Source: Geobacteraceae bacterium (GTDB taxonomy: Bacteria; Desulfobacterota; Desulfuromonadia; Geobacterales; Pseudopelobacteraceae). Taken from it: a stretch of 64,000 nt of DNA. Below are positions 1 to 64,000 of this stretch, in pieces. The position numbers and the translations under genes are program-made. Below the pieces are notes generated by a model. That model made no database searches and had not been told where the DNA came from. It was given only the letters and a program-made list of their open reading frames with translations. Position 1 is the stretch's first letter. Each line of letters begins with the position of its first letter. Location: the NCBI GenBank assembly GCA_025355965.1, contig JANXYR010000036.1, positions 1 to 64,000 on the forward strand, given 5' to 3'.

Positions 1-2
1 CA

Positions 3-47
3 ACCGCCATCATTTATCAGGTGGTCGGCGAAAAACAGCAGAGATAA
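3..47 (+). CDS. possible C-terminal end of an upstream gene (partial)
   Basis: One frame reads about 14 plausible residues, ending in VVGEKQQR, before a TAA stop at 45-47. A perfect hairpin begins at the next base, as expected after a gene end. The fragment is too short to assign to any family. The other two plus frames also stay open for a while, so this is only the best guess for where the preceding gene stops. Confidence 0.3.
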   Translation, partial: TAIIYQVVGEKQQR

Positions 48-64
48 CTGGTTTAGGAAACCAG
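48..64 (+). terminator. hairpin after the first stop codon
   Basis: A perfect 7-bp stem (ctggttt / aaaccag) with a 3-base loop lies directly after the TAA at 45-47. No T-run follows, so this would be a weak or factor-assisted terminator. Its position is the main support for the partial gene end before it. Confidence 0.4.
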
Positions 65-201
65 TATAACCACTTCACGTACTTATATTATCCGCCTAAC
101 AACAGTTGTGATTGTTTCCAATCTCTTCTTGTTCCTTCCGGTTGGACTATCGCTGTACCGCAACCGACAGCAGTATGAGAAACGGACAAGGGAGGCTGGT
201 T

Positions 202-579
202 ATGAAGAATGTCAAACATCAGGATTGTTTTAGGGGGAAGCCCCAGAATCCTCAGACATACCGAGTATTAGCGATTAATTACGAAGACAAAACCATCTCA
301 GTGACTGAGGTGGCAAAAAAATTGTTCCCTAAATTCGATGAAGTTGATGCCAGGGAATTTACGGGTTTTTACGATAAAAATAACAAAGACATATTTATTG
401 GCGATATAGTGAAAGATGACCGAGTAGGTAATCCTCTTGTGGTTTTATTCGAGGATGGAGGCTTCTGTATAAAAAATAAAAACCACCCAACATATATTAA
501 CGCTCCAATACTATACGTGGAGATTATCGGAAATATATACGAAAATACAGGAGTTGCGAACTGGAAAGGAATATTATGA
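202..579 (+). CDS. YopX-like phage protein
   Basis: This 125-residue protein carries the pattern of the YopX family of phage and prophage proteins: a central FTGFYDKNNKDIFIGDIV block (the family form is FTGLKDKNGKEIYEGDIV) and a C-terminal VEIIGNIYEN. I start it at ATG 202 because GGAGG at 191-195 sits six bases upstream; a longer frame from 112 has no such site and adds unrelated sequence. The biochemical role of YopX proteins is not established. The stop codon overlaps a new ATG (ATGA) that opens only nine codons, as if the next phage gene had been cut off. The gene is A+T-richer than the chromosome that follows, consistent with prophage origin. Confidence 0.75.
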   Translation: MKNVKHQDCFRGKPQNPQTYRVLAINYEDKTISVTEVAKKLFPKFDEVDAREFTGFYDKNNKDIFIGDIVKDDRVGNPLVVLFEDGGFCIKNKNHPTYINAPILYVEIIGNIYENTGVANWKGIL

Positions 580-618
580 ACGACTTGACCGCAGCCATCC
601 CATAAAAATCTTCTGTAT

Positions 619-648
619 TACTGTTTTGTACTGTTTTGTACTGTTTTG
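619..648. repeat. three tandem copies of a 10-bp unit
   Basis: The decamer tactgttttg occurs three times head to tail, with one flanking partial match. The 10-bp period places each copy on the same face of the helix, a layout seen in protein-binding arrays such as iterons or recombinase arm sites, but no such protein is encoded here. It lies between the phage gene and the end of the broken AlbA_2 gene. Confidence 0.8.
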
Positions 649-663
649 CAACTCGCCTCTCTA

Positions 664-2338
664 TCAGGGTAACACGTATTGACTTCCTCTTTTAAGTCCG
701 GTCTGCTTGAGAATTCCCTTGTCACGCATCCGGAAGAGAAATTTACGGGCTGGAATATCCTTCAAGTCCAGTAGTCCCGCGCATTGCTTCCTCGTTATGA
801 AACCATGTCTGCGGACATAATCCAGCACCTTGTCTTCAGGTAAAAGCAGTAACGGCACTTCAACGGTATCGATAGTCGGTACATTCAGCATATAGTGAGT
901 CCAACGGCGGGAACTGTGTTGCGAAGTGAGTCCCGTTTGCACAAGACCACGTAGTTCACGGCTTGCAGTCACTGAATCGACATGGGCAAGCCGCTGATAA
1001 TCAAAATTAGTAATCTGTTGATTGTGACGTAAGTATACTAATGCCAGCCTCTGTCTGTCGTTGAGCGGTCTATCAGAAAAATGATTAAGCCAGTCGATTG
1101 CATCTGTGTTCATCAAAGTCAAATTGCGCATTATAACTAGAAATGAACTCCGTCGGTCCTGAAACCGGGGCGGCTCAAGATTTGCGGAGCGCATTGCGCC
1201 CAGCATTGCCTTTATACCACTACCACGATTCTCCACCAGATGCAGGTCTTCGAGCAAACGTACCAGCGTACGATTACGAGTCGATTGCTCTTCTTCCAAA
1301 GTTTCGAGCGTCACCGTCCCATAAAGGCCGCCGGGGCTCTGGATCTCCATCCGGTCGGCAAACAGGCGAATCTGAATGTAACTTCCGCGTGCAAAGTTGC
1401 TGTAATCGCGATGGGCGATCGCATTGACAATCGCTTCACGAATCGCTTCTTCGGGGTACTCTGGAATATCCCGAAGATACAGTCCCTCAATCAGACTGCC
1501 TTTACGGATACTTGCCATCACGTGGTTAACAGCGTCACTAACCATTTCCGGGATCGGTCCTTCGAATTTTCGGTTGTCAAGAAAGCGCTCGCCGCGTGGT
1601 GTCTTTTCAGTCTCGGTCATTCCAAAGTAATGGAGAAAGGTGATAACAAGTTGCGATTCCAATGTTTGAGGATGGCTGCCGAAAGTCAGAAGTCCGGCTA
1701 GAGTGGGATGGAGCTTGCCGTTAAACGGACGGGCAATCTTGAGGTGCTTCAGCACCTGCTCAAACGGCTGTTTCAGGTAAACGGCTTTCGGACGGTCCTT
1801 TTTGAACCTTTCCAAAAATGAAGTCAGTTTTTCCTTGTCCAGATCCTCCAGAGTAGCTTCCAGGATTGGCTCCTCATCAAAGGTCGGCTGGTTTTGGGAG
1901 CTGACATAACCGAAAATCTCGTAATCAGTCATCGAGCGGTTGGTATTGCCGACTCGTATATAAGAACCCTTCTGAAGGCCAGCATTCTTGTAGTGGCATG
2001 GGCGCTTGTCAGCTGGGACCGGCGAAACTTCCAAAGCGACTACGGTTTTTCCATCGAACAGTTCGACGGTAAACTCAGGCTGGATCTGGGGTTCCATATC
2101 CGCCCAGGCGAGGTGGCTGATCTCGGTGTGCATTGCCGACACCTACTATTTCAAAATTGCGGCTTTCATCAAGTCCGAAAAGGATAGCGCCGCCTTCGGT
2201 ACGGTTGGCAAAGGCTGAAATTGGTTCATATAACCGTTGCGGAGTTCCGCCATGAGCAGATTTCACCTCGATATCGGCAAGCTCGCACTGGCTTAGTTTG
2301 ACCTCGGTTATCAGTTGTTGCAACTCTTCTCGGGTCAT
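664..2338 (-). pseudogene. AlbA_2 / RecG-like ATPase-domain protein, frameshifted
   Basis: Two overlapping minus-strand frames together make one member of the Schlafen AlbA_2 plus HATPase_c_4 family, often annotated RecG-like transcriptional regulator. The first frame (2338 down to 2075) has the AlbA_2 core: IEVKSAHGG, ISAFANRTEGGAILFG, FEIVGVGNAH. The second (GTG start near 2142, down to 664) continues with TEISHLA and carries EAIVNAIAHRDY and ENRGSGI, typical of the C-terminal ATPase-like domain, then winged-helix-like sequence. The switch falls near 2125, where family members normally run straight through, so a few bases appear lost. The whole span would encode about 558 residues. Such genes often sit beside restriction-modification genes, and the next small gene upstream looks like a piece of one. 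A sequencing error is the alternative explanation. Confidence 0.75.
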
Positions 2339-2526
2339 GACGGTTTCCCCTCCACCACGGCAATTTCATCATCGGTCAGTCCGTAGAGTTCATAAACAAG
2401 GCGGTCGATCTCGGCTTCGAGTGCAGGCACATCGGGGCTGTCAGGTGCGGCGAGGATTCTCCGGACGCACTCGACGATGGGGGCTTGTTGGGCGTCGGTG
2501 GCGGGTGAGCTGAAGGTGAGTTTCAT
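2335..2526 (-). CDS. small protein resembling the C-terminal tail of an Eco57I-type methyltransferase
   Basis: The 63 residues end in IDRLVYELYGLTDDEIAVVEG, a sequence found at the extreme C terminus of many Eco57I/PglX-type restriction-modification proteins. Nothing of the catalytic or target-recognition domains is present, and an in-frame stop lies shortly upstream, so this is either a relic of a lost enzyme or a stand-alone tail peptide. It overlaps the AlbA_2 gene by 4 bp (ATGA), suggesting the two were translationally coupled. No strong ribosome binding site precedes the ATG. Function unknown. Confidence 0.55.
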   Translation of the reverse strand: MKLTFSSPATDAQQAPIVECVRRILAAPDSPDVPALEAEIDRLVYELYGLTDDEIAVVEGKPS

Positions 2527-2621
2527 AATTAAATGCGACCTTTTGTGGACCCTTTAAGCGCCGATTGGTCTAAAATTCATTGGGGAGTTATAGCAAAACG
2601 CCCAATCAAATACCATACAAA

Positions 2622-2644
2622 CAAAAAAAACGGCATCGCTGCCG
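2622..2644 (-). terminator. intrinsic terminator of rnj
   Basis: Read on the minus strand, a short G+C hairpin (cggca / tgccg, loop gcga) is followed by eight T residues. It lies 35 bases after the RNase J stop codon. Confidence 0.8.
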
Positions 2645-2678
2645 CTCGTTGAAATCCCTTCAGTTTCAAACTAAACAA

Positions 2679-4352
2679 TTACATCTCCATAATCACCGGC
2701 AATATCACCGGTCTGCGCTCAATGGTCTTCTTGCAGAAACGTCGTAGCGCCGCACGTACCGCGGTCTTGACCTCGTCGGCATCACAACGCATTTCGGCGT
2801 TGATTTCCTCAAGCGCAAACGCCACAACCTTGCGGGCATCTTCGAGGTACTCCTGGCTCTCATCCTCAAAAACAAAACCACGTGAGACAATGTCCGGACC
2901 GTAAATAATTGCGCCTGTCTTCATATTAAGGCCGATGATGACAACAATCATGCCATCCTCAGAAAGATGTTTGCGATCCCGCAGAACTATTCTGCCGACA
3001 TCGCCAACCCCTTTGCCATCTACAAAGACCCTGCCTGACTCTATACGCTCTTCTATCGCTGCGGTATCAGAATAAAATGAAATCACTTCTCCGTTTGTGG
3101 CCAGAATGCAGCATTCCTCAGGAATGCCGACCGTGCGAGCCAGTTGGACATGTTTGTACAGGTGGCGATATTCGCCGTGAATCGGAATAAAGAAGCGTGG
3201 CCGTACGGTATTGAGCATCAGCTTGAGCTCTTCCTGGCTGGCGTGACCTGAAACATGTACCTCGGATACCTTTTCATGGAAGACTTCGGCGCCACGGCGG
3301 TAGAGGTGGTTAATAAGCTCAGAGATGGTGCGTTCGTTGCCTGGAATGACACGCGAGGAGAGGATGACGGTATCACCTTTTTCAAGCTTGATTTGTTTAT
3401 GGTCGTCCATGGCGATGCGCGTAAGAGCGCTCATCGGTTCTCCCTGGCTGCCGGTGGAGATGATGCAGACCTGCTCCGGCGGGAGGTGCGGCAGTTCTCT
3501 CAGATCCATGAGTTCTTCGTCAGCGACCGTTAAATAACCCAGATCCCGGGCAATCTGAACATTTTTGACCATTGATCGGCCATTTAACAGGATTTTACGG
3601 CCACAGCGGACTGCAACATCTACTACTTGCTGAACACGGTGGATACTGCTGGAGAAGGCGGCTACGATGATCCTGCCGGTGCATTTCGGGAATATGTCGC
3701 CGAACGCCTCCCCCACATATTTTTCGGAAAGGGTATACCCCTCGCGTTCCACGTTGGTTGAATCCGACAACAGTGCCAATACTCCCGCTTCGCCATAACG
3801 CGATAGGCTGGCCAGATCGGTCAACTGGCCGTCAACAGGGGTATGATCAATTTTAAAATCACCGGTATGGATGACAACTCCCTCCGGAGTAGTTATCGCC
3901 AGAGCGCAGCCATCGACAATTGAATGGGCAACCCGGAGGAACTCGACATTAAAACAACCAATATTAACGGTTTCCCGAGGGCGGACGGTGACCAGCTCAA
4001 CTGCTCCATCCAGCTTATACTCCTCCAGTTTGGCGTTAACCAAGCCGAGTGTCAGGGCCGTGCCGTAAACCGGTACGTTAAGCTCCTGTAGTACAAAGGG
4101 GAGGGCGCCAATATGGTCTTCGTGCCCATGTGTCAGGCAGATTGCGCGGACGTTTTCAGCCCTTTCGCGAAGCCAGCTGATATCCGGTATAACATAGTCA
4201 ATCCCAAGCATATCTGGGGAGGGAAACATCAGGCCGCAATCGACGACCAAGATGTCGTCACCATGCTGGTAGGCCATCATGTTCATACCGATCTCGCCTA
4301 AACCGCCGAGGGCAACGATCTGTAATGCTGAGTGTGATTCTAATCCATCCAT
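2679..4352 (-). CDS. rnj: ribonuclease J
   Basis: This 557-residue protein is a metallo-beta-lactamase / beta-CASP nuclease of the RNase J family, a cytoplasmic enzyme that combines endonuclease and 5'-to-3' exonuclease activity in mRNA decay and rRNA maturation. The metal-binding motif HGHEDH is at residues 75-80, with HTGDFKID and SDSTN further on, then the beta-CASP region and the RNase J C-terminal domain. Length matches the family. The downstream hairpin at 2622-2644 ends the unit. Upstream, a small membrane protein gene on the same strand ends at 4356, three bases away, so the two are probably co-transcribed. Confidence 0.95.
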   Translation of the reverse strand: MDGLESHSALQIVALGGLGEIGMNMMAYQHGDDILVVDCGLMFPSPDMLGIDYVIPDISWLRERAENVRAICLTHGHEDHIGALPFVLQELNVPVYGTALTLGLVNAKLEEYKLDGAVELVTVRPRETVNIGCFNVEFLRVAHSIVDGCALAITTPEGVVIHTGDFKIDHTPVDGQLTDLASLSRYGEAGVLALLSDSTNVEREGYTLSEKYVGEAFGDIFPKCTGRIIVAAFSSSIHRVQQVVDVAVRCGRKILLNGRSMVKNVQIARDLGYLTVADEELMDLRELPHLPPEQVCIISTGSQGEPMSALTRIAMDDHKQIKLEKGDTVILSSRVIPGNERTISELINHLYRRGAEVFHEKVSEVHVSGHASQEELKLMLNTVRPRFFIPIHGEYRHLYKHVQLARTVGIPEECCILATNGEVISFYSDTAAIEERIESGRVFVDGKGVGDVGRIVLRDRKHLSEDGMIVVIIGLNMKTGAIIYGPDIVSRGFVFEDESQEYLEDARKVVAFALEEINAEMRCDADEVKTAVRAALRRFCKKTIERRPVILPVIMEM

Positions 4353-4355
4353 AGA

Positions 4356-4757
4356 TTATCTTTCATTTTGTAAGGGTATAAGCCCCGCTATTTTTTTATC
4401 GCATCTTGTGATCCATGTCATGCCGGGAGTAACCAGCCATTGATCAGCATAGAAAGAACTCCGCAGGGAGCGGTACGCAATCAGCGCACGGTTGGTATCT
4501 CCAAGGCGTTCATTAGTTTCGCCGATTTGCCATAACGTCTCAGCCGCTTTTTCGATTGTCGGGTGATAGGGAATATACATGTGCAGAGCAGACTCGAATC
4601 CGGCAATCGCTCCCGTAAAATCTCCCCTGCGGAGCGCCGCTTCCCCCTGGCTGAATTGGCTGTTCATCCGCCACCATGTACTCGCAAGTAGCATCAGCAG
4701 GCTGATCATAATGATAATTATACTATTTAATATGGCGCTTTTTACTTGTTCACTCAT
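4356..4757 (-). CDS. membrane-anchored TPR-like protein
   Basis: A 133-residue protein with one N-terminal hydrophobic segment (about residues 10-30) followed by a periplasmic or cytoplasmic part resembling two tetratricopeptide helices pairs (EAALRRGDFTGAIAGFESAL; LGDTNRALIAYRSL). I use ATG 4757 because AGG lies eight bases upstream and it avoids overlap with the preceding gene; an ATG at 4772 is in frame. It sits between a two-helix membrane protein and rnj on one strand with gaps of 3-4 bases. No enzymatic motif is visible, so the role is unknown; TPR folds usually mediate protein contacts. Confidence 0.7.
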   Translation of the reverse strand: MSEQVKSAILNSIIIIMISLLMLLASTWWRMNSQFSQGEAALRRGDFTGAIAGFESALHMYIPYHPTIEKAAETLWQIGETNERLGDTNRALIAYRSLRSSFYADQWLVTPGMTWITRCDKKIAGLIPLQNER

Positions 4758-4761
4758 ATGA

Positions 4762-4947
4762 TTACCTGACAAAATTTGGGATAAAAGTTAATAGAACGCC
4801 AAGAGCAAAGGCTATGACTCCGCATAGAACTGCAAACGCTGCAGCAACATCATATGGGCTTTTCAGACGGTGCGTAGCTGGCAATCCCCAGATTATACCT
4901 GCCAATCCTGCAATAATCAGTGTTATGTATTGGTATCCGATGTTCAT
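4762..4947 (-). CDS. small two-helix membrane protein
   Basis: The 61 residues form two hydrophobic helices (about 5-22 and 34-56) separated by a basic loop (HRLKSPYD). The gene directly abuts the acyltransferase stop-start junction (4947/4948) and is followed four bases later by the TPR-like protein, so it is almost certainly part of the same transcript. Function unknown. Confidence 0.7.
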   Translation of the reverse strand: MNIGYQYITLIIAGLAGIIWGLPATHRLKSPYDVAAAFAVLCGVIAFALGVLLTFIPNFVR

Positions 4948-5655
4948 TTAATGCTCCAGTACGGATTCAATCCGGCCCCGCACGGCCTCCATCATCCAGG
5001 TTTCAGCCTCACTCCTGCGTAGATCAGGAGGGACAACTATCAGTGGATGCAAGGTAATGGTGATATTGCCGCTATATAACCTGATCTGGTTGGCCGGATT
5101 AATTTTGCCACTGCCGTTAATAGTGACTGGAATCACCGGCACAGCAGCCTTACGGGCCAGAATAAATCCTCCCCGCTTGAACGGAAGCAGGTTGCCGTCC
5201 GGAGTGCGGGTTCCTTCGGGAAATAGTACTACGCTCTTGCCCTGATGAATTGTTGCCGCCGCCGCATCTATACTTTGCAACGCCTTACGCCCATCGCCGC
5301 GGTCAAGAGGAATATAACCGCTGCGCTGCATTGAGTGGCCGAACACCGGAATCTCGAAAAGTTCCTTTTTGGCGATCCAGTAAAATTGGCGCGGCATAGC
5401 AGCCAGAAGCGATAGAATATCAAAGTTGCTTTGATGGTTGCTCATGAAAATCACCGGGCCATCCGGAAGTTTTTCAGTTTCAATGACGGTTACCTTGACC
5501 AGGTTAAGCGTCAGCATCAGTCGCGCCCAAAGGCGAGCGTGCCAAGCATAAGCCAAGCCACTTGAATCAAACATCGTCGAGATAAAGGCACTGACTGAAA
5601 AAAGAAATGTTAGCGGGATAAATGCCGCAAGATAAAGATATGCGCGGGCCATCAC
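4948..5655 (-). CDS. plsC: 1-acyl-sn-glycerol-3-phosphate acyltransferase (PlsC family)
   Basis: This 235-residue membrane protein shows the acyltransferase motifs of the PlsC family: NHQSNFD (the HX4D catalytic block), then FPEGTRTPDG for substrate binding, and PVIPVTI. An N-terminal hydrophobic segment anchors it in the inner membrane. The family transfers a second acyl chain to lysophosphatidic acid to make phosphatidic acid. A second ATG one codon in is equally possible as the start. It heads a compact minus-strand run ending in rnj. Confidence 0.9.
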   Translation of the reverse strand: MMARAYLYLAAFIPLTFLFSVSAFISTMFDSSGLAYAWHARLWARLMLTLNLVKVTVIETEKLPDGPVIFMSNHQSNFDILSLLAAMPRQFYWIAKKELFEIPVFGHSMQRSGYIPLDRGDGRKALQSIDAAAATIHQGKSVVLFPEGTRTPDGNLLPFKRGGFILARKAAVPVIPVTINGSGKINPANQIRLYSGNITITLHPLIVVPPDLRRSEAETWMMEAVRGRIESVLEH

Positions 5656-5780
5656 AAGCTCCTGATATAAACTCAGATAAATTACAGTGTTATCATAGTT
5701 GAGTCAAACGAATTCTGGAAGGAGGCTGGGTAAAGTGACTAGCCCAGATTAATCGGGATAAGTACGCACACGAAATTTTT

Positions 5781-5820
5781 TCTGCAAAAAACAGACAGGA
5801 ATAATTTCTATCGTACTAAT
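5781..5820. repeat. interspersed 40-bp repeat, copy 1
   Basis: Shares the pattern gcaaaaaa, then a gap, then atttctatcgtactaa with the copy at 35944-35985, and the second half with the adjacent copy at 5821-5850. It is intergenic between the acyltransferase and the release-factor-like gene. Confidence 0.65.
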
Positions 5821-5850
5821 AACGCAGATAATAATTTCTAACTTACTAAT
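5821..5850. repeat. interspersed 40-bp repeat, copy 2 (short)
   Basis: About 25 of 28 bases from cgcagataat through cttactaa match the copy at 35944-35985. It overlaps the stop codon of the release-factor-like gene, just as the distant copy overlaps the stop codon of the PilB-like gene. Confidence 0.7.
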
Positions 5851-6193
5851 CCAAAGTCGTGCGCAGGCGTTTCTTTTCGGATGTGATTTTTTTACCGGTA
5901 AGGCGATTTTCCTTAGCTCGCTTCGGCACACGGGTGGATATCCGTTTCTTAACTTTGCGTTCACGACGTTCAAGTGCAACACGCAGGCGTTCCATTGCAA
6001 CTTCGCGGTTTTGAAACTGACTGCGATTTTCCGAGGCCTGGGCAACTATCCCGGTCGGAAGGTGACGGATGCGCACGGCGGAATCTGTTGTGTTGCGATG
6101 TTGTCCTCCAGGCCCGGAACCCCGGTAGAACTCTATCTTTATGTCAGATTCACGTATTTCAATCACTGCTTCAACTCCAATGGATTGTAACAA
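5846..6193 (-). CDS. short peptide-chain-release-factor-like protein
   Basis: The 115 residues contain the GGQ peptidyl-tRNA hydrolysis loop in the form SGPGGQHRN, followed by [14 protein letters not shown] and a very basic C-terminal tail, as in class I release factor domain 3. There is no codon-recognition domain, so it belongs with the short rescue-type family (ArfB, mtRF-R or the bacterial release-factor-like group) that probably frees stalled ribosomes or hydrolyses peptidyl-tRNA. That role is inferred from the family. Ten bases upstream ends a small membrane protein gene on the same strand. Confidence 0.85.
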
Positions 6194-6202
6194 GCTTGGT
6201 TA

Positions 6203-6373
6203 TCAAAAACTGTCTCGCAACTTGACCAGCAGGTACAAACAGCCGACCCCTACAGCCGCCATCAACAGATCGCGTCCCCAAGGGATCGGCTGTTCAAGCA
6301 TGGAATAGAGTAGCGGGTCTAGCAAGGCCGTAGTCAACAGACCTACACCGCCCCATGATAACATTTTTTTCAT
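6203..6373 (-). CDS. 56-residue membrane protein
   Basis: This short frame begins MKKMLSWGGVGLL and ends KLRDSF, with two hydrophobic stretches separated by a polar turn (EQPIPWGRD). Its ATG overlaps the stop codon of the rRNA methyltransferase (ATGA at 6373-6370), a typical sign of translational coupling, and a lysine-rich start with a hydrophobic body looks like a true inner-membrane peptide. Function unknown. Confidence 0.6.
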   Translation of the reverse strand: MKKMLSWGGVGLLTTALLDPLLYSMLEQPIPWGRDLLMAAVGVGCLYLLVKLRDSF

Positions 6374-7608
6374 TGTTTAGACTTTCCTGACAAGATATTC
6401 GACTTCACGCAGGTCGCATATTTGAGATAACGCCCTTCCTGAAAGGTGACCGGATAGGGAAAATCTTCCGGTTGTCCGAGCAGTGAGATCACCCGTAAGT
6501 CGCAACCGGACTGGAGTGCTCCCCGGCGCAATTCTTTAAGGTATTCGGCGACGTCTATCTTCTGGTGATTTGAAGCTGCGATCAAAAGCCCGTTGTTGGT
6601 TAGCAATGGCAGAGCCGCTGCAACCAGGTCAGAGGTGCCGCCGCGGGTAGTAAAACGGCTCTTGGCTGTGGTGGAAAAAGATGGAGGGTCCATCAGAATT
6701 ACATCAAAACTTTTTCCGCTCTGTGCCAGATTGGCCAACACCGAAAGGCAGTCACCGACTATGAACCCATGCTGACGTGGGTTGAGACTGTTGGCAGAGA
6801 AGTTGTCTTTTGCCCAGCCGGTGTATCCGATCGAGGCATCAACACTTGTTACCTGAGTAGCGCCGGCTGCGGCAGCCACCACTGAAAACGCACCGGTGTA
6901 GGAGAAGAGGTTGAGCACCCGCTTTCCATTTACCCTACCCATCAGATCCTGCCGATTGCGGCGCTGATCAAGGAACAGTCCGGTGTTTAAACCCTGCTCC
7001 AAACTCACTAAAAATGTGAACCCGTTTTCCAGGACTTCCAGCCGCTCTGGTGCTGCTTTGCCGGCTAGAAGGCGACCGTAGTTTTTATTGTCGCTGACCG
7101 CTTCAAGTTCGCGAGTCTTCTGAGGGCGGCTTTTTTCGTAAATACCGTGTGGCGACAGTAGCTCCTGAAGAACCTCTGTAACCAGCTCCAGGTGTGGTTG
7201 CCAGGCTGCGCTGTAGAGCTGCAGCATCAGGTAGTCGGCATACCGATCAACAGTCAGACCTGGTAGGGCATCACCCTCAGCGTTAACCAAGCGGTAGGCG
7301 TTGGAATTGCTCAGGTTAGCATGTTGGTTGCGCAGTTCTATGGCGTTTCGCAGCCGCTCCGCCAGCCAAGAGCGATCAAGCTGTATCTTTTTTCGGTCCA
7401 GTACCCGCGCTATGATCCGTTCCTCCGGATCAAGCAGAGCCGTTGCCAGAAAGCGGCGCTGGCTATCACACAGCTCTATGATTTGCCCGGAATTGCCGAC
7501 AGGCCACTTATGGGTATAGGCATCAGCCAAGACCCAGGGGTGCCCCAACTCCAACATTCTGGCCGTCTCGACACCAACGATTCGTTCTTCATCCTTAGTT
7601 TTCACATT
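6370..7608 (-). CDS. class I SAM-dependent rRNA methyltransferase (RlmI-like)
   Basis: The 412-residue protein has an N-terminal PUA-like RNA-binding domain, then an EEHTHUMP-like region, then a Rossmann methyltransferase fold (KRVLNLFSYTGAFSV for SAM binding; DVILMDPPSF as the catalytic block). This layout is that of RlmI/RlmK-type 23S rRNA cytosine-5 methyltransferases, which act on ribosome assembly intermediates. I start at GTG 7608, where GGAG sits eight bases upstream and no overlap with mog occurs; an ATG at 7677 would add 23 residues inside mog. Exact target base is not deducible. Confidence 0.85.
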   Translation of the reverse strand, partial: NVKTKDEERIVGVETARMLELGHPWVLADAYTHKWPVGNSGQIIELCDSQRRFLATALLDPEERIIARVLDRKKIQLDRSWLAERLRNAIELRNQHANLSNSNAYRLVNAEGDALPGLTVDRYADYLMLQLYSAAWQPHLELVTEVLQELLSPHGIYEKSRPQKTRELEAVSDNKNYGRLLAGKAAPERLEVLENGFTFLVSLEQGLNTGLFLDQRRNRQDLMGRVNGKRVLNLFSYTGAFSVVAAAAGATQVTSVDASIGYTGWAKDNFSANSLNPRQHGFIVGDCLSVLANLAQSGKSFDVILMDPPSFSTTAKSRFTTRGGTSDLVAAALPLLTNNGLLIAASNHQKIDVAEYLKELRRGALQSGCDLRVISLLGQPEDFPYPVTFQEGRYLKYATCVKSNILSGKSKQ

Positions 7609-7621
7609 TATTCTCCATGGT

Positions 7622-8122
7622 TTATTGTTTGGAAAACCTGTTGCCGCAATCGTCCTGACCGCCTCGGATTTTTTCAACGGCGTGACCTATCGTTGGCCAT
7701 ACCGCCTCCAGGTTTTCCAAAGCACCGCGGGGGCTGCCGGGGAGATTGATAATCAGCGACTGGTTCCGAATCCCTGCCACAGCACGTGACAGAGATGCCA
7801 TCGAGGTTTTGTCGAGGCTTTTAAGGCGCATCAGCTCGCCAAGGCCTGGAATGACACGCTCCACTACAAGCAGCGTTGCCTCAGGAGTTATATCACGCGG
7901 TGAAACACCTGTACCGCCGGTGGTCAAAATCAGGTCGGCAACATCGTCGTCAGCCCATTTAGTCAGCACCGCCACAATCTGTTCGAACTCATCGGCAATG
8001 ATAAGGGATTGAACGGTGCGTACTCCCCGTTCTGCCAGCCACGCAGACAAAGCAGGGCCGCTTTCGTCAACGCGTTCGCCACGCGAACCTTTGTCGCTCA
8101 ACGTAAGAATAGCGGCTCTCAT
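7622..8122 (-). CDS. mog: molybdopterin adenylyltransferase (MogA/MoaB family)
   Basis: A 166-residue member of the MoaB/Mog family, which adenylates molybdopterin before molybdate insertion. The diagnostic TTGGTGVSPRD block binds the pterin, and INLPGSPRGA is the second conserved block near the C terminus. The length is typical. moaC lies at 28.1-28.6 kb, so cofactor genes are scattered rather than clustered. It precedes the rRNA methyltransferase by 13 bases on the same strand. Confidence 0.92.
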   Translation of the reverse strand: MRAAILTLSDKGSRGERVDESGPALSAWLAERGVRTVQSLIIADEFEQIVAVLTKWADDDVADLILTTGGTGVSPRDITPEATLLVVERVIPGLGELMRLKSLDKTSMASLSRAVAGIRNQSLIINLPGSPRGALENLEAVWPTIGHAVEKIRGGQDDCGNRFSKQ

Positions 8123-8242
8123 TCGTAATCCTCCTGCAAAATCCGGGTGTCATGAAGTGCCATGAACTCAAGGCAATACGCGTGCGCATGAAGCATAACA
8201 AAACTTATCATGGTTGTCCCCGAAATTATGCGGGTTTTCCAC

Positions 8243-8274
8243 AAAAAATGCCCCGCCGGTTTCCCGGCGGGGCA
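8243..8274 (-). terminator. intrinsic terminator of the 10-haem cytochrome gene
   Basis: A perfect 11-bp G+C-rich stem (tgccccgccgg / ccggcggggca) with a four-base loop is followed on the minus strand by six T residues. It starts 26 bases after the cytochrome stop codon. Confidence 0.92.
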
Positions 8275-8299
8275 TGTACATCCAGTTTGTCGCGTTTGA

Positions 8300-10423
8300 T
8301 TAGTTAGTCATTTTTAGATTACGTTCCGGACGGCTGAAGTTGTGGCATAGTGAGCAGTCATAGCCCTCGCTGGCAACGTGCTTGCTGTGAACCGACATGT
8401 AGCCCGGGTTAGTTTTCTTGCTGTGGCACTGGATACAGACAACAGCTTCCGTATTCTTTAGAACATAACCCAGAGTCTTCAGGTTCATCTGGGTTGCGGT
8501 TGTGCCGTGACAGCTGGTGCAAGCCAATGCGCTTGTTTTAGGTGTTACGGTGTGGTTCAGCATCTGGTACTCATCAGTTGTTACCATGGAATAAGCATCG
8601 GCTGTACTAAAGCCCATGTTGGTCATGCCGGACAGGATGGCTGCAGCTACGTCATTGTTCTTGAAGTACAGTGCGGTGTTTACGGCAATCAGCTTGCCGG
8701 ACGCAGTGTGAAGCGGCTGTGTGGATGTTTTGTATTTGAACGGTGTAAGTTTGCTGTTGGTGCTGTTGATACCACCGTTTGGACGGCTAATCTTGTAAGC
8801 ACCGGTGGCTGGATCAATAACGGCTACGTCATACAGGTCAGACACCCATGAAGTGCCGTCGAAGAATGCGTAGACAGGCTTCAGGTTGTTGGCTTTTACA
8901 ATAGTAGGCTCCCAGCGGTTGTTGAGAACAGACCATTCAGGGGTTGCCCAGGTACGGGTTGTTTCAGTTTTCTGGTCGCCAAAGCCTGTGAGTGGGTCAA
9001 CTACTGCATCGGCAGCCATTTTCCCATAAACAGGGATGTGGCAGGTCTGGCAGGCAACACGTTTCATATGCTTGTTGATGTCAGTTGTTGCATGGCCAGC
9101 TGTAAGGGTCGCTTTGGTCGTGTGGCAGGTAGATGTCGCACAGTTAACGGCAACAGCGTTATCGGTTGGGCGCAGATCGGAGCCCCGACCGGCTACCTTG
9201 TGATTGGTGTAGGTGTGGCACTGCTGACAGGCCAGATTTGCACCTGTAGTGGCCATATGAACATCGTAGTTACGATCAGTTGTGGTGCCGTTGATCAGAG
9301 CCATATCGCCCCGTTTTAGGGCATCACCGCCACCGCCCTTGGCGTGGCACTGGAGGCAGTTGGATTTGACCGGTTTGTGAACTGTCTGTACGGCAACATC
9401 CATTGTGATGGTCATTTTGGTTGGATCCGGATCGAAAAGGCCCGTGACTGAGTTACGTACACGCTTGTAGCCCTTCTGATGACAAACGAGGCAGTCGATG
9501 TTCTGGGTAGCGTCAGCAACGGTGCCTGGTTTTGCGCCGGCGCCGATATGGCAGGAACCGCAACCGTTCCAGTTACCCAGGATGTTGATGCAGTAAGCGT
9601 TCACGGCACTGTTCAGTTTCCCACCGGTAACGCCCGGCTTGTTGCTGATCTGGCTGTTTGGGCCTTCCCATTTGTAATGCACGCTACCGGCCATGCCTGC
9701 CGCTTGGGCTGCGTGGCACTGGAGGCACATAGTCGCTCCGGTATATGTCAGGGATGCATGGCTGCCGGTAGTTGGAGGTGGCGGTGGTGTGGTACCGGCT
9801 GTAAACGTAGCTGTCTTGACGGTTTCGTTATTGCCGGCTGTGTCACGGGCAAAGTACTTCAGCGTCGTGGTCCCAGTCAGGGAGATTGGAGCGGTATAGC
9901 GGGTTGAAGCTGTTGTCGGAGTAGTACCGTTCACCGTGTAATAAATTGTGGCTGTCTCATTGGCAGTCAGGGTTATGCTTATCGGCATGGTATATGTTCC
10001 GGCTGCCGGAGAAACCGCTGTTGCCGGTGCGGTGCTATCTACTGCCACTATGGTGTTAACCTGTGGATAGGTGTAGCCCTTGACCTCATTGTCGCCTGAG
10101 GAGAACTTAGCGCGGACTTCATACTTGCCGGTTTTGGCAGAGTTGGAGAGTTTGTAGCTGTATTTGTAGGTGCCGCTTCCAGCAGAGGACATACTGGTTT
10201 TAATCAACTCGGATCCAGATGAATCTTTGATGCGGATCTCTCTGGTACCGGGAGATGTTATGACGGTGCCGTCCTTCTTGAATATGGCAGTGGTTACAAT
10301 AGTCTGGCCCGGTGTGTAGGCGGCCTTGTCTGTAGTGACAGTCAGTGTGTAGGATGCTGCGAAGGCCATTGCAGTTATGCTAAATGCCAATGCAAAAGTA
10401 AGCAGCGCGGACAATCTCTTCAT
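8300..10423 (-). CDS. secreted multiheme c-type cytochrome with Ig-like N-terminal domains
   Basis: The 707-residue protein starts at ATG 10423, preceded by AAAGGAG; an upstream ATG (10486) has no such site. After a signal peptide ending AMAFA come a beta-sandwich domain of macroglobulin MG2 type (about 25-120), a chitobiase C-terminal-like domain (about 130-205; YYTVNGTTP, YFARDTAGN), a PPPPP linker, and the haem part. I count nine CXXCH sites plus one CATSTCH (CX4CH) site, so up to ten haems. Such proteins carry electrons across or outside the outer membrane in Geobacter-type iron reduction; the exact role is inferred. A GEMM riboswitch about 180 bases upstream probably controls it, and a strong terminator follows. 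Confidence 0.92.
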   Translation of the reverse strand: MKRLSALLTFALAFSITAMAFAASYTLTVTTDKAAYTPGQTIVTTAIFKKDGTVITSPGTREIRIKDSSGSELIKTSMSSAGSGTYKYSYKLSNSAKTGKYEVRAKFSSGDNEVKGYTYPQVNTIVAVDSTAPATAVSPAAGTYTMPISITLTANETATIYYTVNGTTPTTASTRYTAPISLTGTTTLKYFARDTAGNNETVKTATFTAGTTPPPPPTTGSHASLTYTGATMCLQCHAAQAAGMAGSVHYKWEGPNSQISNKPGVTGGKLNSAVNAYCINILGNWNGCGSCHIGAGAKPGTVADATQNIDCLVCHQKGYKRVRNSVTGLFDPDPTKMTITMDVAVQTVHKPVKSNCLQCHAKGGGGDALKRGDMALINGTTTDRNYDVHMATTGANLACQQCHTYTNHKVAGRGSDLRPTDNAVAVNCATSTCHTTKATLTAGHATTDINKHMKRVACQTCHIPVYGKMAADAVVDPLTGFGDQKTETTRTWATPEWSVLNNRWEPTIVKANNLKPVYAFFDGTSWVSDLYDVAVIDPATGAYKISRPNGGINSTNSKLTPFKYKTSTQPLHTASGKLIAVNTALYFKNNDVAAAILSGMTNMGFSTADAYSMVTTDEYQMLNHTVTPKTSALACTSCHGTTATQMNLKTLGYVLKNTEAVVCIQCHSKKTNPGYMSVHSKHVASEGYDCSLCHNFSRPERNLKMTN

Positions 10424-10600
10424 ATTTTTTCTCCTTTGCGGGGTTTCCGCAGTTATGAACGTAAGCCGTAGCTTATTTGTTGGCACTTGACTACACAGAC
10501 AGGGAGGTACGTTGTCAACACCAGGCGAGGTTGCACAATCTAATTAGCTTGGTCAGATCACCGATACCCTCCTTTCATGAGTGAGATGTACTACAAACGC

Positions 10601-10650
10601 AAAACAGCCGGGCACCTAATATCAGTTTGATATTTCGGCGACCCGGCTGT
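10601..10650 (-). terminator. riboswitch expression platform (terminator hairpin)
   Basis: On the minus strand the 3' part of the aptamer (acagccggg region, 10642-10650) can pair with cccggctgt at 10604-10612, with an inner stem aatatca / tgatatt, followed by only four T residues. It shares bases with the aptamer's final conserved block, so aptamer folding and this hairpin exclude each other. That predicts gene activation when ligand is bound. Confidence 0.7.
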
Positions 10651-10707
10651 CTCAAGGAGACCCTGTAGGCTTTCCGTCCTACCTTCGCAGGTAGTTTAGT
10701 ATTATCG
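10632..10707 (-). ncRNA. GEMM-I cyclic dinucleotide riboswitch aptamer
   Basis: Read on the minus strand the sequence shows the GEMM-I landmarks in order: ATACTAAACT, a hairpin closed by a GCGA tetraloop (ctacct-GCGA-aggtag region), GGACGGAAAGCCTACAGGG, a second hairpin (gtct...agac), then AGCCGGGTCGCCGA. This family binds c-di-GMP or, in the GEMM-Ib variants known from Geobacter, 3',3'-cGAMP. In my hand alignment the base equivalent to G20 of the Vibrio Vc2 aptamer is A, which would favour 3',3'-cGAMP; the alignment in that segment is uncertain. It lies upstream of the multiheme cytochrome, a known target class for these switches. Confidence 0.85.
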
Positions 10708-10802
10708 TTACCATAAGCATTTTGTTTGCGTACAATTGCGGTTAACAATACAAATAACCACAAACATAGTCAAGTAAAAGTTATATCATGATTGTTATGG
10801 CC

Positions 10803-10858
10803 AGAGTGGGCACTCTATATACCTAAATCCAGCGCGTTGTCGAGAGGGTGATATCACC
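10803..10858. promoter_or_regulatory. two short perfect palindromes between rhodanese gene and riboswitch
   Basis: agagtgggcactct at 10803-10816 and ggtgatatcacc at 10847-10858 are perfect inverted repeats. They lie just after the rhodanese stop codon and upstream of the riboswitch leader. They could be operators for the cytochrome promoter or a weak terminator for the rhodanese operon; neither has a T-run. Confidence 0.4.
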
Positions 10859-10865
10859 GTGCCAG

Positions 10866-11282
10866 TTATCGCCCTTTTACTAACAGTTCCTTGAAGGGCC
10901 ACCCGGCAACGCCATCTTCCAGAATCTGCATGCGCTCTTCAAGCACACCTTTCGATAGTAAGTAGTTATAACTGTTTTTTGCGCCAGTTTTCCCGCGTGG
11001 ACAGATCACTATCACCGGGGCCTTTGAGGCTTTGATGACGGTCAGCACTTTGTCCAGTCGGGCTTTCTCTTCATCCTTTGTTGCCGGGAAAGCGTTGGTT
11101 TCGATGGATCCAGGGAGGTGCTGTTTCTCAAAATCAGCAGCAGGCTGGATATCCACCAGGATTATTTCACTCTTCTTATCCAAGAGCAGTACCAGCTCCT
11201 GCGGTTCAATGTAGTTTGCGGCCAGTACCGTGGTTGCGGCCAGCAGGATCAGAGCCAGAGACAGGGTTATCTTATTAAGCAT
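10866..11282 (-). CDS. periplasmic rhodanese-domain protein
   Basis: A 138-residue single-domain rhodanese with an N-terminal signal sequence (about residues 1-22). The active-site loop is CPRGKTG with cysteine at residue 94, the position of the persulfide-forming cysteine; GVAGWPF near the C terminus is the typical closing motif. Rhodaneses move sulfane sulfur or bind small oxyanions. The gene follows the dehydratase activator by 15 bases on the same strand, so it is part of that operon. A periplasmic rhodanese beside a cytoplasmic iron-sulfur reductase is unusual. Confidence 0.85.
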   Translation of the reverse strand: MLNKITLSLALILLAATTVLAANYIEPQELVLLLDKKSEIILVDIQPAADFEKQHLPGSIETNAFPATKDEEKARLDKVLTVIKASKAPVIVICPRGKTGAKNSYNYLLSKGVLEERMQILEDGVAGWPFKELLVKGR

Positions 11283-11297
11283 ATATGTTTCTCCTTT

Positions 11298-12053
11298 TCA
11301 TTTTTGTGTCAAAGATCGGCTTCCATGCAGTGCCGCTCCCAGTGCCCCGACGATTGAAGGTATGGGCGGAACTTGCACGGGCACTTTTAACTCCTTCTCC
11401 AGTAGCGCGATCAAAGTGGTGTTATTGGCGACCCCGCCGCTGAAGACCAGATGATCGCCATAGCCACATTTGGCAACCATGGCGGCCAACCTTCCTGCCA
11501 CGGCAAGATGCACCGAGCGGGCAATTGCCGCCGGTGCGACTCCCCGGTTTTTTAATGATACCACTTCGGATTCGGCGAATACGGCGCACATGCTATTGAT
11601 CGGAGCGCCAACTTCGGTTTCAGCTGCCGCTCGGCCAAATCCCTCCAGATCGTAACCCAGCGAAACCGCCATCATCTCCAAAAAACGCCCCGTGCCTGCT
11701 GCACATTTATCGTTCATCTGGAAGCTTTTTACCCGGCCAAGCTCATCGAGCAGAATCACCTTACTGTCCTGCCCGCCAACATCCAGAATAGTCCGGCAGT
11801 TTGGAAAAAGGTGTCTGGCCCCCAGGGCGTGTGCCTTGATTTCAGTTATCACGTCCAGCTCTGTGTGCTGCAGCAGCAGATGGCGACCATAGCCGGTGGC
11901 CACAATATGTGCCGCAGGATGTTGTCCCAAAAAAGCGAGCGCTTGGCGATGCGGATCAAAACTGCTCTCCGTGACCTGATGGTGGATGATGGCGCCGTTC
12001 TGCCAGACAACAGCCTTGAGTGTGCGTGAACCGAGATCTATACCGATTTGCAC
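11298..12053 (-). CDS. 2-hydroxyacyl-CoA dehydratase activator-type ATPase (BadF/HgdC family)
   Basis: The 251-residue protein is an ASKHA-fold ATPase with a bridging iron-sulfur cluster. It shows DLGSRTLKA (phosphate loop), DVGGQDSK, NDKCAAGTGRF and NSMCAVFAESEV; the cysteines in the last two motifs are those that hold the [4Fe-4S] cluster between two subunits in this family. Such proteins hydrolyse ATP to drive one electron into a partner dehydratase or double-cubane protein. The partner gene lies three bases upstream on the same strand. Confidence 0.92.
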   Translation of the reverse strand: MQIGIDLGSRTLKAVVWQNGAIIHHQVTESSFDPHRQALAFLGQHPAAHIVATGYGRHLLLQHTELDVITEIKAHALGARHLFPNCRTILDVGGQDSKVILLDELGRVKSFQMNDKCAAGTGRFLEMMAVSLGYDLEGFGRAAAETEVGAPINSMCAVFAESEVVSLKNRGVAPAAIARSVHLAVAGRLAAMVAKCGYGDHLVFSGGVANNTTLIALLEKELKVPVQVPPIPSIVGALGAALHGSRSLTQK

Positions 12054-12056
12054 CCG

Positions 12057-13349
12057 CTATCCTTTGATCTGCTCGATGAAGGCTTCGACCCGCGTTTGCA
12101 GTTGGCCGACATCATCAGGGGAATAGTCGCTTTCTATGGCCATGAACGGTATGCCACGCTGCTCGCAGGCCTCGCGCAGCTTGACCGCTTCGATGTTGTA
12201 GGTATGGCAAAATTGCAAACAGTAATCTATGATACCCTGGGCTCCCGATTCCTCATACTCCTTGATGACTTGAGTGATGCGCTCTTCGTTGGGCGTGAAG
12301 CAAGAACAGTCGATCTTCATGTAGCGTTCGGTCAGTCGCTCCAGTTGCTGATCCATTGTGGTTGAGCCTTCGTCAATCAGATCCTTGTAGTAGCGGGTGC
12401 CGATACAGCTTTCTTCGTTGACCACCACTGCTCCCGATGTTTCGATGATGTTATGCAGCTTCCAGTTGGGGAGCGCCATCGGGGTGCCTGAGACCATGAT
12501 TCGAGGGGTTGAAGCCGGTGCAACAGCAATCCCGTCGGTGATGCGCAGTTCCAGTTCGTTGCATAGTTCATTTACCTTCTGCGCAAAACGGACTGGTTCG
12601 TCGTAGAAAGCGATCTGCTCGATAAGCAGCATATCCTTGCCGCTTATGGGCGAAGGGTTGTGGTGGCGTAGGCTGTTAAGCCGCTGCAGCGCGGCACGTT
12701 TTGCATTGATGGTGGTAATGGCGCCGGCAATCTCCTTGAAACTTGTTTCCGTGCCGCTGATCTTATCCACTGCAACTTTGAAATCTTTCACCTCTTCGAC
12801 CCAGAGTTTCTTGTCCCGTTCGCGTTTCATCTGGGGGATTTCCATGACGTGGGTCGGCACATAGTGATCTAGCAGTTCCCATGTTTTCTTTTTGGCATCG
12901 CAGGTAGTTTCGCCATATACAAGATCCACAGCCTGGAAATAGGGGCAGATCTTGCCGACCTTGAAGCCGAAGGCGGATTTGACCATCGGGCAGATGTTAC
13001 GCGGCAAAATTTTCTCTGCATCAGCAATAGACCCTTGCGCACCACCACAGAGGCCGACGCAGACACCACCGGCAGCCACGATCAGCTCTTCGGGGACATA
13101 GACGCAGAATGTGCCGATGACCGGCTTGCCGCTTTCCTTGACAGCCATGATCTCATGAATGCGCCCGGTATGAATGTTTTCCACCATGCTGTCAAAGTAG
13201 ACCATAGCGGCGGGACGGTTTTTCTGTGATAGGAACATATTGGTGTAGGCTTGGGTCAACATGGGTGGCATACCGGAGAACCTGGCCACATCCATTCCTA
13301 ACTTTTCCCACAATTCCGGATCTGATTTTACCTGAAATGCCTCGCTCAT
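12057..13349 (-). CDS. 2-hydroxyacyl-CoA dehydratase / double-cubane cluster protein family
   Basis: This 430-residue protein starts at ATG 13349 after GGAGGG. It belongs to the HgdB/YjiM-type 2-hydroxyacyl-CoA dehydratase superfamily. Cysteines that could hold a cluster occur in GVCVGLCGG, NICPMV, ICPYFQ, TTCDAKKK and EESCIG. A single dehydratase-like subunit with one ATPase, instead of the usual alpha-beta pair, is the layout of the double-cubane cluster reductases described from Carboxydothermus, whose physiological substrate is unknown. The family and the pairing are clear; the reaction is not. A LysR regulator is transcribed divergently. Confidence 0.88.
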   Translation of the reverse strand: MSEAFQVKSDPELWEKLGMDVARFSGMPPMLTQAYTNMFLSQKNRPAAMVYFDSMVENIHTGRIHEIMAVKESGKPVIGTFCVYVPEELIVAAGGVCVGLCGGAQGSIADAEKILPRNICPMVKSAFGFKVGKICPYFQAVDLVYGETTCDAKKKTWELLDHYVPTHVMEIPQMKRERDKKLWVEEVKDFKVAVDKISGTETSFKEIAGAITTINAKRAALQRLNSLRHHNPSPISGKDMLLIEQIAFYDEPVRFAQKVNELCNELELRITDGIAVAPASTPRIMVSGTPMALPNWKLHNIIETSGAVVVNEESCIGTRYYKDLIDEGSTTMDQQLERLTERYMKIDCSCFTPNEERITQVIKEYEESGAQGIIDYCLQFCHTYNIEAVKLREACEQRGIPFMAIESDYSPDDVGQLQTRVEAFIEQIKG

Positions 13350-13412
13350 GTTCCCTCCAATATTACGTAGATGCATATAGATATATGCGTAAATCACTAT
13401 AAATTGAGTTTA

Positions 13413-13504
13413 ATCGAATAAAATGAATGCACTTAATACCAATTGAATGCTTGTATGGCAAATAGATAATCTGGTATAAAAACGCTCTGTACTATCGAAT
13501 AAAA
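13413..13504. promoter_or_regulatory. divergent control region between LysR and dehydratase genes
   Basis: The intergenic stretch contains an exact 11-bp direct repeat, atcgaataaaa, at 13413-13423 and 13494-13504, and a 7-bp repeat, tgaatgc, at 13424-13430 and 13444-13450 spaced two helical turns apart. The region is A+T-rich and lies between divergent genes, where LysR-type regulators usually bind. Which repeats matter is not known. Confidence 0.45.
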
Positions 13505-13517
13505 CGATGGAGATGCC

Positions 13518-14408
13518 ATGACGTTTAAACAGTTGCAGGTTTTTTTGGCTATTGCCGACACGCACAGTTTTTCAAAAGGTGGTGAAACCGTTAGCTTGGC
13601 CCAGTCCACGGCCAGTCAGCATATCCGAGCTCTTGAAGATGAACTTGGGGCGCGTCTGTTTGACCGTTCTGCCAGCCATGTTACCCTGACGGAGGCTGGG
13701 CGGCTGTTTTATGAACATGCTGCCCGGATCTGCGGTCAGTTTGGAGAGGCAATAACTGCGGTCAGGCGCTTTCAGGGCCTTGAACAGGCGACTCTGCGTG
13801 TTGGGGCCAGCACCATTCCGGCTGCCTGTCTGATCCCTGATCTGCTGGGTAGTTTCAGTGCCGCCCAACCCGGAGTAGGACTTGAGGTTATACAAGGGGA
13901 TACCCGTGAGGTGATTCGCCTGCTGCAGGATGAAGCAATTGAACTTGCAGTGGTCGGTGGTCAGTATGATGCTGATACGATCTGTTTCCAGGAGGTTTGT
14001 GCCGAGCGGATCGTGTTAGTAGCGCTGCCTGGACAGTTTTCTGAAGCGGTGGTGACTGTACGGCAACTGCAGGAAATGCCGTTGCTGCTTAGAGAACCGG
14101 GGTCCGGAACCAGGCTGGCAGTGGATGGTGCATTACAGAAAGGAGGTCTTGATCTGCGTAGCATGCGGGTGGTCGCCCAGCTTGGCAGCAGCGAGGCGCT
14201 CCGGCGTGCGGTGCTTAGTGGCGCAGGGTGCGCTTTTTTGTCCGCCCTGGCGGTTGGAAGAGAATTGGCCGACGGTACGCTCACGGCGGTGGGTATTGAA
14301 GGAATAGAAATAAGCCGCAGCTTTTATCTTGCTTGGCGCCGGGGGAAGAGCCTGTCTCCGGCAGCAGAAGTTTTTATGGAGGCGGTGCGGCAGATGAAAA
14401 AATATTAA
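13518..14408 (+). CDS. LysR-family transcriptional regulator
   Basis: A 296-residue LysR protein: N-terminal winged helix (MTFKQLQVFLAIADTHSF, then STASQHIRALEDELGARLFDR) and a two-lobed effector-binding domain from about residue 90. GGAG precedes the ATG. It is divergent from the dehydratase / ATPase / rhodanese operon and probably controls it, with an unknown inducer. The effector domain resembles those of CysL/YeiE-type members by eye, but I cannot assign the ligand. Confidence 0.92.
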   Translation: MTFKQLQVFLAIADTHSFSKGGETVSLAQSTASQHIRALEDELGARLFDRSASHVTLTEAGRLFYEHAARICGQFGEAITAVRRFQGLEQATLRVGASTIPAACLIPDLLGSFSAAQPGVGLEVIQGDTREVIRLLQDEAIELAVVGGQYDADTICFQEVCAERIVLVALPGQFSEAVVTVRQLQEMPLLLREPGSGTRLAVDGALQKGGLDLRSMRVVAQLGSSEALRRAVLSGAGCAFLSALAVGRELADGTLTAVGIEGIEISRSFYLAWRRGKSLSPAAEVFMEAVRQMKKY

Positions 14409-14419
14409 GGTTAGTTAAA

Positions 14420-15544
14420 TCATAGCGGTTCAACAATCAACCCCAGCGCTTTTTTGTAGCAGGCTGCAGCAGTCGCCGGATCTTTCAACTCTTCGTACGC
14501 CATTCCTTTGTAAAAAAAGAGTTTATAGTCCTTGGGATTATGTTCTTCGGCTTTATTAAACCACAGCAGCGCCTGGGCCGAGTCTCCCTTTTTGCCTTTC
14601 AGGAGTCCTAAAAAATAGTAGCTGGGCAGATATGCCTCGTCTGCCTTGATAGCCTTGTTCAGTGCGATCTCTGCGTCGGCAAAATTTCCTTCGTCCAGCA
14701 AAATTTGTCCCATTGAACTCAGGGCTATTGCATTATCAGGTTTCTTTTGTAGAACAAGCTCGAACTGTTTTTTCGCTTCAACCAAATCGTGCTGTTTGTA
14801 GTACAGAGTACCAAGGCTGATGTATGGCAACGTGAATGCTGGATCTGCGGCAATTGCCTTCTCAAACCAACCTTTAGCCTTTGCAGCGGTTCTATCGGAT
14901 TTTAGAGAACTCATTCCCATATTCCACAACCTGACTGCCTTTTTGTCTGGCTGGTAACCCGCTGCTACTGTCTCGGTCGGCATTTTCTTGTTTTCTATAA
15001 CAACTTCAACGAAATCATTAAGGCTGTCGGCTCCCATCAAGGGAAAACCCGATAACTCATACTTGATAACCCGGTTGTTATCGATAATTAACGTGCTGGG
15101 AACAGCTATTATTCCATAGCTGTTGAAGGTAGTCAGACCACGATCAACCAGCAGAGGGAAGGTAATATTCAGCGATGTTGCACTGCCCTTGATTTTGCCA
15201 AGGGTCTCTTCGGTTACCTCCTGTTTGTCAACGTTGATGCCTATGACCGACAGACCAATGTCCTTGTACTTCTGGTGAAGACCCTGCAACTGCTTCAGGG
15301 CCTTTTTTGAGTTTTCACTCCAGGTTGCCCAAAAAAGCACAATGGTCAGTTTATCTCCTTTAAGAGCTGTAATTGATTGTGTTTGCCCGTTCAGGTCAGT
15401 CAAGGAAAAATCCGGTGCCTCCATCCCCAACTCCAGTGAACGCATGGCGGAGGATGATATTGTTGTATTCAACAGAATAATCAAAACCAACAACGGCATC
15501 AGACGAACAGCAAGCGATCCGGTATTAAAGGTGAATCTTTTCAT
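14420..15544 (-). CDS. exported TlpA-like thioredoxin-fold protein with TPR repeats, lacking CXXC
   Basis: The 374-residue protein has a signal segment (about 10-33), a peroxiredoxin/TlpA-type fold (APDFSLTDLNGQ, VLFWATWSENSKKAL, then IAVPSTLIID), and three to four C-terminal TPR units (GWFEKAIAADPAF, KKQFELVLQKKPDN, EIALNKAIKADEAY). Where active TlpA proteins have WCxxC this one reads WSENS, so it has no redox cysteine pair and probably acts as a scaffold. It is the last gene of an operon with a TPR protein and a multiheme cytochrome, suggesting a role in cytochrome assembly or docking. It converges with the LysR gene, 11 bases apart. Confidence 0.85.
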   Translation of the reverse strand: MKRFTFNTGSLAVRLMPLLVLIILLNTTISSSAMRSLELGMEAPDFSLTDLNGQTQSITALKGDKLTIVLFWATWSENSKKALKQLQGLHQKYKDIGLSVIGINVDKQEVTEETLGKIKGSATSLNITFPLLVDRGLTTFNSYGIIAVPSTLIIDNNRVIKYELSGFPLMGADSLNDFVEVVIENKKMPTETVAAGYQPDKKAVRLWNMGMSSLKSDRTAAKAKGWFEKAIAADPAFTLPYISLGTLYYKQHDLVEAKKQFELVLQKKPDNAIALSSMGQILLDEGNFADAEIALNKAIKADEAYLPSYYFLGLLKGKKGDSAQALLWFNKAEEHNPKDYKLFFYKGMAYEELKDPATAAACYKKALGLIVEPL

Positions 15545-15549
15545 GGGCT

Positions 15550-15879
15550 CTAACGTCTCCCCTGCTCATGTATTTTGATGCCTTCTTTGAAGGCAGCAAT
15601 CGCTTTCAAGCTGTCACCACGCTGTTCGTGGATGCGGCCAAGCTCATAATATACCCGTGCCGGGTCAGGGGTAAGTGCCAGAACCTGCTGCAGTAAAAGT
15701 TCTGCAGCATCCAGTTTTCCCTGGCGTAGAAGGTCCAACGCCATTTCGGTTTTTCCCTTATTGTCAAGAGTGCCGACCTTTTCCTCGAGCCCCTTGCTTT
15801 CATCACTCGTGGCTGCCATTGAAGGCACAGCCACGAGTGTCACAACCAGAAAATATAACCATATGCTGGTACGGATCAT
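15550..15879 (-). CDS. small periplasmic TPR protein
   Basis: A 109-residue protein with signal peptide (to about residue 22, cleavage near SMA-A) and two TPR units (MALDLLRQGKLDAAELLLQ; VYYELGRIHEQRGDSLKAIA). It overlaps the cytochrome gene upstream by 4 bp and is followed after five bases by the TPR-thioredoxin gene, so the three are translationally linked. Probably a protein-binding partner of the cytochrome. Confidence 0.8.
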   Translation of the reverse strand: MIRTSIWLYFLVVTLVAVPSMAATSDESKGLEEKVGTLDNKGKTEMALDLLRQGKLDAAELLLQQVLALTPDPARVYYELGRIHEQRGDSLKAIAAFKEGIKIHEQGRR

Positions 15880-17243
15880 CTGTTTTTCACCTTATTGTTG
15901 CGATCATATTTGAACTCTTGATGACAACCCGGTAGACAGGAACCTCCGGTCTGGTTTTTTACCAATCCAACCGGTAGCTGCCATGCGCCAAAGGGGACAG
16001 TATCTCTGACGTGTTTCGGGTTGTTAGTGGCGTGGGCGTCGTGGCAGGCACGGCAGGTTCTACCCTTTGGAGTCTTGTTTACGTGTACGAAGTGCAGGTT
16101 TTGGTCGCCATTTCGGAAGCCTGTCAAAGTAGTGGTTTTGGCGTCTTTTACCAAGGTGTCATTGTGGCAGTTAAAGCAGAGCTCATAGTTTTTAGGGTCG
16201 TATTTGGCATAGAAAACCGGGCTCAAGTTCCCTCTCAAAATCCTGAAATCTTTTGATCCGTGGGTATTGTGACAGCCTGAACAGTCCTTGTCCTTTATCG
16301 GCCCATGAGTGATTTTGTTTTTGGCGAGGAATCCTTTCATATCGGAAACCTTTTTGTCGCCACTGCCATATTCACGGTCGTGGCAACTCAAGCAGAGATC
16401 CATAGGTGCCATTGCCAACTGCTTTGGAAAAGCCGAGGTATGGGGACCATGACAAGCCAAACAGCCATTAGGCAGCTCAAGCCCGCCATGTTTAACGGTG
16501 ACAGCTGAAATTTCCTTCTGCTTATCTTTGTGGCAGGCAAAACAGACCCCCTTGGTGCTCTCTCCAATCAGGGTAAACTTGTAATCACTGCTGTGCGGGT
16601 TGTGGCACTGGATGCAACCGGTTTTCATCGGCGAATGGATATGCTTTTTGGAGGCAAATTCAGTCTTTTTGTCTGTATGGCAACTATAACAGACATCGTT
16701 TCCCTTCGCGGCCAATAGATTGGGGAAGTTGCCGGAATGGTGGCTGTGACAGGCGCTACACTCACCGTCATTTACCGGGCCATGTTTAACCTTGCCGCTA
16801 ATGATGGTCTTTTTATGACACTTTAAGCAGAGGCCCTGACCTCCCCCAAGCAACTGGAATTTGTATCCGGACTCGTGCGGGCTGTGGCAACCGGTACATT
16901 TACCCTCTTTAACCGGTTTGTGCACTACCGGACCCAAGTGCAGTTTGTCATGGCAGGAATAACAGACTTCTCCTACATTGGTAATAGGCTTGAATTCGTG
17001 CAGATTTTTATTACTCTGTTTATGACAGAATGTGCAATTTCTGGTGGCTACCGGGCCATGAACAAATTTATCCTTACCCATATTAGAGTGGCAATCAGAA
17101 GTTACACAGCTCTTGCCCTCTTTCAAAGAAAAACTTGATTTGGCTTCGGACGGCGCTACACACAACGCAACAAGCAACAAAACAACTCCTATGGCACAGC
17201 TTGTTAAGGCTAACAGCTGTCGGTACTGCAATGCTCTGAACAT
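15876..17243 (-). CDS. periplasmic multiheme c-type cytochrome with 13 CXXCH sites
   Basis: The 455-residue protein has an N-terminal signal/anchor (about 12-34) followed by repeated modules of one CXXCH, a spacer, then HGP or HxP and a second CXXCH (for example CTGCHSPHESGY, CSACHSHHSGNF), the layout called doubled CXXCH / NrfB-like. I count 13 standard CXXCH sites plus CVTSDCH (CX4CH) near the start and CLPGCH (CX3CH) at the end, so 13 to 15 haems. It likely carries electrons through the periplasm or at the outer membrane. It leads a three-gene operon with TPR proteins. No GEMM riboswitch is visible upstream. Confidence 0.93.
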   Translation of the reverse strand: MFRALQYRQLLALTSCAIGVVLLLVALCVAPSEAKSSFSLKEGKSCVTSDCHSNMGKDKFVHGPVATRNCTFCHKQSNKNLHEFKPITNVGEVCYSCHDKLHLGPVVHKPVKEGKCTGCHSPHESGYKFQLLGGGQGLCLKCHKKTIISGKVKHGPVNDGECSACHSHHSGNFPNLLAAKGNDVCYSCHTDKKTEFASKKHIHSPMKTGCIQCHNPHSSDYKFTLIGESTKGVCFACHKDKQKEISAVTVKHGGLELPNGCLACHGPHTSAFPKQLAMAPMDLCLSCHDREYGSGDKKVSDMKGFLAKNKITHGPIKDKDCSGCHNTHGSKDFRILRGNLSPVFYAKYDPKNYELCFNCHNDTLVKDAKTTTLTGFRNGDQNLHFVHVNKTPKGRTCRACHDAHATNNPKHVRDTVPFGAWQLPVGLVKNQTGGSCLPGCHQEFKYDRNNKVKNR

Positions 17244-17405
17244 AATGAATCTCCCCCCTGTTTGATTTACTGCATTTCATATTATTTTTGCATATATATC
17301 AATAACGTCCGGCCAATGCCAGAAAATTCTTGTCAACATATTCCCGAAAGTCAGAGTGCTTGGGAAGTCAGGTGTGCACAAAATAAAAAATATTCGTCAC
17401 TTTAT

Positions 17406-18287
17406 CTACCAAAACAACTCGCGTTCAGATTTAAACTCTCTGGTTTCACCGTTCAGAGGGTCCTTGAAACGCAGAGATTTTGCTACAAGTTGCAGCGGAG
17501 TATCAAAGTTGTCTTCACTTTCGTCTTGCAGTTCCGGATAATAGCGGTCATTCAATATTCCAAACCCGAGACCACTCATATGAATCCGGAGCTGGTGGGT
17601 TTTGCCGGTTATTGGATGCAGGATAAAACGTGCCAGATCTCCTTTGACCTCCACCAGATTGATGGCTGACCTGGCATTGGTACTACCTTGCGTCACCTTC
17701 ATACGAAAACAAGGTTCCCCCCGTTCTATTCTGTTCTCGACTTCCCATGAAGCTGTCTTCTGAAGTGGCGTACACGCTGAGATAGCCTGATAGGTTTTTT
17801 CAACCTGACCATTCATGAAGAGTGTGCTGTAGGCGCCCCTGCTGCTTTTATTAGCAGAAAATAGAACAATTCCAGCTGTTTCACGATCGATACGGTGAAG
17901 TGGCGCCAGATCTTCGATGCCGGTGCTGGCTCGCAAACGATTCAGCAGGCATTCTTCGACATAGCGTCCACCAGGGGTTACGGGAAGGAAATGCGGTTTA
18001 CATGCGACCAGAATTTCGTCATCGAGGTGCAGAATTTTTTCAGCAAAAGGTATGACTGGCTCACTGCTGACTTCCCGGAAATAAAAGATACGGTTCAATG
18101 GGGTGTATTTAGTATCCAGCGTTATAGGCCCTGTTTTTTCGTCAAGGACCTTTCCTTCTAAAATTCGCTTTTCCCAGATCTCCTCCGGAATCGCGGGGAA
18201 TCTCCTGCTCAGAAAAGAGAGGATGCAAGGGTACGGTTTTTCGGTTTCAGGCATGGTGACGATAGAAGGGTGTTTCGATATTCCCAT
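17406..18287 (-). CDS. RluA-family pseudouridine synthase
   Basis: This 293-residue protein carries the RluA-family catalytic block HRIDRETAGIVLFS, with the conserved aspartate, and the C-terminal GKTHQLRIHM motif. No S4 domain is present at the N terminus, so it is like the short RluA/RluC-type enzymes that isomerise uridine in rRNA or tRNA. The target site cannot be read from sequence. A second ATG 12 codons in is a possible start. It stands alone between the cytochrome operon and the response-regulator operon. Confidence 0.88.
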   Translation of the reverse strand: MGISKHPSIVTMPETEKPYPCILSFLSRRFPAIPEEIWEKRILEGKVLDEKTGPITLDTKYTPLNRIFYFREVSSEPVIPFAEKILHLDDEILVACKPHFLPVTPGGRYVEECLLNRLRASTGIEDLAPLHRIDRETAGIVLFSANKSSRGAYSTLFMNGQVEKTYQAISACTPLQKTASWEVENRIERGEPCFRMKVTQGSTNARSAINLVEVKGDLARFILHPITGKTHQLRIHMSGLGFGILNDRYYPELQDESEDNFDTPLQLVAKSLRFKDPLNGETREFKSERELFW

Positions 18288-18314
18288 ATTAATTTTCCCG
18301 AAAAATGAATTAAT

Positions 18315-19670
18315 CTACTCTCCCTCTTTGCTGACCAGTCCAAGGTCCTTTAGCCGGTACTGCAGGGTACGCAGCGAGATGCCTAGGGCCTGAGCTGTCT
18401 TGCGGCGGTTGCCGCGATATTCTTGCAGCGCTGTGCGGATGGCATCTTCTTCACGGCTTTTAAGGATTCCTTCGCCGATCACGCTTGTCAGATGATTTTT
18501 TAGAAGTTCCGGCGGCAGTTCGGATGGAGTAATCTCCCTTTGAGCCAGAATGATCCCCCGCTCGATGACATTTTGCAACTCGCGCACATTTCCGGGCCAA
18601 TGGTACTGTTCCAAGAGTTTTAAAGCCTCCGGAGTTATACCTACCGCTCGTCGGTGACCCGAAACAGCGGAAAAACGAGCACAGAAATGCCGCACCATTG
18701 ACACGATGGCATCCCGTCGTTCACGGAGTGGTGGCAGTGTGATCGGAAAGACATTGAGGCGATAATAAAGATCTTCGCGGAAGCGCTTTTCAGCGACCTC
18801 AATGGACAGATCTCGGTTGGTGGCGGCGATCACACGTACATTGGCTTTGATCTGCATCGTCCCACCCAACCGTTCAAAAACCCTTTCCTGCAGCACGCGC
18901 AACAGCTTTGCTTGTAGTAGAGCGGGCATCTCGCCAATTTCATCCAGAAAAATAGTGCCGCCCTGTGCCAGCTCAAATTTTCCGCGTCTTGCTTGAGCGG
19001 CTCCGGTAAATGCTCCTCGTTCATGTCCGAACAGTTCGCTTTCAAGGAGGTTCTCCGGAATCGCGGCACAGTTGAGAGGTATAAATGGTGCGTTACTGCG
19101 CGGACTGGCAAGGTGAACCATCCGGGCGATCAGCTCCTTGCCGGTACCGCTCTCACCATACAACAGAACAGTAGAAGGGGTGCGACCCACGTCCTGCACC
19201 AGCTTTCTGACACCCTCCATGGTTCTGCCGGCAAAGATCAGATCTTCAGGAGGGAGTCCCGCCTGCTCAATATCCTTCAAAGATATCGTCAGACGCTGCA
19301 GCTCAACATGCTCAAGGGCTTTTCGCACAGTTGCCAGTAAACTTGCAGGATCCTTAAGCGGCTTGGAGAGAAAATCGAAAGCTCCATTTTTTACCGCTGC
19401 GACTGCCTCTTCCACCTTTCCAAAGGCGGTGATAAAGATAAAGAGTGGAGGGTTCGGCTCGCCCTGTGTTAGGTGGAACAGATCAAGTCCGCTTCTGACC
19501 GGCATTTTCAGGTCAGAGAGGACCAGATCAAAATGTTCACGCTGGATGCGCCTGAGACCCTCGCCGCCATCAGCTGCAGTTGCCACAGTGTACTCTGCAC
19601 TGTCCAGTATTGCGATTAACAGCTCCCTAAAAACGGTGTCATCTTCTACTATCAGAATGGTTGCCGACAT
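18315..19670 (-). CDS. NtrC-type sigma-54-dependent response regulator
   Basis: A 451-residue regulator: receiver domain (phospho-acceptor aspartate at residue 53 in LVLSDLKMP), AAA+ domain with Walker A GESGTGKE at 172-179 and the sigma-54 contact loop GAFTGA at 219-224, then a Fis-type helix-turn-helix at the C terminus (TAQALGISLRTLQYRLK). Once phosphorylated such proteins remodel sigma-54 RNA polymerase. It sits five bases after its likely kinase and at the end of a five-gene operon whose promoter region has a sigma-54-like element, so autoregulation is plausible. Confidence 0.95.
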   Translation of the reverse strand: MSATILIVEDDTVFRELLIAILDSAEYTVATAADGGEGLRRIQREHFDLVLSDLKMPVRSGLDLFHLTQGEPNPPLFIFITAFGKVEEAVAAVKNGAFDFLSKPLKDPASLLATVRKALEHVELQRLTISLKDIEQAGLPPEDLIFAGRTMEGVRKLVQDVGRTPSTVLLYGESGTGKELIARMVHLASPRSNAPFIPLNCAAIPENLLESELFGHERGAFTGAAQARRGKFELAQGGTIFLDEIGEMPALLQAKLLRVLQERVFERLGGTMQIKANVRVIAATNRDLSIEVAEKRFREDLYYRLNVFPITLPPLRERRDAIVSMVRHFCARFSAVSGHRRAVGITPEALKLLEQYHWPGNVRELQNVIERGIILAQREITPSELPPELLKNHLTSVIGEGILKSREEDAIRTALQEYRGNRRKTAQALGISLRTLQYRLKDLGLVSKEGE

Positions 19671-19674
19671 TTTA

Positions 19675-20898
19675 TTATCTCTCCATTGGCAAAGTCACTG
19701 TGAACGTTGTGCCGACTCCAACCACACTCTCAACAGTCAGATTCCCGCCATGCTCCTGAGCTACTTTGCGGCAGAGGGCAAGCCCAAGTCCGGTGCCACG
19801 AGCTTTGCTGGTCCAGAATGGTTCAAAGATGCGGTGAATATTTTCTGGTGGGATTCCTATGCCGGAGTCGCTTATCCTGATCATAGCCAGCGATGTTCTG
19901 TTTTCCAGTTCGACACGCAGCTCACCGCCGTTTGGCATTGCCTGAAGTCCGTTTTTAAGCAGATTGAGCAGTAGCTGGAATATTCGGTCGGAAACAACAA
20001 GTACATTTATTACCGCTTGTGGGGCGTGGATGACCTTCACTCGTGATAAATCTGCCTCCAGCCGGATCATTGTTACGCACTCACGCACCAGTGCCGACAG
20101 ATCGGTGTGTTGTCGCTCTCTCCGGTCTTCTCGAGCAAAGGCGAGCAGGTCGTTCACGAGCGTCTCCATCCGGAGTGACTGGTGGACAATCTTGCCGGCA
20201 TAGGTGCGCGCCTGTTCAATGTTGGTAGCTGTTTCAATCAGCTGTGCAAACCCCTTGATTCCGGCCAGTGGGTTACGGATTTCGTGTGCCATGACTGCAC
20301 CCATCTCACCTAGCCGCGCCAGCTCTTCACGCCGCTGCATTTCCAGCTGACGCCGTTCGTCACGGCGCAGCAGGTACATGAGTCTCAGGGTCACTAACCA
20401 GAGTAAAAGTGTAAGAAGAGTCACCATCATTACACCGGTTCGTGCCCGCCGAATAACCTGGTCGGCGCGGTAGGTATGCAGCGCCAGCGTAAGCAGATAA
20501 TCGTTTCCCCCAGTATGAATACGCGTCTGGAGGAGGTAGATGTCTTCGCCGGTGCCAAGCTTTTTTCGACTTTCGTATATACCGTCTTTGCTATTGGTTG
20601 GTGGTGTGGATTCGGCTGAAACTGTTCCGGTTAGTGCACTGTTGGTGTGGAAGCGGACAGCCCTTTGGCGGTCAACAAGTGAAAAATAGGCAATATCAGG
20701 TGTGCTATAGCGTGAAAGTGAGTTAAAACTAGGATCTGCAGCGGCAAGTTGTTCGATGGCCGCTGCCATTGAAAGTCCGGCACCGCGTAAATTTTCTACC
20801 GCTACCTGTGGCGCAGCCCGAAAGGCATTCCATGAGAACCATCCCACCATAAGGGTGAAGCAAATCGGGATGATTATAAAGCGCTCGACTCTCCGCAT
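19675..20898 (-). CDS. membrane sensor histidine kinase
   Basis: The 407-residue kinase has transmembrane helices near 7-27 and 155-175 flanking a periplasmic sensing loop of about 125 residues, then a HisKA domain with the phospho-accepting histidine at 205 (VMAHEIRNPLAG), and a HATPase_c domain (DSGIGIPPENI, GTGLGLALCRKV). It is of NtrB/AtoS type and should phosphorylate the adjacent NtrC-like regulator. The start codon overlaps the stop of the outer-membrane protein gene by one base (TGATG). The sensed signal is unknown. Confidence 0.93.
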   Translation of the reverse strand: MRRVERFIIIPICFTLMVGWFSWNAFRAAPQVAVENLRGAGLSMAAAIEQLAAADPSFNSLSRYSTPDIAYFSLVDRQRAVRFHTNSALTGTVSAESTPPTNSKDGIYESRKKLGTGEDIYLLQTRIHTGGNDYLLTLALHTYRADQVIRRARTGVMMVTLLTLLLWLVTLRLMYLLRRDERRQLEMQRREELARLGEMGAVMAHEIRNPLAGIKGFAQLIETATNIEQARTYAGKIVHQSLRMETLVNDLLAFAREDRRERQHTDLSALVRECVTMIRLEADLSRVKVIHAPQAVINVLVVSDRIFQLLLNLLKNGLQAMPNGGELRVELENRTSLAMIRISDSGIGIPPENIHRIFEPFWTSKARGTGLGLALCRKVAQEHGGNLTVESVVGVGTTFTVTLPMER

Positions 20899-21767
20899 CA
20901 GAATGAATAAATGACCGCAAACCCACCACCGTAGTCAGCACTGCTTTTGCTGATACCCCGGGTAGCAAAAAGATCGAGGGATGTTGACGTGTAAAAAGTC
21001 CACAGCAAGCGTCCTCGGACTTCCATAAGGTCGTCAGAATACACTGATGGTGTTGTTGATCCTTTGATAACGAGCATCGGCTGAATATCGTTTGTTAGCT
21101 GATAACCGACTGTGCCGGTATAGCTGAGGTAGTTCTTCAAACCGAGCCCGGATACCTTTCCTTGATAGGTATAAAGGGCTTCTCCTGCCAGGTGGATGTT
21201 GCCGAACCATTTGGAGAGATCAAGCCCGCCGCCGAAATCAAACTCCACGGTGCCAAGCCCTTCAGATAATGATGCGGTAGGCGTTTTAACAAACAGAGAC
21301 GCTCTCAATTGTGGCATGTCGTTCTTCTCTAAGAGGGGAATGTATCCGGCCCGCAAGACGATGTCGCCTAGTCCGGAGGTTGTAGAGCTGCTTCCGGATG
21401 ATTTTATTGGGATTATTGTTGATGTTGATGAGGTGCTTGTGGTCGAGAGAATTCCCCCTGCACTGCCGTAACGGGTAACGGTCTTGGGGGTGGCTGCAGT
21501 AGCGATGTTATGATATTGGTAGGTCTGGTATATAAACGGCAATTCAATGCTCATATCCAACCGCTCATGTGGAAACCAGCTGACTACCAGTGGCATGTAG
21601 AAAATACGGGTTGTAGTATCCGTATTGTATGTCCCCGAACTGTATTCAGCACCGATGCTGATTGATGCGACAGGTCGATTGTCTGAAATATCGGCACTCC
21701 TTGCTGCAATAACTGAATAAAACAATAATATAGAGGTGCTTACAAAAATAATGGGGCTTCGCTTCAT
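20898..21767 (-). CDS. outer-membrane beta-barrel protein, transporter-like
   Basis: A 289-residue protein beginning at ATG 21767, where ATGA overlaps the preceding gene; a longer frame adds 37 residues without support. After a signal peptide (about 5-23) the sequence alternates polar and hydrophobic residues as in beta-barrels (ASISIGAEYSSGTYN, DIVLRAGYIPLL, FDFGGGLDLSKWF) and ends in YSF with a terminal phenylalanine, typical for outer-membrane proteins. It resembles MetA-like phenol-pathway or DUF3187-type barrels. Being in the same operon as a kinase, it may move the compound that is sensed. Confidence 0.75.
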   Translation of the reverse strand: MKRSPIIFVSTSILLFYSVIAARSADISDNRPVASISIGAEYSSGTYNTDTTTRIFYMPLVVSWFPHERLDMSIELPFIYQTYQYHNIATAATPKTVTRYGSAGGILSTTSTSSTSTIIPIKSSGSSSTTSGLGDIVLRAGYIPLLEKNDMPQLRASLFVKTPTASLSEGLGTVEFDFGGGLDLSKWFGNIHLAGEALYTYQGKVSGLGLKNYLSYTGTVGYQLTNDIQPMLVIKGSTTPSVYSDDLMEVRGRLLWTFYTSTSLDLFATRGISKSSADYGGGFAVIYSF

Positions 21768-22300
21768 CGTCTGCCACCCCCTCTCATGCTGCCACCTCGA
21801 TAACCGGAACCAGTGCCGAATCCCCCTCCAGAGCTCTGGCCAACCCCGCTGCCGTAACCTGAACCGCTTCGTAACCACAATGGTGAGCCTGTTTCGGTGC
21901 GAAGTGTGATAGTCGTACTGTTTGCAATATTGTCAAGCTTCTGGGCAAAGAGATATTCTGAGCCATCTTTTCCCTGGGCGCGGGAGCCGCTAATGCTGAC
22001 CTCCTGATCCCGGCTTATCATCAAGCCCTCTCGTTCCCAGTAGGTCCAAGGCCCAAGAAGCACAATTACTGTGCCTTGCTGTGTAGTGATAGTCATCTGT
22101 GTATGCTCACCCTGTTCGATTTTTGCTGGTGGGGTGATGACGGTCCCGCGTATGGTGGTAACGGTATTAACATCATAACCGGCGGCAACATCAAGTCCGC
22201 TGCGGTTTTGACGTGCCTCGCTACCCCAGAAAGCACGCGCCTCACCCTGGACAACGGCGATCATGACAAAGATTACGATGATAAAAAGGGCCCGTTTCAT
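21764..22300 (-). CDS. exported OB-fold-like protein with Gly-rich tail
   Basis: The 178-residue protein has a signal peptide (to about residue 23, ARA-F), a central beta-rich domain of about 90 residues (IRGTVITPPAKI, GTVIVLLGPWTYWE, DQEVSISGSRA) resembling a bacterial OB-fold, and a tail made mostly of Gly, Ser and Arg. An AAAGGA site precedes the ATG. It follows a small threonine-rich secreted protein after a hairpin and overlaps the barrel gene by 4 bp. Function unknown; periplasmic OB-fold proteins usually bind proteins, glycans or metals. Confidence 0.7.
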   Translation of the reverse strand: MKRALFIIVIFVMIAVVQGEARAFWGSEARQNRSGLDVAAGYDVNTVTTIRGTVITPPAKIEQGEHTQMTITTQQGTVIVLLGPWTYWEREGLMISRDQEVSISGSRAQGKDGSEYLFAQKLDNIANSTTITLRTETGSPLWLRSGSGYGSGVGQSSGGGFGTGSGYRGGSMRGGGRR

Positions 22301-22314
22301 ATCGGCAATCCTTT

Positions 22315-22351
22315 GAAAAAGTCCCGGTCAAGCTTTTGAAACTTGACCGGG
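22315..22351 (-). terminator. intergenic terminator/attenuator after the Thr-rich protein gene
   Basis: A perfect 10-bp stem (cccggtcaag / cttgaccggg) with a nine-base loop is followed on the minus strand by A-C and a run of T. It separates the first gene of the operon from the other four and so may let the small secreted protein be made in excess. Confidence 0.8.
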
Positions 22352-22373
22352 ATTGTTGTTGATTATGACAATG

Positions 22374-22661
22374 TTAAGGTGTTGTTGTAACAGTTGTCGT
22401 TGCAGTCGTGGTGTTGGCTGGGGTGATGCAAGTGCTGTTTTGAAGTCCGGTGCCTTTTCCGTTACGTGTAGTTGAACCGTTGGCTGTTGTGCCCGTTGTT
22501 AGGAATGTGCCGTCGCGACGCTGCGAACCAGTCGGACGCGTTGCAGATGTTGCGCCTGCTTCACCGCTGCCGTAGCCGCGCCCTGCCGCAGATACATCAC
22601 TCACTGCCAATGCTGCCAAAAGTCCTACAACTGATGCTGTGGCGATAATTCGCGTTTTCAT
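22374..22661 (-). CDS. small secreted Thr/Gly-rich protein
   Basis: The 95 residues are a signal peptide (to about residue 25, VSA-A) and a low-complexity mature part: first Gly- and Arg-rich (GRGYGSGEAG), then Thr-rich, ending in repeated TTT. One cysteine is present in the mature part. Its Gly-Arg segment recalls the Gly-Arg tail of the next protein in the operon. AGGAG precedes the ATG. It is first in the operon and followed by a terminator hairpin. No known family recognised. Confidence 0.7.
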   Translation of the reverse strand: MKTRIIATASVVGLLAALAVSDVSAAGRGYGSGEAGATSATRPTGSQRRDGTFLTTGTTANGSTTRNGKGTGLQNSTCITPANTTTATTTVTTTP

Positions 22662-22792
22662 GATTCTGCTCCTTTATTTGGTGAGATAGTCAATCTGACC
22701 TATATGAAAGCAGGGAGTGTACCAAGTTTGTAACGTGCTGTATTTTATGAAATATATTATGTGCTGTTATGATAATATGTTCCGGATTAAGT

Positions 22793-22807
22793 GCAAAATA
22801 TGCACCT
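22793..22807 (-). promoter_or_regulatory. possible sigma-54 promoter
   Basis: On the minus strand AGGTGCATATTTTGC has the GG-N10-GC spacing and the TTGC half of the sigma-54 consensus TGGCAC-N5-TTGC, though the -24 half matches only partly. It lies about 130 bases upstream of an operon that ends with a sigma-54 activator. An inverted repeat, TGCA-N6-TGCA, just upstream (22820-22834) could be an activator site. The rest of 22662-22979 shows no gene. Confidence 0.45.
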
Positions 22808-22979
22808 GCTTAGTGATAGTTGCATTCTTTTGCAGAGGTTAGATCATAGTTTTTTACAGTCGGGAGACCATACCAGCCAGAGTGAGTCGCAGTCAATTTG
22901 ATTTCTATATGATTATTTTGTTCTATATATAATACAAAATATTGTTGTAACAGCTTTATGTTTCATATAACATACATTT

Positions 22980-23222
22980 ATGCTATTAATACTATACGAT
23001 ATTGGTGAATGCATCAGGAAAGAGCGCAAGCACCGGAAAATATCTCAGGAAAAAATGTCAAAGGATCTGGGGATGAGTCGCTCTACAATCAGTCAGATCG
23101 AGGCTGGAATCGTGCAGGAGGTTGGCATCCGCAAACTTATCAGAATCCTGGACTATCTTGGGCTGGAAGTCCGAGTGCGACCAGCAGGCGCGCCGCTAAA
23201 AGAATTGAGAGAGGGTTTATGA
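22980..23222 (+). CDS. XRE/HipB-like helix-turn-helix protein
   Basis: An 80-residue protein that is nearly all DNA-binding domain: IRKERKHRKISQEKMSKDLGMSRSTISQIEAG is a standard Cro/CI-type helix-turn-helix. Size and C terminus match HipB-type antitoxins. Its stop codon overlaps an ATG (ATGA at 23219-23222) as in hipBA pairs, but that second frame closes after 17 codons, so the toxin appears lost. No good ribosome binding site is seen. It may still act as a local repressor. Confidence 0.75.
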   Translation: MLLILYDIGECIRKERKHRKISQEKMSKDLGMSRSTISQIEAGIVQEVGIRKLIRILDYLGLEVRVRPAGAPLKELREGL

Positions 23223-23239
23223 TAGAGTCGTCTTCTCAA

Positions 23240-23276
23240 CTAGTTAGAGTTTACCCGGCGGCTAAACTCTAACTAG
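23240..23276. repeat. 14-bp perfect inverted repeat
   Basis: ctagttagagttta and its exact reverse complement flank a nine-base G+C-rich loop. The repeat sits between the convergent ends of the HipB-like gene and ccdA, touching the ccdA stop codon. With no T-run on either side it is an imperfect bidirectional terminator, or a scar of the event that removed the toxin gene. Confidence 0.8.
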
Positions 23277-23918
23277 TCAGAACGCCATATTTCCAGCGAC
23301 GATAGAATAAAGACCAAAGGCGACCAGTGTGCCTCCGCTTACATAGCGCAGGATGGTTTCATGTTTAAGCAGTCCCTTGATTTTGTTCTGCAGAAGTTGT
23401 GATGAATAGCCAACGATCAGCATCGGTATTGCCAGGCCGAGGGAATAAAAACTGAGCAATATGATTCCGGTCGCCAGTTGACCGCTGGTGGCAACCATGG
23501 TCAGGGTAGTTGAAAGAAACGGGCCGACACATGGAACCCAGATCAGACCAAGTGCCATGCCGAGGACCAGCCCGCCTATGCGCCCTTCACCTTTGACCCG
23601 GATGTTGGAAAACCGGTGGAAACGCTTGAAGATGCTGATGTCAAAGAGCACCATCAACCCCATGATGATAATCACCAAAGCACCGGCAATCTCGATATAA
23701 CGGGTTTTACCGATTAGAAGAGTCCCGAAGAGTGACGATATTGCTCCCATCGCCATGAATGATAGAGAAAGACCAATCACCACAATCAGCGGACGAAGAC
23801 GATCCTTTACTTCCGCCCCTGCCATGATGATCGGAATTACCGGCAAAACGCAGGGTGAGAGAACGCTGGCAACTCCAGCTCCAATTGCCATCAGGATGTT
23901 GATAATACTGAATTCCAT
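23277..23918 (-). CDS. CcdA/DsbD-type membrane electron transporter
   Basis: The 213-residue protein has six predicted membrane helices and the paired motifs of CcdA: SPCVLPVIPIIMAG near the N terminus and WVPCVGPFLSTTL in the middle, each with the redox cysteine used to carry electrons from cytoplasmic thioredoxin to the periplasm. Such proteins serve cytochrome c maturation or disulfide reduction. The gene begins one base inside the stop of a periplasmic thioredoxin-like protein, its likely partner. Confidence 0.92.
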   Translation of the reverse strand: MEFSIINILMAIGAGVASVLSPCVLPVIPIIMAGAEVKDRLRPLIVVIGLSLSFMAMGAISSLFGTLLIGKTRYIEIAGALVIIIMGLMVLFDISIFKRFHRFSNIRVKGEGRIGGLVLGMALGLIWVPCVGPFLSTTLTMVATSGQLATGIILLSFYSLGLAIPMLIVGYSSQLLQNKIKGLLKHETILRYVSGGTLVAFGLYSIVAGNMAF

Positions 23919-24319
23919 TATTTCAGACCATCCAGAGCGGAAGAAAGAACTTCAATATTCTGAATTCCAGGCGGGAAAACCCTGCTGATTTTACCGGTTT
24001 TATCAACCAATACCAGTGTTGGCAAGCTTCTGATGCCGTAATCATAAAATCCTTTTTGATCCTCCTGATTCAGGGTGCTGACGCTGGCAATATTGAAGTT
24101 TTCCTTACGCTGTTCAACAAGTTTATTCAGTAACGCCTTTTGAGCCCTGCAGGGTCCACCGTTGGGATTCTCAAAAAAAACCAGTGTCGGTTTACCGTTG
24201 GAAGCTATGGTTTTCTTCAAGGTTGGGGTACTCAAGGGGGCTGTAGGGTTTGATGCCATTGCAAGAGTTGCTGTTGTAACTAAAGCTACTGTTATAAGTG
24301 CGGTGATAAGTCGTTTCAT
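23918..24319 (-). CDS. periplasmic thioredoxin-like protein with single active-site Cys
   Basis: The 133-residue protein starts at ATG 24319 after GAAGGAG. It has a signal peptide (to about residue 22), then a thioredoxin fold: TLVFFENPNGGPCRAQKALL, a cis-proline region LPTLVLVD, and a C-terminal helix. Where thioredoxins have CGPC this protein has GGPC, so only the second cysteine remains. It overlaps the CcdA gene by one base. It may work as a monothiol protein or bind partners without redox exchange. Confidence 0.85.
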   Translation of the reverse strand: MKRLITALITVALVTTATLAMASNPTAPLSTPTLKKTIASNGKPTLVFFENPNGGPCRAQKALLNKLVEQRKENFNIASVSTLNQEDQKGFYDYGIRSLPTLVLVDKTGKISRVFPPGIQNIEVLSSALDGLK

Positions 24320-24383
24320 AGTGGCTCCTTCGTAATAGTTTATTTTAGTGTAATACACGACATCATGAACAGTAATGACAAAA

Positions 24384-24998
24384 TCAGTTAGATTGCGCCG
24401 TTGCTAATAGCACCGGGAAAGAGGACTCTCCTTTTACAACTTCTGTAGCCGTGCTGATGGTAATTTCAGAAAAACCGGTCTCTTCGAGCATGTCTGAAAG
24501 CTCTTCACGGCTGAAGCCGTTGTGGAATACGCCGGTAGGATCCTCGTGAAATCTTCCCCCTTCAGATTCCAGATCAGCCAGAGCTATCCATCCACCGGGA
24601 AGCAGCAAAGTTTTAAGTGACTGCAGGAGCGGTACAATCTCCTTGATGTGATGCAGGGTCATGGCGCTGGTTATGAGGTGATAGCGTCCGGTCGGCAGTT
24701 CGCCTTTGCCAAGGTCACACAGTTCTGTTCGCACATTCTGAAAACCTGACTGTTGTATTTTTGCACCCAGGCGTTCAAGCATACCGGTGGAACTGTCGAT
24801 CCCCGTCATGCTCCGAAGATCCGGGGCGAGCTGCAGGGTTACCAAGCCTGTCCCGCAACCAAAATCGAGGGCATCCCACTCTTTTGAAAGAGGAACATTC
24901 TCCTGTATGGCAGTAGCAATCTCCCCCGCCAGTTTGACCCGGCGCGGTTCTTCGTCCCAATTTAAAGCAGCAGTGTCAAAATCTCTTTTTTGTGTCAT
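24384..24998 (-). CDS. class I SAM-dependent methyltransferase
   Basis: A 204-residue enzyme with the SAM-binding motif LDFGCGTGLVTL near residues 44-55, followed by GIDSSTGML and LITSAMTLHHI, the usual order in Methyltransf_11/25 proteins of the UbiE-like type. The substrate is not deducible. A J-domain gene ends 27 bases upstream on the same strand. Confidence 0.85.
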   Translation of the reverse strand: MTQKRDFDTAALNWDEEPRRVKLAGEIATAIQENVPLSKEWDALDFGCGTGLVTLQLAPDLRSMTGIDSSTGMLERLGAKIQQSGFQNVRTELCDLGKGELPTGRYHLITSAMTLHHIKEIVPLLQSLKTLLLPGGWIALADLESEGGRFHEDPTGVFHNGFSREELSDMLEETGFSEITISTATEVVKGESSFPVLLATAQSN

Positions 24999-25025
24999 TG
25001 TGACTCCTTCAGGCGTTTTTATAAC

Positions 25026-25337
25026 TCAACTTTTTCCGCGTTGTTCGCGACTTCCGCCCCAGAGGGCATCATCCATGAACTGTCGTCGAATGCGCTCTTC
25101 AGGGTTCTGACTGTAGAACTCATCTTCCGAAAACGAAAAGCGATATGATTCAAGATATTCACTTAAAATACGGTAGGCAGCATTAATCTGCTGGATTTTT
25201 TCGCCGCCTACATTCTCTCCGGAATCCGGGTGATACCGCTTCACAAGTTCGCGATGACGGCTCTTGACCTGCTTCATCGTTACCCGGTCGTAAAGCCCCA
25301 GTATTTCCAACGATTTTTGTAGTTCCTTAAACGTCAT
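25026..25337 (-). CDS. short DnaJ-domain protein
   Basis: The 103-residue protein is a J domain (about residues 8-65) with the invariant HPD in KRYHPDSGE, needed to stimulate a DnaK ATPase, followed by a short acidic and basic tail. I start at ATG 25337, where AAGGA lies ten bases upstream; ATG 25367 is in frame but lacks a site. There is no Gly/Phe or zinc domain, so it is a specialised co-chaperone with unknown client. Confidence 0.85.
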   Translation of the reverse strand: MTFKELQKSLEILGLYDRVTMKQVKSRHRELVKRYHPDSGENVGGEKIQQINAAYRILSEYLESYRFSFSEDEFYSQNPEERIRRQFMDDALWGGSREQRGKS

Positions 25338-25376
25338 GGTTATGAATTCCTTGGCGTAACGGTTCATGCGTAAAAG

Positions 25377-25685
25377 TCATTTCTCAACCGTCAACCCTGC
25401 TCTGCGCCACCCCGCCATATGCCCATCAAGGAGTGCCACGTTGCGGTAGCCGTACAGCCCCAAAAGCCCCTGAGCCATCTGGGCACGTGGACCATGCTCG
25501 CAGAGTACAACCAGCTTGGCCTCTTTGTTCTTTGGAAGTTTTGCCATTTTAAACAGGATTTTCCAGGTCGGGGTGTGGATGGCGCCAGGGACGTGACCGC
25601 TGTTAAATTCGAAACCGCTGCGAACATCAATGACGGTCGGTGACTTTTTTGATTTTATAAGTTGGACTAACTCTTTAGCTTGCAC
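25377..25685 (-). CDS. cytoplasmic rhodanese-domain protein
   Basis: A 102-residue single-domain rhodanese without signal peptide. VIDVRSGFEFNSGHVPGAIH and the active-site loop CEHGPRAQ carry the family signature, with the persulfide cysteine at about residue 62. It is similar to GlpE/PspE-type sulfurtransferases. It begins a short minus-strand run with the J-domain protein (10 to 40 bases apart). Confidence 0.9.
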   Translation of the reverse strand: MQAKELVQLIKSKKSPTVIDVRSGFEFNSGHVPGAIHTPTWKILFKMAKLPKNKEAKLVVLCEHGPRAQMAQGLLGLYGYRNVALLDGHMAGWRRAGLTVEK

Positions 25686-25754
25686 AGAGACTCCTTTTAT
25701 TGTGAATGGGACAAATACAATTCAATAATATACATGTCAATATAAATGTAGAGA

Positions 25755-25790
25755 GACCCCCGAGGCTTATAAAGCTTCGGAGGCCTTTTA
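25755..25790. terminator. hairpin downstream of the DEAD-box helicase gene
   Basis: A 14-bp imperfect stem (gacccccgaggctt / aagcttcggaggcc) with a three-base loop lies about 30 bases after the helicase stop codon. The T-run is better on the plus strand (tttta), so its direction is unclear; on the minus strand it would still form a strong hairpin. Confidence 0.55.
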
Positions 25791-25821
25791 CTTGAATTCA
25801 ACTCTGAATTAGAATTTTACG

Positions 25822-27162
25822 TTATTTTCCGCGACGAGAACTATTGAATACTGTTTTGGATGCGGCACCTGTTGCCCCTGGTCGTGTCTGCTGAGGACGC
25901 CCCGCAGGTTTGCTGCCGGGATGATCAGTTTTGAAAGGGTTGATTGAGCCTGCCGAACTTTTTTTGGCAGCAGCCGGTTTACGGGTTGGCCGCGGTTCGC
26001 GTGGAGGCCGGGCGAACTCCGCATCTTTTTTTGGTGCAGGAATCGTGTAGTCAAAACCGTCTAGCGTGCGCCGTTCCAACGGGGCGCCAAGTTTTTTCTC
26101 GATCGTACGTACCATGATAGTATCCTCGCTGCATACCATAGTAAAAGCATCACCGCTTTTGGCAGCCCGCCCGGTGCGCCCGATACGGTGAACATATGCT
26201 TCCGGCGTGTCCGGAATGTCATAGTTGATAACGTGCGATATCTGCGACACATCGATGCCGCGAGCGGCTATGTCGGTTGCCACAAGAATCTGGTAGGTGC
26301 CATCACGAAATCCGTCCAGAGCCGCCTGACGGCGATTCTGGGAGAGATTACCCTGCAGTGAGGCCGCCTTGTAACCGGCATTTCCCAACTGCTCACCAAG
26401 GCGTTTGGCGCGGTGCTTGGTGCGGGTAAAAATCAATACGGAATCAGTATCGGTATGCTTCAGCAGTTCAAGCAGCAGTGCCGTTTTCAGATGCTGCTCT
26501 ACCGGATAAAGAGCGTGGGAAACGGTGACCGGGGGAGCGGTATTGCCGACCTGAATGGTGACCGGATTTTTCAGAATGTCGTGAGCAAGTTTATTGATGC
26601 TGGGCGGCATGGTAGCCGAAAACAGCAGGGTCTGTCTCTTGGCAGGGATGTGGCTTAGAATCCTGCGAATATCGGGGAGAAATCCCATGTCGAACATCTG
26701 GTCAGCTTCGTCCAGCACGAGCACTTCAAGGTGGGAAAGATCTATGGTGCCTTGGCCGATGTGGTCCAGAAGCCGGCCTGGGCAGGCCACTACGATTTCA
26801 ACGCCGTTTTTTAGCGCATGGATCTGTGGATTGACGTTGACTCCGCCATAAACGGTAACACTTCTAAGACGGGTTTGTTTTCCCAATGTCACAAATGATT
26901 CATGTATCTGTTCGGCTAATTCGCGGGTAGGGGCCACGACCAGGGCACGGACAGAGCCGCGCGGCCCTTCCATTAGACGATTCAGGACAGGTAAAGCAAA
27001 CGCCGCAGTTTTGCCTGTGCCGGTCTGGGCCAAGCCCATGACGTCGCGCCCTTGCATTACCGTTGGTATAGCCTGTTGCTGGATAGGGGTCGGTGTGACA
27101 TAACCGGCCTCTTTGATGCTTGCTGCGATTACGGGGTGTAAATTAAATTCTTGGAACTCCAT
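25822..27162 (-). CDS. rhlE: DEAD-box RNA helicase (RhlE-like)
   Basis: The 446-residue helicase starts at ATG 27162 after AAGGAG; a longer frame adds 30 unsupported residues. Motifs appear in order: Q-motif region TPIQQQAIP, AQTGTGKT, PTRELAEQ, DEAD, SAT, then RGIDVSQISHVINYD and HRIGRTGRA. The C-terminal 70 residues are rich in Lys, Pro and Arg and probably bind RNA. Such helicases remodel ribosomal RNA and mRNA, often in the cold. A terminator-like hairpin lies in its leader. Confidence 0.93.
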   Translation of the reverse strand: MEFQEFNLHPVIAASIKEAGYVTPTPIQQQAIPTVMQGRDVMGLAQTGTGKTAAFALPVLNRLMEGPRGSVRALVVAPTRELAEQIHESFVTLGKQTRLRSVTVYGGVNVNPQIHALKNGVEIVVACPGRLLDHIGQGTIDLSHLEVLVLDEADQMFDMGFLPDIRRILSHIPAKRQTLLFSATMPPSINKLAHDILKNPVTIQVGNTAPPVTVSHALYPVEQHLKTALLLELLKHTDTDSVLIFTRTKHRAKRLGEQLGNAGYKAASLQGNLSQNRRQAALDGFRDGTYQILVATDIAARGIDVSQISHVINYDIPDTPEAYVHRIGRTGRAAKSGDAFTMVCSEDTIMVRTIEKKLGAPLERRTLDGFDYTIPAPKKDAEFARPPREPRPTRKPAAAKKSSAGSINPFKTDHPGSKPAGRPQQTRPGATGAASKTVFNSSRRGK

Positions 27163-27196
27163 GCTACTCCTTCTTTCTGGTTGCTCTGGGTTGTAC

Positions 27197-27224
27197 AAAA
27201 AAAGCCCCGGAGTTTTCCGGGGCT
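27197..27224 (-). terminator. terminator between the sterol-desaturase-like gene and the helicase
   Basis: Minus-strand reading gives agccccgg, a six-base loop, ccggggct and seven T. It follows the desaturase-like gene by about 80 bases and precedes the helicase start by about 35 bases, so it either ends the first gene or acts as an attenuator in the helicase leader. Confidence 0.8.
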
Positions 27225-27302
27225 TACGATTAAGTGCTATCCGGTACAACAATTGTAATGCCGTACAATAGCAGTTTTACAAGAGTTGTGTCAAGCAGGC
27301 AA

Positions 27303-28091
27303 TTATGAGCGGGTAAACGGCTGAATAAGGAGACGGGGCAAGGTAAGCCGTTGCGGATTCCGGTATTCCTTGAGACCGATGATCATCTCCAAGTGACCTT
27401 TTTCGGGCTGGGGGCGATAAGTTCCAAAGAGCCGATCCCACCATGGGAGGTTGAAGCCGAAATTACTGTTGGTCTCGCGTGCAATCGACGAATGATGGAC
27501 ACGGTGCATGTCCGGAGTCACCAGAAACAGACGCAGCAGGCGGTCTGCAGCGGCTGAAAGTTTGATGTTGCCGTGGCTGAACATGGAGCAAGCATTCAGA
27601 ACGATTTCGAAGGCCAGCACCGCCAGCGCCGGCGCACCCAAAATGACGACCGCCGTTATTTTAATAAGCATCGAGATAATAATTTCCAGAGGATGGAAGC
27701 GATTACCGCTGGTAACATCCAGATCAAGGTCTGTATGGTGCATCCGGTGTAAACGCCATAAGATCTGGGTATGGTGAAACAGAATATGCTGAAGATAGAT
27801 GATGAAATCGAGTATTAAGATGCTCAGAAGGATTTTGGACCAAAGTGGAATGGCTAATAAATTGAAGAGCCCCCATCCCCGTGTCTCGGCGCTTCGTGCA
27901 AGAGCGACAGGTAGGATTGGGAACAGAAGTCTGACCGTAGCGGTGTCAATGACAACCAGAGAAAGATTGATAAACCAGCGCCTGCTCTTGTTATCCCGCA
28001 AGGGACGTCGCGGTGCAATGATCTCCCAGAGGGCAACCAGTAGGAGGACGCCGACAAAAACGGAGAGTCGTATGGTCTGTTCTGTCTGCAT
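27303..28091 (-). CDS. sterol desaturase / fatty acid hydroxylase family membrane protein
   Basis: The 262-residue protein has four to five membrane helices and the histidine clusters that bind the di-iron centre: QHILFHH (102-107), HRMHH (115-119) and HRVHH (196-200). Members add hydroxyl groups or double bonds to lipids using oxygen. The native substrate is unknown; in bacteria the family is linked to hopanoid, sphingolipid-like or ether-lipid chemistry. It is separated from moaC by nine bases on the same strand, which is more likely chance than function. Confidence 0.9.
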   Translation of the reverse strand: MQTEQTIRLSVFVGVLLLVALWEIIAPRRPLRDNKSRRWFINLSLVVIDTATVRLLFPILPVALARSAETRGWGLFNLLAIPLWSKILLSILILDFIIYLQHILFHHTQILWRLHRMHHTDLDLDVTSGNRFHPLEIIISMLIKITAVVILGAPALAVLAFEIVLNACSMFSHGNIKLSAAADRLLRLFLVTPDMHRVHHSSIARETNSNFGFNLPWWDRLFGTYRPQPEKGHLEMIIGLKEYRNPQRLTLPRLLIQPFTRS

Positions 28092-28099
28092 ACAGGTCG

Positions 28100-28588
28100 T
28101 CAGTCTTTATTGTTTATGTCGCGTCGGTAGACGCCGCTTTTGCCACCTTCCTTGAACAGCAGCTTGATCTCGCTAATTGTAATCGATTTATCGCTCCCTT
28201 TGCACATGTCGTAAATCGTCAAAGCTGCGAGGCTGGCTCCGGTCATTGCTTCCATCTCCACACCGGTACGCTCATACGCTCGTACGGTGCAGCGTGCCGT
28301 GATCACTCCGGATGGTTCATTCATTTCGAAATCAACGCTGACGTTATGTATTGCAAGCGGGTGGGAAAGCGGGATCAGATCCGGTGTTCGCTTGGCAGCC
28401 ATGATGCCGGCCAGACGGGCAACGCCCAGAACATCTCCCTTGGCAAGACCGCCCGTCTTGATAGCCGCCAGCAATGCAGGCGAGAGCCGCACTTCAGCTG
28501 CCGCAACGGCGGTGCGCATGGTCGGCTGTTTGTCGCTGACATCGACCATAATCGCGTGGCCGCGTTCATCAAAATGGTTAAAGTTCAA
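28100..28588 (-). CDS. moaC: cyclic pyranopterin monophosphate synthase
   Basis: The 162-residue MoaC protein converts the MoaA product into cyclic pyranopterin monophosphate in molybdenum cofactor synthesis. Conserved stretches include MVDVSDK, KGDVLGVARLAGIMAAKRT, IPLSHPL, VEMEAMTGAS and ALTIYDMCK, with catalytic Lys and Asp in the last block. The length is standard. Its first 25 coding bases from the MVDV region recur, degraded, at 33826-33850. Confidence 0.95.
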   Translation of the reverse strand: MNFNHFDERGHAIMVDVSDKQPTMRTAVAAAEVRLSPALLAAIKTGGLAKGDVLGVARLAGIMAAKRTPDLIPLSHPLAIHNVSVDFEMNEPSGVITARCTVRAYERTGVEMEAMTGASLAALTIYDMCKGSDKSITISEIKLLFKEGGKSGVYRRDINNKD

Positions 28589-28699
28589 GGTTAAATCTCC
28601 TGATATGTAAAGAATTTATATCTTATACACGACAAAGTGGCTACTCGAAAAAGGCAAATTCCTGTTCTTGTCCTTTCCTTCGGGGTTCAGGATTCAGGA

Positions 28700-29269
28700 C
28701 TATCCAAGATCCCGCAATCGACCGGGAATGTCCCATTTTTTCATTAGGCGCATTGTTGCAGGAGGTACCTGGTCTTCCCACGGTTCGTTGGCCGCCATCC
28801 GACCGCGGATTTCGGTACCACTCAGTCCCTTCTGGTTTTCGGGTACATCTCTGAGGACACAAGTACTAAGCCCGAGTGATTGAAAGTAGTCGAGTTTGCG
28901 CTTTCCCCACTGATCGTAAATGGTGAGAAAAAAGAGGGCATCAAGCGGAACATAGTATTTATAGAGTTCGGGCATATTGATGGGAAATGGGACAACGGAA
29001 AAGCGCGATGCTTCAATTCCAGCTTCTTCGAGAACAGCACGAACCATAACGTAACGCTCAAAATAGGTGAGCGGATTGGCTGCGAGGCTACTTCGCTTAT
29101 GGTCTGCAGCTTCGTCTCTTGTCAGAAGCGGATCGGGGTTGGTGATCCCCACTACGAGGTGCCGGCAGAGGGTCATCCCTGACAAGAGGTAAACAAGGTG
29201 ATCGTTGTGCAGGACTTGAAAACGTCCATGGATTACCCCTGTTTCTGTGTTCGGCAGTGCATTGTTCAT
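28700..29269 (-). CDS. nicotinamide-nucleotide adenylyltransferase-like protein (NadM type)
   Basis: A 189-residue nucleotidyltransferase with HGRFQVLHNDHL (the HXGH-type loop that binds ATP) and LSGTEIRGRM near the C terminus (the ISSTXXR-type motif). The archaeal NadM / cyanobacterial NMNAT pattern fits best: it would adenylate NMN to NAD. The first four bases overlap the trehalose gene stop (ATGA), so it is co-translated with it. The region after the gene, 28589-28699, shows no gene. Confidence 0.85.
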   Translation of the reverse strand: MNNALPNTETGVIHGRFQVLHNDHLVYLLSGMTLCRHLVVGITNPDPLLTRDEAADHKRSSLAANPLTYFERYVMVRAVLEEAGIEASRFSVVPFPINMPELYKYYVPLDALFFLTIYDQWGKRKLDYFQSLGLSTCVLRDVPENQKGLSGTEIRGRMAANEPWEDQVPPATMRLMKKWDIPGRLRDLG

Positions 29270-31560
29270 ATTGATTCAGCCTCCTTTGTATCATGTCCGG
29301 TAACCTGAAAGTTTCTTCCGTTGGCACTGTGGGCCAAGAGAGATAAAAACCGGGCTACCTCTCCCTGATTTCGCAGATAGAATTCCGCCGCCGGGCTTCC
29401 GCCGACGGACACGGAAATACCGCACTTACGAATTGCGCGGAAAGCGTCTTCGTCTGAAATGTCATCCCCCAGATAGACCGGCACCATGCCGCTGCCCACC
29501 TCTGCCATCAGTTGCTGTAGTGCTGCCCCCTTGTCGCCGGCCGTCTGTGGAAAGATCTCGATAACCTTTCTCCCCTCGGTGATCCGTAGCCGCCCGGCGT
29601 ATTGCCTGGCAAGTGGTTGGAAAGCGACCAGGAATGTTTCCCGTTGAGCAGGCGCAACACGCCGGAAATGGATACTGGCGGTTACCCCTTTGTCCTCGAT
29701 CAGCACACCGGGAACTTGTGCAAAAGCCCGCTCCGCATCGACGAGGAACTCCTCCAACAGTAGTCGGTCATCGGCAAGAGAACCGGTTCCGGCTGTGTAC
29801 CCTCCCATTTCCGCTCCGTGATTCCCTCCGTAGATCAGTCCCGGTAAACCGGTCCGTGCCCGGACATCGGCGAGGCTCCTGCCGCTCAGTATGGCGATGG
29901 GGTGGCGCCCCTGTAACGCAATTAGTTGGGCCCGGACGTCGTCCGGCATCTCCGCCCGCTCCGGGCATTCGACGATAGGCGCAAGGGTTCCGTCAAAATC
30001 AAGGCAGAGAAGTAGCCCCCGTCCGGCCAGACGGGCCGCAATTTCCTCACCATGCTGCAGGGCATCCCTCCCCCCGCCCTTCATCTGGGGAATAAGCGCC
30101 AGCTCGTCAAGGATATTGCCAACCCAACCGTAGATAGTATGCTGTCTCACCTGCTGTCGCATTTGCGCCATCCGCTCCCGTTTTTCCACCCGGGACATGG
30201 TAAGTGCCCGTCGGAGGGTGGCTACAAATGCATCACGATCTGTTGGATCTACTAGGAGTGCCCCATCCAACTCTGCGGCGGCACCCGCCCTTCGCCCGAG
30301 AATGAGCACCCCCTCTCCATCAGTCTTGGCAGCGACATATTCCTTGGCTACCAGGTTCATACCATCACAAAGCGGAGTAATGACGGCAATATCAGCCAAC
30401 CGATAGTAGGCGGCAAGTTCCTCCTGATCGAGTTGTGTCGTGGAGTAGACAATCGGCCGCCAATCTGCCGTACCGAACCTGGCGTTGATCCTCTCAACCA
30501 GAGCCTCGACCTCCTGGCGGTAGGCTCGGTAAGGCGCACCGTTTCTGGTCATGACAGCGATCTGGATGAAGGTGAAGGTACCTCTGAAGGAGTGGTTGCT
30601 ATGGAAAAAACGCTCAAGCACCTGGAGTCGCTCGATAATTCCTTTGGTGTAGTCGAGCCGGTCAACGGCCAGGCCGACCAGTTTGGGCAGGCGGTGCTTA
30701 CTTCTAAGACGTCTTACACGAATCTCCGTGGCGGAAGCTGTTGCGAGGGAATCGAAACTGTGGAAATCGGTGCTGATCGGAAAGGACCTTACCTGAGTGA
30801 TACGTCCTTGCCAGGTTACGGTCATAGCCTTGTAGTCGATTGCTGCACCGAGACATGCGGCAGCGCTTGCCATAAAATTGCAGGCGTAGAGAGGAATTTG
30901 AAAGCCGATCAGATCGTTGCCGAGAAGCCCGGTGAGCAGTGCTTCACTCTGTGGGGCGGCGCAGAACAGCTCCCAATCGGGCCAGGGGACATGCCAAAAA
31001 TGGGCGATGGTCCGCTCCGGGCTAGCGGCGCGGACCATGGAGGGGGCAAGGCAGAGATGGTAATCGTGGATCCAGATGGTGGAATCCTCGTTCCCTTCAG
31101 CAAGGATCGCATCGACAAAAGCCCGATTAACCCTCTCGTAATGTCCCCAGAAGGGCTTACGGTAGAGGATACGGTCCGGTTCTCCATGGAAGAGCGGCCA
31201 TAGGAACAGATTGCAGAAACCGTGGTAATGGTTTTTAACCGATTCGGGGGAAAGCCAGACTCGCCTGAGACGGTAAGAGGGGTTTAACGGAGGAACCCAT
31301 ACGCGGCTGTCGGCATCAGTCCCTTCGCGGTCGCCGTTGCCACTTCCCCAAGCGACCCACGTTCCTCCCGTTACCCGGAGTACCATGTCGAGGGCCGAAA
31401 CAAGTCCGCCGGTCGGAATTTCCAGTTTCAAACCCCGTCCGGTTTTACGGTGGGAATAGGGCTCCCGGTTGGAGGCAACGATGAGCCCCCCCCTGACCTT
31501 GTCCCCTCTCCCGGAGAGCTGTGAGCCTGCGCAAAAAGGGAAATCCATGGGATCAGTCAA
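29266..31560 (-). CDS. fused trehalose-6-phosphate synthase / trehalose-phosphatase
   Basis: The 764-residue protein joins an OtsA-type GT20 glycosyltransferase (about 25-480; SNREPY, GGLVSALD, WIHDYHL, DRLDYTKGI) to an OtsB-type HAD phosphatase (about 510-745; DFDGTLAP near 521, GGNHGAEM, YLGDDISDEDAF). It should make trehalose from UDP- or GDP-glucose and glucose-6-phosphate as an osmolyte. OtsA and OtsB fusions occur in several lineages; a related glucosylglycerol-phosphate specificity cannot be excluded. The gene overlaps the phosphoglycerate mutase gene by 8 bp and the NadM-like gene by 4 bp. Base composition here is visibly richer in G+C than nearby operons. Confidence 0.92.
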   Translation of the reverse strand: MTDPMDFPFCAGSQLSGRGDKVRGGLIVASNREPYSHRKTGRGLKLEIPTGGLVSALDMVLRVTGGTWVAWGSGNGDREGTDADSRVWVPPLNPSYRLRRVWLSPESVKNHYHGFCNLFLWPLFHGEPDRILYRKPFWGHYERVNRAFVDAILAEGNEDSTIWIHDYHLCLAPSMVRAASPERTIAHFWHVPWPDWELFCAAPQSEALLTGLLGNDLIGFQIPLYACNFMASAAACLGAAIDYKAMTVTWQGRITQVRSFPISTDFHSFDSLATASATEIRVRRLRSKHRLPKLVGLAVDRLDYTKGIIERLQVLERFFHSNHSFRGTFTFIQIAVMTRNGAPYRAYRQEVEALVERINARFGTADWRPIVYSTTQLDQEELAAYYRLADIAVITPLCDGMNLVAKEYVAAKTDGEGVLILGRRAGAAAELDGALLVDPTDRDAFVATLRRALTMSRVEKRERMAQMRQQVRQHTIYGWVGNILDELALIPQMKGGGRDALQHGEEIAARLAGRGLLLCLDFDGTLAPIVECPERAEMPDDVRAQLIALQGRHPIAILSGRSLADVRARTGLPGLIYGGNHGAEMGGYTAGTGSLADDRLLLEEFLVDAERAFAQVPGVLIEDKGVTASIHFRRVAPAQRETFLVAFQPLARQYAGRLRITEGRKVIEIFPQTAGDKGAALQQLMAEVGSGMVPVYLGDDISDEDAFRAIRKCGISVSVGGSPAAEFYLRNQGEVARFLSLLAHSANGRNFQVTGHDTKEAESI

Positions 31561-32854
31561 CCCTCAGCGAAGTATATCTGCCCGGTGTGAACGGCTGGTC
31601 GTCCGGCGAATCCATAAGCCCCCAGAGCTTCGCCCGATCGATAAAATTCAGGATCAGGTACATGAGTTCGTTGCCTCGCACGAGGCTGAGCCCTCCCGCG
31701 GCGCAACTAACCTCGTTGAAAGCCTTCACATCATCCCGGCGCGTGTATTTTCCGGTCATGACCAGCGGGACGTTCTCACCGGTATGAATCATGGTGCCGG
31801 AAGAGGCGGTGGAATGGTCGGCGGTAACAATGAAGAGGACCTCTTCATCCGGGACGATCTCTTTCACGACATAGGCGAGTGCCTTGTCAACCGTCTCGAT
31901 CACCCGTTGCTTGAAGAGGGGGTCCTTTTTGTGTCCAGCTTCGTCCGTCACCTTGGTGTGAACGTGGATAAAATCGTATTCCCGCGCCTGGTGGGCTAGC
32001 TTGAGCCTTTCCAGCAGATCCCGGGAAGGGTCGTCCGTATCCTTTACCCGCCGGGTGTCCATGCCTACAACCTGGCCGATTCCATTGTACAAGGCGCCTG
32101 AAGCGATAATCAACCCTTTGAGTCCCCATCGCTCTGCGAATGTCGGAAGTTTGCCCAGCATGCCGGCACGCTGCGTTCCAACGGCATTAATTGGTGGCAA
32201 CCCCATTTTTACTCGCTTCTTGTTGAGGGGGTGCGCAGAAAGTTTTCGGTAACTCCAACAAAGGTAGGCGTTGAGAACCGCAGCCGTCCTTTGTGCGCAA
32301 AGATCTTCGGACGCGCGGCGCAAGGGCAGGACCTCCATGAGTGGACGTCCTTCATGAATCGGATTAGAATCGGTGATGGCGCTCGACACGTCACCACGCA
32401 GGATCAGTATCCCGCCTATCCCTTTGGTGGGGACAAACTCCACTTCAATACCGTCCTGTTTAAATATTCCGATCTCCTGCTGGAGGATTTGGCAGCTACT
32501 CTGGTCAAGTTCAGGGTTTTCATGGGTGAGAACAAGGGCCCCTTGTTCTTCGGTCACCGAAAATATCCGGGTAAGTAGTGCCACGTCCCCTTCCCGGACA
32601 TCGAGCCCTTCACCAAGAGCCTCAACTACCCCGCGACCGGGAAACTCATCCAAGCGGTAGCCGAACATCAAAAAGTGGGCAAGCTCGCTCGGCAGGGCAG
32701 TTCCCTGGAGGTGACTATGGAAGAGGCCATTCATGCCGATTGTTGCTATTTGGTCGAGATTGGGAGAGTGGGCCGCCTGGAGGGGGGTTTTGCCGTTGAG
32801 AACAGGGTGGCTCCGATCACCGAGGCCATCAAGGAGAAGAAGGATGCAGCGCAT
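31553..32854 (-). CDS. alkaline-phosphatase-superfamily phosphoglycerate mutase-like protein (ApgM type)
   Basis: The 433-residue protein has metal-binding motifs of the cofactor-independent, ApgM-like phosphoglycerate mutases: LLDGLGDRSHPVLNGKTPLQAAHSPNLD at the start (seen here in two parts), DFIHVHTKVTDEAGHKKD, and VTADHSTASS near the end. It may interconvert 2- and 3-phosphoglycerate or act on another phosphosugar. Its coupling to the trehalose gene hints at carbon-flux or compatible-solute control, which is inference. Confidence 0.87.
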   Translation of the reverse strand: MRCILLLLDGLGDRSHPVLNGKTPLQAAHSPNLDQIATIGMNGLFHSHLQGTALPSELAHFLMFGYRLDEFPGRGVVEALGEGLDVREGDVALLTRIFSVTEEQGALVLTHENPELDQSSCQILQQEIGIFKQDGIEVEFVPTKGIGGILILRGDVSSAITDSNPIHEGRPLMEVLPLRRASEDLCAQRTAAVLNAYLCWSYRKLSAHPLNKKRVKMGLPPINAVGTQRAGMLGKLPTFAERWGLKGLIIASGALYNGIGQVVGMDTRRVKDTDDPSRDLLERLKLAHQAREYDFIHVHTKVTDEAGHKKDPLFKQRVIETVDKALAYVVKEIVPDEEVLFIVTADHSTASSGTMIHTGENVPLVMTGKYTRRDDVKAFNEVSCAAGGLSLVRGNELMYLILNFIDRAKLWGLMDSPDDQPFTPGRYTSLRVD

Positions 32855-32923
32855 ATCACGGCCTCTGAATAAAGATATCTGGAGTATTTCCGGGTAACGG
32901 GACAGAGGAGTAAATTTCCAGCC

Positions 32924-33712
32924 TCAAATAGTACTTACAGGAAATGGGTAGCGGTAGTCAAGGTAGCTTTGCAGAAATACACGAGTACGAAGAACCTCTT
33001 CCGGCTTCATCAGCTCTATTACCCACCAATCGCACAATGTAGCTGAACTGAGAGTTTCCAAACGGCTGAACAGATCCGACAAGCATTCCGGTGGAATATG
33101 GCCGTACCCTTCCAATTCGGTGTGGTAAATGTGGGCATTGAACATTCTTTCACGGTGAGGAACAATATATTCATCGTAGATTTCAAGCTGAGGGTGGAGA
33201 TCTTTGACCGCATGGGCATGGCCAATATCAATGGTGACAAATGCCCCGCTCTCCGCTACGATCCGGTTGAATACGCGAGGGTCACTGGTGAGGGGAGTCG
33301 TCAGGTTCTCCAGTGCTACAGCAACACCGTTACGGTTGCCGTGTGCCACGAGGATGCCGAGATTGTCGATGGCGCGCACATGGTCGATCCCTGCGCTGGT
33401 GGGGTTATTCAGTCCGCAATGAACCGTCATGTGGCGACCGCCGGCAAGGGCCACCTGGTCCACTGTGCGTATCAAGAGGTCCAGAGAGTCTTGGCCCCGC
33501 TGGTCAATAAAGGCCACATCCACATCATGAAAACGGCAATGATAGCGAATCTGGAAACCATCAAGGATTTTCATCAGAGAAAGGAATTTTTTCTCGGACA
33601 GGGATGGATCTATAGACCAGTCAATGCCGGAAAAACCATGCCTGGTGGCAAACTCCACCAACATTTCCGCATCCTGATCAAATATATTGCATATGGCGAT
33701 CTCAGGTTTCAT
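32924..33712 (-). CDS. xylose-isomerase-like TIM-barrel protein
   Basis: A 262-residue AP_endonuc_2 / sugar phosphate isomerase fold protein: it begins KPEIAICNIF, has DWSIDPS, HCRFHDVD, MTVHCGLNN, ALENLTTP and TIDIGHAHA, the acid and histidine ligands typical for the metal site of this superfamily. I start at ATG 33712; a TTG 48 bases upstream opens a longer frame that adds no family sequence. Substrate unknown. It lies 69 bases before the phosphoglycerate mutase gene on the same strand and may be in that operon. Confidence 0.8.
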   Translation of the reverse strand: MKPEIAICNIFDQDAEMLVEFATRHGFSGIDWSIDPSLSEKKFLSLMKILDGFQIRYHCRFHDVDVAFIDQRGQDSLDLLIRTVDQVALAGGRHMTVHCGLNNPTSAGIDHVRAIDNLGILVAHGNRNGVAVALENLTTPLTSDPRVFNRIVAESGAFVTIDIGHAHAVKDLHPQLEIYDEYIVPHRERMFNAHIYHTELEGYGHIPPECLSDLFSRLETLSSATLCDWWVIELMKPEEVLRTRVFLQSYLDYRYPFPVSTI

Positions 33713-33825
33713 AGGCCTAGAATATATTACTGCTTCCGATAAATCAAATTGATAATTCAAATAACTGTGCCATTCCTGATGGTTAAAAATCGATATTGTT
33801 TAGGCAGGTTCCTCATTATGGAATC

Positions 33826-33850
33826 CTGACGTCGACCATAATCGCGTGGC
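33826..33850 (-). pseudogene. remnant of a second moaC copy
   Basis: These 25 bases match moaC bases 28536-28560 at 24 positions, and weaker similarity continues for about 20 more bases. In the moaC frame it would read SHAIMVDV, the start of MoaC. No frame is maintained beyond it. It lies just after the outer-membrane protein gene and looks like a decayed partial copy. Confidence 0.65.
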
Positions 33851-33875
33851 TGCTTTCGTTTGAATAGCCTAAATA

Positions 33876-34817
33876 TCAGGGTTTTACCGTTTTTTTACTG
33901 CCGTCATAGGTGAAGCCAAGGCTCAGAATGATCTCATTCATCCAGAGGGATTGGTCAGCAGAACCCTTGTAAACTGGAATGTCAAAGAGCCTGGCGTAGG
34001 CCACTTTATCAGTCAACTCCATATAAACAGGTTTGGCGACAACAAAGCGTAATCCGGCTTCAATTCCGGCGGTCCAACCGTCAAGCTGCCACCAGCCGTG
34101 TTTTGTACCAAAAAAGTTGCTGATTTTTTTCGGGCCGACTTCTTCTTCATTAGTCTTCCCAAAAACGGTAATGTCAGAATGTGGCAGCATCACGCCCAGC
34201 CCCGCTTTGCCGAGGCCGGCAAGGCTGAAACTTTCATTGGTTTTGCCAATCAGCGGCACGCGTTTGACGACGTTAACCATCAAGTGGTTGGCGCCGTTAT
34301 GCAGGTAATAACGAAAATAATTGTCCGTTAGCACTTTGTCTTCGTTAACAGGAACTCCATTTATCGTCCCGGTGACACGTGCCGTCTGGTTGCTGGTAGA
34401 GGTAAACTTGGTGTGATCCAGGCTAAGCTCAAGCGCAACGGTGTGATCGTCATCGATGAAACGGCCGAGGCGAATATTGTTTTGCGGGGCAAAGAGACCT
34501 TTGTTAAAAAGACCGGTATCCCAGCCCGGCTCATCATGCCCTTTGACGTCATGAATAGTAAAGTCATTGCCTTCTGATGGCTGGGAGACATGAATGTCAG
34601 TCGGTGCCCATGTTTCGGTGCTGTACCCCCACGAGAAATACCATTCTCCTTCGGTGAAAAAACGCCTGAACGCTGAGCCGGTGGAAGGTGTGGTGGCTAC
34701 TTCGGGCTTGCTGGCAAAATCAGTCGGGGTGTTCGAAAGTTCCTCCGCTTGGGCTGTGACGCAGGTGGTGATGATAAACGTTGTTATCAGCAAAGCATTT
34801 TTAAATGACGTTTTCAA
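33876..34817 (-). CDS. outer-membrane beta-barrel protein
   Basis: The 313-residue protein has a signal peptide (to about residue 24, AQA-E), a polar segment, then alternating strands with many aromatic residues (GEWYFSWGYSTETW, AGIEAGLRFVVA) and a C-terminal stretch of barrel type (EIILSLGFTYDG). I do not recognise a family. It may be co-transcribed with nothing: pilT lies 24 bases away upstream but faces the same way, so it is likely downstream of pilT. Confidence 0.65.
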   Translation of the reverse strand: MKTSFKNALLITTFIITTCVTAQAEELSNTPTDFASKPEVATTPSTGSAFRRFFTEGEWYFSWGYSTETWAPTDIHVSQPSEGNDFTIHDVKGHDEPGWDTGLFNKGLFAPQNNIRLGRFIDDDHTVALELSLDHTKFTSTSNQTARVTGTINGVPVNEDKVLTDNYFRYYLHNGANHLMVNVVKRVPLIGKTNESFSLAGLGKAGLGVMLPHSDITVFGKTNEEEVGPKKISNFFGTKHGWWQLDGWTAGIEAGLRFVVAKPVYMELTDKVAYARLFDIPVYKGSADQSLWMNEIILSLGFTYDGSKKTVKP

Positions 34818-34841
34818 GGCAGTTTCCTTTGCTCAATACAA

Positions 34842-35903
34842 TTACGCGGGTGTCAAATATTGTTCGAATTGTTTTTTGTCAACGGCACAGCGATAGGCTT
34901 CTTCGGGATTTACCATTTTAGTTTTCAGCAGATCGAGCAGGTGTTGATCCATCAGCTGCATGCCATCTTTCTTGGCGGTCTGCATGATGGAGGGGATCTG
35001 GAATGTCTTTCCTTCGCGGATCAGGTTGGCGATTGCCGGTGTGCCGAGCATGATTTCCAGAGCTGCAACGCGTCCATTGCCGTCGGCTGTTTTCAAAAGC
35101 TGCTGGCAGATAACCCCCTTTAATGATTCTGACAACATGGCGCGGACCTGCTCCTGCTGGTCGGTTGGGAAAACGTCAATAATACGGTCAACCGTCTTGG
35201 CTGCTGTGCTGGTGTGCAGGGTGCCAAAGACCAGGTGGCCTGTTTCGGCAGCACTCATGGCGAGCTGGATTGTCGTCAGATCACGCATTTCGCCAACAAG
35301 TATGACATCAGGATCTTCTCGTAGAGCCGCACGCAGGGCCGAGGTGAAGCTTTCGGTATGCTCGCCTATCTGGCGCTGGTTCATGAGAGACATTTTATTC
35401 TCATGGATGAACTCCAACGGATCCTCAAAAGTCAGAATATGTTCTTTACGAGTGGAATTGATCAGGTCGATCATGCCGGCGAGAGTCGTAGATTTGCCGG
35501 ACCCGGTTGGCCCGGTCACCAGTACCATACCCTTCTTGAAATTGGTCATGCGCCGCACCCCTTCCGGCAGTCCCAGTTCGTCAGCCGAAAGTATTTTTGT
35601 GGGTATGATACGGAATACGGCGGCAATTCCGCGATACTGCATCATGATGTTGCCGCGGAAACGAGCCAACCCCGGCACTTCATAGGCAAAATCAAGATCC
35701 TTGGTTTCGTTGAAGTATGCCTGCTGTTTTTCACTCAAAATCTCGAACAGGATATCTTTCAGTTCGTCATGCCCCAGCATTTTGAAGTTGAGCCGTACCA
35801 TATCCCCCCGCTGACGAAAAATGGGTGGATTCCCGGTGGATAGGTGCAGGTCGGATGCTCCCTGTTCCTTCATCATGTTAAAGAGTGCATCTATACGTGC
35901 CAT
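34842..35903 (-). CDS. pilT: type IV pilus retraction ATPase PilT
   Basis: The 353-residue protein starts at ATG 35903 after GAGGGG. It has the PilT N-terminal domain (ASDLHLSTGNPP), Walker A GPTGSGKST, the Asp box, Walker B LVGEMRDL and the His box GTLHTSTAAKT, so all ATPase elements are intact. PilT drives pilus depolymerisation for twitching, DNA uptake or adhesion. The next gene upstream is a PilB-like protein with no such motifs. Confidence 0.93.
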   Translation of the reverse strand: MARIDALFNMMKEQGASDLHLSTGNPPIFRQRGDMVRLNFKMLGHDELKDILFEILSEKQQAYFNETKDLDFAYEVPGLARFRGNIMMQYRGIAAVFRIIPTKILSADELGLPEGVRRMTNFKKGMVLVTGPTGSGKSTTLAGMIDLINSTRKEHILTFEDPLEFIHENKMSLMNQRQIGEHTESFTSALRAALREDPDVILVGEMRDLTTIQLAMSAAETGHLVFGTLHTSTAAKTVDRIIDVFPTDQQEQVRAMLSESLKGVICQQLLKTADGNGRVAALEIMLGTPAIANLIREGKTFQIPSIMQTAKKDGMQLMDQHLLDLLKTKMVNPEEAYRCAVDKKQFEQYLTPA

Positions 35904-35943
35904 GAGATTCCCCTCTTTTATTAATGCGGTAACGAAATAGATT

Positions 35944-35985
35944 CTTTGCAAAAAATCCGCAGATAATTATTTCTATCTTACTAAA
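35944..35985. repeat. interspersed 40-bp repeat, copy 3
   Basis: Most complete copy: ttgcaaaaaa, a short gap, then gcagataattatttctatc and ttactaa. Copies 1 and 2 lie at 5781-5850. It overlaps the stop codon of the PilB-like gene. Confidence 0.7.
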
Positions 35986-37633
35986 GTACAACCGATGCGA
36001 TGTATTCCTCAGGCGAAACGTCTCCAGCCATCAGGAGTCGCATACCCTCTTCTTCCAAACCATGATAACCGGTCATTTTAAGGTAATTTTCCACAGCAGC
36101 TACATCGCTGGACTGCTCAAAAATCCTCAAAAATTCGTCATTGAAGGTCAGTACGTCCACCAGAAATTTTCTGGCACTAAAACCACTATGCCCGCAGGCA
36201 TTACATCCGCTAGTGCGGAAAAAGTCATTCGGAGGCGCAGCCAGATTCATGGCGGCAAGTTCTTCAGGTGGAGGGCTATAGGTAGTGCGACATTCAGGGC
36301 ATAGCAGCTGAATACCTTTGAAAGAAACCAATCCATTGACAAAAAAAGGCAGGAAGTAGTTTTGCTGTTGATATAGCAACATCTGGCGCAGAACATTGCG
36401 GGTCCCACGAATCTCCAGACCTGCAAGAACAAGTTTCCCTCGCATGGCGGCCCGACAGGCGGCTGTAAAAGGCATCCCCTCGGTAACATCCTCAATTACC
36501 AGGATGTCTGGCGCATGGTCCAGAGCATTCATGATCGTTGCAGCCCGTTCAGATTCGTCACGCGGAAGAATGACTCGCGGGAATTGTTTATTCATCCGAC
36601 CTGGGCCTTCACCCAGGATAATGATATTTTTGCCGGCTGTATCCATCTCTTCAAGCATCAGATCGATAAAACGATCCCGTTCCTGAGTGTTTCTCGAAGC
36701 AAAAAAAGTGATGCCGTGTGGTGCGTCGGCAAGAAGCAAAAAATTATTCTCCTGCTGGGGGGGGAGATGCAAATCGGAGAGTCTAACCGGAACAGTCGAG
36801 GATACGTGCGGACGGATGGTTATGTACTCGCCACCATAGCCAGGCAAGGAGGAAATTTGGAAGGTGATCAAATGCGATTGGTAGCTGAATTTCAGCAGCC
36901 CGTTGGATGAGGGTTCACTATTGGTGCTGTTACCGATGTTTTTACGGATACTGAGGGTAACATCAGGGTAATAGGTACCGACTAAAAAACCAACCGGGCG
37001 TGAAACGCCACTTCGTCTGCCGCTGATGGCAACAGCCTCTCCCATCGGTTTCAGGGAAAGCGATGAAAGTCGGTTTTGCAGGATATAGACCAGCAGGTAG
37101 TCTAGCAGCTTGCTACCGCTCAAATCGCTGTTAATGGCCTCCAGAACATTTTCGGAAAAGGCATCCGAAGTAAATCCAAGCTGTTCCTGCCCGCTGCTGC
37201 CGTAACAGGCCTCGATCATTTCACGGATTTCACGAATCAAAGCCACGGAAATATTGACCTGACAACCGGTCAGTTGCTCTACTTCAGCTATTGCAACGCT
37301 GTTAAGCGGGTCGGAAAGGGCGATGCTCAACTCATTTCCGGCTTTGATGAGGGGGATCAGATTGAACTTTCGTGCCGTTGCCGCCGGGACGAGCCGTACG
37401 GCATCCGGGTCAATCATATCGACCTTGAGCCGGATGTAGGGGATGTCAAGCTGACTGGAAAGTGCCCAGTCAATATCCTCCTGTGTGACTATCCCCAGGC
37501 TGATTAACGCTTCACCGAAGCGGGTTCCGCTGCGTACCTGTTCTTCCAGAGCTGCAGTGATATCAACCTCGGTGATGATTTTGCAGGCAGAGAGAATAGC
37601 GCCCATGGACCCTTTTTTTATCTGTTCTGGCAT
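35981..37633 (-). CDS. PilB/GspE-family protein with degenerate ATPase domain
   Basis: The 550-residue protein has a MshEN-type N-terminal domain (LISLGIVTQEDIDWALS and related, about 20-150), a PilB-like middle domain, and a C-terminal domain in the place of the ATPase. The Walker A is missing (HGITFFASRNTQ in its place), Walker B reads ILVIEDVTEG, and the His box reads LAGLEIRG, so it should not hydrolyse ATP. The zinc-type cysteines CPEC and CNAC near the end are kept. Next to pilT it may act as a regulatory partner of pilus motors; the role is inferred. Confidence 0.85.
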   Translation of the reverse strand: MPEQIKKGSMGAILSACKIITEVDITAALEEQVRSGTRFGEALISLGIVTQEDIDWALSSQLDIPYIRLKVDMIDPDAVRLVPAATARKFNLIPLIKAGNELSIALSDPLNSVAIAEVEQLTGCQVNISVALIREIREMIEACYGSSGQEQLGFTSDAFSENVLEAINSDLSGSKLLDYLLVYILQNRLSSLSLKPMGEAVAISGRRSGVSRPVGFLVGTYYPDVTLSIRKNIGNSTNSEPSSNGLLKFSYQSHLITFQISSLPGYGGEYITIRPHVSSTVPVRLSDLHLPPQQENNFLLLADAPHGITFFASRNTQERDRFIDLMLEEMDTAGKNIIILGEGPGRMNKQFPRVILPRDESERAATIMNALDHAPDILVIEDVTEGMPFTAACRAAMRGKLVLAGLEIRGTRNVLRQMLLYQQQNYFLPFFVNGLVSFKGIQLLCPECRTTYSPPPEELAAMNLAAPPNDFFRTSGCNACGHSGFSARKFLVDVLTFNDEFLRIFEQSSDVAAVENYLKMTGYHGLEEEGMRLLMAGDVSPEEYIASVVL

Positions 37634-37669
37634 AGTTGTCCCCCATACTTAACGGCTATTGGTAAAAAA

Positions 37670-39031
37670 CTATTCACTCCGGTCACTCAGATTTTCAAAA
37701 CGGGTATGCTCGCCGAAAAAGGCCAGACTGACCGTGCCTATCGCGCCGTTTCGCTGCTTGCCGATGATTAGTTCAGCGGTTCGATCGTGTCCCTGGGTAC
37801 AGGAACCATCACGCTTGCGGCACTGCTCGCAGTAGACCGCTTCACGGTAGACGAACATGATCACGTCGGCATCTTGCTCGATGGCCCCGGATTCACGCAA
37901 GTCACTCATCATCGGGCGCTTGTCGGCGCGTTTTTCCAACTCTCGATTAAGCTGGGACAGAGCCACTACCGGAACACCCAGTTCCTTGGCCAGTGCCTTC
38001 AGGGACTGGGATATCTCGGAAATTTCCTGTTGACGTGATTCGATGCGGGTACCGGCTTTCATCAACTGCAGATAGTCGACAATGATCAGCCCGATATCAT
38101 GTTCGCTCTTCAAACGGCGTGCCTTGGAACGCAACTCCAGAACGCTGATGGCCGGGGTGTCATCGATAAAAATCTTGGCATCATGGAGAATCCCGGCAGC
38201 TCTGGTCAGGCGCGGCCAGTCACTGTCCTGAAAATGACCGGTGCGCATCCGGCCAAAGTCAACCCTGGCGATAGAGGCCAGAAAACGCATAACAAGGTCT
38301 TCCTTACCCATCTCCAACGAGAATATGACTGACGAGATTTTCTTTTTACTCTCGGCGCTGGCATGCTGGGCGATGTTGAGCGCCAGGGTTGTTTTGCCCA
38401 TCGATGGTCTGGCGGCAATGATGACCAGGTTGCCAGGCTGGAAGCCTGCGGTCATCTGGTCGAGATCAGTATAGCCGGTCGGCACACCGGTGATATGCTC
38501 TTTGCGATCGTTAAGCGACTTGAGGATTTTGAAAGCTTCTTTGATGAGAGGCTGGATCGGTACATATTGGGGCCGCAGCTTGTTTTCACCGATTTCGTAC
38601 AGATCCTTCTGGGCTTTGTCTAGTAGCTCATTGACGTCTGTCTGGTCCTCATAGCTGCGGGTAACAATTCCGGTGGCGATGGAGATCAGCTTGCGGTTGA
38701 CCGATTTTTCTTTAACAATCTTGCAGTAATAGGAGATGTTAGCTGCAGTCGGTACATAGTCAACAAGCATGAGCAGATAGGCGGCGCCGCCTATCTCATC
38801 CAGCTCCCCTTTTTTTTTCAGGGTTTCGGTCAATGTTACCAGATCGCACGGTTCACGTTTGTCGGACAGCAGCATCATCGCCAGAAAAATCTTACGATGT
38901 ACCTCACGGTAGAAATCTTCCGGAACTATGCTTTCCAGCACCCGGTTAATGGCGTCGTTATCGATGAGAATGCCGCCGAGAATGGACATCTCTGCGTCCA
39001 GATTCTGGGGGGGGAGCTTTGGATCAATCAT
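37670..39031 (-). CDS. dnaB: replicative DNA helicase DnaB
   Basis: The 453-residue helicase has the DnaB N-terminal domain (PPQNLDAEMSILGGIL) and a RecA-like ATPase domain with GARPSMGKTTLALN-type Walker A (here AARPSMGKTT), the Walker B region IIVDYLQLM, and GKQRNG near the C terminus. It opens the fork during chromosome replication. Between RESGAIEQDADVIMF and GKQRNG sits CEQCRKRDGSCTQGH, a CX2CX6CX3H cluster that the E. coli enzyme lacks, which might bind metal. Confidence 0.96.
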   Translation of the reverse strand: MIDPKLPPQNLDAEMSILGGILIDNDAINRVLESIVPEDFYREVHRKIFLAMMLLSDKREPCDLVTLTETLKKKGELDEIGGAAYLLMLVDYVPTAANISYYCKIVKEKSVNRKLISIATGIVTRSYEDQTDVNELLDKAQKDLYEIGENKLRPQYVPIQPLIKEAFKILKSLNDRKEHITGVPTGYTDLDQMTAGFQPGNLVIIAARPSMGKTTLALNIAQHASAESKKKISSVIFSLEMGKEDLVMRFLASIARVDFGRMRTGHFQDSDWPRLTRAAGILHDAKIFIDDTPAISVLELRSKARRLKSEHDIGLIIVDYLQLMKAGTRIESRQQEISEISQSLKALAKELGVPVVALSQLNRELEKRADKRPMMSDLRESGAIEQDADVIMFVYREAVYCEQCRKRDGSCTQGHDRTAELIIGKQRNGAIGTVSLAFFGEHTRFENLSDRSE

Positions 39032-39077
39032 ACTAATTTATTCCTTGACCTTCTGTTTTGTTCGAATGAGGGTTGAA

Positions 39078-41240
39078 TTACTGCCTGTCTCTGCTTAATG
39101 CCTCGGAAACGGCTTTGCATAGTTCCATGCAGAGATATGGCTTCTGGAGGAATCCCACTGCACCAATTTTTTTAAGATCATCAATCGTTCCCTCCTGATT
39201 GAATCCTGACAAAATAAGGACACGGATATCGGGATAGCTTTCTATCAATCGCAGCAGTGTTTCTTTGCCACCCATTTTGGGCATAAGCATATCCAGAATC
39301 ACCAGCGAAATATTTTCCTTCTCTCGTGCGTAAGTTTCCAGTGCATGTTCTCCATCTTCCGCAAGATATACCCGGTATCCCAAACCCTCCAAAAGAGCTT
39401 TCCCTACATCGCGGAGTATCTCCTCGTCATCCACCAGCAGGATGCCGCCTGAACCGGGAATCAGCTCCTCAACACAGGCTTCCGCCGCTTTTTTATCGTT
39501 TGACAAAGGAAGGTATAATTTGAAGATTGTTCCACTGCCAGGCTCACTAAAAACGCTGATACTGCCATGGTGATCTGTCACAGTGCCATAGACGGCAGCC
39601 AATCCCAGTCCGGTCCCCTTGCCAACGCCCTTTGTCGTAAAGAACGGTTCAAAAACATGCTGGATGATTTCTTTTGTCATCCCGGTGCCGGTATCAGACA
39701 CCGATATTTCAATATATGGGCCGGGAATTATGGTAAATGTGCTGGATCGGCAGTACCCGGAATCCAGTTCAACGTTTGCTGTGGCGAACGTGATCACTCC
39801 ACCTTCCGGCATTGCGTCGCGGGCGTTGACACCAAGGTTGAGGAGGGCATTCTGCAGCAGCGCATGATCACCTACTACACACGAGTTGTTAGCGACCAGC
39901 TTTGTCTTCAGGGTGATATTCTTGCCAATGGTTCGCTCCAAAAGAGAAATAACCTCATGGATCGTCGTATTAATACAAATTTGTACACTGTTTTTTTGCC
40001 CTTTTCTGGAAAAAGCCAGCAGCTGACTGGTCAGTTCGGCCGAACGGCTTGCTGCCTTTTGAATGTTGCCGAGTAGTTTTGTCGCCGCAGAATTATCCTT
40101 TACATAACGCTCCATAAGTTCGGCGGAGCCTAAAATAGCGGTCAGCATATTGTTAAAGTCGTGGGCTACACCACCGGCCAACTGCCCGATTACATCCATT
40201 TTCTGAGTATGCCTGATCTGATCCTCCATCAGCTTCTGCTCGGTGATATCCAGGAACACGATTAACACACAATTTTCATCCTTAAAATGTATGTGGGTGC
40301 AGTACAAAAGCACTGAGCGGGACTCCCCCGTAAAGGTCTTGAGCTCAGCCGCAAAACCGGAGACTTCCTGTTGTTCGCCAAGCAATTTTAACAATCGATC
40401 CCTTTCGTAAGGATCGCACCATAAATCAAGTTCAACTCCGCTCTTGCCGATGGACAGATCATCCTTATAGCCAAACTCATCGCTGAAGGTATGGTTGATC
40501 TTGCGAAGTATTCCTTCGGGAAAAGAAGTAACAACTATGGACAGGGGCGATACATCGAAAAGAGTTTGAAGGTTGATATTCGATGCGTTCAGCAGTTTTT
40601 GGGTGACTTCGTATTCTTCAATCTGTACCCGCAACATCTCTTCGGTTGCCAATAGCTGGTCGTGTGTCTCGATAAACTCAGCTACCTGCTTGCGCAGTAT
40701 TTCCTCAGTCGATTTCATTGCACGGTTCCAGTGCTGAAGCTGCTCGTTGCTTTTTGCCAGTTCATCGGCCGACAGGCTTAACTCAGCGGTTCTCTGTCCC
40801 ACCAGCTCTTCAAAATGGTCTTTATTCTGCTCAATCTCACGGCGTTGACGGTACAGTTCGGCAAATATTCTGACCTTGCTCTGCAAAAAAACTGGTTCTA
40901 TCGGTTTTGCAAGGTAATCTACCGCTCCGGCATCATACCCTCTGAACTGAAATTGGGCATCTCTCATGCCGGCGGTGACAAAAATGATCGGGATGTGTTT
41001 GGTCTTCGGATTTGCACGCATCAGTTCGGCCGTCTCGAAACCATCCATTTGCGGCATCTGTACATCTAGCAGCACCAGGGCAAAATCCTGCTTGAGCGTC
41101 AGGCGCAGGGCTTCATTGCCGGACAATGCCCTGACAAGCTCATACCCCTGGTCACGAAGAAGTTCTTCCAGCGACAACAGGTTTTCCGGTCGGTCATCGA
41201 CCATTAGAATAGGAATGGTATTGGGTTGTGACTGGTTCAT
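39078..41240 (-). CDS. hybrid sensor kinase with two receiver domains
   Basis: The 720-residue cytoplasmic protein has a receiver domain (about 10-125; DVQMPQMDGFETAEL), coiled coil and PAS domain, HisKA with HDFNNMLTAI and phospho-histidine near 357, HATPase_c (DTGTGMTKEI, GTGLGLAAVYG) and a final receiver (about 600-715; LDMLMPKMGG). It is the last gene of the signalling operon; its ATG overlaps the CheB stop by 4 bp. The leading receiver suggests that it takes input from another kinase. Confidence 0.92.
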   Translation of the reverse strand: MNQSQPNTIPILMVDDRPENLLSLEELLRDQGYELVRALSGNEALRLTLKQDFALVLLDVQMPQMDGFETAELMRANPKTKHIPIIFVTAGMRDAQFQFRGYDAGAVDYLAKPIEPVFLQSKVRIFAELYRQRREIEQNKDHFEELVGQRTAELSLSADELAKSNEQLQHWNRAMKSTEEILRKQVAEFIETHDQLLATEEMLRVQIEEYEVTQKLLNASNINLQTLFDVSPLSIVVTSFPEGILRKINHTFSDEFGYKDDLSIGKSGVELDLWCDPYERDRLLKLLGEQQEVSGFAAELKTFTGESRSVLLYCTHIHFKDENCVLIVFLDITEQKLMEDQIRHTQKMDVIGQLAGGVAHDFNNMLTAILGSAELMERYVKDNSAATKLLGNIQKAASRSAELTSQLLAFSRKGQKNSVQICINTTIHEVISLLERTIGKNITLKTKLVANNSCVVGDHALLQNALLNLGVNARDAMPEGGVITFATANVELDSGYCRSSTFTIIPGPYIEISVSDTGTGMTKEIIQHVFEPFFTTKGVGKGTGLGLAAVYGTVTDHHGSISVFSEPGSGTIFKLYLPLSNDKKAAEACVEELIPGSGGILLVDDEEILRDVGKALLEGLGYRVYLAEDGEHALETYAREKENISLVILDMLMPKMGGKETLLRLIESYPDIRVLILSGFNQEGTIDDLKKIGAVGFLQKPYLCMELCKAVSEALSRDRQ

Positions 41241-41827
41241 GGTTTATCCCCTGCAAGCCTCACCAAAAGGCCAGAAATTTCCTTCAATCGTACAACATGA
41301 TCAGCATTCAGCAATCGTAGCGCACTTCCGGGCATAGAGTTCATTTCGGCATCGGTGGGGTCCTGGACAACAGCCACACCGCCGTTATTTTTTATTTTTA
41401 ACAGACCCTTGCTGCCGTCACTACCCGCACCGGTAAGTATGACGCCGATTAGCTCCGTTCCGTAGACCTCTGCCGCCGACTCAAAAAGTACGTCCACCGA
41501 AGGGCGGGCAAAGTTGACCGGTGGATCAATGGAAAGGGCCAGAATGCCTCCCCGCTCAACCAAAAGATGGTAATTGGCTGGAGCCAGGTAGACTGTGTCG
41601 GAGGTTATTGTTTCTTGCTCGTCGGCTTCCCTTACCCGGATGGTGCAGAGTGTGTTCAGCAACTTGGCCAAGCCGTCATCGGAGTCAGGTGTTATGTGGC
41701 AAACAATCAGAATAGGTATCGGAAAGTCGGCTGGCAGCGCCCCCAGTAGTTGCGTGAGCGCCGAAACACCACCGGTAGAGACTCCAATTACAATCGCCTT
41801 GAACTGCCTGCAATTATTTCTTTGCAT
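41237..41827 (-). CDS. cheB: CheB-type protein-glutamate methylesterase (no receiver domain)
   Basis: The 196-residue protein is the catalytic half of CheB. The triad is visible: Ser17 (GVSTGG), His44 (VCHITP) and Asp137 (GAGSDG). There is no receiver domain, as in stand-alone CheB copies that work with CheR in non-chemotaxis signalling. It overlaps cheR by 14 bp and the hybrid kinase gene by 4 bp. Confidence 0.93.
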   Translation of the reverse strand: MQRNNCRQFKAIVIGVSTGGVSALTQLLGALPADFPIPILIVCHITPDSDDGLAKLLNTLCTIRVREADEQETITSDTVYLAPANYHLLVERGGILALSIDPPVNFARPSVDVLFESAAEVYGTELIGVILTGAGSDGSKGLLKIKNNGGVAVVQDPTDAEMNSMPGSALRLLNADHVVRLKEISGLLVRLAGDKP

Positions 41828-42647
41828 ACTGTTTCCGATAGATCTGCATTCGTGGTGCTATTGCCTCATAGTGTCCCGCAATCTGACGTTGATTCAAGCT
41901 CTCCTTCGTTCCAAGACAAAGATAGCCACCATGTGTCAAACTTCTGTCTAAGAGGCCAAGAACCTTTTCTTTGAGTGGTTGTTTAAAATAAATCATGACA
42001 TTGCGGCATAGAATCAGGTTCATTTCGCCAAAGTCGCTATCAACGGCCAGGTTGTGTGCCGCAAAAACGATATTTTCTCGCAGTTTGGGGGAGATAATGG
42101 CATGTTCGTAGCGGGCCGTGTAATAGTCTGAAAATGAACCGGTTCCCCCCGCCTGCTGATAGTTTCTGGTAAAATGCTGCATCTCCTTCAGAGGATAAAT
42201 CCCCTCCTGTGCCTTGCGGATCACCTCTTCATTTATGTCAGTAGCGTAAATTCTGAAGCGCCCTTTAAACCCCTCTTCCAACAGGAGTATTGCCATTGAA
42301 TATGCCTCTTCACCACTTGCACAACCGGCGTGCCAGATCTTCACAAAGGGGTAGGTTTTCAGATGCGGCACTACATGTTCCCTCACCGCCTTGAAAAAAG
42401 CAGGATCGCGAAACATTTCCGAGACATTAACCGTAATCCCTCGCAGCAGTGTGTCGAACAAGGCGCGATCCCGCAGCAGCTGGGACTGGGCCAGAGAGAA
42501 AGTGGCAAAGCCGGAATTGGAAAGCCATTGGGTCAGCCGCCGCCGTAGTGATGCTTCGGAATACTCCCTGAAGTCATAACCGTACACCTGGTAGACTCCA
42601 TCCATGAGGAGCTTTATTTCTATGTCTACCAGTTCGTCTGTGATCAT
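41814..42647 (-). CDS. cheR: CheR-type protein-glutamate methyltransferase
   Basis: The 277-residue enzyme has the CheR N-terminal helix domain (VYGYDFREYSEASLRRRL) and the SAM-binding domain (IWHAGCASGEEAYSMAI, YATDINEEVI, LILCRNVMIYF). It methylates glutamates of chemoreceptors. In this operon the only candidate substrates are the two HAMP-GAF membrane proteins, whose signalling parts are coiled-coil. The gene starts one base after the truncated HAMP-GAF gene stops. Confidence 0.93.
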   Translation of the reverse strand: MITDELVDIEIKLLMDGVYQVYGYDFREYSEASLRRRLTQWLSNSGFATFSLAQSQLLRDRALFDTLLRGITVNVSEMFRDPAFFKAVREHVVPHLKTYPFVKIWHAGCASGEEAYSMAILLLEEGFKGRFRIYATDINEEVIRKAQEGIYPLKEMQHFTRNYQQAGGTGSFSDYYTARYEHAIISPKLRENIVFAAHNLAVDSDFGEMNLILCRNVMIYFKQPLKEKVLGLLDRSLTHGGYLCLGTKESLNQRQIAGHYEAIAPRMQIYRKQYAKK

Positions 42648-42648
42648 G

Positions 42649-45003
42649 TTATTTTCGCCGTTCCGCTAACATTCTGGCCCGTTCCTCCAATTCCTCATTG
42701 ATTTGACGTAACTCATCCTGCTGGGCGTGCAGCTCTTCGGCCTGGGCCTGAGTCTCTTCCAGTAGCTCGTTGACGAGTTGCCGCGAACGGTTGATGTTGA
42801 TTGCAATGGCAATACCCTCCATGGACTGCTGCAAAAATTCAAAATCATCGGCGCTGAATTGTCTGAAACTGCCCAGTTCCAGGACACCGGCCAATGTATT
42901 GTTGTGCATAATCGGCAAAATAACGACATTCAGCGGATGCGCCTGGCCAAGTGCCGAAGTGATAGGGAGATAATCGGGCGCTACAGCTTTTAGACAGATC
43001 ATTTTACGTTCCAATGCCACCTGACCGGGCAGTCCTTCTCCGAGGCGGAAACCCCAGTTCAGTCGACCTGGTTTGGAAATGGCGTAGGTGGAGAGGGTTT
43101 GAAGCATCTCACCTTCTCCATCGTACAGATACATGATACCAACTCCGGCGCCAATAAAATCTGCTATAAAGGCCAGTGTTTCGTCAGCCAGTTCGGCGGT
43201 ATTATGCTCGATTCGCAGAATTTTGTTGAGTTCATACAATCCACTCTTTAAATGGTCACGGCGGGCAGTTTCATCCCTGCTGTTGCGAAGTGATGCCGTC
43301 ATGCCGGCAAAAGCCCTGTCCAGAGTTGCCTGGGCTTCACTCATGCCGACAACCGCGCTCAGCGCCATCCCCATTTCATCGTCGCCAATCTCTTCCTGAT
43401 CAAGCTTTATCGCTTCGCTGACTGTTACCTCAAGGTTTAGATCGCCCCCGGCGACAGCCTCTGCAAGAGTCGCTTTTTCCTCCCCCATTTTCTGCTGTTT
43501 ACTGATGGCATTCATAACTACACGCAGAGGCCGCAACACAGAACGGTAGATCCAGAAGCCAAAGAACATCCCGATAACAATAGCTACTGCACCTATGAAA
43601 AGGATCTGTGATATGCTCCGCAGGATTACCGCTTTTACCGTAACAATTGACTTTTCCTGTTCATCCCGAGCTGCCGAAACACTCTCTTTCCCTTTTGCTA
43701 TTTGCCTGAAGACTATTTCTCGCAGTTTGTCGGCGGCCTTGTTTGCCTTCTCTATTGCATGCAACTTCTTTTCGAGAGTAGCTGCAATTCCAATTTCTGA
43801 ATAGATCCCCGTGTGAACTTTTTCAAGCGACACGTGAGCAGTGCGGAGTATTTCCAATTCATTCTTGTTATTCAGTTTGGTTAGAGAACTTTCCAATATC
43901 TGGATTCGCTCATGTATCCTTGAAAAAAGATCGCTAACTTCCGCATCAAGTTTGTCCAATTCAGTACTCGATTCAACGGTAAACATACGGTTATTTATGC
44001 CAGTTACCTTCAACCCAAGTGCCACCAGCTCTGAGTTTGCCACGAGAATGTTGTTGGCACTGTTGGATTGAGTGAACGAGCTTCCCTGTTTGCTGCTTGC
44101 AGATGATAATTCGTAGCGTGCTAGCGTCGCCTCCTGATCCAGTGTCTGAAAAAGAGCGCCCAGTTTATCGGGGACGTCTTTTCCTGAAGACGCAGCCCTG
44201 TTTTTTGAGTCATCATCGTTTTGTACCAGTGCGACGGATTTTAATCTAATATATTCACCCAGCAGGTCGGTGAATCCGTCGACAATAGCAGCAATGGACT
44301 TGTTGGCTTTATAGTAATCATTTTTAGCTATACGCGCCGCAATAGTTTTAAGCTTGCCTTTTGATATAAGAACAGCAGTGCCATTCTGGATGTTTTGCAC
44401 ATTGACGGCAATCAACTGCAGCTCCCTTATCAAATTACGAAGATCCTCAATATTTCTCAACTTGCCGGAAGATGTGGCGGTATTCTCCAATGCCACTGCA
44501 AAAGCCCGAGAGTGGTTGGCCTGCAGATTGCGTATGGAGGCATCCAGATCGTTAAGACGGGCCGATGCTTCTTTCATGCTCTGCAACATCTTGGTGCTGG
44601 CCGCTGTTGCAGCGTCATTGCTATTTATACGCTCTTTGACGGCAGCAAAAAGCTCAAGTGCTATTTTGCCAAGATCAGCTGATACATCGTGAGTACTGTT
44701 ACTCATCTTTTCGAGTGATTTTTGAGTGTTCTCGACAATTTCGAGAGTTTTTTCGGCTTCAGCCTGTAACGTATTGTACTCTGATATGGTTCGAGCGGCG
44801 TTCACCTTGACCAGAGCCGTTATTGCTCCGTTCAGTTCCCGCTGAAGTTCAATTGACCGCATCTGGAAAGGGGTACTTTTCTCAGTCAGATACGAGAGCT
44901 TTTCCTGAAGAAAGCGTATCGATAAAAAACTTGCCAATGAAATTACAATGATAATGGTTGCAGTAAACAACACATTGGCTATGAGTTTGGCTTTTATGGT
45001 CAT
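42649..45003 (-). CDS. membrane HAMP-GAF signalling protein without kinase domain
   Basis: The 784-residue protein has two membrane helices (about 8-30 and 470-490) around a large helical periplasmic domain, then a HAMP-like linker (VAGGDLNLEVTV), a GAF domain (about 590-745; LGEGLPGQVALERKM) and a terminal coiled coil (EELHAQQDELRQINEELEE). Its cytoplasmic part resembles that of the kinase encoded at 45805-49452 up to the point where the HisKA begins, and stops there. It may act by pairing with that kinase. Confidence 0.88.
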   Translation of the reverse strand: MTIKAKLIANVLFTATIIIVISLASFLSIRFLQEKLSYLTEKSTPFQMRSIELQRELNGAITALVKVNAARTISEYNTLQAEAEKTLEIVENTQKSLEKMSNSTHDVSADLGKIALELFAAVKERINSNDAATAASTKMLQSMKEASARLNDLDASIRNLQANHSRAFAVALENTATSSGKLRNIEDLRNLIRELQLIAVNVQNIQNGTAVLISKGKLKTIAARIAKNDYYKANKSIAAIVDGFTDLLGEYIRLKSVALVQNDDDSKNRAASSGKDVPDKLGALFQTLDQEATLARYELSSASSKQGSSFTQSNSANNILVANSELVALGLKVTGINNRMFTVESSTELDKLDAEVSDLFSRIHERIQILESSLTKLNNKNELEILRTAHVSLEKVHTGIYSEIGIAATLEKKLHAIEKANKAADKLREIVFRQIAKGKESVSAARDEQEKSIVTVKAVILRSISQILFIGAVAIVIGMFFGFWIYRSVLRPLRVVMNAISKQQKMGEEKATLAEAVAGGDLNLEVTVSEAIKLDQEEIGDDEMGMALSAVVGMSEAQATLDRAFAGMTASLRNSRDETARRDHLKSGLYELNKILRIEHNTAELADETLAFIADFIGAGVGIMYLYDGEGEMLQTLSTYAISKPGRLNWGFRLGEGLPGQVALERKMICLKAVAPDYLPITSALGQAHPLNVVILPIMHNNTLAGVLELGSFRQFSADDFEFLQQSMEGIAIAININRSRQLVNELLEETQAQAEELHAQQDELRQINEELEERARMLAERRK

Positions 45004-45055
45004 CTAAATTTGTCTCCGGCTATGCTTGTTCACACGTCATTCCTTTACGAGGCAG

Positions 45056-45808
45056 TTATTTTATATACAACGTTCCTTCGCCCTTTAAAAAATCCAGTAG
45101 CTTTTGCAGGTTTGGAGAAGGTTTCCCTTTGTATGCAAGTGTTAATGGTCGTTCAATGGCCGGTGCAATCTCCTTGATCCCGGCCTCTGTTCCGGTCTCG
45201 GTAACTATGCCGATCGCCTCCGGAGTTGCGGCTATGGCATCCGGAGTATCTGCAATAGTTTCAACATCATAGACATCTTTTATTAGCGTTTCATTGTCCA
45301 TGACTCGGGCCTTAAAAACGACCAAAGCTCCGGAAGAGACGGATGGCCAGACAACCAGTATCGGGGCATCATCGCCACCAACCTCTTTCCAGTTACGTAT
45401 CTTTCCGGTAAAAACCCCTTTGAGTTGTTCCTTCGAGAGCGCTTTTACTCGGTTTCCGGCATTCACCATGATCATTAATTTTTCAGTAACCGGTACATAT
45501 GAGTTGTATGTACCGATTTCTTTTACTGCGACGCCCCCTTTTTTTGCCATTTCCAACCACGCTTCAAGTGGCAGGCTTGCCCCTGCGGCATCGACATTTC
45601 CTTTTTCAAGTTCGGCCAAAGCTGGTAGCGGGTCATTGTAAAAGATATGAATATCAATGCCGGTTTTATCTCTGAAGGCACTTCTTACAGGCTCGATAAC
45701 TCTTTTGATAATGGTATGCCCGGTCGCTATTTTTACTTCATCGGCACAGGCGGCTGACGAGGTTAGCAGAGCCAGAAGGATAGCTGTTGATATGAATAAG
45801 CGGTTCAT
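45056..45808 (-). CDS. PstS-like periplasmic ligand-binding protein
   Basis: The 250-residue protein has a signal peptide (to about residue 22, ACA-D) and a PBP2-type fold as in PstS/ModA-like proteins (IATGHTIIKRVIEPV, LPALAELEKGNVDAA, VWPSVSSGALVVFK). No transporter genes are near. The start overlaps the kinase stop by 4 bp, so it is made together with a membrane kinase, suggesting that it presents a ligand to the sensor. The ligand, an oxyanion by family, is a guess. Confidence 0.8.
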   Translation of the reverse strand: MNRLFISTAILLALLTSSAACADEVKIATGHTIIKRVIEPVRSAFRDKTGIDIHIFYNDPLPALAELEKGNVDAAGASLPLEAWLEMAKKGGVAVKEIGTYNSYVPVTEKLMIMVNAGNRVKALSKEQLKGVFTGKIRNWKEVGGDDAPILVVWPSVSSGALVVFKARVMDNETLIKDVYDVETIADTPDAIAATPEAIGIVTETGTEAGIKEIAPAIERPLTLAYKGKPSPNLQKLLDFLKGEGTLYIK

Positions 45809-48800
45809 TGTGAGCTTCCTTCCTGATACAGCCAGACCCGCAGCAAAGAAAAGAGTTTTTCCATATCTACCGGTTTTGGAATGTAATCGCTGGCACCGGC
45901 TTTAAGGCACTCTTCACGGTCTCCCTTCATCGCCTTGGCGGTCAGCGCGATAATCGGTAGTGAATGGAAGCGGGGGTCTTTTCTGATAGCGCGCATCGCT
46001 TCATAGCCGTCCATTTCCGGCATCATGTTATCCATCAGAACCAGATCAATGTCAGGGAACTCATTCAGCCGGTTCAGCGACTCGCGGCCATTCTCTGCTT
46101 CAAAAATGATTATGTCTTTTTCCGACAGGGCGCTGGAGAGCGAAAAAATATTGCGCATGTCGTCATCGACGATCATGATCCTTTTTCCAGCCAGCATAGC
46201 TTCCTTGTCCAAAGCTGTCCGGATCATGCGCTGCTTGTCCGGGGCAAGTGAAGTCTCTACAAGATGGAGAAAGAGCGTTACTTCATTCAGTAGCCGTTCA
46301 GGGCTTTTCGCTCCCTTGATGATGATGCTCTCTGCATAGTGATGAAGGCGTTTTTCGTCTTCTTGAGTCAGTTCGCGTCCAGTGTGGATAATGACCGGGA
46401 TACGCCGCTTCGGATCGAGTTTTTTGAGCTCTTCAAGTAGCTCAAAGGCGCTCATGTCTGCCAATCCCAGATCAAGTACGATGCAGTCGAATTGGCTACG
46501 GGAAAGAAGTTCAATAGCCTTAGCCCCGCTCTCTGCAACAAGGATTGCCACTTCCCTTTCTTCCAGAAGGGCCACCATGGCTTGTGCCTGTGCCGGATCA
46601 TCCTCAACAATCAGCAGCATTTTCATCGTTTTTTTAATGGAGTTTTCCAGGGTGCTGAAAACGTTGTCCAGTAGTTCTCTGCTAACCGGTTTGGTAACAT
46701 AACCAACGGCGCCCATGCTCATCGCTTTCTGGCGTTCCTCCAGGCAGGTGACAAAATGTACCGGTATATGCCGCGTTACCGGGTTATCCTTCAAGCTGCG
46801 CATGACGCCCCAACCGTCGATATGCGGAAGCATGACATCCAAAATGATTGCATTGGGCCGATAAAATTCAGCCAAGGCGATGCCGTTTTCTCCATCGGCA
46901 GCAACAAGTGCAGAAAAACCGCGATCGCGAACCATTCTGGCCAGTATACCGGCAAATGTCAGGTCATCTTCAATGACCAGAATGCTCTTGCCACCTTCTG
47001 GTATCTGCAAGCGGTCGTCAGGAATTGGTGCCTGGAGTGTGTCAGCCCATTTGCTTTTAGTTATTGCTACGGAAGTGTTAACCGGACTGACCGGGATAAC
47101 CGGTTTCTCAACTGCGGCATTGAGATCACAGATTCCTTTAATCGGCAGATACAGTGTAAAGGTGCTCCCCTTGCCCGTCTCGCTGGTCAAATAAATTTCA
47201 CCACCCATGGAGCGGGCAAGCTGGCGCGAGATGGAAAGCCCCAGACCTGTGCCGCCATAGGTCCGGCTGGTGCTCCCGTCCGCCTGCTGGAAGGCGTTAA
47301 ATATGAGTGACTGTTTATCGGTTGGAATGCCGATGCCTGTGTCGGAAACGGCAAAGGCTACGGACGATGTCTCAAGCAGGCACTCTCCAGGATCCGGGGT
47401 GTAAACATGTAAAGCAACCGCACCCTGTGTTGTGAATTTACATGCGTTTGACAGGAGGTTTTTAAGAATTTGCTGGGTTCTCTGGTTATCGGCGGTGATG
47501 GTTTTCGGTGAGGATTCGTCCAGCATAACCGAAAAGCCGATCCCCTTATCTCCGGCAATCGGATTAAAAACAGTTTCAAGTTGCTCGCAGATTTCGGACA
47601 GAGTCAGGTCCTCATAATGGAATTCCATATGTCCTGATTCAATCTTGGAAAGATCTAGAATGTCGTTTATCAAATTGAGTAGATCACTGCCGGCCCCGTT
47701 GATGGTGGCAGCAAACTCAACCTGCTTGACCGTCAGGTTCCCTTCCCGATTATCTCTCAACAGGCTGGAAAGAATCATCAGGCTGTTGAGAGGCGTGCGC
47801 AGCTCATGTGACATATTCGCCAGAAACTCTGATTTATAGGTGCTGACCCGTTCAAGCTCATTTGCCTTGAGTAGCAGTTCTCCCCCTTTCTCCTCCAGCG
47901 CGCGGTTTTTGACCCGGATCTGTTCGCGCTGCTGCTCCAACATCTGGGCTCGCTCTTCAAGCTCTTCGTTGGTTTGCTGTAGCTCTTCCTGCTGTACCTG
48001 AAGCTCTTCAGACTGCCCTTGGGTCTGTTCCAGAAGTTCGTTTAACTTTTGATGCGATTTGTTGACACTGAGGGCAATTGCAAGCGCCTCCATTATCTGC
48101 TGCAGAAACGATAAATCATTGTCACTGAATGTGGTGAAAGAGCCAATTTCGAGAAGACCAACCAGAGTGTCGTTATACAGAAGGGGAAGGGCAACGATAT
48201 GGGCAGGTTTTGATTCACCCAGCCCTGAACTGATGCTGAGATAGTCGGGAGGGGCTTCGTGCAGGGTTATGACCTTTTTCTCCAGTGCCGCCTGTCCTGC
48301 CAGCCCTTCACCAAGAGCGATCCGCTCGTTGGGGAATTTACCCGGAGTAAAGGCGTAGCTTGCCGCCATTTGCAGCACAGCTTCCTTTTCATCAAAAACA
48401 TAGAAAACACCGACTCCGGCGCCAAGGTATTCGGCCAGAAACGAAAGCGCCTGATCCGCCAGTTCTGCGGTGGATTTGTCGCCCCTTATGATGGTGTTGA
48501 GTTCGTTCTGGCCGTTTTTGAACCAGTCGTGCACTGTTTTCTGATCCCGATTTTTGCGCAGGGCGCTGGTCATGTGTGCAAAAGCCAGATCAAGCGCATT
48601 CTGTACCTCATTCATCCCGACAAACGCCTTCAACAGCATCCCGGCTTCATCCCGGTTCTTTAGATCAGTCTCGATCTTGAATGGCTCGGTAATTATTACC
48701 TCCTGATCCAGATCGCCTCCGGCAATCGCTTCAGCCAGTCGGACTTTTTCTTCACCACCCGCCTGCTGCGAGCGGACAGCTTCAAGCACCTGACGCAGCG

Positions 48801-49452
48801 GGGTGGCGATACTGCGGGTAATCAGCACAATCATCGAGATGGCGAGGATGATAGAAAAAATGATCAGAGCGGCCAGCCAGAAGCGAAGTTCAATATAGGA
48901 TAAATTACTTTGTTCGAAATGCTCTTTCACCTCATTATCGTTAAATTGTGAAAGCTGAATGATGGAGCTTTCCAGCTGATCGGAAATATTTTTTATTTTA
49001 AGGTGTTCGGCTTGCAGTGCCTCATATTTGGTGCCGGAGCTTATAGCGATGCGCATCTTTTTGGTGGCGCCATAAAACTCCTGAACAGTTAGAGACACGT
49101 TGTCCAGGAGTTCGCGCTCTTTTGGTTCGGCATGAAACTTTTTTGATTGTTCCAGCAGATCTGTAATAGAGTGTTCAACACCGGTTAGTTTGGCTTCGAG
49201 TTCTTTGCGCTGCTGTGGGCTGATTTCAAGCATATAACGGAGATATATTCGTCGATACTGTTCGGTCAGATGGTCAATCTCTGCCACTTTTGTGATGGAA
49301 GGTATCGTGTGTTTTTGCACATCATCGAGTCTGCGTTTGGTTTCGGACATCCCCTTGAAACCCAAAAAACCGACCAGAAAACAGCAAAACAGTACCATTG
49401 CATAACCGAGAGCCAGCTTGTCCCTGACTTTGAGGTTGTAGTAAAAATTCAT
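45805..49452 (-). CDS. membrane hybrid sensor kinase with three receiver domains
   Basis: The 1215-residue protein has two membrane helices (about 15-33 and 190-212) around a four-helix-bundle periplasmic domain, HAMP, GAF (about 320-490), coiled coil, HisKA with His near 550 (ANMSHELRTPL), HATPase_c (DTGIGIPTDKQ, GTGLGLSISRQL) and three receivers (about 820-935, 943-1065, 1088-1210). REC2 has LDLGLADMSA in place of the usual LDLxMPxxxG. It opens the operon after AAGAGGAG. Chain-type phosphorelay within one protein is likely. Confidence 0.94.
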   Translation of the reverse strand: MNFYYNLKVRDKLALGYAMVLFCCFLVGFLGFKGMSETKRRLDDVQKHTIPSITKVAEIDHLTEQYRRIYLRYMLEISPQQRKELEAKLTGVEHSITDLLEQSKKFHAEPKERELLDNVSLTVQEFYGATKKMRIAISSGTKYEALQAEHLKIKNISDQLESSIIQLSQFNDNEVKEHFEQSNLSYIELRFWLAALIIFSIILAISMIVLITRSIATPLRQVLEAVRSQQAGGEEKVRLAEAIAGGDLDQEVIITEPFKIETDLKNRDEAGMLLKAFVGMNEVQNALDLAFAHMTSALRKNRDQKTVHDWFKNGQNELNTIIRGDKSTAELADQALSFLAEYLGAGVGVFYVFDEKEAVLQMAASYAFTPGKFPNERIALGEGLAGQAALEKKVITLHEAPPDYLSISSGLGESKPAHIVALPLLYNDTLVGLLEIGSFTTFSDNDLSFLQQIMEALAIALSVNKSHQKLNELLEQTQGQSEELQVQQEELQQTNEELEERAQMLEQQREQIRVKNRALEEKGGELLLKANELERVSTYKSEFLANMSHELRTPLNSLMILSSLLRDNREGNLTVKQVEFAATINGAGSDLLNLINDILDLSKIESGHMEFHYEDLTLSEICEQLETVFNPIAGDKGIGFSVMLDESSPKTITADNQRTQQILKNLLSNACKFTTQGAVALHVYTPDPGECLLETSSVAFAVSDTGIGIPTDKQSLIFNAFQQADGSTSRTYGGTGLGLSISRQLARSMGGEIYLTSETGKGSTFTLYLPIKGICDLNAAVEKPVIPVSPVNTSVAITKSKWADTLQAPIPDDRLQIPEGGKSILVIEDDLTFAGILARMVRDRGFSALVAADGENGIALAEFYRPNAIILDVMLPHIDGWGVMRSLKDNPVTRHIPVHFVTCLEERQKAMSMGAVGYVTKPVSRELLDNVFSTLENSIKKTMKMLLIVEDDPAQAQAMVALLEEREVAILVAESGAKAIELLSRSQFDCIVLDLGLADMSAFELLEELKKLDPKRRIPVIIHTGRELTQEDEKRLHHYAESIIIKGAKSPERLLNEVTLFLHLVETSLAPDKQRMIRTALDKEAMLAGKRIMIVDDDMRNIFSLSSALSEKDIIIFEAENGRESLNRLNEFPDIDLVLMDNMMPEMDGYEAMRAIRKDPRFHSLPIIALTAKAMKGDREECLKAGASDYIPKPVDMEKLFSLLRVWLYQEGSSQ

Positions 49453-49494
49453 GTTATGCTCCTCTTATTTCATCCGGCCGATAAGCCGGTTCCT

Positions 49495-50727
49495 TCACCC
49501 GGCAATCTTCTCGCGGCGTAGAAGATCTCCGGTTTCAACTGTGAACGGCACAGTCAAAAGTATCCGTTGATTGGGATTGGCGACTTCTGCAGGGATGGCT
49601 GCCCCACGTTCAGAAAGAGTGGAAAAGTGTTGCAGGGTCAGACTGTCGTTCCGCATTCCGGGCCCGATAAATTCGATTAAATCACCGGCCTTGATTCTGT
49701 TGCGTACGCTGATCAACAGTGTCCCGTCTCCCTGCACTTCATCTACCACTCCGACAAAATCGTGACTACGGATGTAGGCCGACTCGTATTCCTGACCGAC
49801 GTTGCGTGGCTGTCCGAACAGAAAACCGGTCGTATAGCCGCGATGGCTCAGTTTGGCCAGTTCCTCAAGCCATTCGGGGCGGCAGGTCCACGCCGCAGGG
49901 TCTGCAAGATACTCGTCCAGAGCCTGACGATAAACTCGCAGCACCGAAGCAACGTAGTTGATCCCTTTCATGCGCCCTTCAATCTTGAGAGCATGCACCC
50001 CGCTTTTGACCAGAGCTGGAATATGTTCCAGCAGGCAGAGGTCGCGAGAATTGAAGATGAAGGTGCCATTTTCGTCCTCAACCACCGGGAAATATTCACC
50101 CGGTCGCGATTCTTCAACCAGATGATAGCTCCAGCGGCAGGGGTGGGTACATTCACCCTGGTTGGCGTCACGCCCGGTCAGCATGCTGGAAATAAGGCAA
50201 CGCCCGGAATAGGAGATGCAGAGCGCACCATGCACAAATGCCTCGAATTCCATCCCCGGAACTTTTGTTACGGTTTCTTTAATATTATCAAGGCTCATTT
50301 CACGGGCAAGGTTGATCCTGCGAACACCCTGCTGTTGCCAGAATCTGGCAGAGCGCCAGTTGATCGTGTTGGCCTGGGTCGAGAGGTGCAGCTCGCATTC
50401 CGGTGATGCCTGACGCACCGCATCGATGACTCCCGGATCGGCGACAATATAGGCGTCGAAGGGGAGGGGGGCGATCTGTGCCAGATAATCCTCCAACTCA
50501 GGAAGTGATTCATTGCGCGGATAGCTGTTGATCGTCAGATAGGCTTTGACATTTTTCGCATGGCAGAAATCCAGAGCGGCTTTCATCTCATCTACGGAAA
50601 AGTTGTCGGCCTTATTACGCAGACCAAAGGACTGACCACCAAGATACACGGCATCGGCACCGTAATGTACCGCGATTTTTAGTTTTTCCATGTTACCGGC
50701 TGGAGCCAGCAATTCGGGTCTATGCAT
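49495..50727 (-). CDS. U32-family protein (TrhP/YegQ-like)
   Basis: The 410-residue protein has the U32 signature EAFVHGALCISYSGRCLISS and the start PELLAPAGNMEKLKIAVHYGADAVYLGG. Family members such as YegQ/TrhP take part in tRNA wobble-uridine hydroxylation, and others are called collagenase-like peptidases. CTHPCRW is part of the cysteine set. It ends 42 bases before the signalling operon and is divergent from the lipoprotein gene. Confidence 0.9.
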   Translation of the reverse strand: MHRPELLAPAGNMEKLKIAVHYGADAVYLGGQSFGLRNKADNFSVDEMKAALDFCHAKNVKAYLTINSYPRNESLPELEDYLAQIAPLPFDAYIVADPGVIDAVRQASPECELHLSTQANTINWRSARFWQQQGVRRINLAREMSLDNIKETVTKVPGMEFEAFVHGALCISYSGRCLISSMLTGRDANQGECTHPCRWSYHLVEESRPGEYFPVVEDENGTFIFNSRDLCLLEHIPALVKSGVHALKIEGRMKGINYVASVLRVYRQALDEYLADPAAWTCRPEWLEELAKLSHRGYTTGFLFGQPRNVGQEYESAYIRSHDFVGVVDEVQGDGTLLISVRNRIKAGDLIEFIGPGMRNDSLTLQHFSTLSERGAAIPAEVANPNQRILLTVPFTVETGDLLRREKIAG

Positions 50728-50826
50728 TGGATTCCAATAAAAAAGCGTTGGGCTGTTCGTCTGATTCGCAGGGTTGTGATGCTAACATAATCAACCTGCC
50801 AAGAAAACTTAAAAGGCACCTTTCAC

Positions 50827-50856
50827 TTGACAAAGGTAACTATATCGCTTTAATTA
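50827..50856 (+). promoter_or_regulatory. likely sigma-70 promoter of the YbgF-like gene
   Basis: TTGACA at 50827-50832 is followed by a 17-base spacer and TTAATT (or TAATTA one base on). It lies about 30 bases before the lipoprotein start in the divergent region 50728-50884. Confidence 0.55.
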
Positions 50857-50884
50857 TGAAAAACGTACGTTAAATGGGGGTATT

Positions 50885-51613
50885 ATGCCATCAGACAGTC
50901 GATTGGTACCATGTCTGTTCTTGTCTGTTTTTCTGTCAGGGTGTGCCGCCAATGACCTGATGGTAAAGCGCCAAGTAGAGTCCGAAGCAAAAATAGAGTT
51001 TATAATTCAGTCTTCAAAAAAAGCTGAACAGCGGCACAATGAACTTGCCGGTTTGCTGCAGGTTCAAGATGATCAGCTTAAGTCGCTATCAGGTGAAATA
51101 AAGAGGCTGAGGGATGACAATCGTGATTTTAGAGCATCAGTTGATGAATTTAAAGCCAGGGTTGCGATCCTTACCCAACAGTCGCAAACTCCAAAAGTAG
51201 AGGTAGTCAATCAGCCTTCGCCAGTCAAAGCTACCAGAGAGTCCGGACCACCTGAGGAATATATCAAGTCATTCGGTCTCTACAGTGCCAACAATTTTCA
51301 GGCTGCCATCGAGTCGTTTGAATCGTTTCTCAAGAATAATCCTCAGAGCGACTACGCTGCCAACGCCGTATACTGGATAGGTGAGTGTCACTATACTCTT
51401 TCAGATCTTTCAAAGGCAAAAGAAGCATTTTTGAAGGTGGTGGAAGTTTACCCGAAAAGCCATAAAACCCCGGATGCACTTTTGAAACTAGGCTATACGC
51501 TGTCTGCCATGAAAGAAAAGGAAAAGGCTACCGGCATATTTGAACGGATTATTACATCGTATCCAAGCAGCCCTGCTGCAATAAAAGCACGTGATCGTCT
51601 GAACGCACATTGA
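50885..51613 (+). CDS. YbgF/CpoB-like lipoprotein with TPR repeats
   Basis: The 242-residue protein has a signal peptide with lipobox LSGC (cysteine at residue 20), a coiled coil (about 40-100), and three TPR units (FGLYSANNFQAAIESFESFL and so on), matching YbgF/CpoB. Those proteins link Tol-Pal constriction to peptidoglycan synthesis. No tol or pal gene is in the window. GGGGG precedes the ATG. A LysM protein follows 40 bases later. Confidence 0.85.
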   Translation: MPSDSRLVPCLFLSVFLSGCAANDLMVKRQVESEAKIEFIIQSSKKAEQRHNELAGLLQVQDDQLKSLSGEIKRLRDDNRDFRASVDEFKARVAILTQQSQTPKVEVVNQPSPVKATRESGPPEEYIKSFGLYSANNFQAAIESFESFLKNNPQSDYAANAVYWIGECHYTLSDLSKAKEAFLKVVEVYPKSHKTPDALLKLGYTLSAMKEKEKATGIFERIITSYPSSPAAIKARDRLNAH

Positions 51614-51653
51614 ACGAGACATGCCCTGCCTAGAAGGCAAATAGGAGACCTAC

Positions 51654-52694
51654 ATGAAAATCAGATTGCTGCTGCTGTTGGCTCTTTTAGTCATACCAAC
51701 TGTTGTACTTGCCGCCGGACAGGATGAGCCAACCGTTTATGTCATCAAACAGGGTGATACACTCTGGGGGCTCTCCGACCGTTTTATAAGGGATCCGAAT
51801 TATTGGCCGGATATGTGGTCTAAAAATGGCCAGGTAACAAATCCGCATTTTATTTATCCCGGGCAGAAAGTGCGGATTTTTCCTGATAGGCTTGAGTTTG
51901 TTCCCAAGGAGCAGACAAAAGAGCAGATAACAGAGCAGACAGCAGTTACTGCTGCACAAAAGAGTTCCCCAGCTGCAACAGTTGCTGAAGTGCTTCATGA
52001 AGTTGCTGCCGAAAAAACCTACGCTATCTATGGTGCTGAAGGTTATCTGGCAGAGAAAGGTTTCAAGCCATACGGTGCTATTGTCGGGGCTCAGCAGGAT
52101 CGGATAATTGTTGGAGTTGATGATATTGTGTACACCGATATCGGTGCGAATCTGAAAGCATCTAGCGGTGATAAGTTTTCCATATTTCGCAAGGATGCGT
52201 CAGTCAATCACCCATTGAATAATGAGGAGATGGGAAACAAGATAATTCCGCTTGGGACGCTGCAGCTAACCGATGTTGAAAAGAAATCGTCCCGTGCCAT
52301 TATCATAAAGTCAACCAGAGAAATTAGCCCCGGTGCTTACCTGCTCCCCTACAAAGAGAATCTTCGGCGGGAAATAGCTTTAAAAAGTAACAGTACCGAT
52401 CTTAAAGGGTACATCATTGAAAGTTATAGTGGAACCAGTGTCATAGCGGCCGGAGATGTTGTTTATATTGACCTTGGAACCAGTCAGGGAGCTGAGGTAG
52501 GCAACATGCTCTATGTTGTCAGAGATGTTAAGATTGACCAGAAGTACGTAGAAGGGCGAATTGACAGGTTACCTCAAGAGCTGCTGGGGGCGTTGGTTAT
52601 TCTTGAAACCGGTAAAAAAACAGCCACGGCGTTGGTTGTAAAGAGCATAGATACCATCTATAAGGGTGACCGGATCGTCAGCCAGACAAGGTAA
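51654..52694 (+). CDS. LysM-domain cell-envelope protein
   Basis: The 346-residue protein has a signal peptide (to about residue 20, VLA-A) and one LysM domain (about 28-82; YVIKQGDTLWGLSDRFIRDPNYW through IYPGQKVRIFP) that binds peptidoglycan. The rest is a beta-rich region with no recognised family, similar to uncharacterised LysM proteins next to dprA in related genomes. A strong terminator follows. Confidence 0.88.
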   Translation: MKIRLLLLLALLVIPTVVLAAGQDEPTVYVIKQGDTLWGLSDRFIRDPNYWPDMWSKNGQVTNPHFIYPGQKVRIFPDRLEFVPKEQTKEQITEQTAVTAAQKSSPAATVAEVLHEVAAEKTYAIYGAEGYLAEKGFKPYGAIVGAQQDRIIVGVDDIVYTDIGANLKASSGDKFSIFRKDASVNHPLNNEEMGNKIIPLGTLQLTDVEKKSSRAIIIKSTREISPGAYLLPYKENLRREIALKSNSTDLKGYIIESYSGTSVIAAGDVVYIDLGTSQGAEVGNMLYVVRDVKIDQKYVEGRIDRLPQELLGALVILETGKKTATALVVKSIDTIYKGDRIVSQTR

Positions 52695-52715
52695 CCCGAC
52701 AGACATTTGCAAGTT

Positions 52716-52745
52716 AAAGACCGGCTTCGGGCCGGTCTTTTTTTA
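52716..52745 (+). terminator. intrinsic terminator after the LysM gene
   Basis: A perfect 10-bp stem (aaagaccggc / gccggtcttt) with a five-base loop ends in seven T. It separates the LysM gene from dprA. Confidence 0.93.
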
Positions 52746-52760
52746 TAGGCTGGAGCAGGT

Positions 52761-53858
52761 ATGGAAATGGAAAACTATTACTGGATAGGTCTCAAAGCGG
52801 TTTCAGGGGTCGGTAATGTTGCCTTTCGGCGCCTTCTTGAGCGTTTTGATACACCTGAAACCGCCTTGAAGGCGTCTTCTGCGTCACTTGCCGGCATCAG
52901 GGGAATAACTCCTGCGATAATAGAGGGATTCAAAAACGCGGAATGGAAGCGTTTTGCGGAGGAGGAGTGTCGTCGGCTTGAGGCGAGTGCTGCACGTCTG
53001 GTGACATATATATCGAGTGACTACCCCAAATCCCTGTTTGAAATTTCTGATCCGCCGCCGTTTCTGTATATCAAAGGGGAGTTGCGCTCTTGTGAACTTT
53101 CAATCGCCATCGTTGGCTCGCGCCGGGCGACATCGTACGGGTTGCTGACAACCGTAAAGCTGGCCGAGGCGCTCGCCAGTCACGGAGTCTCTGTTGTGTC
53201 CGGGATGGCGCGTGGAGTCGATACTGCAGCCCATAAGGGCGCGCTCCAGGCGGGAGGAAGGAGCATCGGCGTATTGGGGTGCGGGGTTGACAAGATTTAT
53301 CCACCTGAAAATCGCTTGCTCTTCGAAGAGATGGCGTGTAAAGGGTGTCTGGTCTCTGAATTTCCGCTGGGGACCATGCCGCTGGCTGAAAATTTCCCGC
53401 GTCGCAACCGGATCATCAGTGGGCTGTCAAGTGGAGTGCTGGTTGTTGAAGCCGCTGAGAAAAGTGGTTCATTGATAACCGCTCAGTATGCCTTGGAGCA
53501 TGGCCGCGACGTTTTTGCCGTGCCGGGGAATATCTCCTTCGCCACCAGTCGCGGTTGCAACCGCCTGATCAAACAGGGGGCCAAGCTGGTGGATTGTGTT
53601 GAAGATATTCTGGAGGAACTCCCGGCCTATACGCTTGCATCTGCCGATACGCCATTGTTTCAGCCATCTCTCCGTACCTTTGCGTTGACACCGAAGGAGG
53701 CGGCAATTTATGAACTGCTTGCCCGCTCTCCGTTGCACATTGATGACATCATCTCCCAAACTGAATTGACAGCCGGAGAGGTTTCCTCTATGTTACTGCA
53801 CCTTGAACTCAAGGGAGCGGTTACACCGCTGCCCGGCACACATTACGCTGTTACTTGA
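52761..53858 (+). CDS. dprA: DNA-processing protein DprA
   Basis: The 365-residue protein has an N-terminal helix-hairpin region, the Rossmann-like core (IVGSRRATSYG, SGMARGVDTAAHKGAL, SEFPLGTMPLAENFPRRNRIISGLS) and a C-terminal winged helix. DprA loads RecA on incoming single-stranded DNA during transformation. Together with pilT it hints at natural competence. It overlaps or abuts topA and probably shares its transcript. Confidence 0.94.
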   Translation: MEMENYYWIGLKAVSGVGNVAFRRLLERFDTPETALKASSASLAGIRGITPAIIEGFKNAEWKRFAEEECRRLEASAARLVTYISSDYPKSLFEISDPPPFLYIKGELRSCELSIAIVGSRRATSYGLLTTVKLAEALASHGVSVVSGMARGVDTAAHKGALQAGGRSIGVLGCGVDKIYPPENRLLFEEMACKGCLVSEFPLGTMPLAENFPRRNRIISGLSSGVLVVEAAEKSGSLITAQYALEHGRDVFAVPGNISFATSRGCNRLIKQGAKLVDCVEDILEELPAYTLASADTPLFQPSLRTFALTPKEAAIYELLARSPLHIDDIISQTELTAGEVSSMLLHLELKGAVTPLPGTHYAVT

Positions 53859-53875
53859 TAAGGACCCTTTTACTT

Positions 53876-56179
53876 ATGTCGAAAAACCTTGTTATCGTAG
53901 AATCCCCCGCCAAGGGGAAAACCATAGAAAAATTCCTTGGCCCGGACTTTAAAGTCCTGGCTTCGTTCGGACATGTGCGTGCCCTCCCGAGTAAGCAGGG
54001 TTCAGTGGATATTGAGAAGGGGTTTGAGCCGAAGTATCATGTCCTTCCTGAAAGTAAAAAACATCTTGATGCAATAAAAGATGCGCTTAAGGGGGCGGAT
54101 CGACTGTTGCTGGCAACTGACCCCGACCGTGAAGGGGAAGCGATCTCCTGGCATCTGCTGGCGGCACTCGGCCTAGATAAAAAGAACCCAGGCATCAAAA
54201 TCCAGCGGGTTGAGTTTCACGAGATCACCAAAGAGGCGATTTTGCATGCCGTTCAAAATCCAAGAGACATAGCGCTTGACCTGGTGGACGCACAGCAGGC
54301 TCGTTCGATTCTGGACTATCTGGTCGGCTTCAATCTCTCACCTTTTCTCTGGAAAAAGATCCGTTACGGGCTTTCCGCCGGACGTGTCCAATCGGTAGCG
54401 CTTCGGCTGGTTTGTGAACGTGAGAAGGAAATACTGGCCTTCAATGAACAGGAATACTGGACTGTTGCCGCTCGCCTGGGCGTTGCGGCGAGTCAGGAGT
54501 TTAAGGCCGGTCTGGTAGAAGTTGGCGGTAAAAAACTTGGCAAGTTCGACATTCCCGGCGAGGAGGTTGCGACAGCGCTCAAAGCGGCGCTGCAATCTGG
54601 CAGTTACAAGGTCGCCAAGGTCACCAAAACCGAGAAAAAACGCAATCCTTCGCCACCTTTTACAACCTCTACGCTGCAGCAGGAGGCATCGCGCAAACTG
54701 GGGTTCTCGGCCAAGAAAACCATGTCAACTGCGCAGAAGCTGTACGAAGGTATTGATATTGGAGAAGAGGGGACGGTTGGTCTCATAACCTATATGCGTA
54801 CCGACAGCGTCAACCTTTCAACACTGGCTCTGGCGGATGCCCACGACGTTATCTCCGCTGCATACGGCAAGGAGTATGCGCTTGCCAAACCACGCATATT
54901 CAAAACAAAATCCAAAAATGCCCAGGAAGCTCATGAAGCTGTCCGGCCAACCTACATTGCCAAGACCCCGGTTGAATTGAAGAAGCATCTGACGCCTGAT
55001 TTGTATAAACTGTATGAGCTGATCTGGAAAAGAACCGTTGCCTGCCAGATGGCCGAAGCGCTGCTCGATCAGACATCGGTTGATATTACTGCAGAGCTGT
55101 CCGTACCACCAGCCAGCGGCCCTTTTGCCGGGTCAGGCCGGGCTGGACTACGTGCAGCCGGTACGGTTATCCGTTTCCCCGGTTTCATGAAGTTGTACAT
55201 CGAAGGGCTCGATGATCAGGATGAGGAAAAAGAGGGGCTGCTACCGGCCATGAGCGAGGGTGCCGCTCTCAAACTTCATGAAGTTCTCCCCGAACAGCAT
55301 TTCACACAGCCGCCTCCACGCTATACCGAGGCTACCCTGGTTAAGACGCTGGAGGAGTACGGTATCGGCCGCCCATCTACTTTTGCCTCTATCATGAATA
55401 CACTGGTCGAGAGGAAATATGCCCGCCTCGATAAGAAGCGCTTCTTCCCCGAAGATGTTGGTATGGTTGTTAGCGACCTGCTAACGGCTCATTTCCAGAA
55501 GTATGTTGACTATAATTTTACCGCTGGACTGGAAGAGGAGCTGGACCAGGTCTCGCGTGGCGAAAAAGAGTGGAAACCGCTGCTCAAAGAGTTCTGGGAG
55601 CCGTTTATCGCCCTTCTGAAGCAGAAAGAGGGTGAAGTCAACAAGGCTGATTTGACAACAGAGGCGACCGATGAGGTCTGTCCTGAATGCGGCAAACCAC
55701 TGGTCGTGAAACTAGGTAAACGTGGCAAATTCATCGCCTGTTCCGGCTTTCAGGAAGGGTGTAAATATACCCGCAATGTTGATCAAGATGGTGAAATTGT
55801 AGAACCGGTTGTTTCAGAAGAAAAATGCGAAAAATGCGGACTACCGATGCTGATCAAGGATGGTCGCTTTGGCAAATATCTGGCCTGTTCCGGTTATCCG
55901 GCCTGCAAAAATATCCAGCCGTTGGTCAAGCCGCTCAACACCGGCGTAGTCTGTCCGGAGTGCAAGGAAGGGCAGCTGATCGAAAAGAAATCCCGCTTCG
56001 GCAAACTCTTCTACTCATGCAATCAATATCCGAAGTGCAAGTTTGCGCTGTGGGATCTACCGGTGGAAAGTCCCTGCCCGAAATGCGGTTTCCCGCTGCT
56101 GGTCAAAAAGATCTACAAACGCAAGGGTGAGTTTTTGAAGTGTCCCAAAGAGGGCTGTGACTACAACAGCAGCGAGTGA
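53876..56179 (+). CDS. topA: DNA topoisomerase I
   Basis: The 767-residue enzyme starts at ATG 53876 (MSKNLVIVESPAKGK); AAGGA is upstream. A Toprim domain (DPDREGEAI), the catalytic Tyr306 (ITYMRTDS) and the gated core are present. Four C-terminal zinc ribbons follow (CPECGK, CEKCGL, CPECKE, CPKCGF with their second cysteine pairs). It relaxes negative supercoils. Confidence 0.96.
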   Translation: MSKNLVIVESPAKGKTIEKFLGPDFKVLASFGHVRALPSKQGSVDIEKGFEPKYHVLPESKKHLDAIKDALKGADRLLLATDPDREGEAISWHLLAALGLDKKNPGIKIQRVEFHEITKEAILHAVQNPRDIALDLVDAQQARSILDYLVGFNLSPFLWKKIRYGLSAGRVQSVALRLVCEREKEILAFNEQEYWTVAARLGVAASQEFKAGLVEVGGKKLGKFDIPGEEVATALKAALQSGSYKVAKVTKTEKKRNPSPPFTTSTLQQEASRKLGFSAKKTMSTAQKLYEGIDIGEEGTVGLITYMRTDSVNLSTLALADAHDVISAAYGKEYALAKPRIFKTKSKNAQEAHEAVRPTYIAKTPVELKKHLTPDLYKLYELIWKRTVACQMAEALLDQTSVDITAELSVPPASGPFAGSGRAGLRAAGTVIRFPGFMKLYIEGLDDQDEEKEGLLPAMSEGAALKLHEVLPEQHFTQPPPRYTEATLVKTLEEYGIGRPSTFASIMNTLVERKYARLDKKRFFPEDVGMVVSDLLTAHFQKYVDYNFTAGLEEELDQVSRGEKEWKPLLKEFWEPFIALLKQKEGEVNKADLTTEATDEVCPECGKPLVVKLGKRGKFIACSGFQEGCKYTRNVDQDGEIVEPVVSEEKCEKCGLPMLIKDGRFGKYLACSGYPACKNIQPLVKPLNTGVVCPECKEGQLIEKKSRFGKLFYSCNQYPKCKFALWDLPVESPCPKCGFPLLVKKIYKRKGEFLKCPKEGCDYNSSE

Positions 56180-56201
56180 ATTAAATTATTCGGATGACCA
56201 A

Positions 56202-56270
56202 GAGGCATGGGTTATGGGAACTTTCGGACTACGGTACGAATCTTCCCAGTCGCCCGTGCCTCACTTTTTA
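56202..56270 (+). terminator. long hairpin between topA and trmFO
   Basis: gaggcatggg at 56202-56211 can pair with cccgtgcctc at 56253-56262 (one G-U), with an inner pairing of gggaa and ttccc, followed by actttttat. It resembles a terminator or read-through attenuator between the two genes. Confidence 0.65.
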
Positions 56271-56282
56271 TGAGGAAAAATA

Positions 56283-57590
56283 ATGTCTGAAAAGAGTATT
56301 ACCATCATAGGTGGCGGCTTGGCTGGTTGCGAAGCCGCTTGGCAGGCTGCGCAGCGCGGCATCTCCGTTGTCATCTATGAGATGAAGCCGGTAAAGTTCT
56401 CACCTGCCCACGAATTGCCAGGGTTGGCAGAGCTGGTCTGTTCCAATTCATTACGCGGTATTTCGCTTGATAACGCTGTGGGACTGCTCAAAGAGGAGCT
56501 GCGCCGTTGCGGCTCTTTGACAATGGAGGCTGCCGAAGCAACCTCCGTTGCGGCAGGTGGCGCACTGGCGGTTGATCGCCAGCTTTTTTCTGATTACGTT
56601 ACTGCCAGGATTGAATCTCACCCGCTGATCCGGATTGAACGGAGTGAATCAACCTCCATTCCGACTGAAGGTGTTGTTGTCATCGCCTCCGGTCCGCTCA
56701 CGAGTGATGCGCTGGCGACTTCGCTAGCCGAGCTGACCGGCGACCGCCTCTATTTCTATGACGCCATCGCTCCAATTGTTGCCGCCGATTCACTCGATAT
56801 GACGAAAGTTTTTGCCGCCTCTCGCTATGGCAAGGGGGATGGCGATGATTATCTCAACTGTCCGCTCAATGAGGAGGAATATCTAAAGTTTATCGATGAA
56901 CTGAATCGCGGCGAGAAGGTCCCGGCACGTGATTTTGAAAAGGTTGTCCATTTTGAAGGGTGCATGCCGGTTGAAGAGCTCGCATTGCGTGGTGTAGAAA
57001 CACTGCGCTTCGGACCGATGAAGCCGGTGGGATTGCTCAACCCGCATACCGGTCATGAGGCTCACGCGGTCATTCAACTACGCGCCGAAAATCGGGAGAA
57101 AACCATGTATAATCTGGTCGGTTTTCAGACCAAGCTTACCTGGCCGGAGCAGCGCCGTGTTTTTCGCATGATACCCGGATTGGAGGGGGCTGAATTTGTC
57201 CGTCTTGGTTCGATGCACCGTAATACATTTATCAACTCTCCGGCGCTTTTGGAAACAACCCAGCAACTAAAGAGTGATCCGCGTATTATCTTCGCTGGTC
57301 AGATCACCGGAGTGGAGGGCTATGTGGAGTCAGCGGCCAGTGGCTTTTTGGCCGGTATAGCTGCTGTTGCGTTTGTTCAAGGCAAACTCATTCCTGTACC
57401 GTCACCGGAAACCGCCCTGGGTGCCCTGATGCACCACATTACGAATGCTGATGTAAAACATTTCCAGCCGATGAATGTGAACTACGGACTCTTTCCTGAG
57501 TTGCCTGGGAGAATCAAGAAGAAGGAACGGCGGCAGAAGCTGGCGGAGCGGGCGTTGGTTGCGCTGGAAGAGTGGAGAGAAAGTTTGTGA
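56283..57590 (+). CDS. trmFO: methylenetetrahydrofolate-tRNA-(uracil-5-)-methyltransferase TrmFO
   Basis: A 435-residue flavoprotein: FAD-binding [14 protein letters not shown] at the N terminus, then CSNSLRG, the CPLNEEEY block, and [16 protein letters not shown] at the C terminus. It makes ribothymidine 54 in tRNA using methylenetetrahydrofolate. GAGGAAA precedes the ATG. The 165 bases after it (57591-57755) hold no gene. Confidence 0.95.
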
Positions 57591-57755
57591 AACAGAGAAC
57601 AACAGAAAAAGCTCAAAAATTTGTTTCTTGATTAAATGACTTGATAAGTTTCAGTTTGTTTGTTTACTATCTATAAGTAGAAGGCTTTTTATATGTTGCT
57701 CGCATAGAAGCGCCTACTTTTGGTCGTTGCTTTCTGTTTTAAGAAGGATTTTAGA

Positions 57756-59036
57756 ATGGCTAATGAAAATACAGATCCCCTCAAGCGGGTTGAAGACCAG
57801 CTGAAAAAATGTGTCAAATGTGGCGCCTGCCGTACCAACTGTCCGGCTTTCAGCGCTTTTCAGCGGGAACCTGCTGTAGCGCGTGGAAAAATTGCGTTGG
57901 CGCAGCATATTCTGACAGACGATATTGATCTGGACGACCAGACTTATCTTGCTATGTCCAAATGTCTGCTCTGTGGCAGCTGCGTTGATAAATGCCCCAA
58001 CGATGTGCCGACCGATGAGATCGTTATCGCAGCCCGCGAGTCGCTGGCAAAGAAGCGTGGTCTGACCACGTTTCATGCCGCAGTTGGCCAGGTAATCAAG
58101 AATAGAACCGGTATGAAGATGGGGGCCAAGATGGCTTCGCTTTTGGGGCCGCTCTTCTTTAAAAAGATCCCTGAAACATCCGGTCTCCGTCTACGCTTTC
58201 CGCTGCCGTTCGTTGGTAACAAGCGCTATATTCCGAAAATTGCCAAAAAAAGCTTTATTGATCAGCATCCCGAAGTCATCCCGGGTGAACCTGGCAAGCC
58301 GCGCATCGCCTTTTTTGTCGGTTGTATGACCAATTTTGTTTATACCGATGTTGGTGAGGCTGCTCTGTCCCTGTTTCGTCACCTTGGCTGTACGATAATT
58401 ATTCCCAAAGGTCAACAGTGCTGTGGGTTGCCGGGTATGTCGGGTGGTGATCTCGGAACAGTGCGTGAATTGGCCGAAAAAAACCTGGCTGAATTCGAAA
58501 AATACGAAGTGGATTATGTCATGAGCGCCTGTGCCACCTGCGGCGGTGCTCTGCATCGCCTGTATCCACTGGTGGTAGGAAAGCGCAATCCTGAGTTGCG
58601 TGAGCGTTTGGAAGCTCTGGCTAAAAAAACCGTGGATGCGTCACAGTTGCTGCAGCAGTTGGGACTTGATCCCTCTGAGACTGGTATCAGTGAAAATATC
58701 CGTATCACCTATCACGACCCATGTCATCTCCGTACACGCGGTGTGGTAAAACAGCCACGCGAACTGCTAAAGGCTGTTCCTGGTGTTGAACTGGTTGAGA
58801 TGGATGGGGCTGACAAATGTTGCGGTCTGGGTGGGACATTTAATGTTTATCACTATGATTCGTCCATGAATATCAATAACGGTAAGAGCGAAGCTATTGT
58901 TGCTACCGGTGCTCAGATTGTTGCTACCGGTTGTCCAGGCTGCATGATGCAGCTTTCTGATGGCCTCAAACAGCATGGCTCGAACGTGGAAGTTATGCAT
59001 ACGTTGCAGTTGCTGGCGAGTAGGCTCAAGAAGTAA
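57756..59036 (+). CDS. GlcF/LutA-like iron-sulfur protein
   Basis: The 426-residue protein starts at ATG 57756 after AAGGA. Two [4Fe-4S] ferredoxin motifs come first (CVKCGACRTNCP, CLLCGSCVDKCP), then two CCG domains (GCMTNFVYTD with QQCCGLPG; HDPCHLRTRG with DKCCGLGG). It matches glycolate oxidase iron-sulfur subunit or the CCG part of heterodisulfide-reductase-type complexes. No FAD subunit is in the window, so its partner is unknown. Confidence 0.87.
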   Translation: MANENTDPLKRVEDQLKKCVKCGACRTNCPAFSAFQREPAVARGKIALAQHILTDDIDLDDQTYLAMSKCLLCGSCVDKCPNDVPTDEIVIAARESLAKKRGLTTFHAAVGQVIKNRTGMKMGAKMASLLGPLFFKKIPETSGLRLRFPLPFVGNKRYIPKIAKKSFIDQHPEVIPGEPGKPRIAFFVGCMTNFVYTDVGEAALSLFRHLGCTIIIPKGQQCCGLPGMSGGDLGTVRELAEKNLAEFEKYEVDYVMSACATCGGALHRLYPLVVGKRNPELRERLEALAKKTVDASQLLQQLGLDPSETGISENIRITYHDPCHLRTRGVVKQPRELLKAVPGVELVEMDGADKCCGLGGTFNVYHYDSSMNINNGKSEAIVATGAQIVATGCPGCMMQLSDGLKQHGSNVEVMHTLQLLASRLKK

Positions 59037-59110
59037 AGCTGTTATTTTATTGGCAGTAAACTTGTTTTTATTCAGCCTGTTAATATATTATTTACGCTGA
59101 AGGAATTTTA

Positions 59111-59138
59111 TTGACATTGTAAAGCAAATTGTATACAA
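59111..59138 (+). promoter_or_regulatory. promoter and palindromic operator of the XRE-cupin gene
   Basis: TTGACA at 59111-59116 and TATACA at 59132-59137 could be the -35 and -10, though with a short 15-base spacer. The 10-bp perfect palindrome ttgtatacaa (59129-59138) covers the -10. This suggests binding of the encoded regulator to its own promoter. Confidence 0.45.
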
Positions 59139-59184
59139 ACCCCGCATGGAAACTGAGTTTTACTATTCATAGTCAGGGGTTTGG

Positions 59185-59748
59185 ATGCGCGAGTTTAACA
59201 TTGGGGCTAAAATAAAGAAGCTCCGACTTTCAAAAAAACTGACCCTACAAGCTGTTGCCAAAGAGACCGGGTTTTCTCCTGCCCTCATTTCTCAGATCGA
59301 AAATAATAATGTTTCACCTCCGATTGCTACTCTCTCCAGAATCGCTAAATTTTTTGATGTAAAAATAGGCGTTTTCTTTACAGAAGACGAAGAAGAATGC
59401 CGCTTTGAAGTTGTTCGTTCTCATGAACGCAAAGCGATCCCTCGCGTTATCTCCAAGGCTGGCACAAGCCAAGGATATTCCTACGAATCACTTTCATTTC
59501 ACAAACAAAACAAGAAAATGGAACCCTTCCTTCTTTCTATCACCGAAAAAGCGCTTGAAGAGAATACCTACAGCCATGACGGTGAAGAATTCCTCTTCGT
59601 TATGAGTGGGACTGCAGAACTTGTCCTTGATGAAAAGCGAATTGTTCTGGAAGAGGGTGACTGTGTTTATTTTGATTCATCATTAAAACACCGTCTGCTT
59701 TCAAAGGATGGCGCTGAAGTTAAAGTATTGGCTGTTGTCACAAGATAG
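59185..59748 (+). CDS. XRE-cupin transcriptional regulator
   Basis: The 187-residue protein has an N-terminal Cro-type helix-turn-helix (KKLTLQAVAKETGFSPALISQIENN) and a C-terminal cupin (about 110-185; YSHDGEEFLFVMSGTAELVLDE). Such regulators usually control amino acid, polyamine or organic-acid use, with the cupin as sensor. It is encoded right before the acyl-CoA carboxylase genes with a gap of 58 bases and probably controls them. Confidence 0.92.
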   Translation: MREFNIGAKIKKLRLSKKLTLQAVAKETGFSPALISQIENNNVSPPIATLSRIAKFFDVKIGVFFTEDEEECRFEVVRSHERKAIPRVISKAGTSQGYSYESLSFHKQNKKMEPFLLSITEKALEENTYSHDGEEFLFVMSGTAELVLDEKRIVLEEGDCVYFDSSLKHRLLSKDGAEVKVLAVVTR

Positions 59749-59806
59749 AGCCCCTGCAAAACCAACTCAGGTTGTTGATATACATTAAACTGGAAGGATG
59801 GCGAAG

Positions 59807-61531
59807 ATGTCAAAAACTGTAATTAAACCATCACTGAAAAACCCGTTTGCACCTGCTGAAACACTTGAATTTACGATTCCAGGTGAAATACCAGGGAAAA
59901 AAGGGGGCTACGAAGAGGCCATGCATGCAGGCCACGACCTGATCCAGCGCCCGACCAAATCGGTCAGTATTGCCCAGATTGAAAAGCAGCACTTCAAAAA
60001 ACGGATGACTGTCTGGGAACGCCTTCGTGTGTTAACAGAAAATGAACCAAATATTTTGTTCCAAAACTGGGGTAAGAATTTGGATGGAGCTTCTCTGGTC
60101 ACTGGCATTCTTAATGTCAATGGTCGTGACGTTGCGGTTTATGGCCACGATTTTACGGTACGGGCCGGTTCTATTGATGCTACAAATGGCCGCAAACTGG
60201 CCCTGCTATTCCAGATGGCCGGTGAAAAGGGTATTCCGTTGATAGGCATGAACGACTCTGCCGGTGCTTTTGTACCTGCTGGGGTGGGTGGTCTGGACGG
60301 TTATGCCGAAGCTTTTACGGCGCTTCGCAAAATAAGCGGTGTTGTCCCCTCAATCATGTGTATGTTCGGCTTCAACGCCGGCGGCGGTAGCTATCTTCCC
60401 CGCCAGGGGAGCTTCCTGATCCAGCCGCAGGACACTTTTTTCGGTCTGACAGGTCCTGGAGTTGTTAAATCTGTTCTTGGTGAAGATGTGACCCCTGAAG
60501 AGTTGGGTGGACCCAAGGTTCATGGGCAGTCCGGAGTCGCAGACATGACGGTCGAGGACGAAGTGGATGCGTTGCGTACTGCATTGCAGTTGCTTTCCTA
60601 TCTCCCTGACAACAACAGCGTTATGGCCCGTTTCCGTGAAACCAGCGATCCGCTGGATCGCAAAACCTGGGAGATCAACACTCTGCTTAAAAAAGCCTTT
60701 AACTCTCCCACCGGCTTTAACACTCCATTTGATGTCTCTATTATGATTCAGCAGATCTGTGATCATGGTGACTATTTTGAACTGCAGCGTGATCGGGCCC
60801 GCGAAGCCGTTACAGCCCTCGGGCGTCTGGGTGGCAACGTCGTCGGCTTTGTCGCCAACAATAGTGCGGTTTCCTCAGGTCAGATTACGGTTGATTCCGC
60901 TTACAAGATCGCCCGCTTCAACCGTTTCTGCAATATTTACAACATCCCGATGATCTTCATGGAAGATACTACCGGCTTTCTGCCGGGACGCGAGCAGGAA
61001 GGGCGCGGCATTGTTCAGGCTGGTCGTGCCATGTTGGATTCCATCGTCGATATCAGAACGCCACGTATCCTGTTGATCATACGCAATGCCTACGGCGGGG
61101 CGTATGCTTCTTACAACAACTACCCTACCGGTGCAGATTTGGTACTGGCACTCCCCACGACCCGTCTGGCGGTCATGGGACCGGCCGGCAAAGAGTTTGT
61201 CTACAAGGACGAAGTGCGCAAGATGCGTGCTGCCGTTGCCGACCGTGTTAAGCATGGTGTTCAGGAACGCGTTGCCGCCGGTATGTCGCCTGGTGAAGCC
61301 AAAATGGATGCCGAAAAGGATGCCGCTGACTGGCTGAAAATTGAGGATGCCGCCTTGAACATGCGCTATGAAAAAGAACTTATGAATCCGAAAGAGGGTC
61401 TGGCTCTTGGCTCTATCTCTTCTCTTGTTATGCCGACAGACCTGCGCAAGGTGCTGGGGGAGAATATGAACTTCTTCCTGCGTCACTACAAGCCAGGACC
61501 AATGCAGGCCGTGCAGCGCGAGTTCCATTAA
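59807..61531 (+). CDS. acyl-CoA carboxylase carboxyltransferase subunit
   Basis: The 574-residue protein is of the PccB/MmdA carboxyltransferase family. I start at ATG 59807 (GAAGGA eight bases upstream); ATG 59798 overlaps the site. It has [41 protein letters not shown] (read here in parts), [13 protein letters not shown] and the second crotonase half with [12 protein letters not shown] and NAYGGAYAS. It transfers carboxyl from biotin to an acyl-CoA. The biotin carboxylase follows 33 bases later. Confidence 0.93.
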
Positions 61532-61564
61532 TTTTATTCATTCCAGATTGGAGATATTGATACC

Positions 61565-64000
61565 ATGCCACAGACCGATTATTACAAGTATAACCCGCTG
61601 GTTCACCGGAACCGGAAATTGAGCAAGTCCACATCCGAATGGGTGCGTTCATTTTCCTGTGAGGATCTCAAGCCTTTGATTGTCTGCCGTGGACCGATCC
61701 GTAAAGAGGCAATGGACGTTTATGAAGAGATGGGAATCTCTCATTACGGCATCCTGCTTTCAGAGAAGGATTCGATCATCTACCCTAGTGCACTGGCACC
61801 GGAACTGCGCCAGTTGACCGATTCCCGCCGGGTCCACCGGGTCCCTGACTACAGCGGCGCCAGCAAGGAAGAACGGGTTGAGCGTATCAACCAGATCATC
61901 CAGATGGCCAAGGATAACGGCTATGACTCAATCTTCGCCGGTTACGGATTTATGGCTGAGGATGAAGAGTTTGTGTCTGCTATTGAAAAGGCGGGCCTCA
62001 AGTTTATCGGGCCGTGCGCTGTTACTCAGGCGCGAGCAGGCAAGAAAGACGAAGCCAAGCGTACCGCCCTGCAGGTAAATGTCAGTGTTACTCCCGGTAT
62101 TGATAACGTAACAGCCCGAACCCTGCTCAAAAAATACCCGACCCGTGAGAAGCTGCTCAAGCTGGTTGAAGCAGAAGGGTTGGCTTGCGATAAAAAGGTT
62201 CTGGACGATAAGAAGATCGCTATAGAAGTGTTGGCGGATCATGTCCTTATGACCTCATATAGCAAGGGAATCGACCTCTTTTCTATTGAAGAGCTCTGTG
62301 CCCAGGTACAGATTGAAGTGACCGAGCTGTTCAAAAAATACCCGCAGAGCCGCTTCCGTATCAAGGCAATCGGCGGCGGTGGCGGTAAGGGGCAGCGTCT
62401 TCTGGGTGCATCGCTGTTGGCGCTAAAAAAAGCTGATGAAAAGGCGATTGCCAAGGCGGCTGCCGAAGCTCCTGCCATGGTGCGTGAGGTGCTGAACGAG
62501 GTCAAGGCCAATGGCGTCGGTGAAAATAAAAACGTCCTGATCGAGCTGAACATCGAGCAGACCCGTCACAATGAGATTCAGCTGCTCGGGAATGGTGACT
62601 GGTGTATTTCTCTTGGTGGTCGCGATTGTTCTCTGCAGATGCACGAGCAGAAACTTCTTGAGGTTTCTGTCACTCAGGAAGGGCTGATGGCCGCAATTCT
62701 AAAGGCCAAGGCTGCCGGTAGAAAAGAAGAGGTTAAAGCCCTTGAGTCTGATCTGAAAGTGCTCGCACGGATGGAAGAGGAGTCGGCCCGCTTTGGCCAG
62801 GCCGTAAAGCTGGATTCTGCCTCTACCTTTGAATGCATTGTTGACCGTGATCGTCACTTCTTTATGGAGGTGAACACCCGCATTCAGGTTGAACACCGCG
62901 TCACTGAACTTTGCTACAGCCTCAAGTTTACCAATCCAAAAGACAGTAAGGATTTCTTTATTGTCGAATCTCTGGTAGAGGCTATGGCCCTGCTGGCAGA
63001 GCACAAAAAACGTCTGCCAAAGCCGGAGCGAATTGTTCGTTTCAACGCTTCGGTCGAGGCGCGCCTCAACGCAACCGACGCATCACTGTCGCCACATGCC
63101 GGCGGAATGATTCGTTACTGGTCGAAACCGATCAAAGGTGAAGTCCGTGATGATCAGGGCATCTGCATGCTCAATCCGGATACCGGCATCTTTATGAAAT
63201 ACAAAGTAGCCGGTGCCTACGACTCCAATATCGCCCTGCTCCTTACCAAGGGTGATGATCGCCAGTCCAGCTACGAGCGCCTCTCCAATGTATTGTGCAG
63301 CACTACGCTACGGGGCAGTGCATTGGCCACAAACCTTGAGTTCCATTATGGCCTGGTCAACTGGTTCCTCGGTAGGAACGTTATGGCCAAGCCGACGACC
63401 CGCTTTGTGCTTCCCTATCTGGCACTGGTCGGTACCCTCAAGGAGGAGGCCAATAAGCTGGACGAGGTATATGCCTTCTTCCAGATGAAGAAACACTATG
63501 CCAAACAGATTTCTGAGCAGTTTGCCGATCAGCCTGATGTCTGTGCCAAAGAGCTAAAAAACATGTCTTCCCTGCTCGATCGTAAGGGGACCCTGATCAC
63601 TCGCCCGATGGAACGCCTCCTTGGTGATCCGCACCTCCTCTCGGGGTGGCTGAGCATGAACACGAAGAACTTCCGCATCGACAAGGGGAGAGTCGTCTGG
63701 TTGAGGAATCCTCTTGGTGTTCTCAACGAAACCTACGAATATCTGCATATGAATTACCGCCAGCACAAACCGGCTTCAGAGATCATTTGGGACCATGATA
63801 ACGAGTTGCTGCAGCAGTCGTTGCACTTCTACCGTACCTTGCGTGAAAAACTGGGGCTTGAACGGGACGAGTATTTCAAGCTTAATGAGTTGGTCAAGAA
63901 GGAAAAACCGCAGGCCGGTTTTGATGCGGATACTTGGGAACAGATCCGTTCTGCCCACTTTGGTTATGAAGCCGGACTTGAATTGTTGGGCATGTTATTC
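61565..64000 (+). CDS. biotin carboxylase subunit, unusually long (partial, runs off the end)
   Basis: At least 812 residues are encoded with no stop before the window edge. Biotin carboxylase landmarks are present: GYGFMAEDEEFV and GPCAVTQARAGKKDEAK (pre-ATP-grasp part), the Gly-rich loop AIGGGGGKGQR near residue 267, and EVNTRIQVEHRVTEL near 436. In ordinary AccC these come about 100 to 150 residues earlier, so there is an insertion before the ATP-grasp loop. No biotin-attachment MKM is seen in the window. Its pairing with the carboxyltransferase is certain from position. Confidence 0.9.
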   Translation, partial: MPQTDYYKYNPLVHRNRKLSKSTSEWVRSFSCEDLKPLIVCRGPIRKEAMDVYEEMGISHYGILLSEKDSIIYPSALAPELRQLTDSRRVHRVPDYSGASKEERVERINQIIQMAKDNGYDSIFAGYGFMAEDEEFVSAIEKAGLKFIGPCAVTQARAGKKDEAKRTALQVNVSVTPGIDNVTARTLLKKYPTREKLLKLVEAEGLACDKKVLDDKKIAIEVLADHVLMTSYSKGIDLFSIEELCAQVQIEVTELFKKYPQSRFRIKAIGGGGGKGQRLLGASLLALKKADEKAIAKAAAEAPAMVREVLNEVKANGVGENKNVLIELNIEQTRHNEIQLLGNGDWCISLGGRDCSLQMHEQKLLEVSVTQEGLMAAILKAKAAGRKEEVKALESDLKVLARMEEESARFGQAVKLDSASTFECIVDRDRHFFMEVNTRIQVEHRVTELCYSLKFTNPKDSKDFFIVESLVEAMALLAEHKKRLPKPERIVRFNASVEARLNATDASLSPHAGGMIRYWSKPIKGEVRDDQGICMLNPDTGIFMKYKVAGAYDSNIALLLTKGDDRQSSYERLSNVLCSTTLRGSALATNLEFHYGLVNWFLGRNVMAKPTTRFVLPYLALVGTLKEEANKLDEVYAFFQMKKHYAKQISEQFADQPDVCAKELKNMSSLLDRKGTLITRPMERLLGDPHLLSGWLSMNTKNFRIDKGRVVWLRNPLGVLNETYEYLHMNYRQHKPASEIIWDHDNELLQQSLHFYRTLREKLGLERDEYFKLNELVKKEKPQAGFDADTWEQIRSAHFGYEAGLELLGMLF

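Follow-up and report, generated by a model that had tools for sequence, protein, structure and literature searches.

A double-cubane cluster protein operon with a putatively exported rhodanese and a divergent selenium-type LysR in a Geobacteraceae genome

The window, i.e. the whole stretch of 64,000 nucleotides that we analysed, belongs to contig C41 of a 3.35 Mb Geobacteraceae genome that is 99.9% complete. Its reverse strand carries the gene for the catalytic subunit of a double-cubane cluster protein (DCCP, 430 aa, 12057–13349), starting from the ATG at 13349, which is preceded by GGAGGG. After a gap of 3 nt there follows the gene for its ATPase partner, a BcrAD/BadFG-type activase (251 aa, GTG start, 11298–12053), and after another 15 nt, with an AGGAG site, the gene for a single-domain rhodanese of type RHO1 (138 aa, 10866–11282), which appears by eye to be exported. 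A LysR regulator of the selenium-metabolism-associated type (LysR_Se, 13518–14408) is encoded divergently on the forward strand, and the spacer contains a candidate LysR operator (13433–13484), identified by a spacer model and a pattern and common to the LysR-rhodanese spacers of relatives. The dehydratase-like protein, ATPase, exported rhodanese and divergent LysR that the initial annotation had named are all found at or beside where it had placed them, by family matches and, for the export, by eye. DCCP, ATPase and rhodanese are probably co-transcribed; the promoter and terminator scans gave no clear excess over shuffles.

Family model, closest solved structure, cysteine pattern and tree all support the assignment of 12057–13349 as a double-cubane cluster protein. 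Its score with the equivalog model NF040772 (double_cubane) is 483.1 bits (cut-off 350), and in a PDB sequence search 7yyl_C and 6eno_A rank first (E ~1e-148), followed by 3o3m_B at 75 bits. The 6eno structure and the 7yyl complex, DCCP and ATPase of Carboxydothermus hydrogenoformans, match the window protein over 418 of its 430 residues, with all six presumed cluster cysteines in common. In a 207-protein alignment these cysteines (C82, C120, C150, C315, C348 and C381) are shared with both 6eno and BzdN and are invariant among all DCCP relatives with letters at those columns, while 3o3m_B (HadC, [4Fe-5S]) has no equivalents of C82 and C315. According to PMC11971306, 6eno and BzdN were both solved with an [8Fe-9S] cluster. 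From their being shared we presume the six residues to be the ligands of such a cluster, which is likely to form in the window protein too. BzdN (8s02_B), from class I benzoyl-CoA reductase, belongs to the same fold family, carries the cluster (PMC11971306) and has the six aligned cysteines, but it pairs with a catalytic partner in a heterodimer and its similarity to the window DCCP is only 69 bits. In a FastTree phylogeny of 205 rows the window DCCP and 6eno fall in one 167-row clade (support 95), with the 14 dehydratase-type outgroup rows on one side, although the separating branch has a support of only 78 and branches are long. The closest relatives by DCCP with a name come from records titled Geobacteraceae and Desulfuromonadaceae. 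E. coli also has matches above the NF040772 cut-off, under the same equivalog model as the window protein; these are presumably YjiM/YjiL.

PF06050 also matches 12057–13349, and membership in this Pfam family is what would be expected if the gene encoded a subunit of a true 2-hydroxyacyl-CoA dehydratase or benzoyl-CoA reductase with its partner elsewhere. We regard this as extremely unlikely, since the 99.9% complete genome contains a single HGD-D protein, 12057–13349 itself, the cysteine pattern and the tree place it with DCCP, and the NCBIfam scores are far below cut-off for both HadC (101.6, cut-off 700) and BzdN (73.6, cut-off 453.8). A two-subunit dehydratase with a remote second subunit is ruled out by the single HGD-D protein, the cysteine pattern and the tree. 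The claims of the initial annotation that this is a one-subunit protein and a double-cubane reductase therefore hold; grouping with two-subunit dehydratases, which it had named as a refutation, is not seen, with the caveat on the separating branch given above. Its remark that such proteins have no known natural substrate is also still current: PMC11971306 describes DCCPs as carrying an unusual [8Fe-9S] cluster and having, as of 2025, no known natural substrate or biological function, with acetylene, azide and hydrazine as test substrates in vitro.

The partner gene scores 210.7 bits with the activase model TIGR00241 (cut-off 125.4) and 174.1 bits with PF01869, and the solved ATPase that it resembles best is 7yyl_E (E 8.5e-48), from the same PDB entry as the DCCP chain 7yyl_C. 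Beyond the features in common with the 6eno/7yyl proteins, DCCP and ATPase in the window are followed by an exported-type rhodanese and sit beside a selenium-type LysR. The rhodanese matches PF00581 at 42.7 bits (cut-off 22.2) and its active-site loop CPRGKTG carries Cys94; across 18 aligned rhodaneses C94, P95, G97, G100 and A101 are invariant. Its N-terminus consists of MLNK, a hydrophobic stretch and then ...VLAAN, which reads as a Sec signal peptide, judging by eye and from hydropathy. The AlphaFold model (pLDDT 89.1) has a rhodanese-superfamily fold, and Foldseek returned 71 matches at E 0.001 or better with TM ~0.6, led by MKP5, BH2092 and Cdc25-type domains, with YgaP and GlpE also present, while sequence searches of the PDB and of NCBIfam with RHO1 gave no match. 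By Pfam match, alignment and model RHO1 has a rhodanese fold with the catalytic cysteine loop, and transfer of sulfur or selenium is its predicted activity.

The window LysR exceeds the cut-off of NF040786 (250) marginally, by about 1 bit (251.4 bits, or 250.9 in the genome scan), and is the only match above it in its own genome. By this score it resembles the selenium-metabolism LysR (LysR_Se/HrsM, PMC5322559), but it does not adjoin SelD and is instead paired with rhodanese in its family. RHO1 was found strongly (E <1e-40) in 38 of 76 family genomes, and reading all 38 neighbourhoods revealed a LysR directly divergent from RHO1 in 24 of them, while DCCP-ATPase immediately precedes RHO1 in five, the window genome included. 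LysR-rhodanese is therefore a commoner pair than rhodanese-DCCP in this family; this and the match of the LysR itself to the selenium-metabolism model go beyond the initial annotation. Neither neighbour is seen in nine of the 38 at the LysR threshold used, among them G031, whose divergent ORF of 321 aa is unlabelled. The NF040786 cut-off is exceeded by 22 of the 24 RHO1-paired LysRs; G011 is just below, and G067, where the contig end cuts the gene, has no match. DCCP-ATPase lies between LysR and RHO1 only in the window genome and G006 (of 38), and the G006 LysR, sister of the window LysR, scores 245.5, below the cut-off. Downstream of the rhodanese in LysR-rhodanese loci there are genes for DUF3047, MsrA and MsrB, among others, and for a dicluster protein that is similar to one half of diclust_near_Sec (181 bits; cut-off 530).

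The operator model was built from 16 LysR-RHO1 spacers, with the window genome and G006 left out. It nevertheless scores 52.3 at 13445–13478, within the range of the training sites (45.4–58.3), the runner-up in the 64 kb being at 4.2; the G006 spacer, at 44.8, is slightly below the training range. Counting the window, 17 of 34 LysR upstream regions have the core of the operator, and thus 16 of the 24 LysR-RHO1 spacers, while in the other eight it was not found as searched. A strict pattern matched in 11 of the 76 family genomes (G006, with its different spacing or letters, is one of those that it misses) and once in the window's own genome, where the reversed control gave 0 and no second site was found by this pattern. 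Among 80 loci found with the window DCCP and scanned for the operator, only L088 and L094 scored over 12, so the other DCCP operons in this sample are without the operator. LysR orthology accounts for part of the spacer conservation; what deserves attention is that DCCP, and not the rhodanese, is now found downstream. The window LysR probably binds the candidate operator and may answer to selenium, as its LysR_Se relative HrsM adjusts to selenium supply in Methanococcus (PMC5322559, PMC11097638).

These observations raise the question of whether DCCP is functionally tied to the rhodanese at all. LysR and rhodanese could be a pair of their own, into which DCCP-ATPase was merely inserted in two genomes with no common reaction, as the 24 of 38 RHO1 genomes with nothing between LysR and RHO1, and the restriction of the intervening DCCP-ATPase to the window genome and G006, would suggest. 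We consider such a passenger arrangement improbable, because RHO1 also follows DCCP-ATPase in Geomonas loci that have no LysR within 4.5 kb (L093, L096–L098, L100, L134), and because three distinct rhodanese forms recur at DCCP loci: the single-domain form of the window, a CGFVKCTRS form and a two-domain form, all with signal-like N-termini. On the best DCCP tree, moreover, the presence of rhodanese takes 22 changes, with the reservation that many branches are weak and that the end of a contig can look like a loss. Seven loci have a MauE/DoxX-like protein, mostly just ahead of the rhodanese of CGFVKCTRS form.

The extent of the linkage was evaluated in two sets of loci with five contigs in common: a near set of 83, selected by similarity to the window protein (80 kept of the 98 found with window DCCP, plus three more), and a phylum set of 105 DCCP loci. 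A rhodanese is found within 4.5 kb of DCCP at 41 of the 83 near loci, with 60 hits in 665.6 kb, all on the strand of DCCP, against six hits in 451.9 kb of the outer flank (4.5–8.5 kb). About 1.8 would be expected in place of the 60 from the density in 58 family and order genomes, an estimate that relies on a different (Pfam) model and on genomes less widely spread than the 83 loci; since the near loci are related, the counts are also not independent. By neighbour clustering the rhodanese is the most recurrent gene after DCCP and ATPase (49 genes in 40 of 84 loci, 48 of them on DCCP's strand). In the phylum set it is within 4.5 kb at just 3 of 105 loci, two of which are the UGA loci described below. 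Strong linkage is thus confined to one part of the DCCP tree, and conservation of the rhodanese in the operon, the lack of which the initial annotation had named as a refutation, is seen in this sub-group and not generally.

Several genes of selenium metabolism are found at DCCP loci. SelD, YedF or HesB_Se lies within 4.5 kb at 25 of the 83 near loci, including 15 of the 41 with rhodanese (HesB_Se 21, YedF 9, SelD 4; window-like LysR 10), and at 30 of the 105 phylum loci (YedF 21, SelD 12, HesB 1; LysR 10); adding LysRs merely similar to the window's raises these counts to 33/83 and 33/105. The remaining 58 near and 75 phylum loci have none of the three within this distance, in some cases due to contig ends. 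With one SelD per ~3.3 Mb, chance would place SelD within 4.5 kb at about 0.3 of the 105 loci. Cluster representatives score 199 bits with TIGR03527 (YedF), 133 bits with NF038090 (IscA_HesB_Se) and 380 bits with TIGR00476 (SelD). Two MAGs with the title Proteobacteria bacterium, L142 and L143, have HdrA, FlpD, SelD, YedF, DsbC, HesB_Se, DCCP, ATPase and RHO1 on a single strand, with SelD to rhodanese inside ~7 kb. The ATPase ORF and the start of the rhodanese are 279 nt apart in L142, and in L143 (SelD 380 bits, YedF 199 bits) one called opposite-strand ORF of 196 aa lies between YedF and DsbC. SelD, YedF and HesB_Se occur together also in L136, there with rhodanese forms other than the window's.

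In L162 and L229 the rhodanese beside DCCP has UGA in place of both cysteine codons of CxxxxC, and the frame contains no further stop across the domain. Selenocysteine is a candidate reading here, based on a UxxxxU frame that both loci preserve and not on RNA structure, as the search for a SECIS-like fold 3' of the L162 UGA codons gave no signal over shuffles (z 0.04). Lists of rhodanese selenoproteins are given by PMC9312934 and PMC13188914, the latter including TsoB. The L162 protein matches the rhodanese half of TsoB, the selenoprotein of the Tso operon (NF045694; PMC13188914), with the motif UxxxxU, at 201.6 bits over positions 4–159 of 572 (whole-protein cut-off 805). TsoB is a rhodanese/DsbD fusion, in contrast to the window RHO1, which is a cysteine-type form outside the NCBIfam models.

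The window operon itself has no SelD, YedF or HesB_Se nearby, LysR being the sole adjacent marker; in this genome SelD and YedF are adjacent, in that order, on contig C46. Presence of SelD in 270 of 296 phylum genomes means that it is nearly everywhere, so its co-occurrence with DCCP at the genome level is uninformative (SelD is missing in 5 of 106 genomes with DCCP vs 21 of 190 without, p 0.09, with 6 of the 26 SelD-less genomes inferred rather than listed). On the tree, an independent-pairs test for a link between rhodanese and selenium markers was not significant (median p 0.125).

What is the operon for, then? We propose, giving it an even chance, that DCCP-ATPase is an ATP-driven reductase of very low potential, working with the rhodanese as an exported carrier of sulfane sulfur or selenium, under the control of a selenium-type LysR, in the supply of selenide (or sulfide). 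The ATPase would charge the double cubane of DCCP with electrons; outside the inner membrane Cys94 of the rhodanese would bind sulfane sulfur or selenium, which would enter the cytoplasm by some route, the crossing of the membrane being our assumption; cytoplasmic DCCP would then reductively free selenide or sulfide, or keep it reduced, for SelD or for Fe-S/Se assembly, and LysR would tune the operon to selenium supply in the manner of HrsM in Methanococcus. The placement of the rhodanese in the periplasm and of the reductase in the cytoplasm, two different compartments, counts against this proposal. The substrate of DCCP is probably a selenium or sulfur compound, with selenium as the element that fits best, so the hint at sulfur or selenium in the initial annotation is sharpened towards selenium, by reasoning from the neighbours. 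A more specific version, which we offer tentatively as rather less probable, is that this branch of DCCPs serves selenium supply as such: the ATP-charged double cubane would reductively set selenide free from a selenium compound that is inert otherwise, and the exported rhodaneses, some possibly with active-site selenocysteine, would be dedicated selenium carriers.

A link between DCCP and selenium has already been suspected in print. In Lin 2015 (PMC5322559), a 2-HG-CoA dehydratase gene is the top STRING partner of LysR_Se in Slackia, and activase and dehydratase genes are STRING partners of YedF there. Our search of the open-licence literature found no paper joining double-cubane proteins and rhodanese and nothing that links rhodanese, LysR and selenium in Geobacter. 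As far as that literature shows, the linkage to exported rhodanese, the LysR_Se-rhodanese pair with its common spacer sequence and the SelD-YedF-HesB-DCCP-rhodanese gene group are new. Named Geomonas species carry DCCP-ATPase-rhodanese operons, and with a candidate for the operator and one for the element the purpose of DCCP becomes testable.

Rhodaneses mostly carry sulfur, being normally sulfane-sulfur enzymes, and the basic CPRGK loop of RHO1 resembles that of thiosulfate sulfurtransferases. Sulfur may therefore be the element in question, the periplasmic rhodanese acting on thiosulfate or polysulfide and cytoplasmic DCCP on a sulfur compound, with the selenium-related neighbours reflecting the common chemistry of the two elements. 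Many DCCP relatives are, by record title, from Desulfobulbaceae or Desulfocapsa, known for sulfur cycling, and DsbC and MauE/DoxX are among the neighbours. On the other hand, this leaves SelD, YedF, HesB_Se, the UGA rhodaneses at DCCP loci and the selenium-type LysR to be explained; sulfur assimilation or oxidation is named in none of the ten recurrent neighbour clusters scanned, in which the TusA/DsrE protein is YedF; among the further clusters an unlabelled one recurs in 20 loci. We hence judge the sulfur version possible but fairly unlikely, and our preference stays with selenide (or sulfide) supply under a selenium-type LysR. The in vitro activities of DCCP (PMC11971306) could also suggest a detoxifying reductase of small toxic or inert molecules, with the rhodanese detoxifying cyanide or the like in parallel. 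The chance of this is slight, as no named gene in the scanned neighbourhoods points to such compounds and the selenium-type LysR would be left unexplained.

Two loci carry, next to the double-cubane cluster protein (DCCP) gene, a rhodanese with two in-frame UGA codons (L162:4856-5353 and L229:6937-7416), and in both genes these codons occupy the two cysteine positions of CxxxxC. The L162 protein, encoded as a separate gene, resembles the N-terminal half of TsoB, the known rhodanese/DsbD fusion selenoprotein. Rhodanese domains with a single in-frame TGA were also found in three related genomes (G003:C2:49414-49704, G004:C121:28541-28828 and G027:C8:49771-50061) and are possible selenoproteins. 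The window contains a second rhodanese domain at 25401-25679 (-), and its genome has 21 matches to this domain family.

Several of the loci in which LysR is directly divergent from a single-domain rhodanese (among L064, L168-L187, L198 and L199) continue with dicluster, DUF3047, VTT, MsrA, MsrB or FAD oxidoreductase genes, and these extended loci possibly represent an operon for periplasmic repair or selenium handling. In the window LysR is adjoined by a Redoxin-TPR protein (14420-17243, -), as it is in L068 and L199, and a multihaem cytochrome, judged by eye, lies farther along. Right downstream of the window rhodanese, a c-di-GMP-I riboswitch (Rfam RF01051, 10634-10710, -, 43.7 bits) precedes another ORF (8300-10486), taken as a multihaem cytochrome from its CxxCH motifs by eye.

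Around the DCCP loci, a protein of ~163 residues is encoded on the same strand a little 3' of the ATPase in 15 of 84 cases; by eye it looks similar to RelE/HigB, and the example in L128 (5284-5775) has no match in Pfam or NCBIfam. DCCP genes are paired in tandem in L095 and L099, the first resembling the second only distantly.
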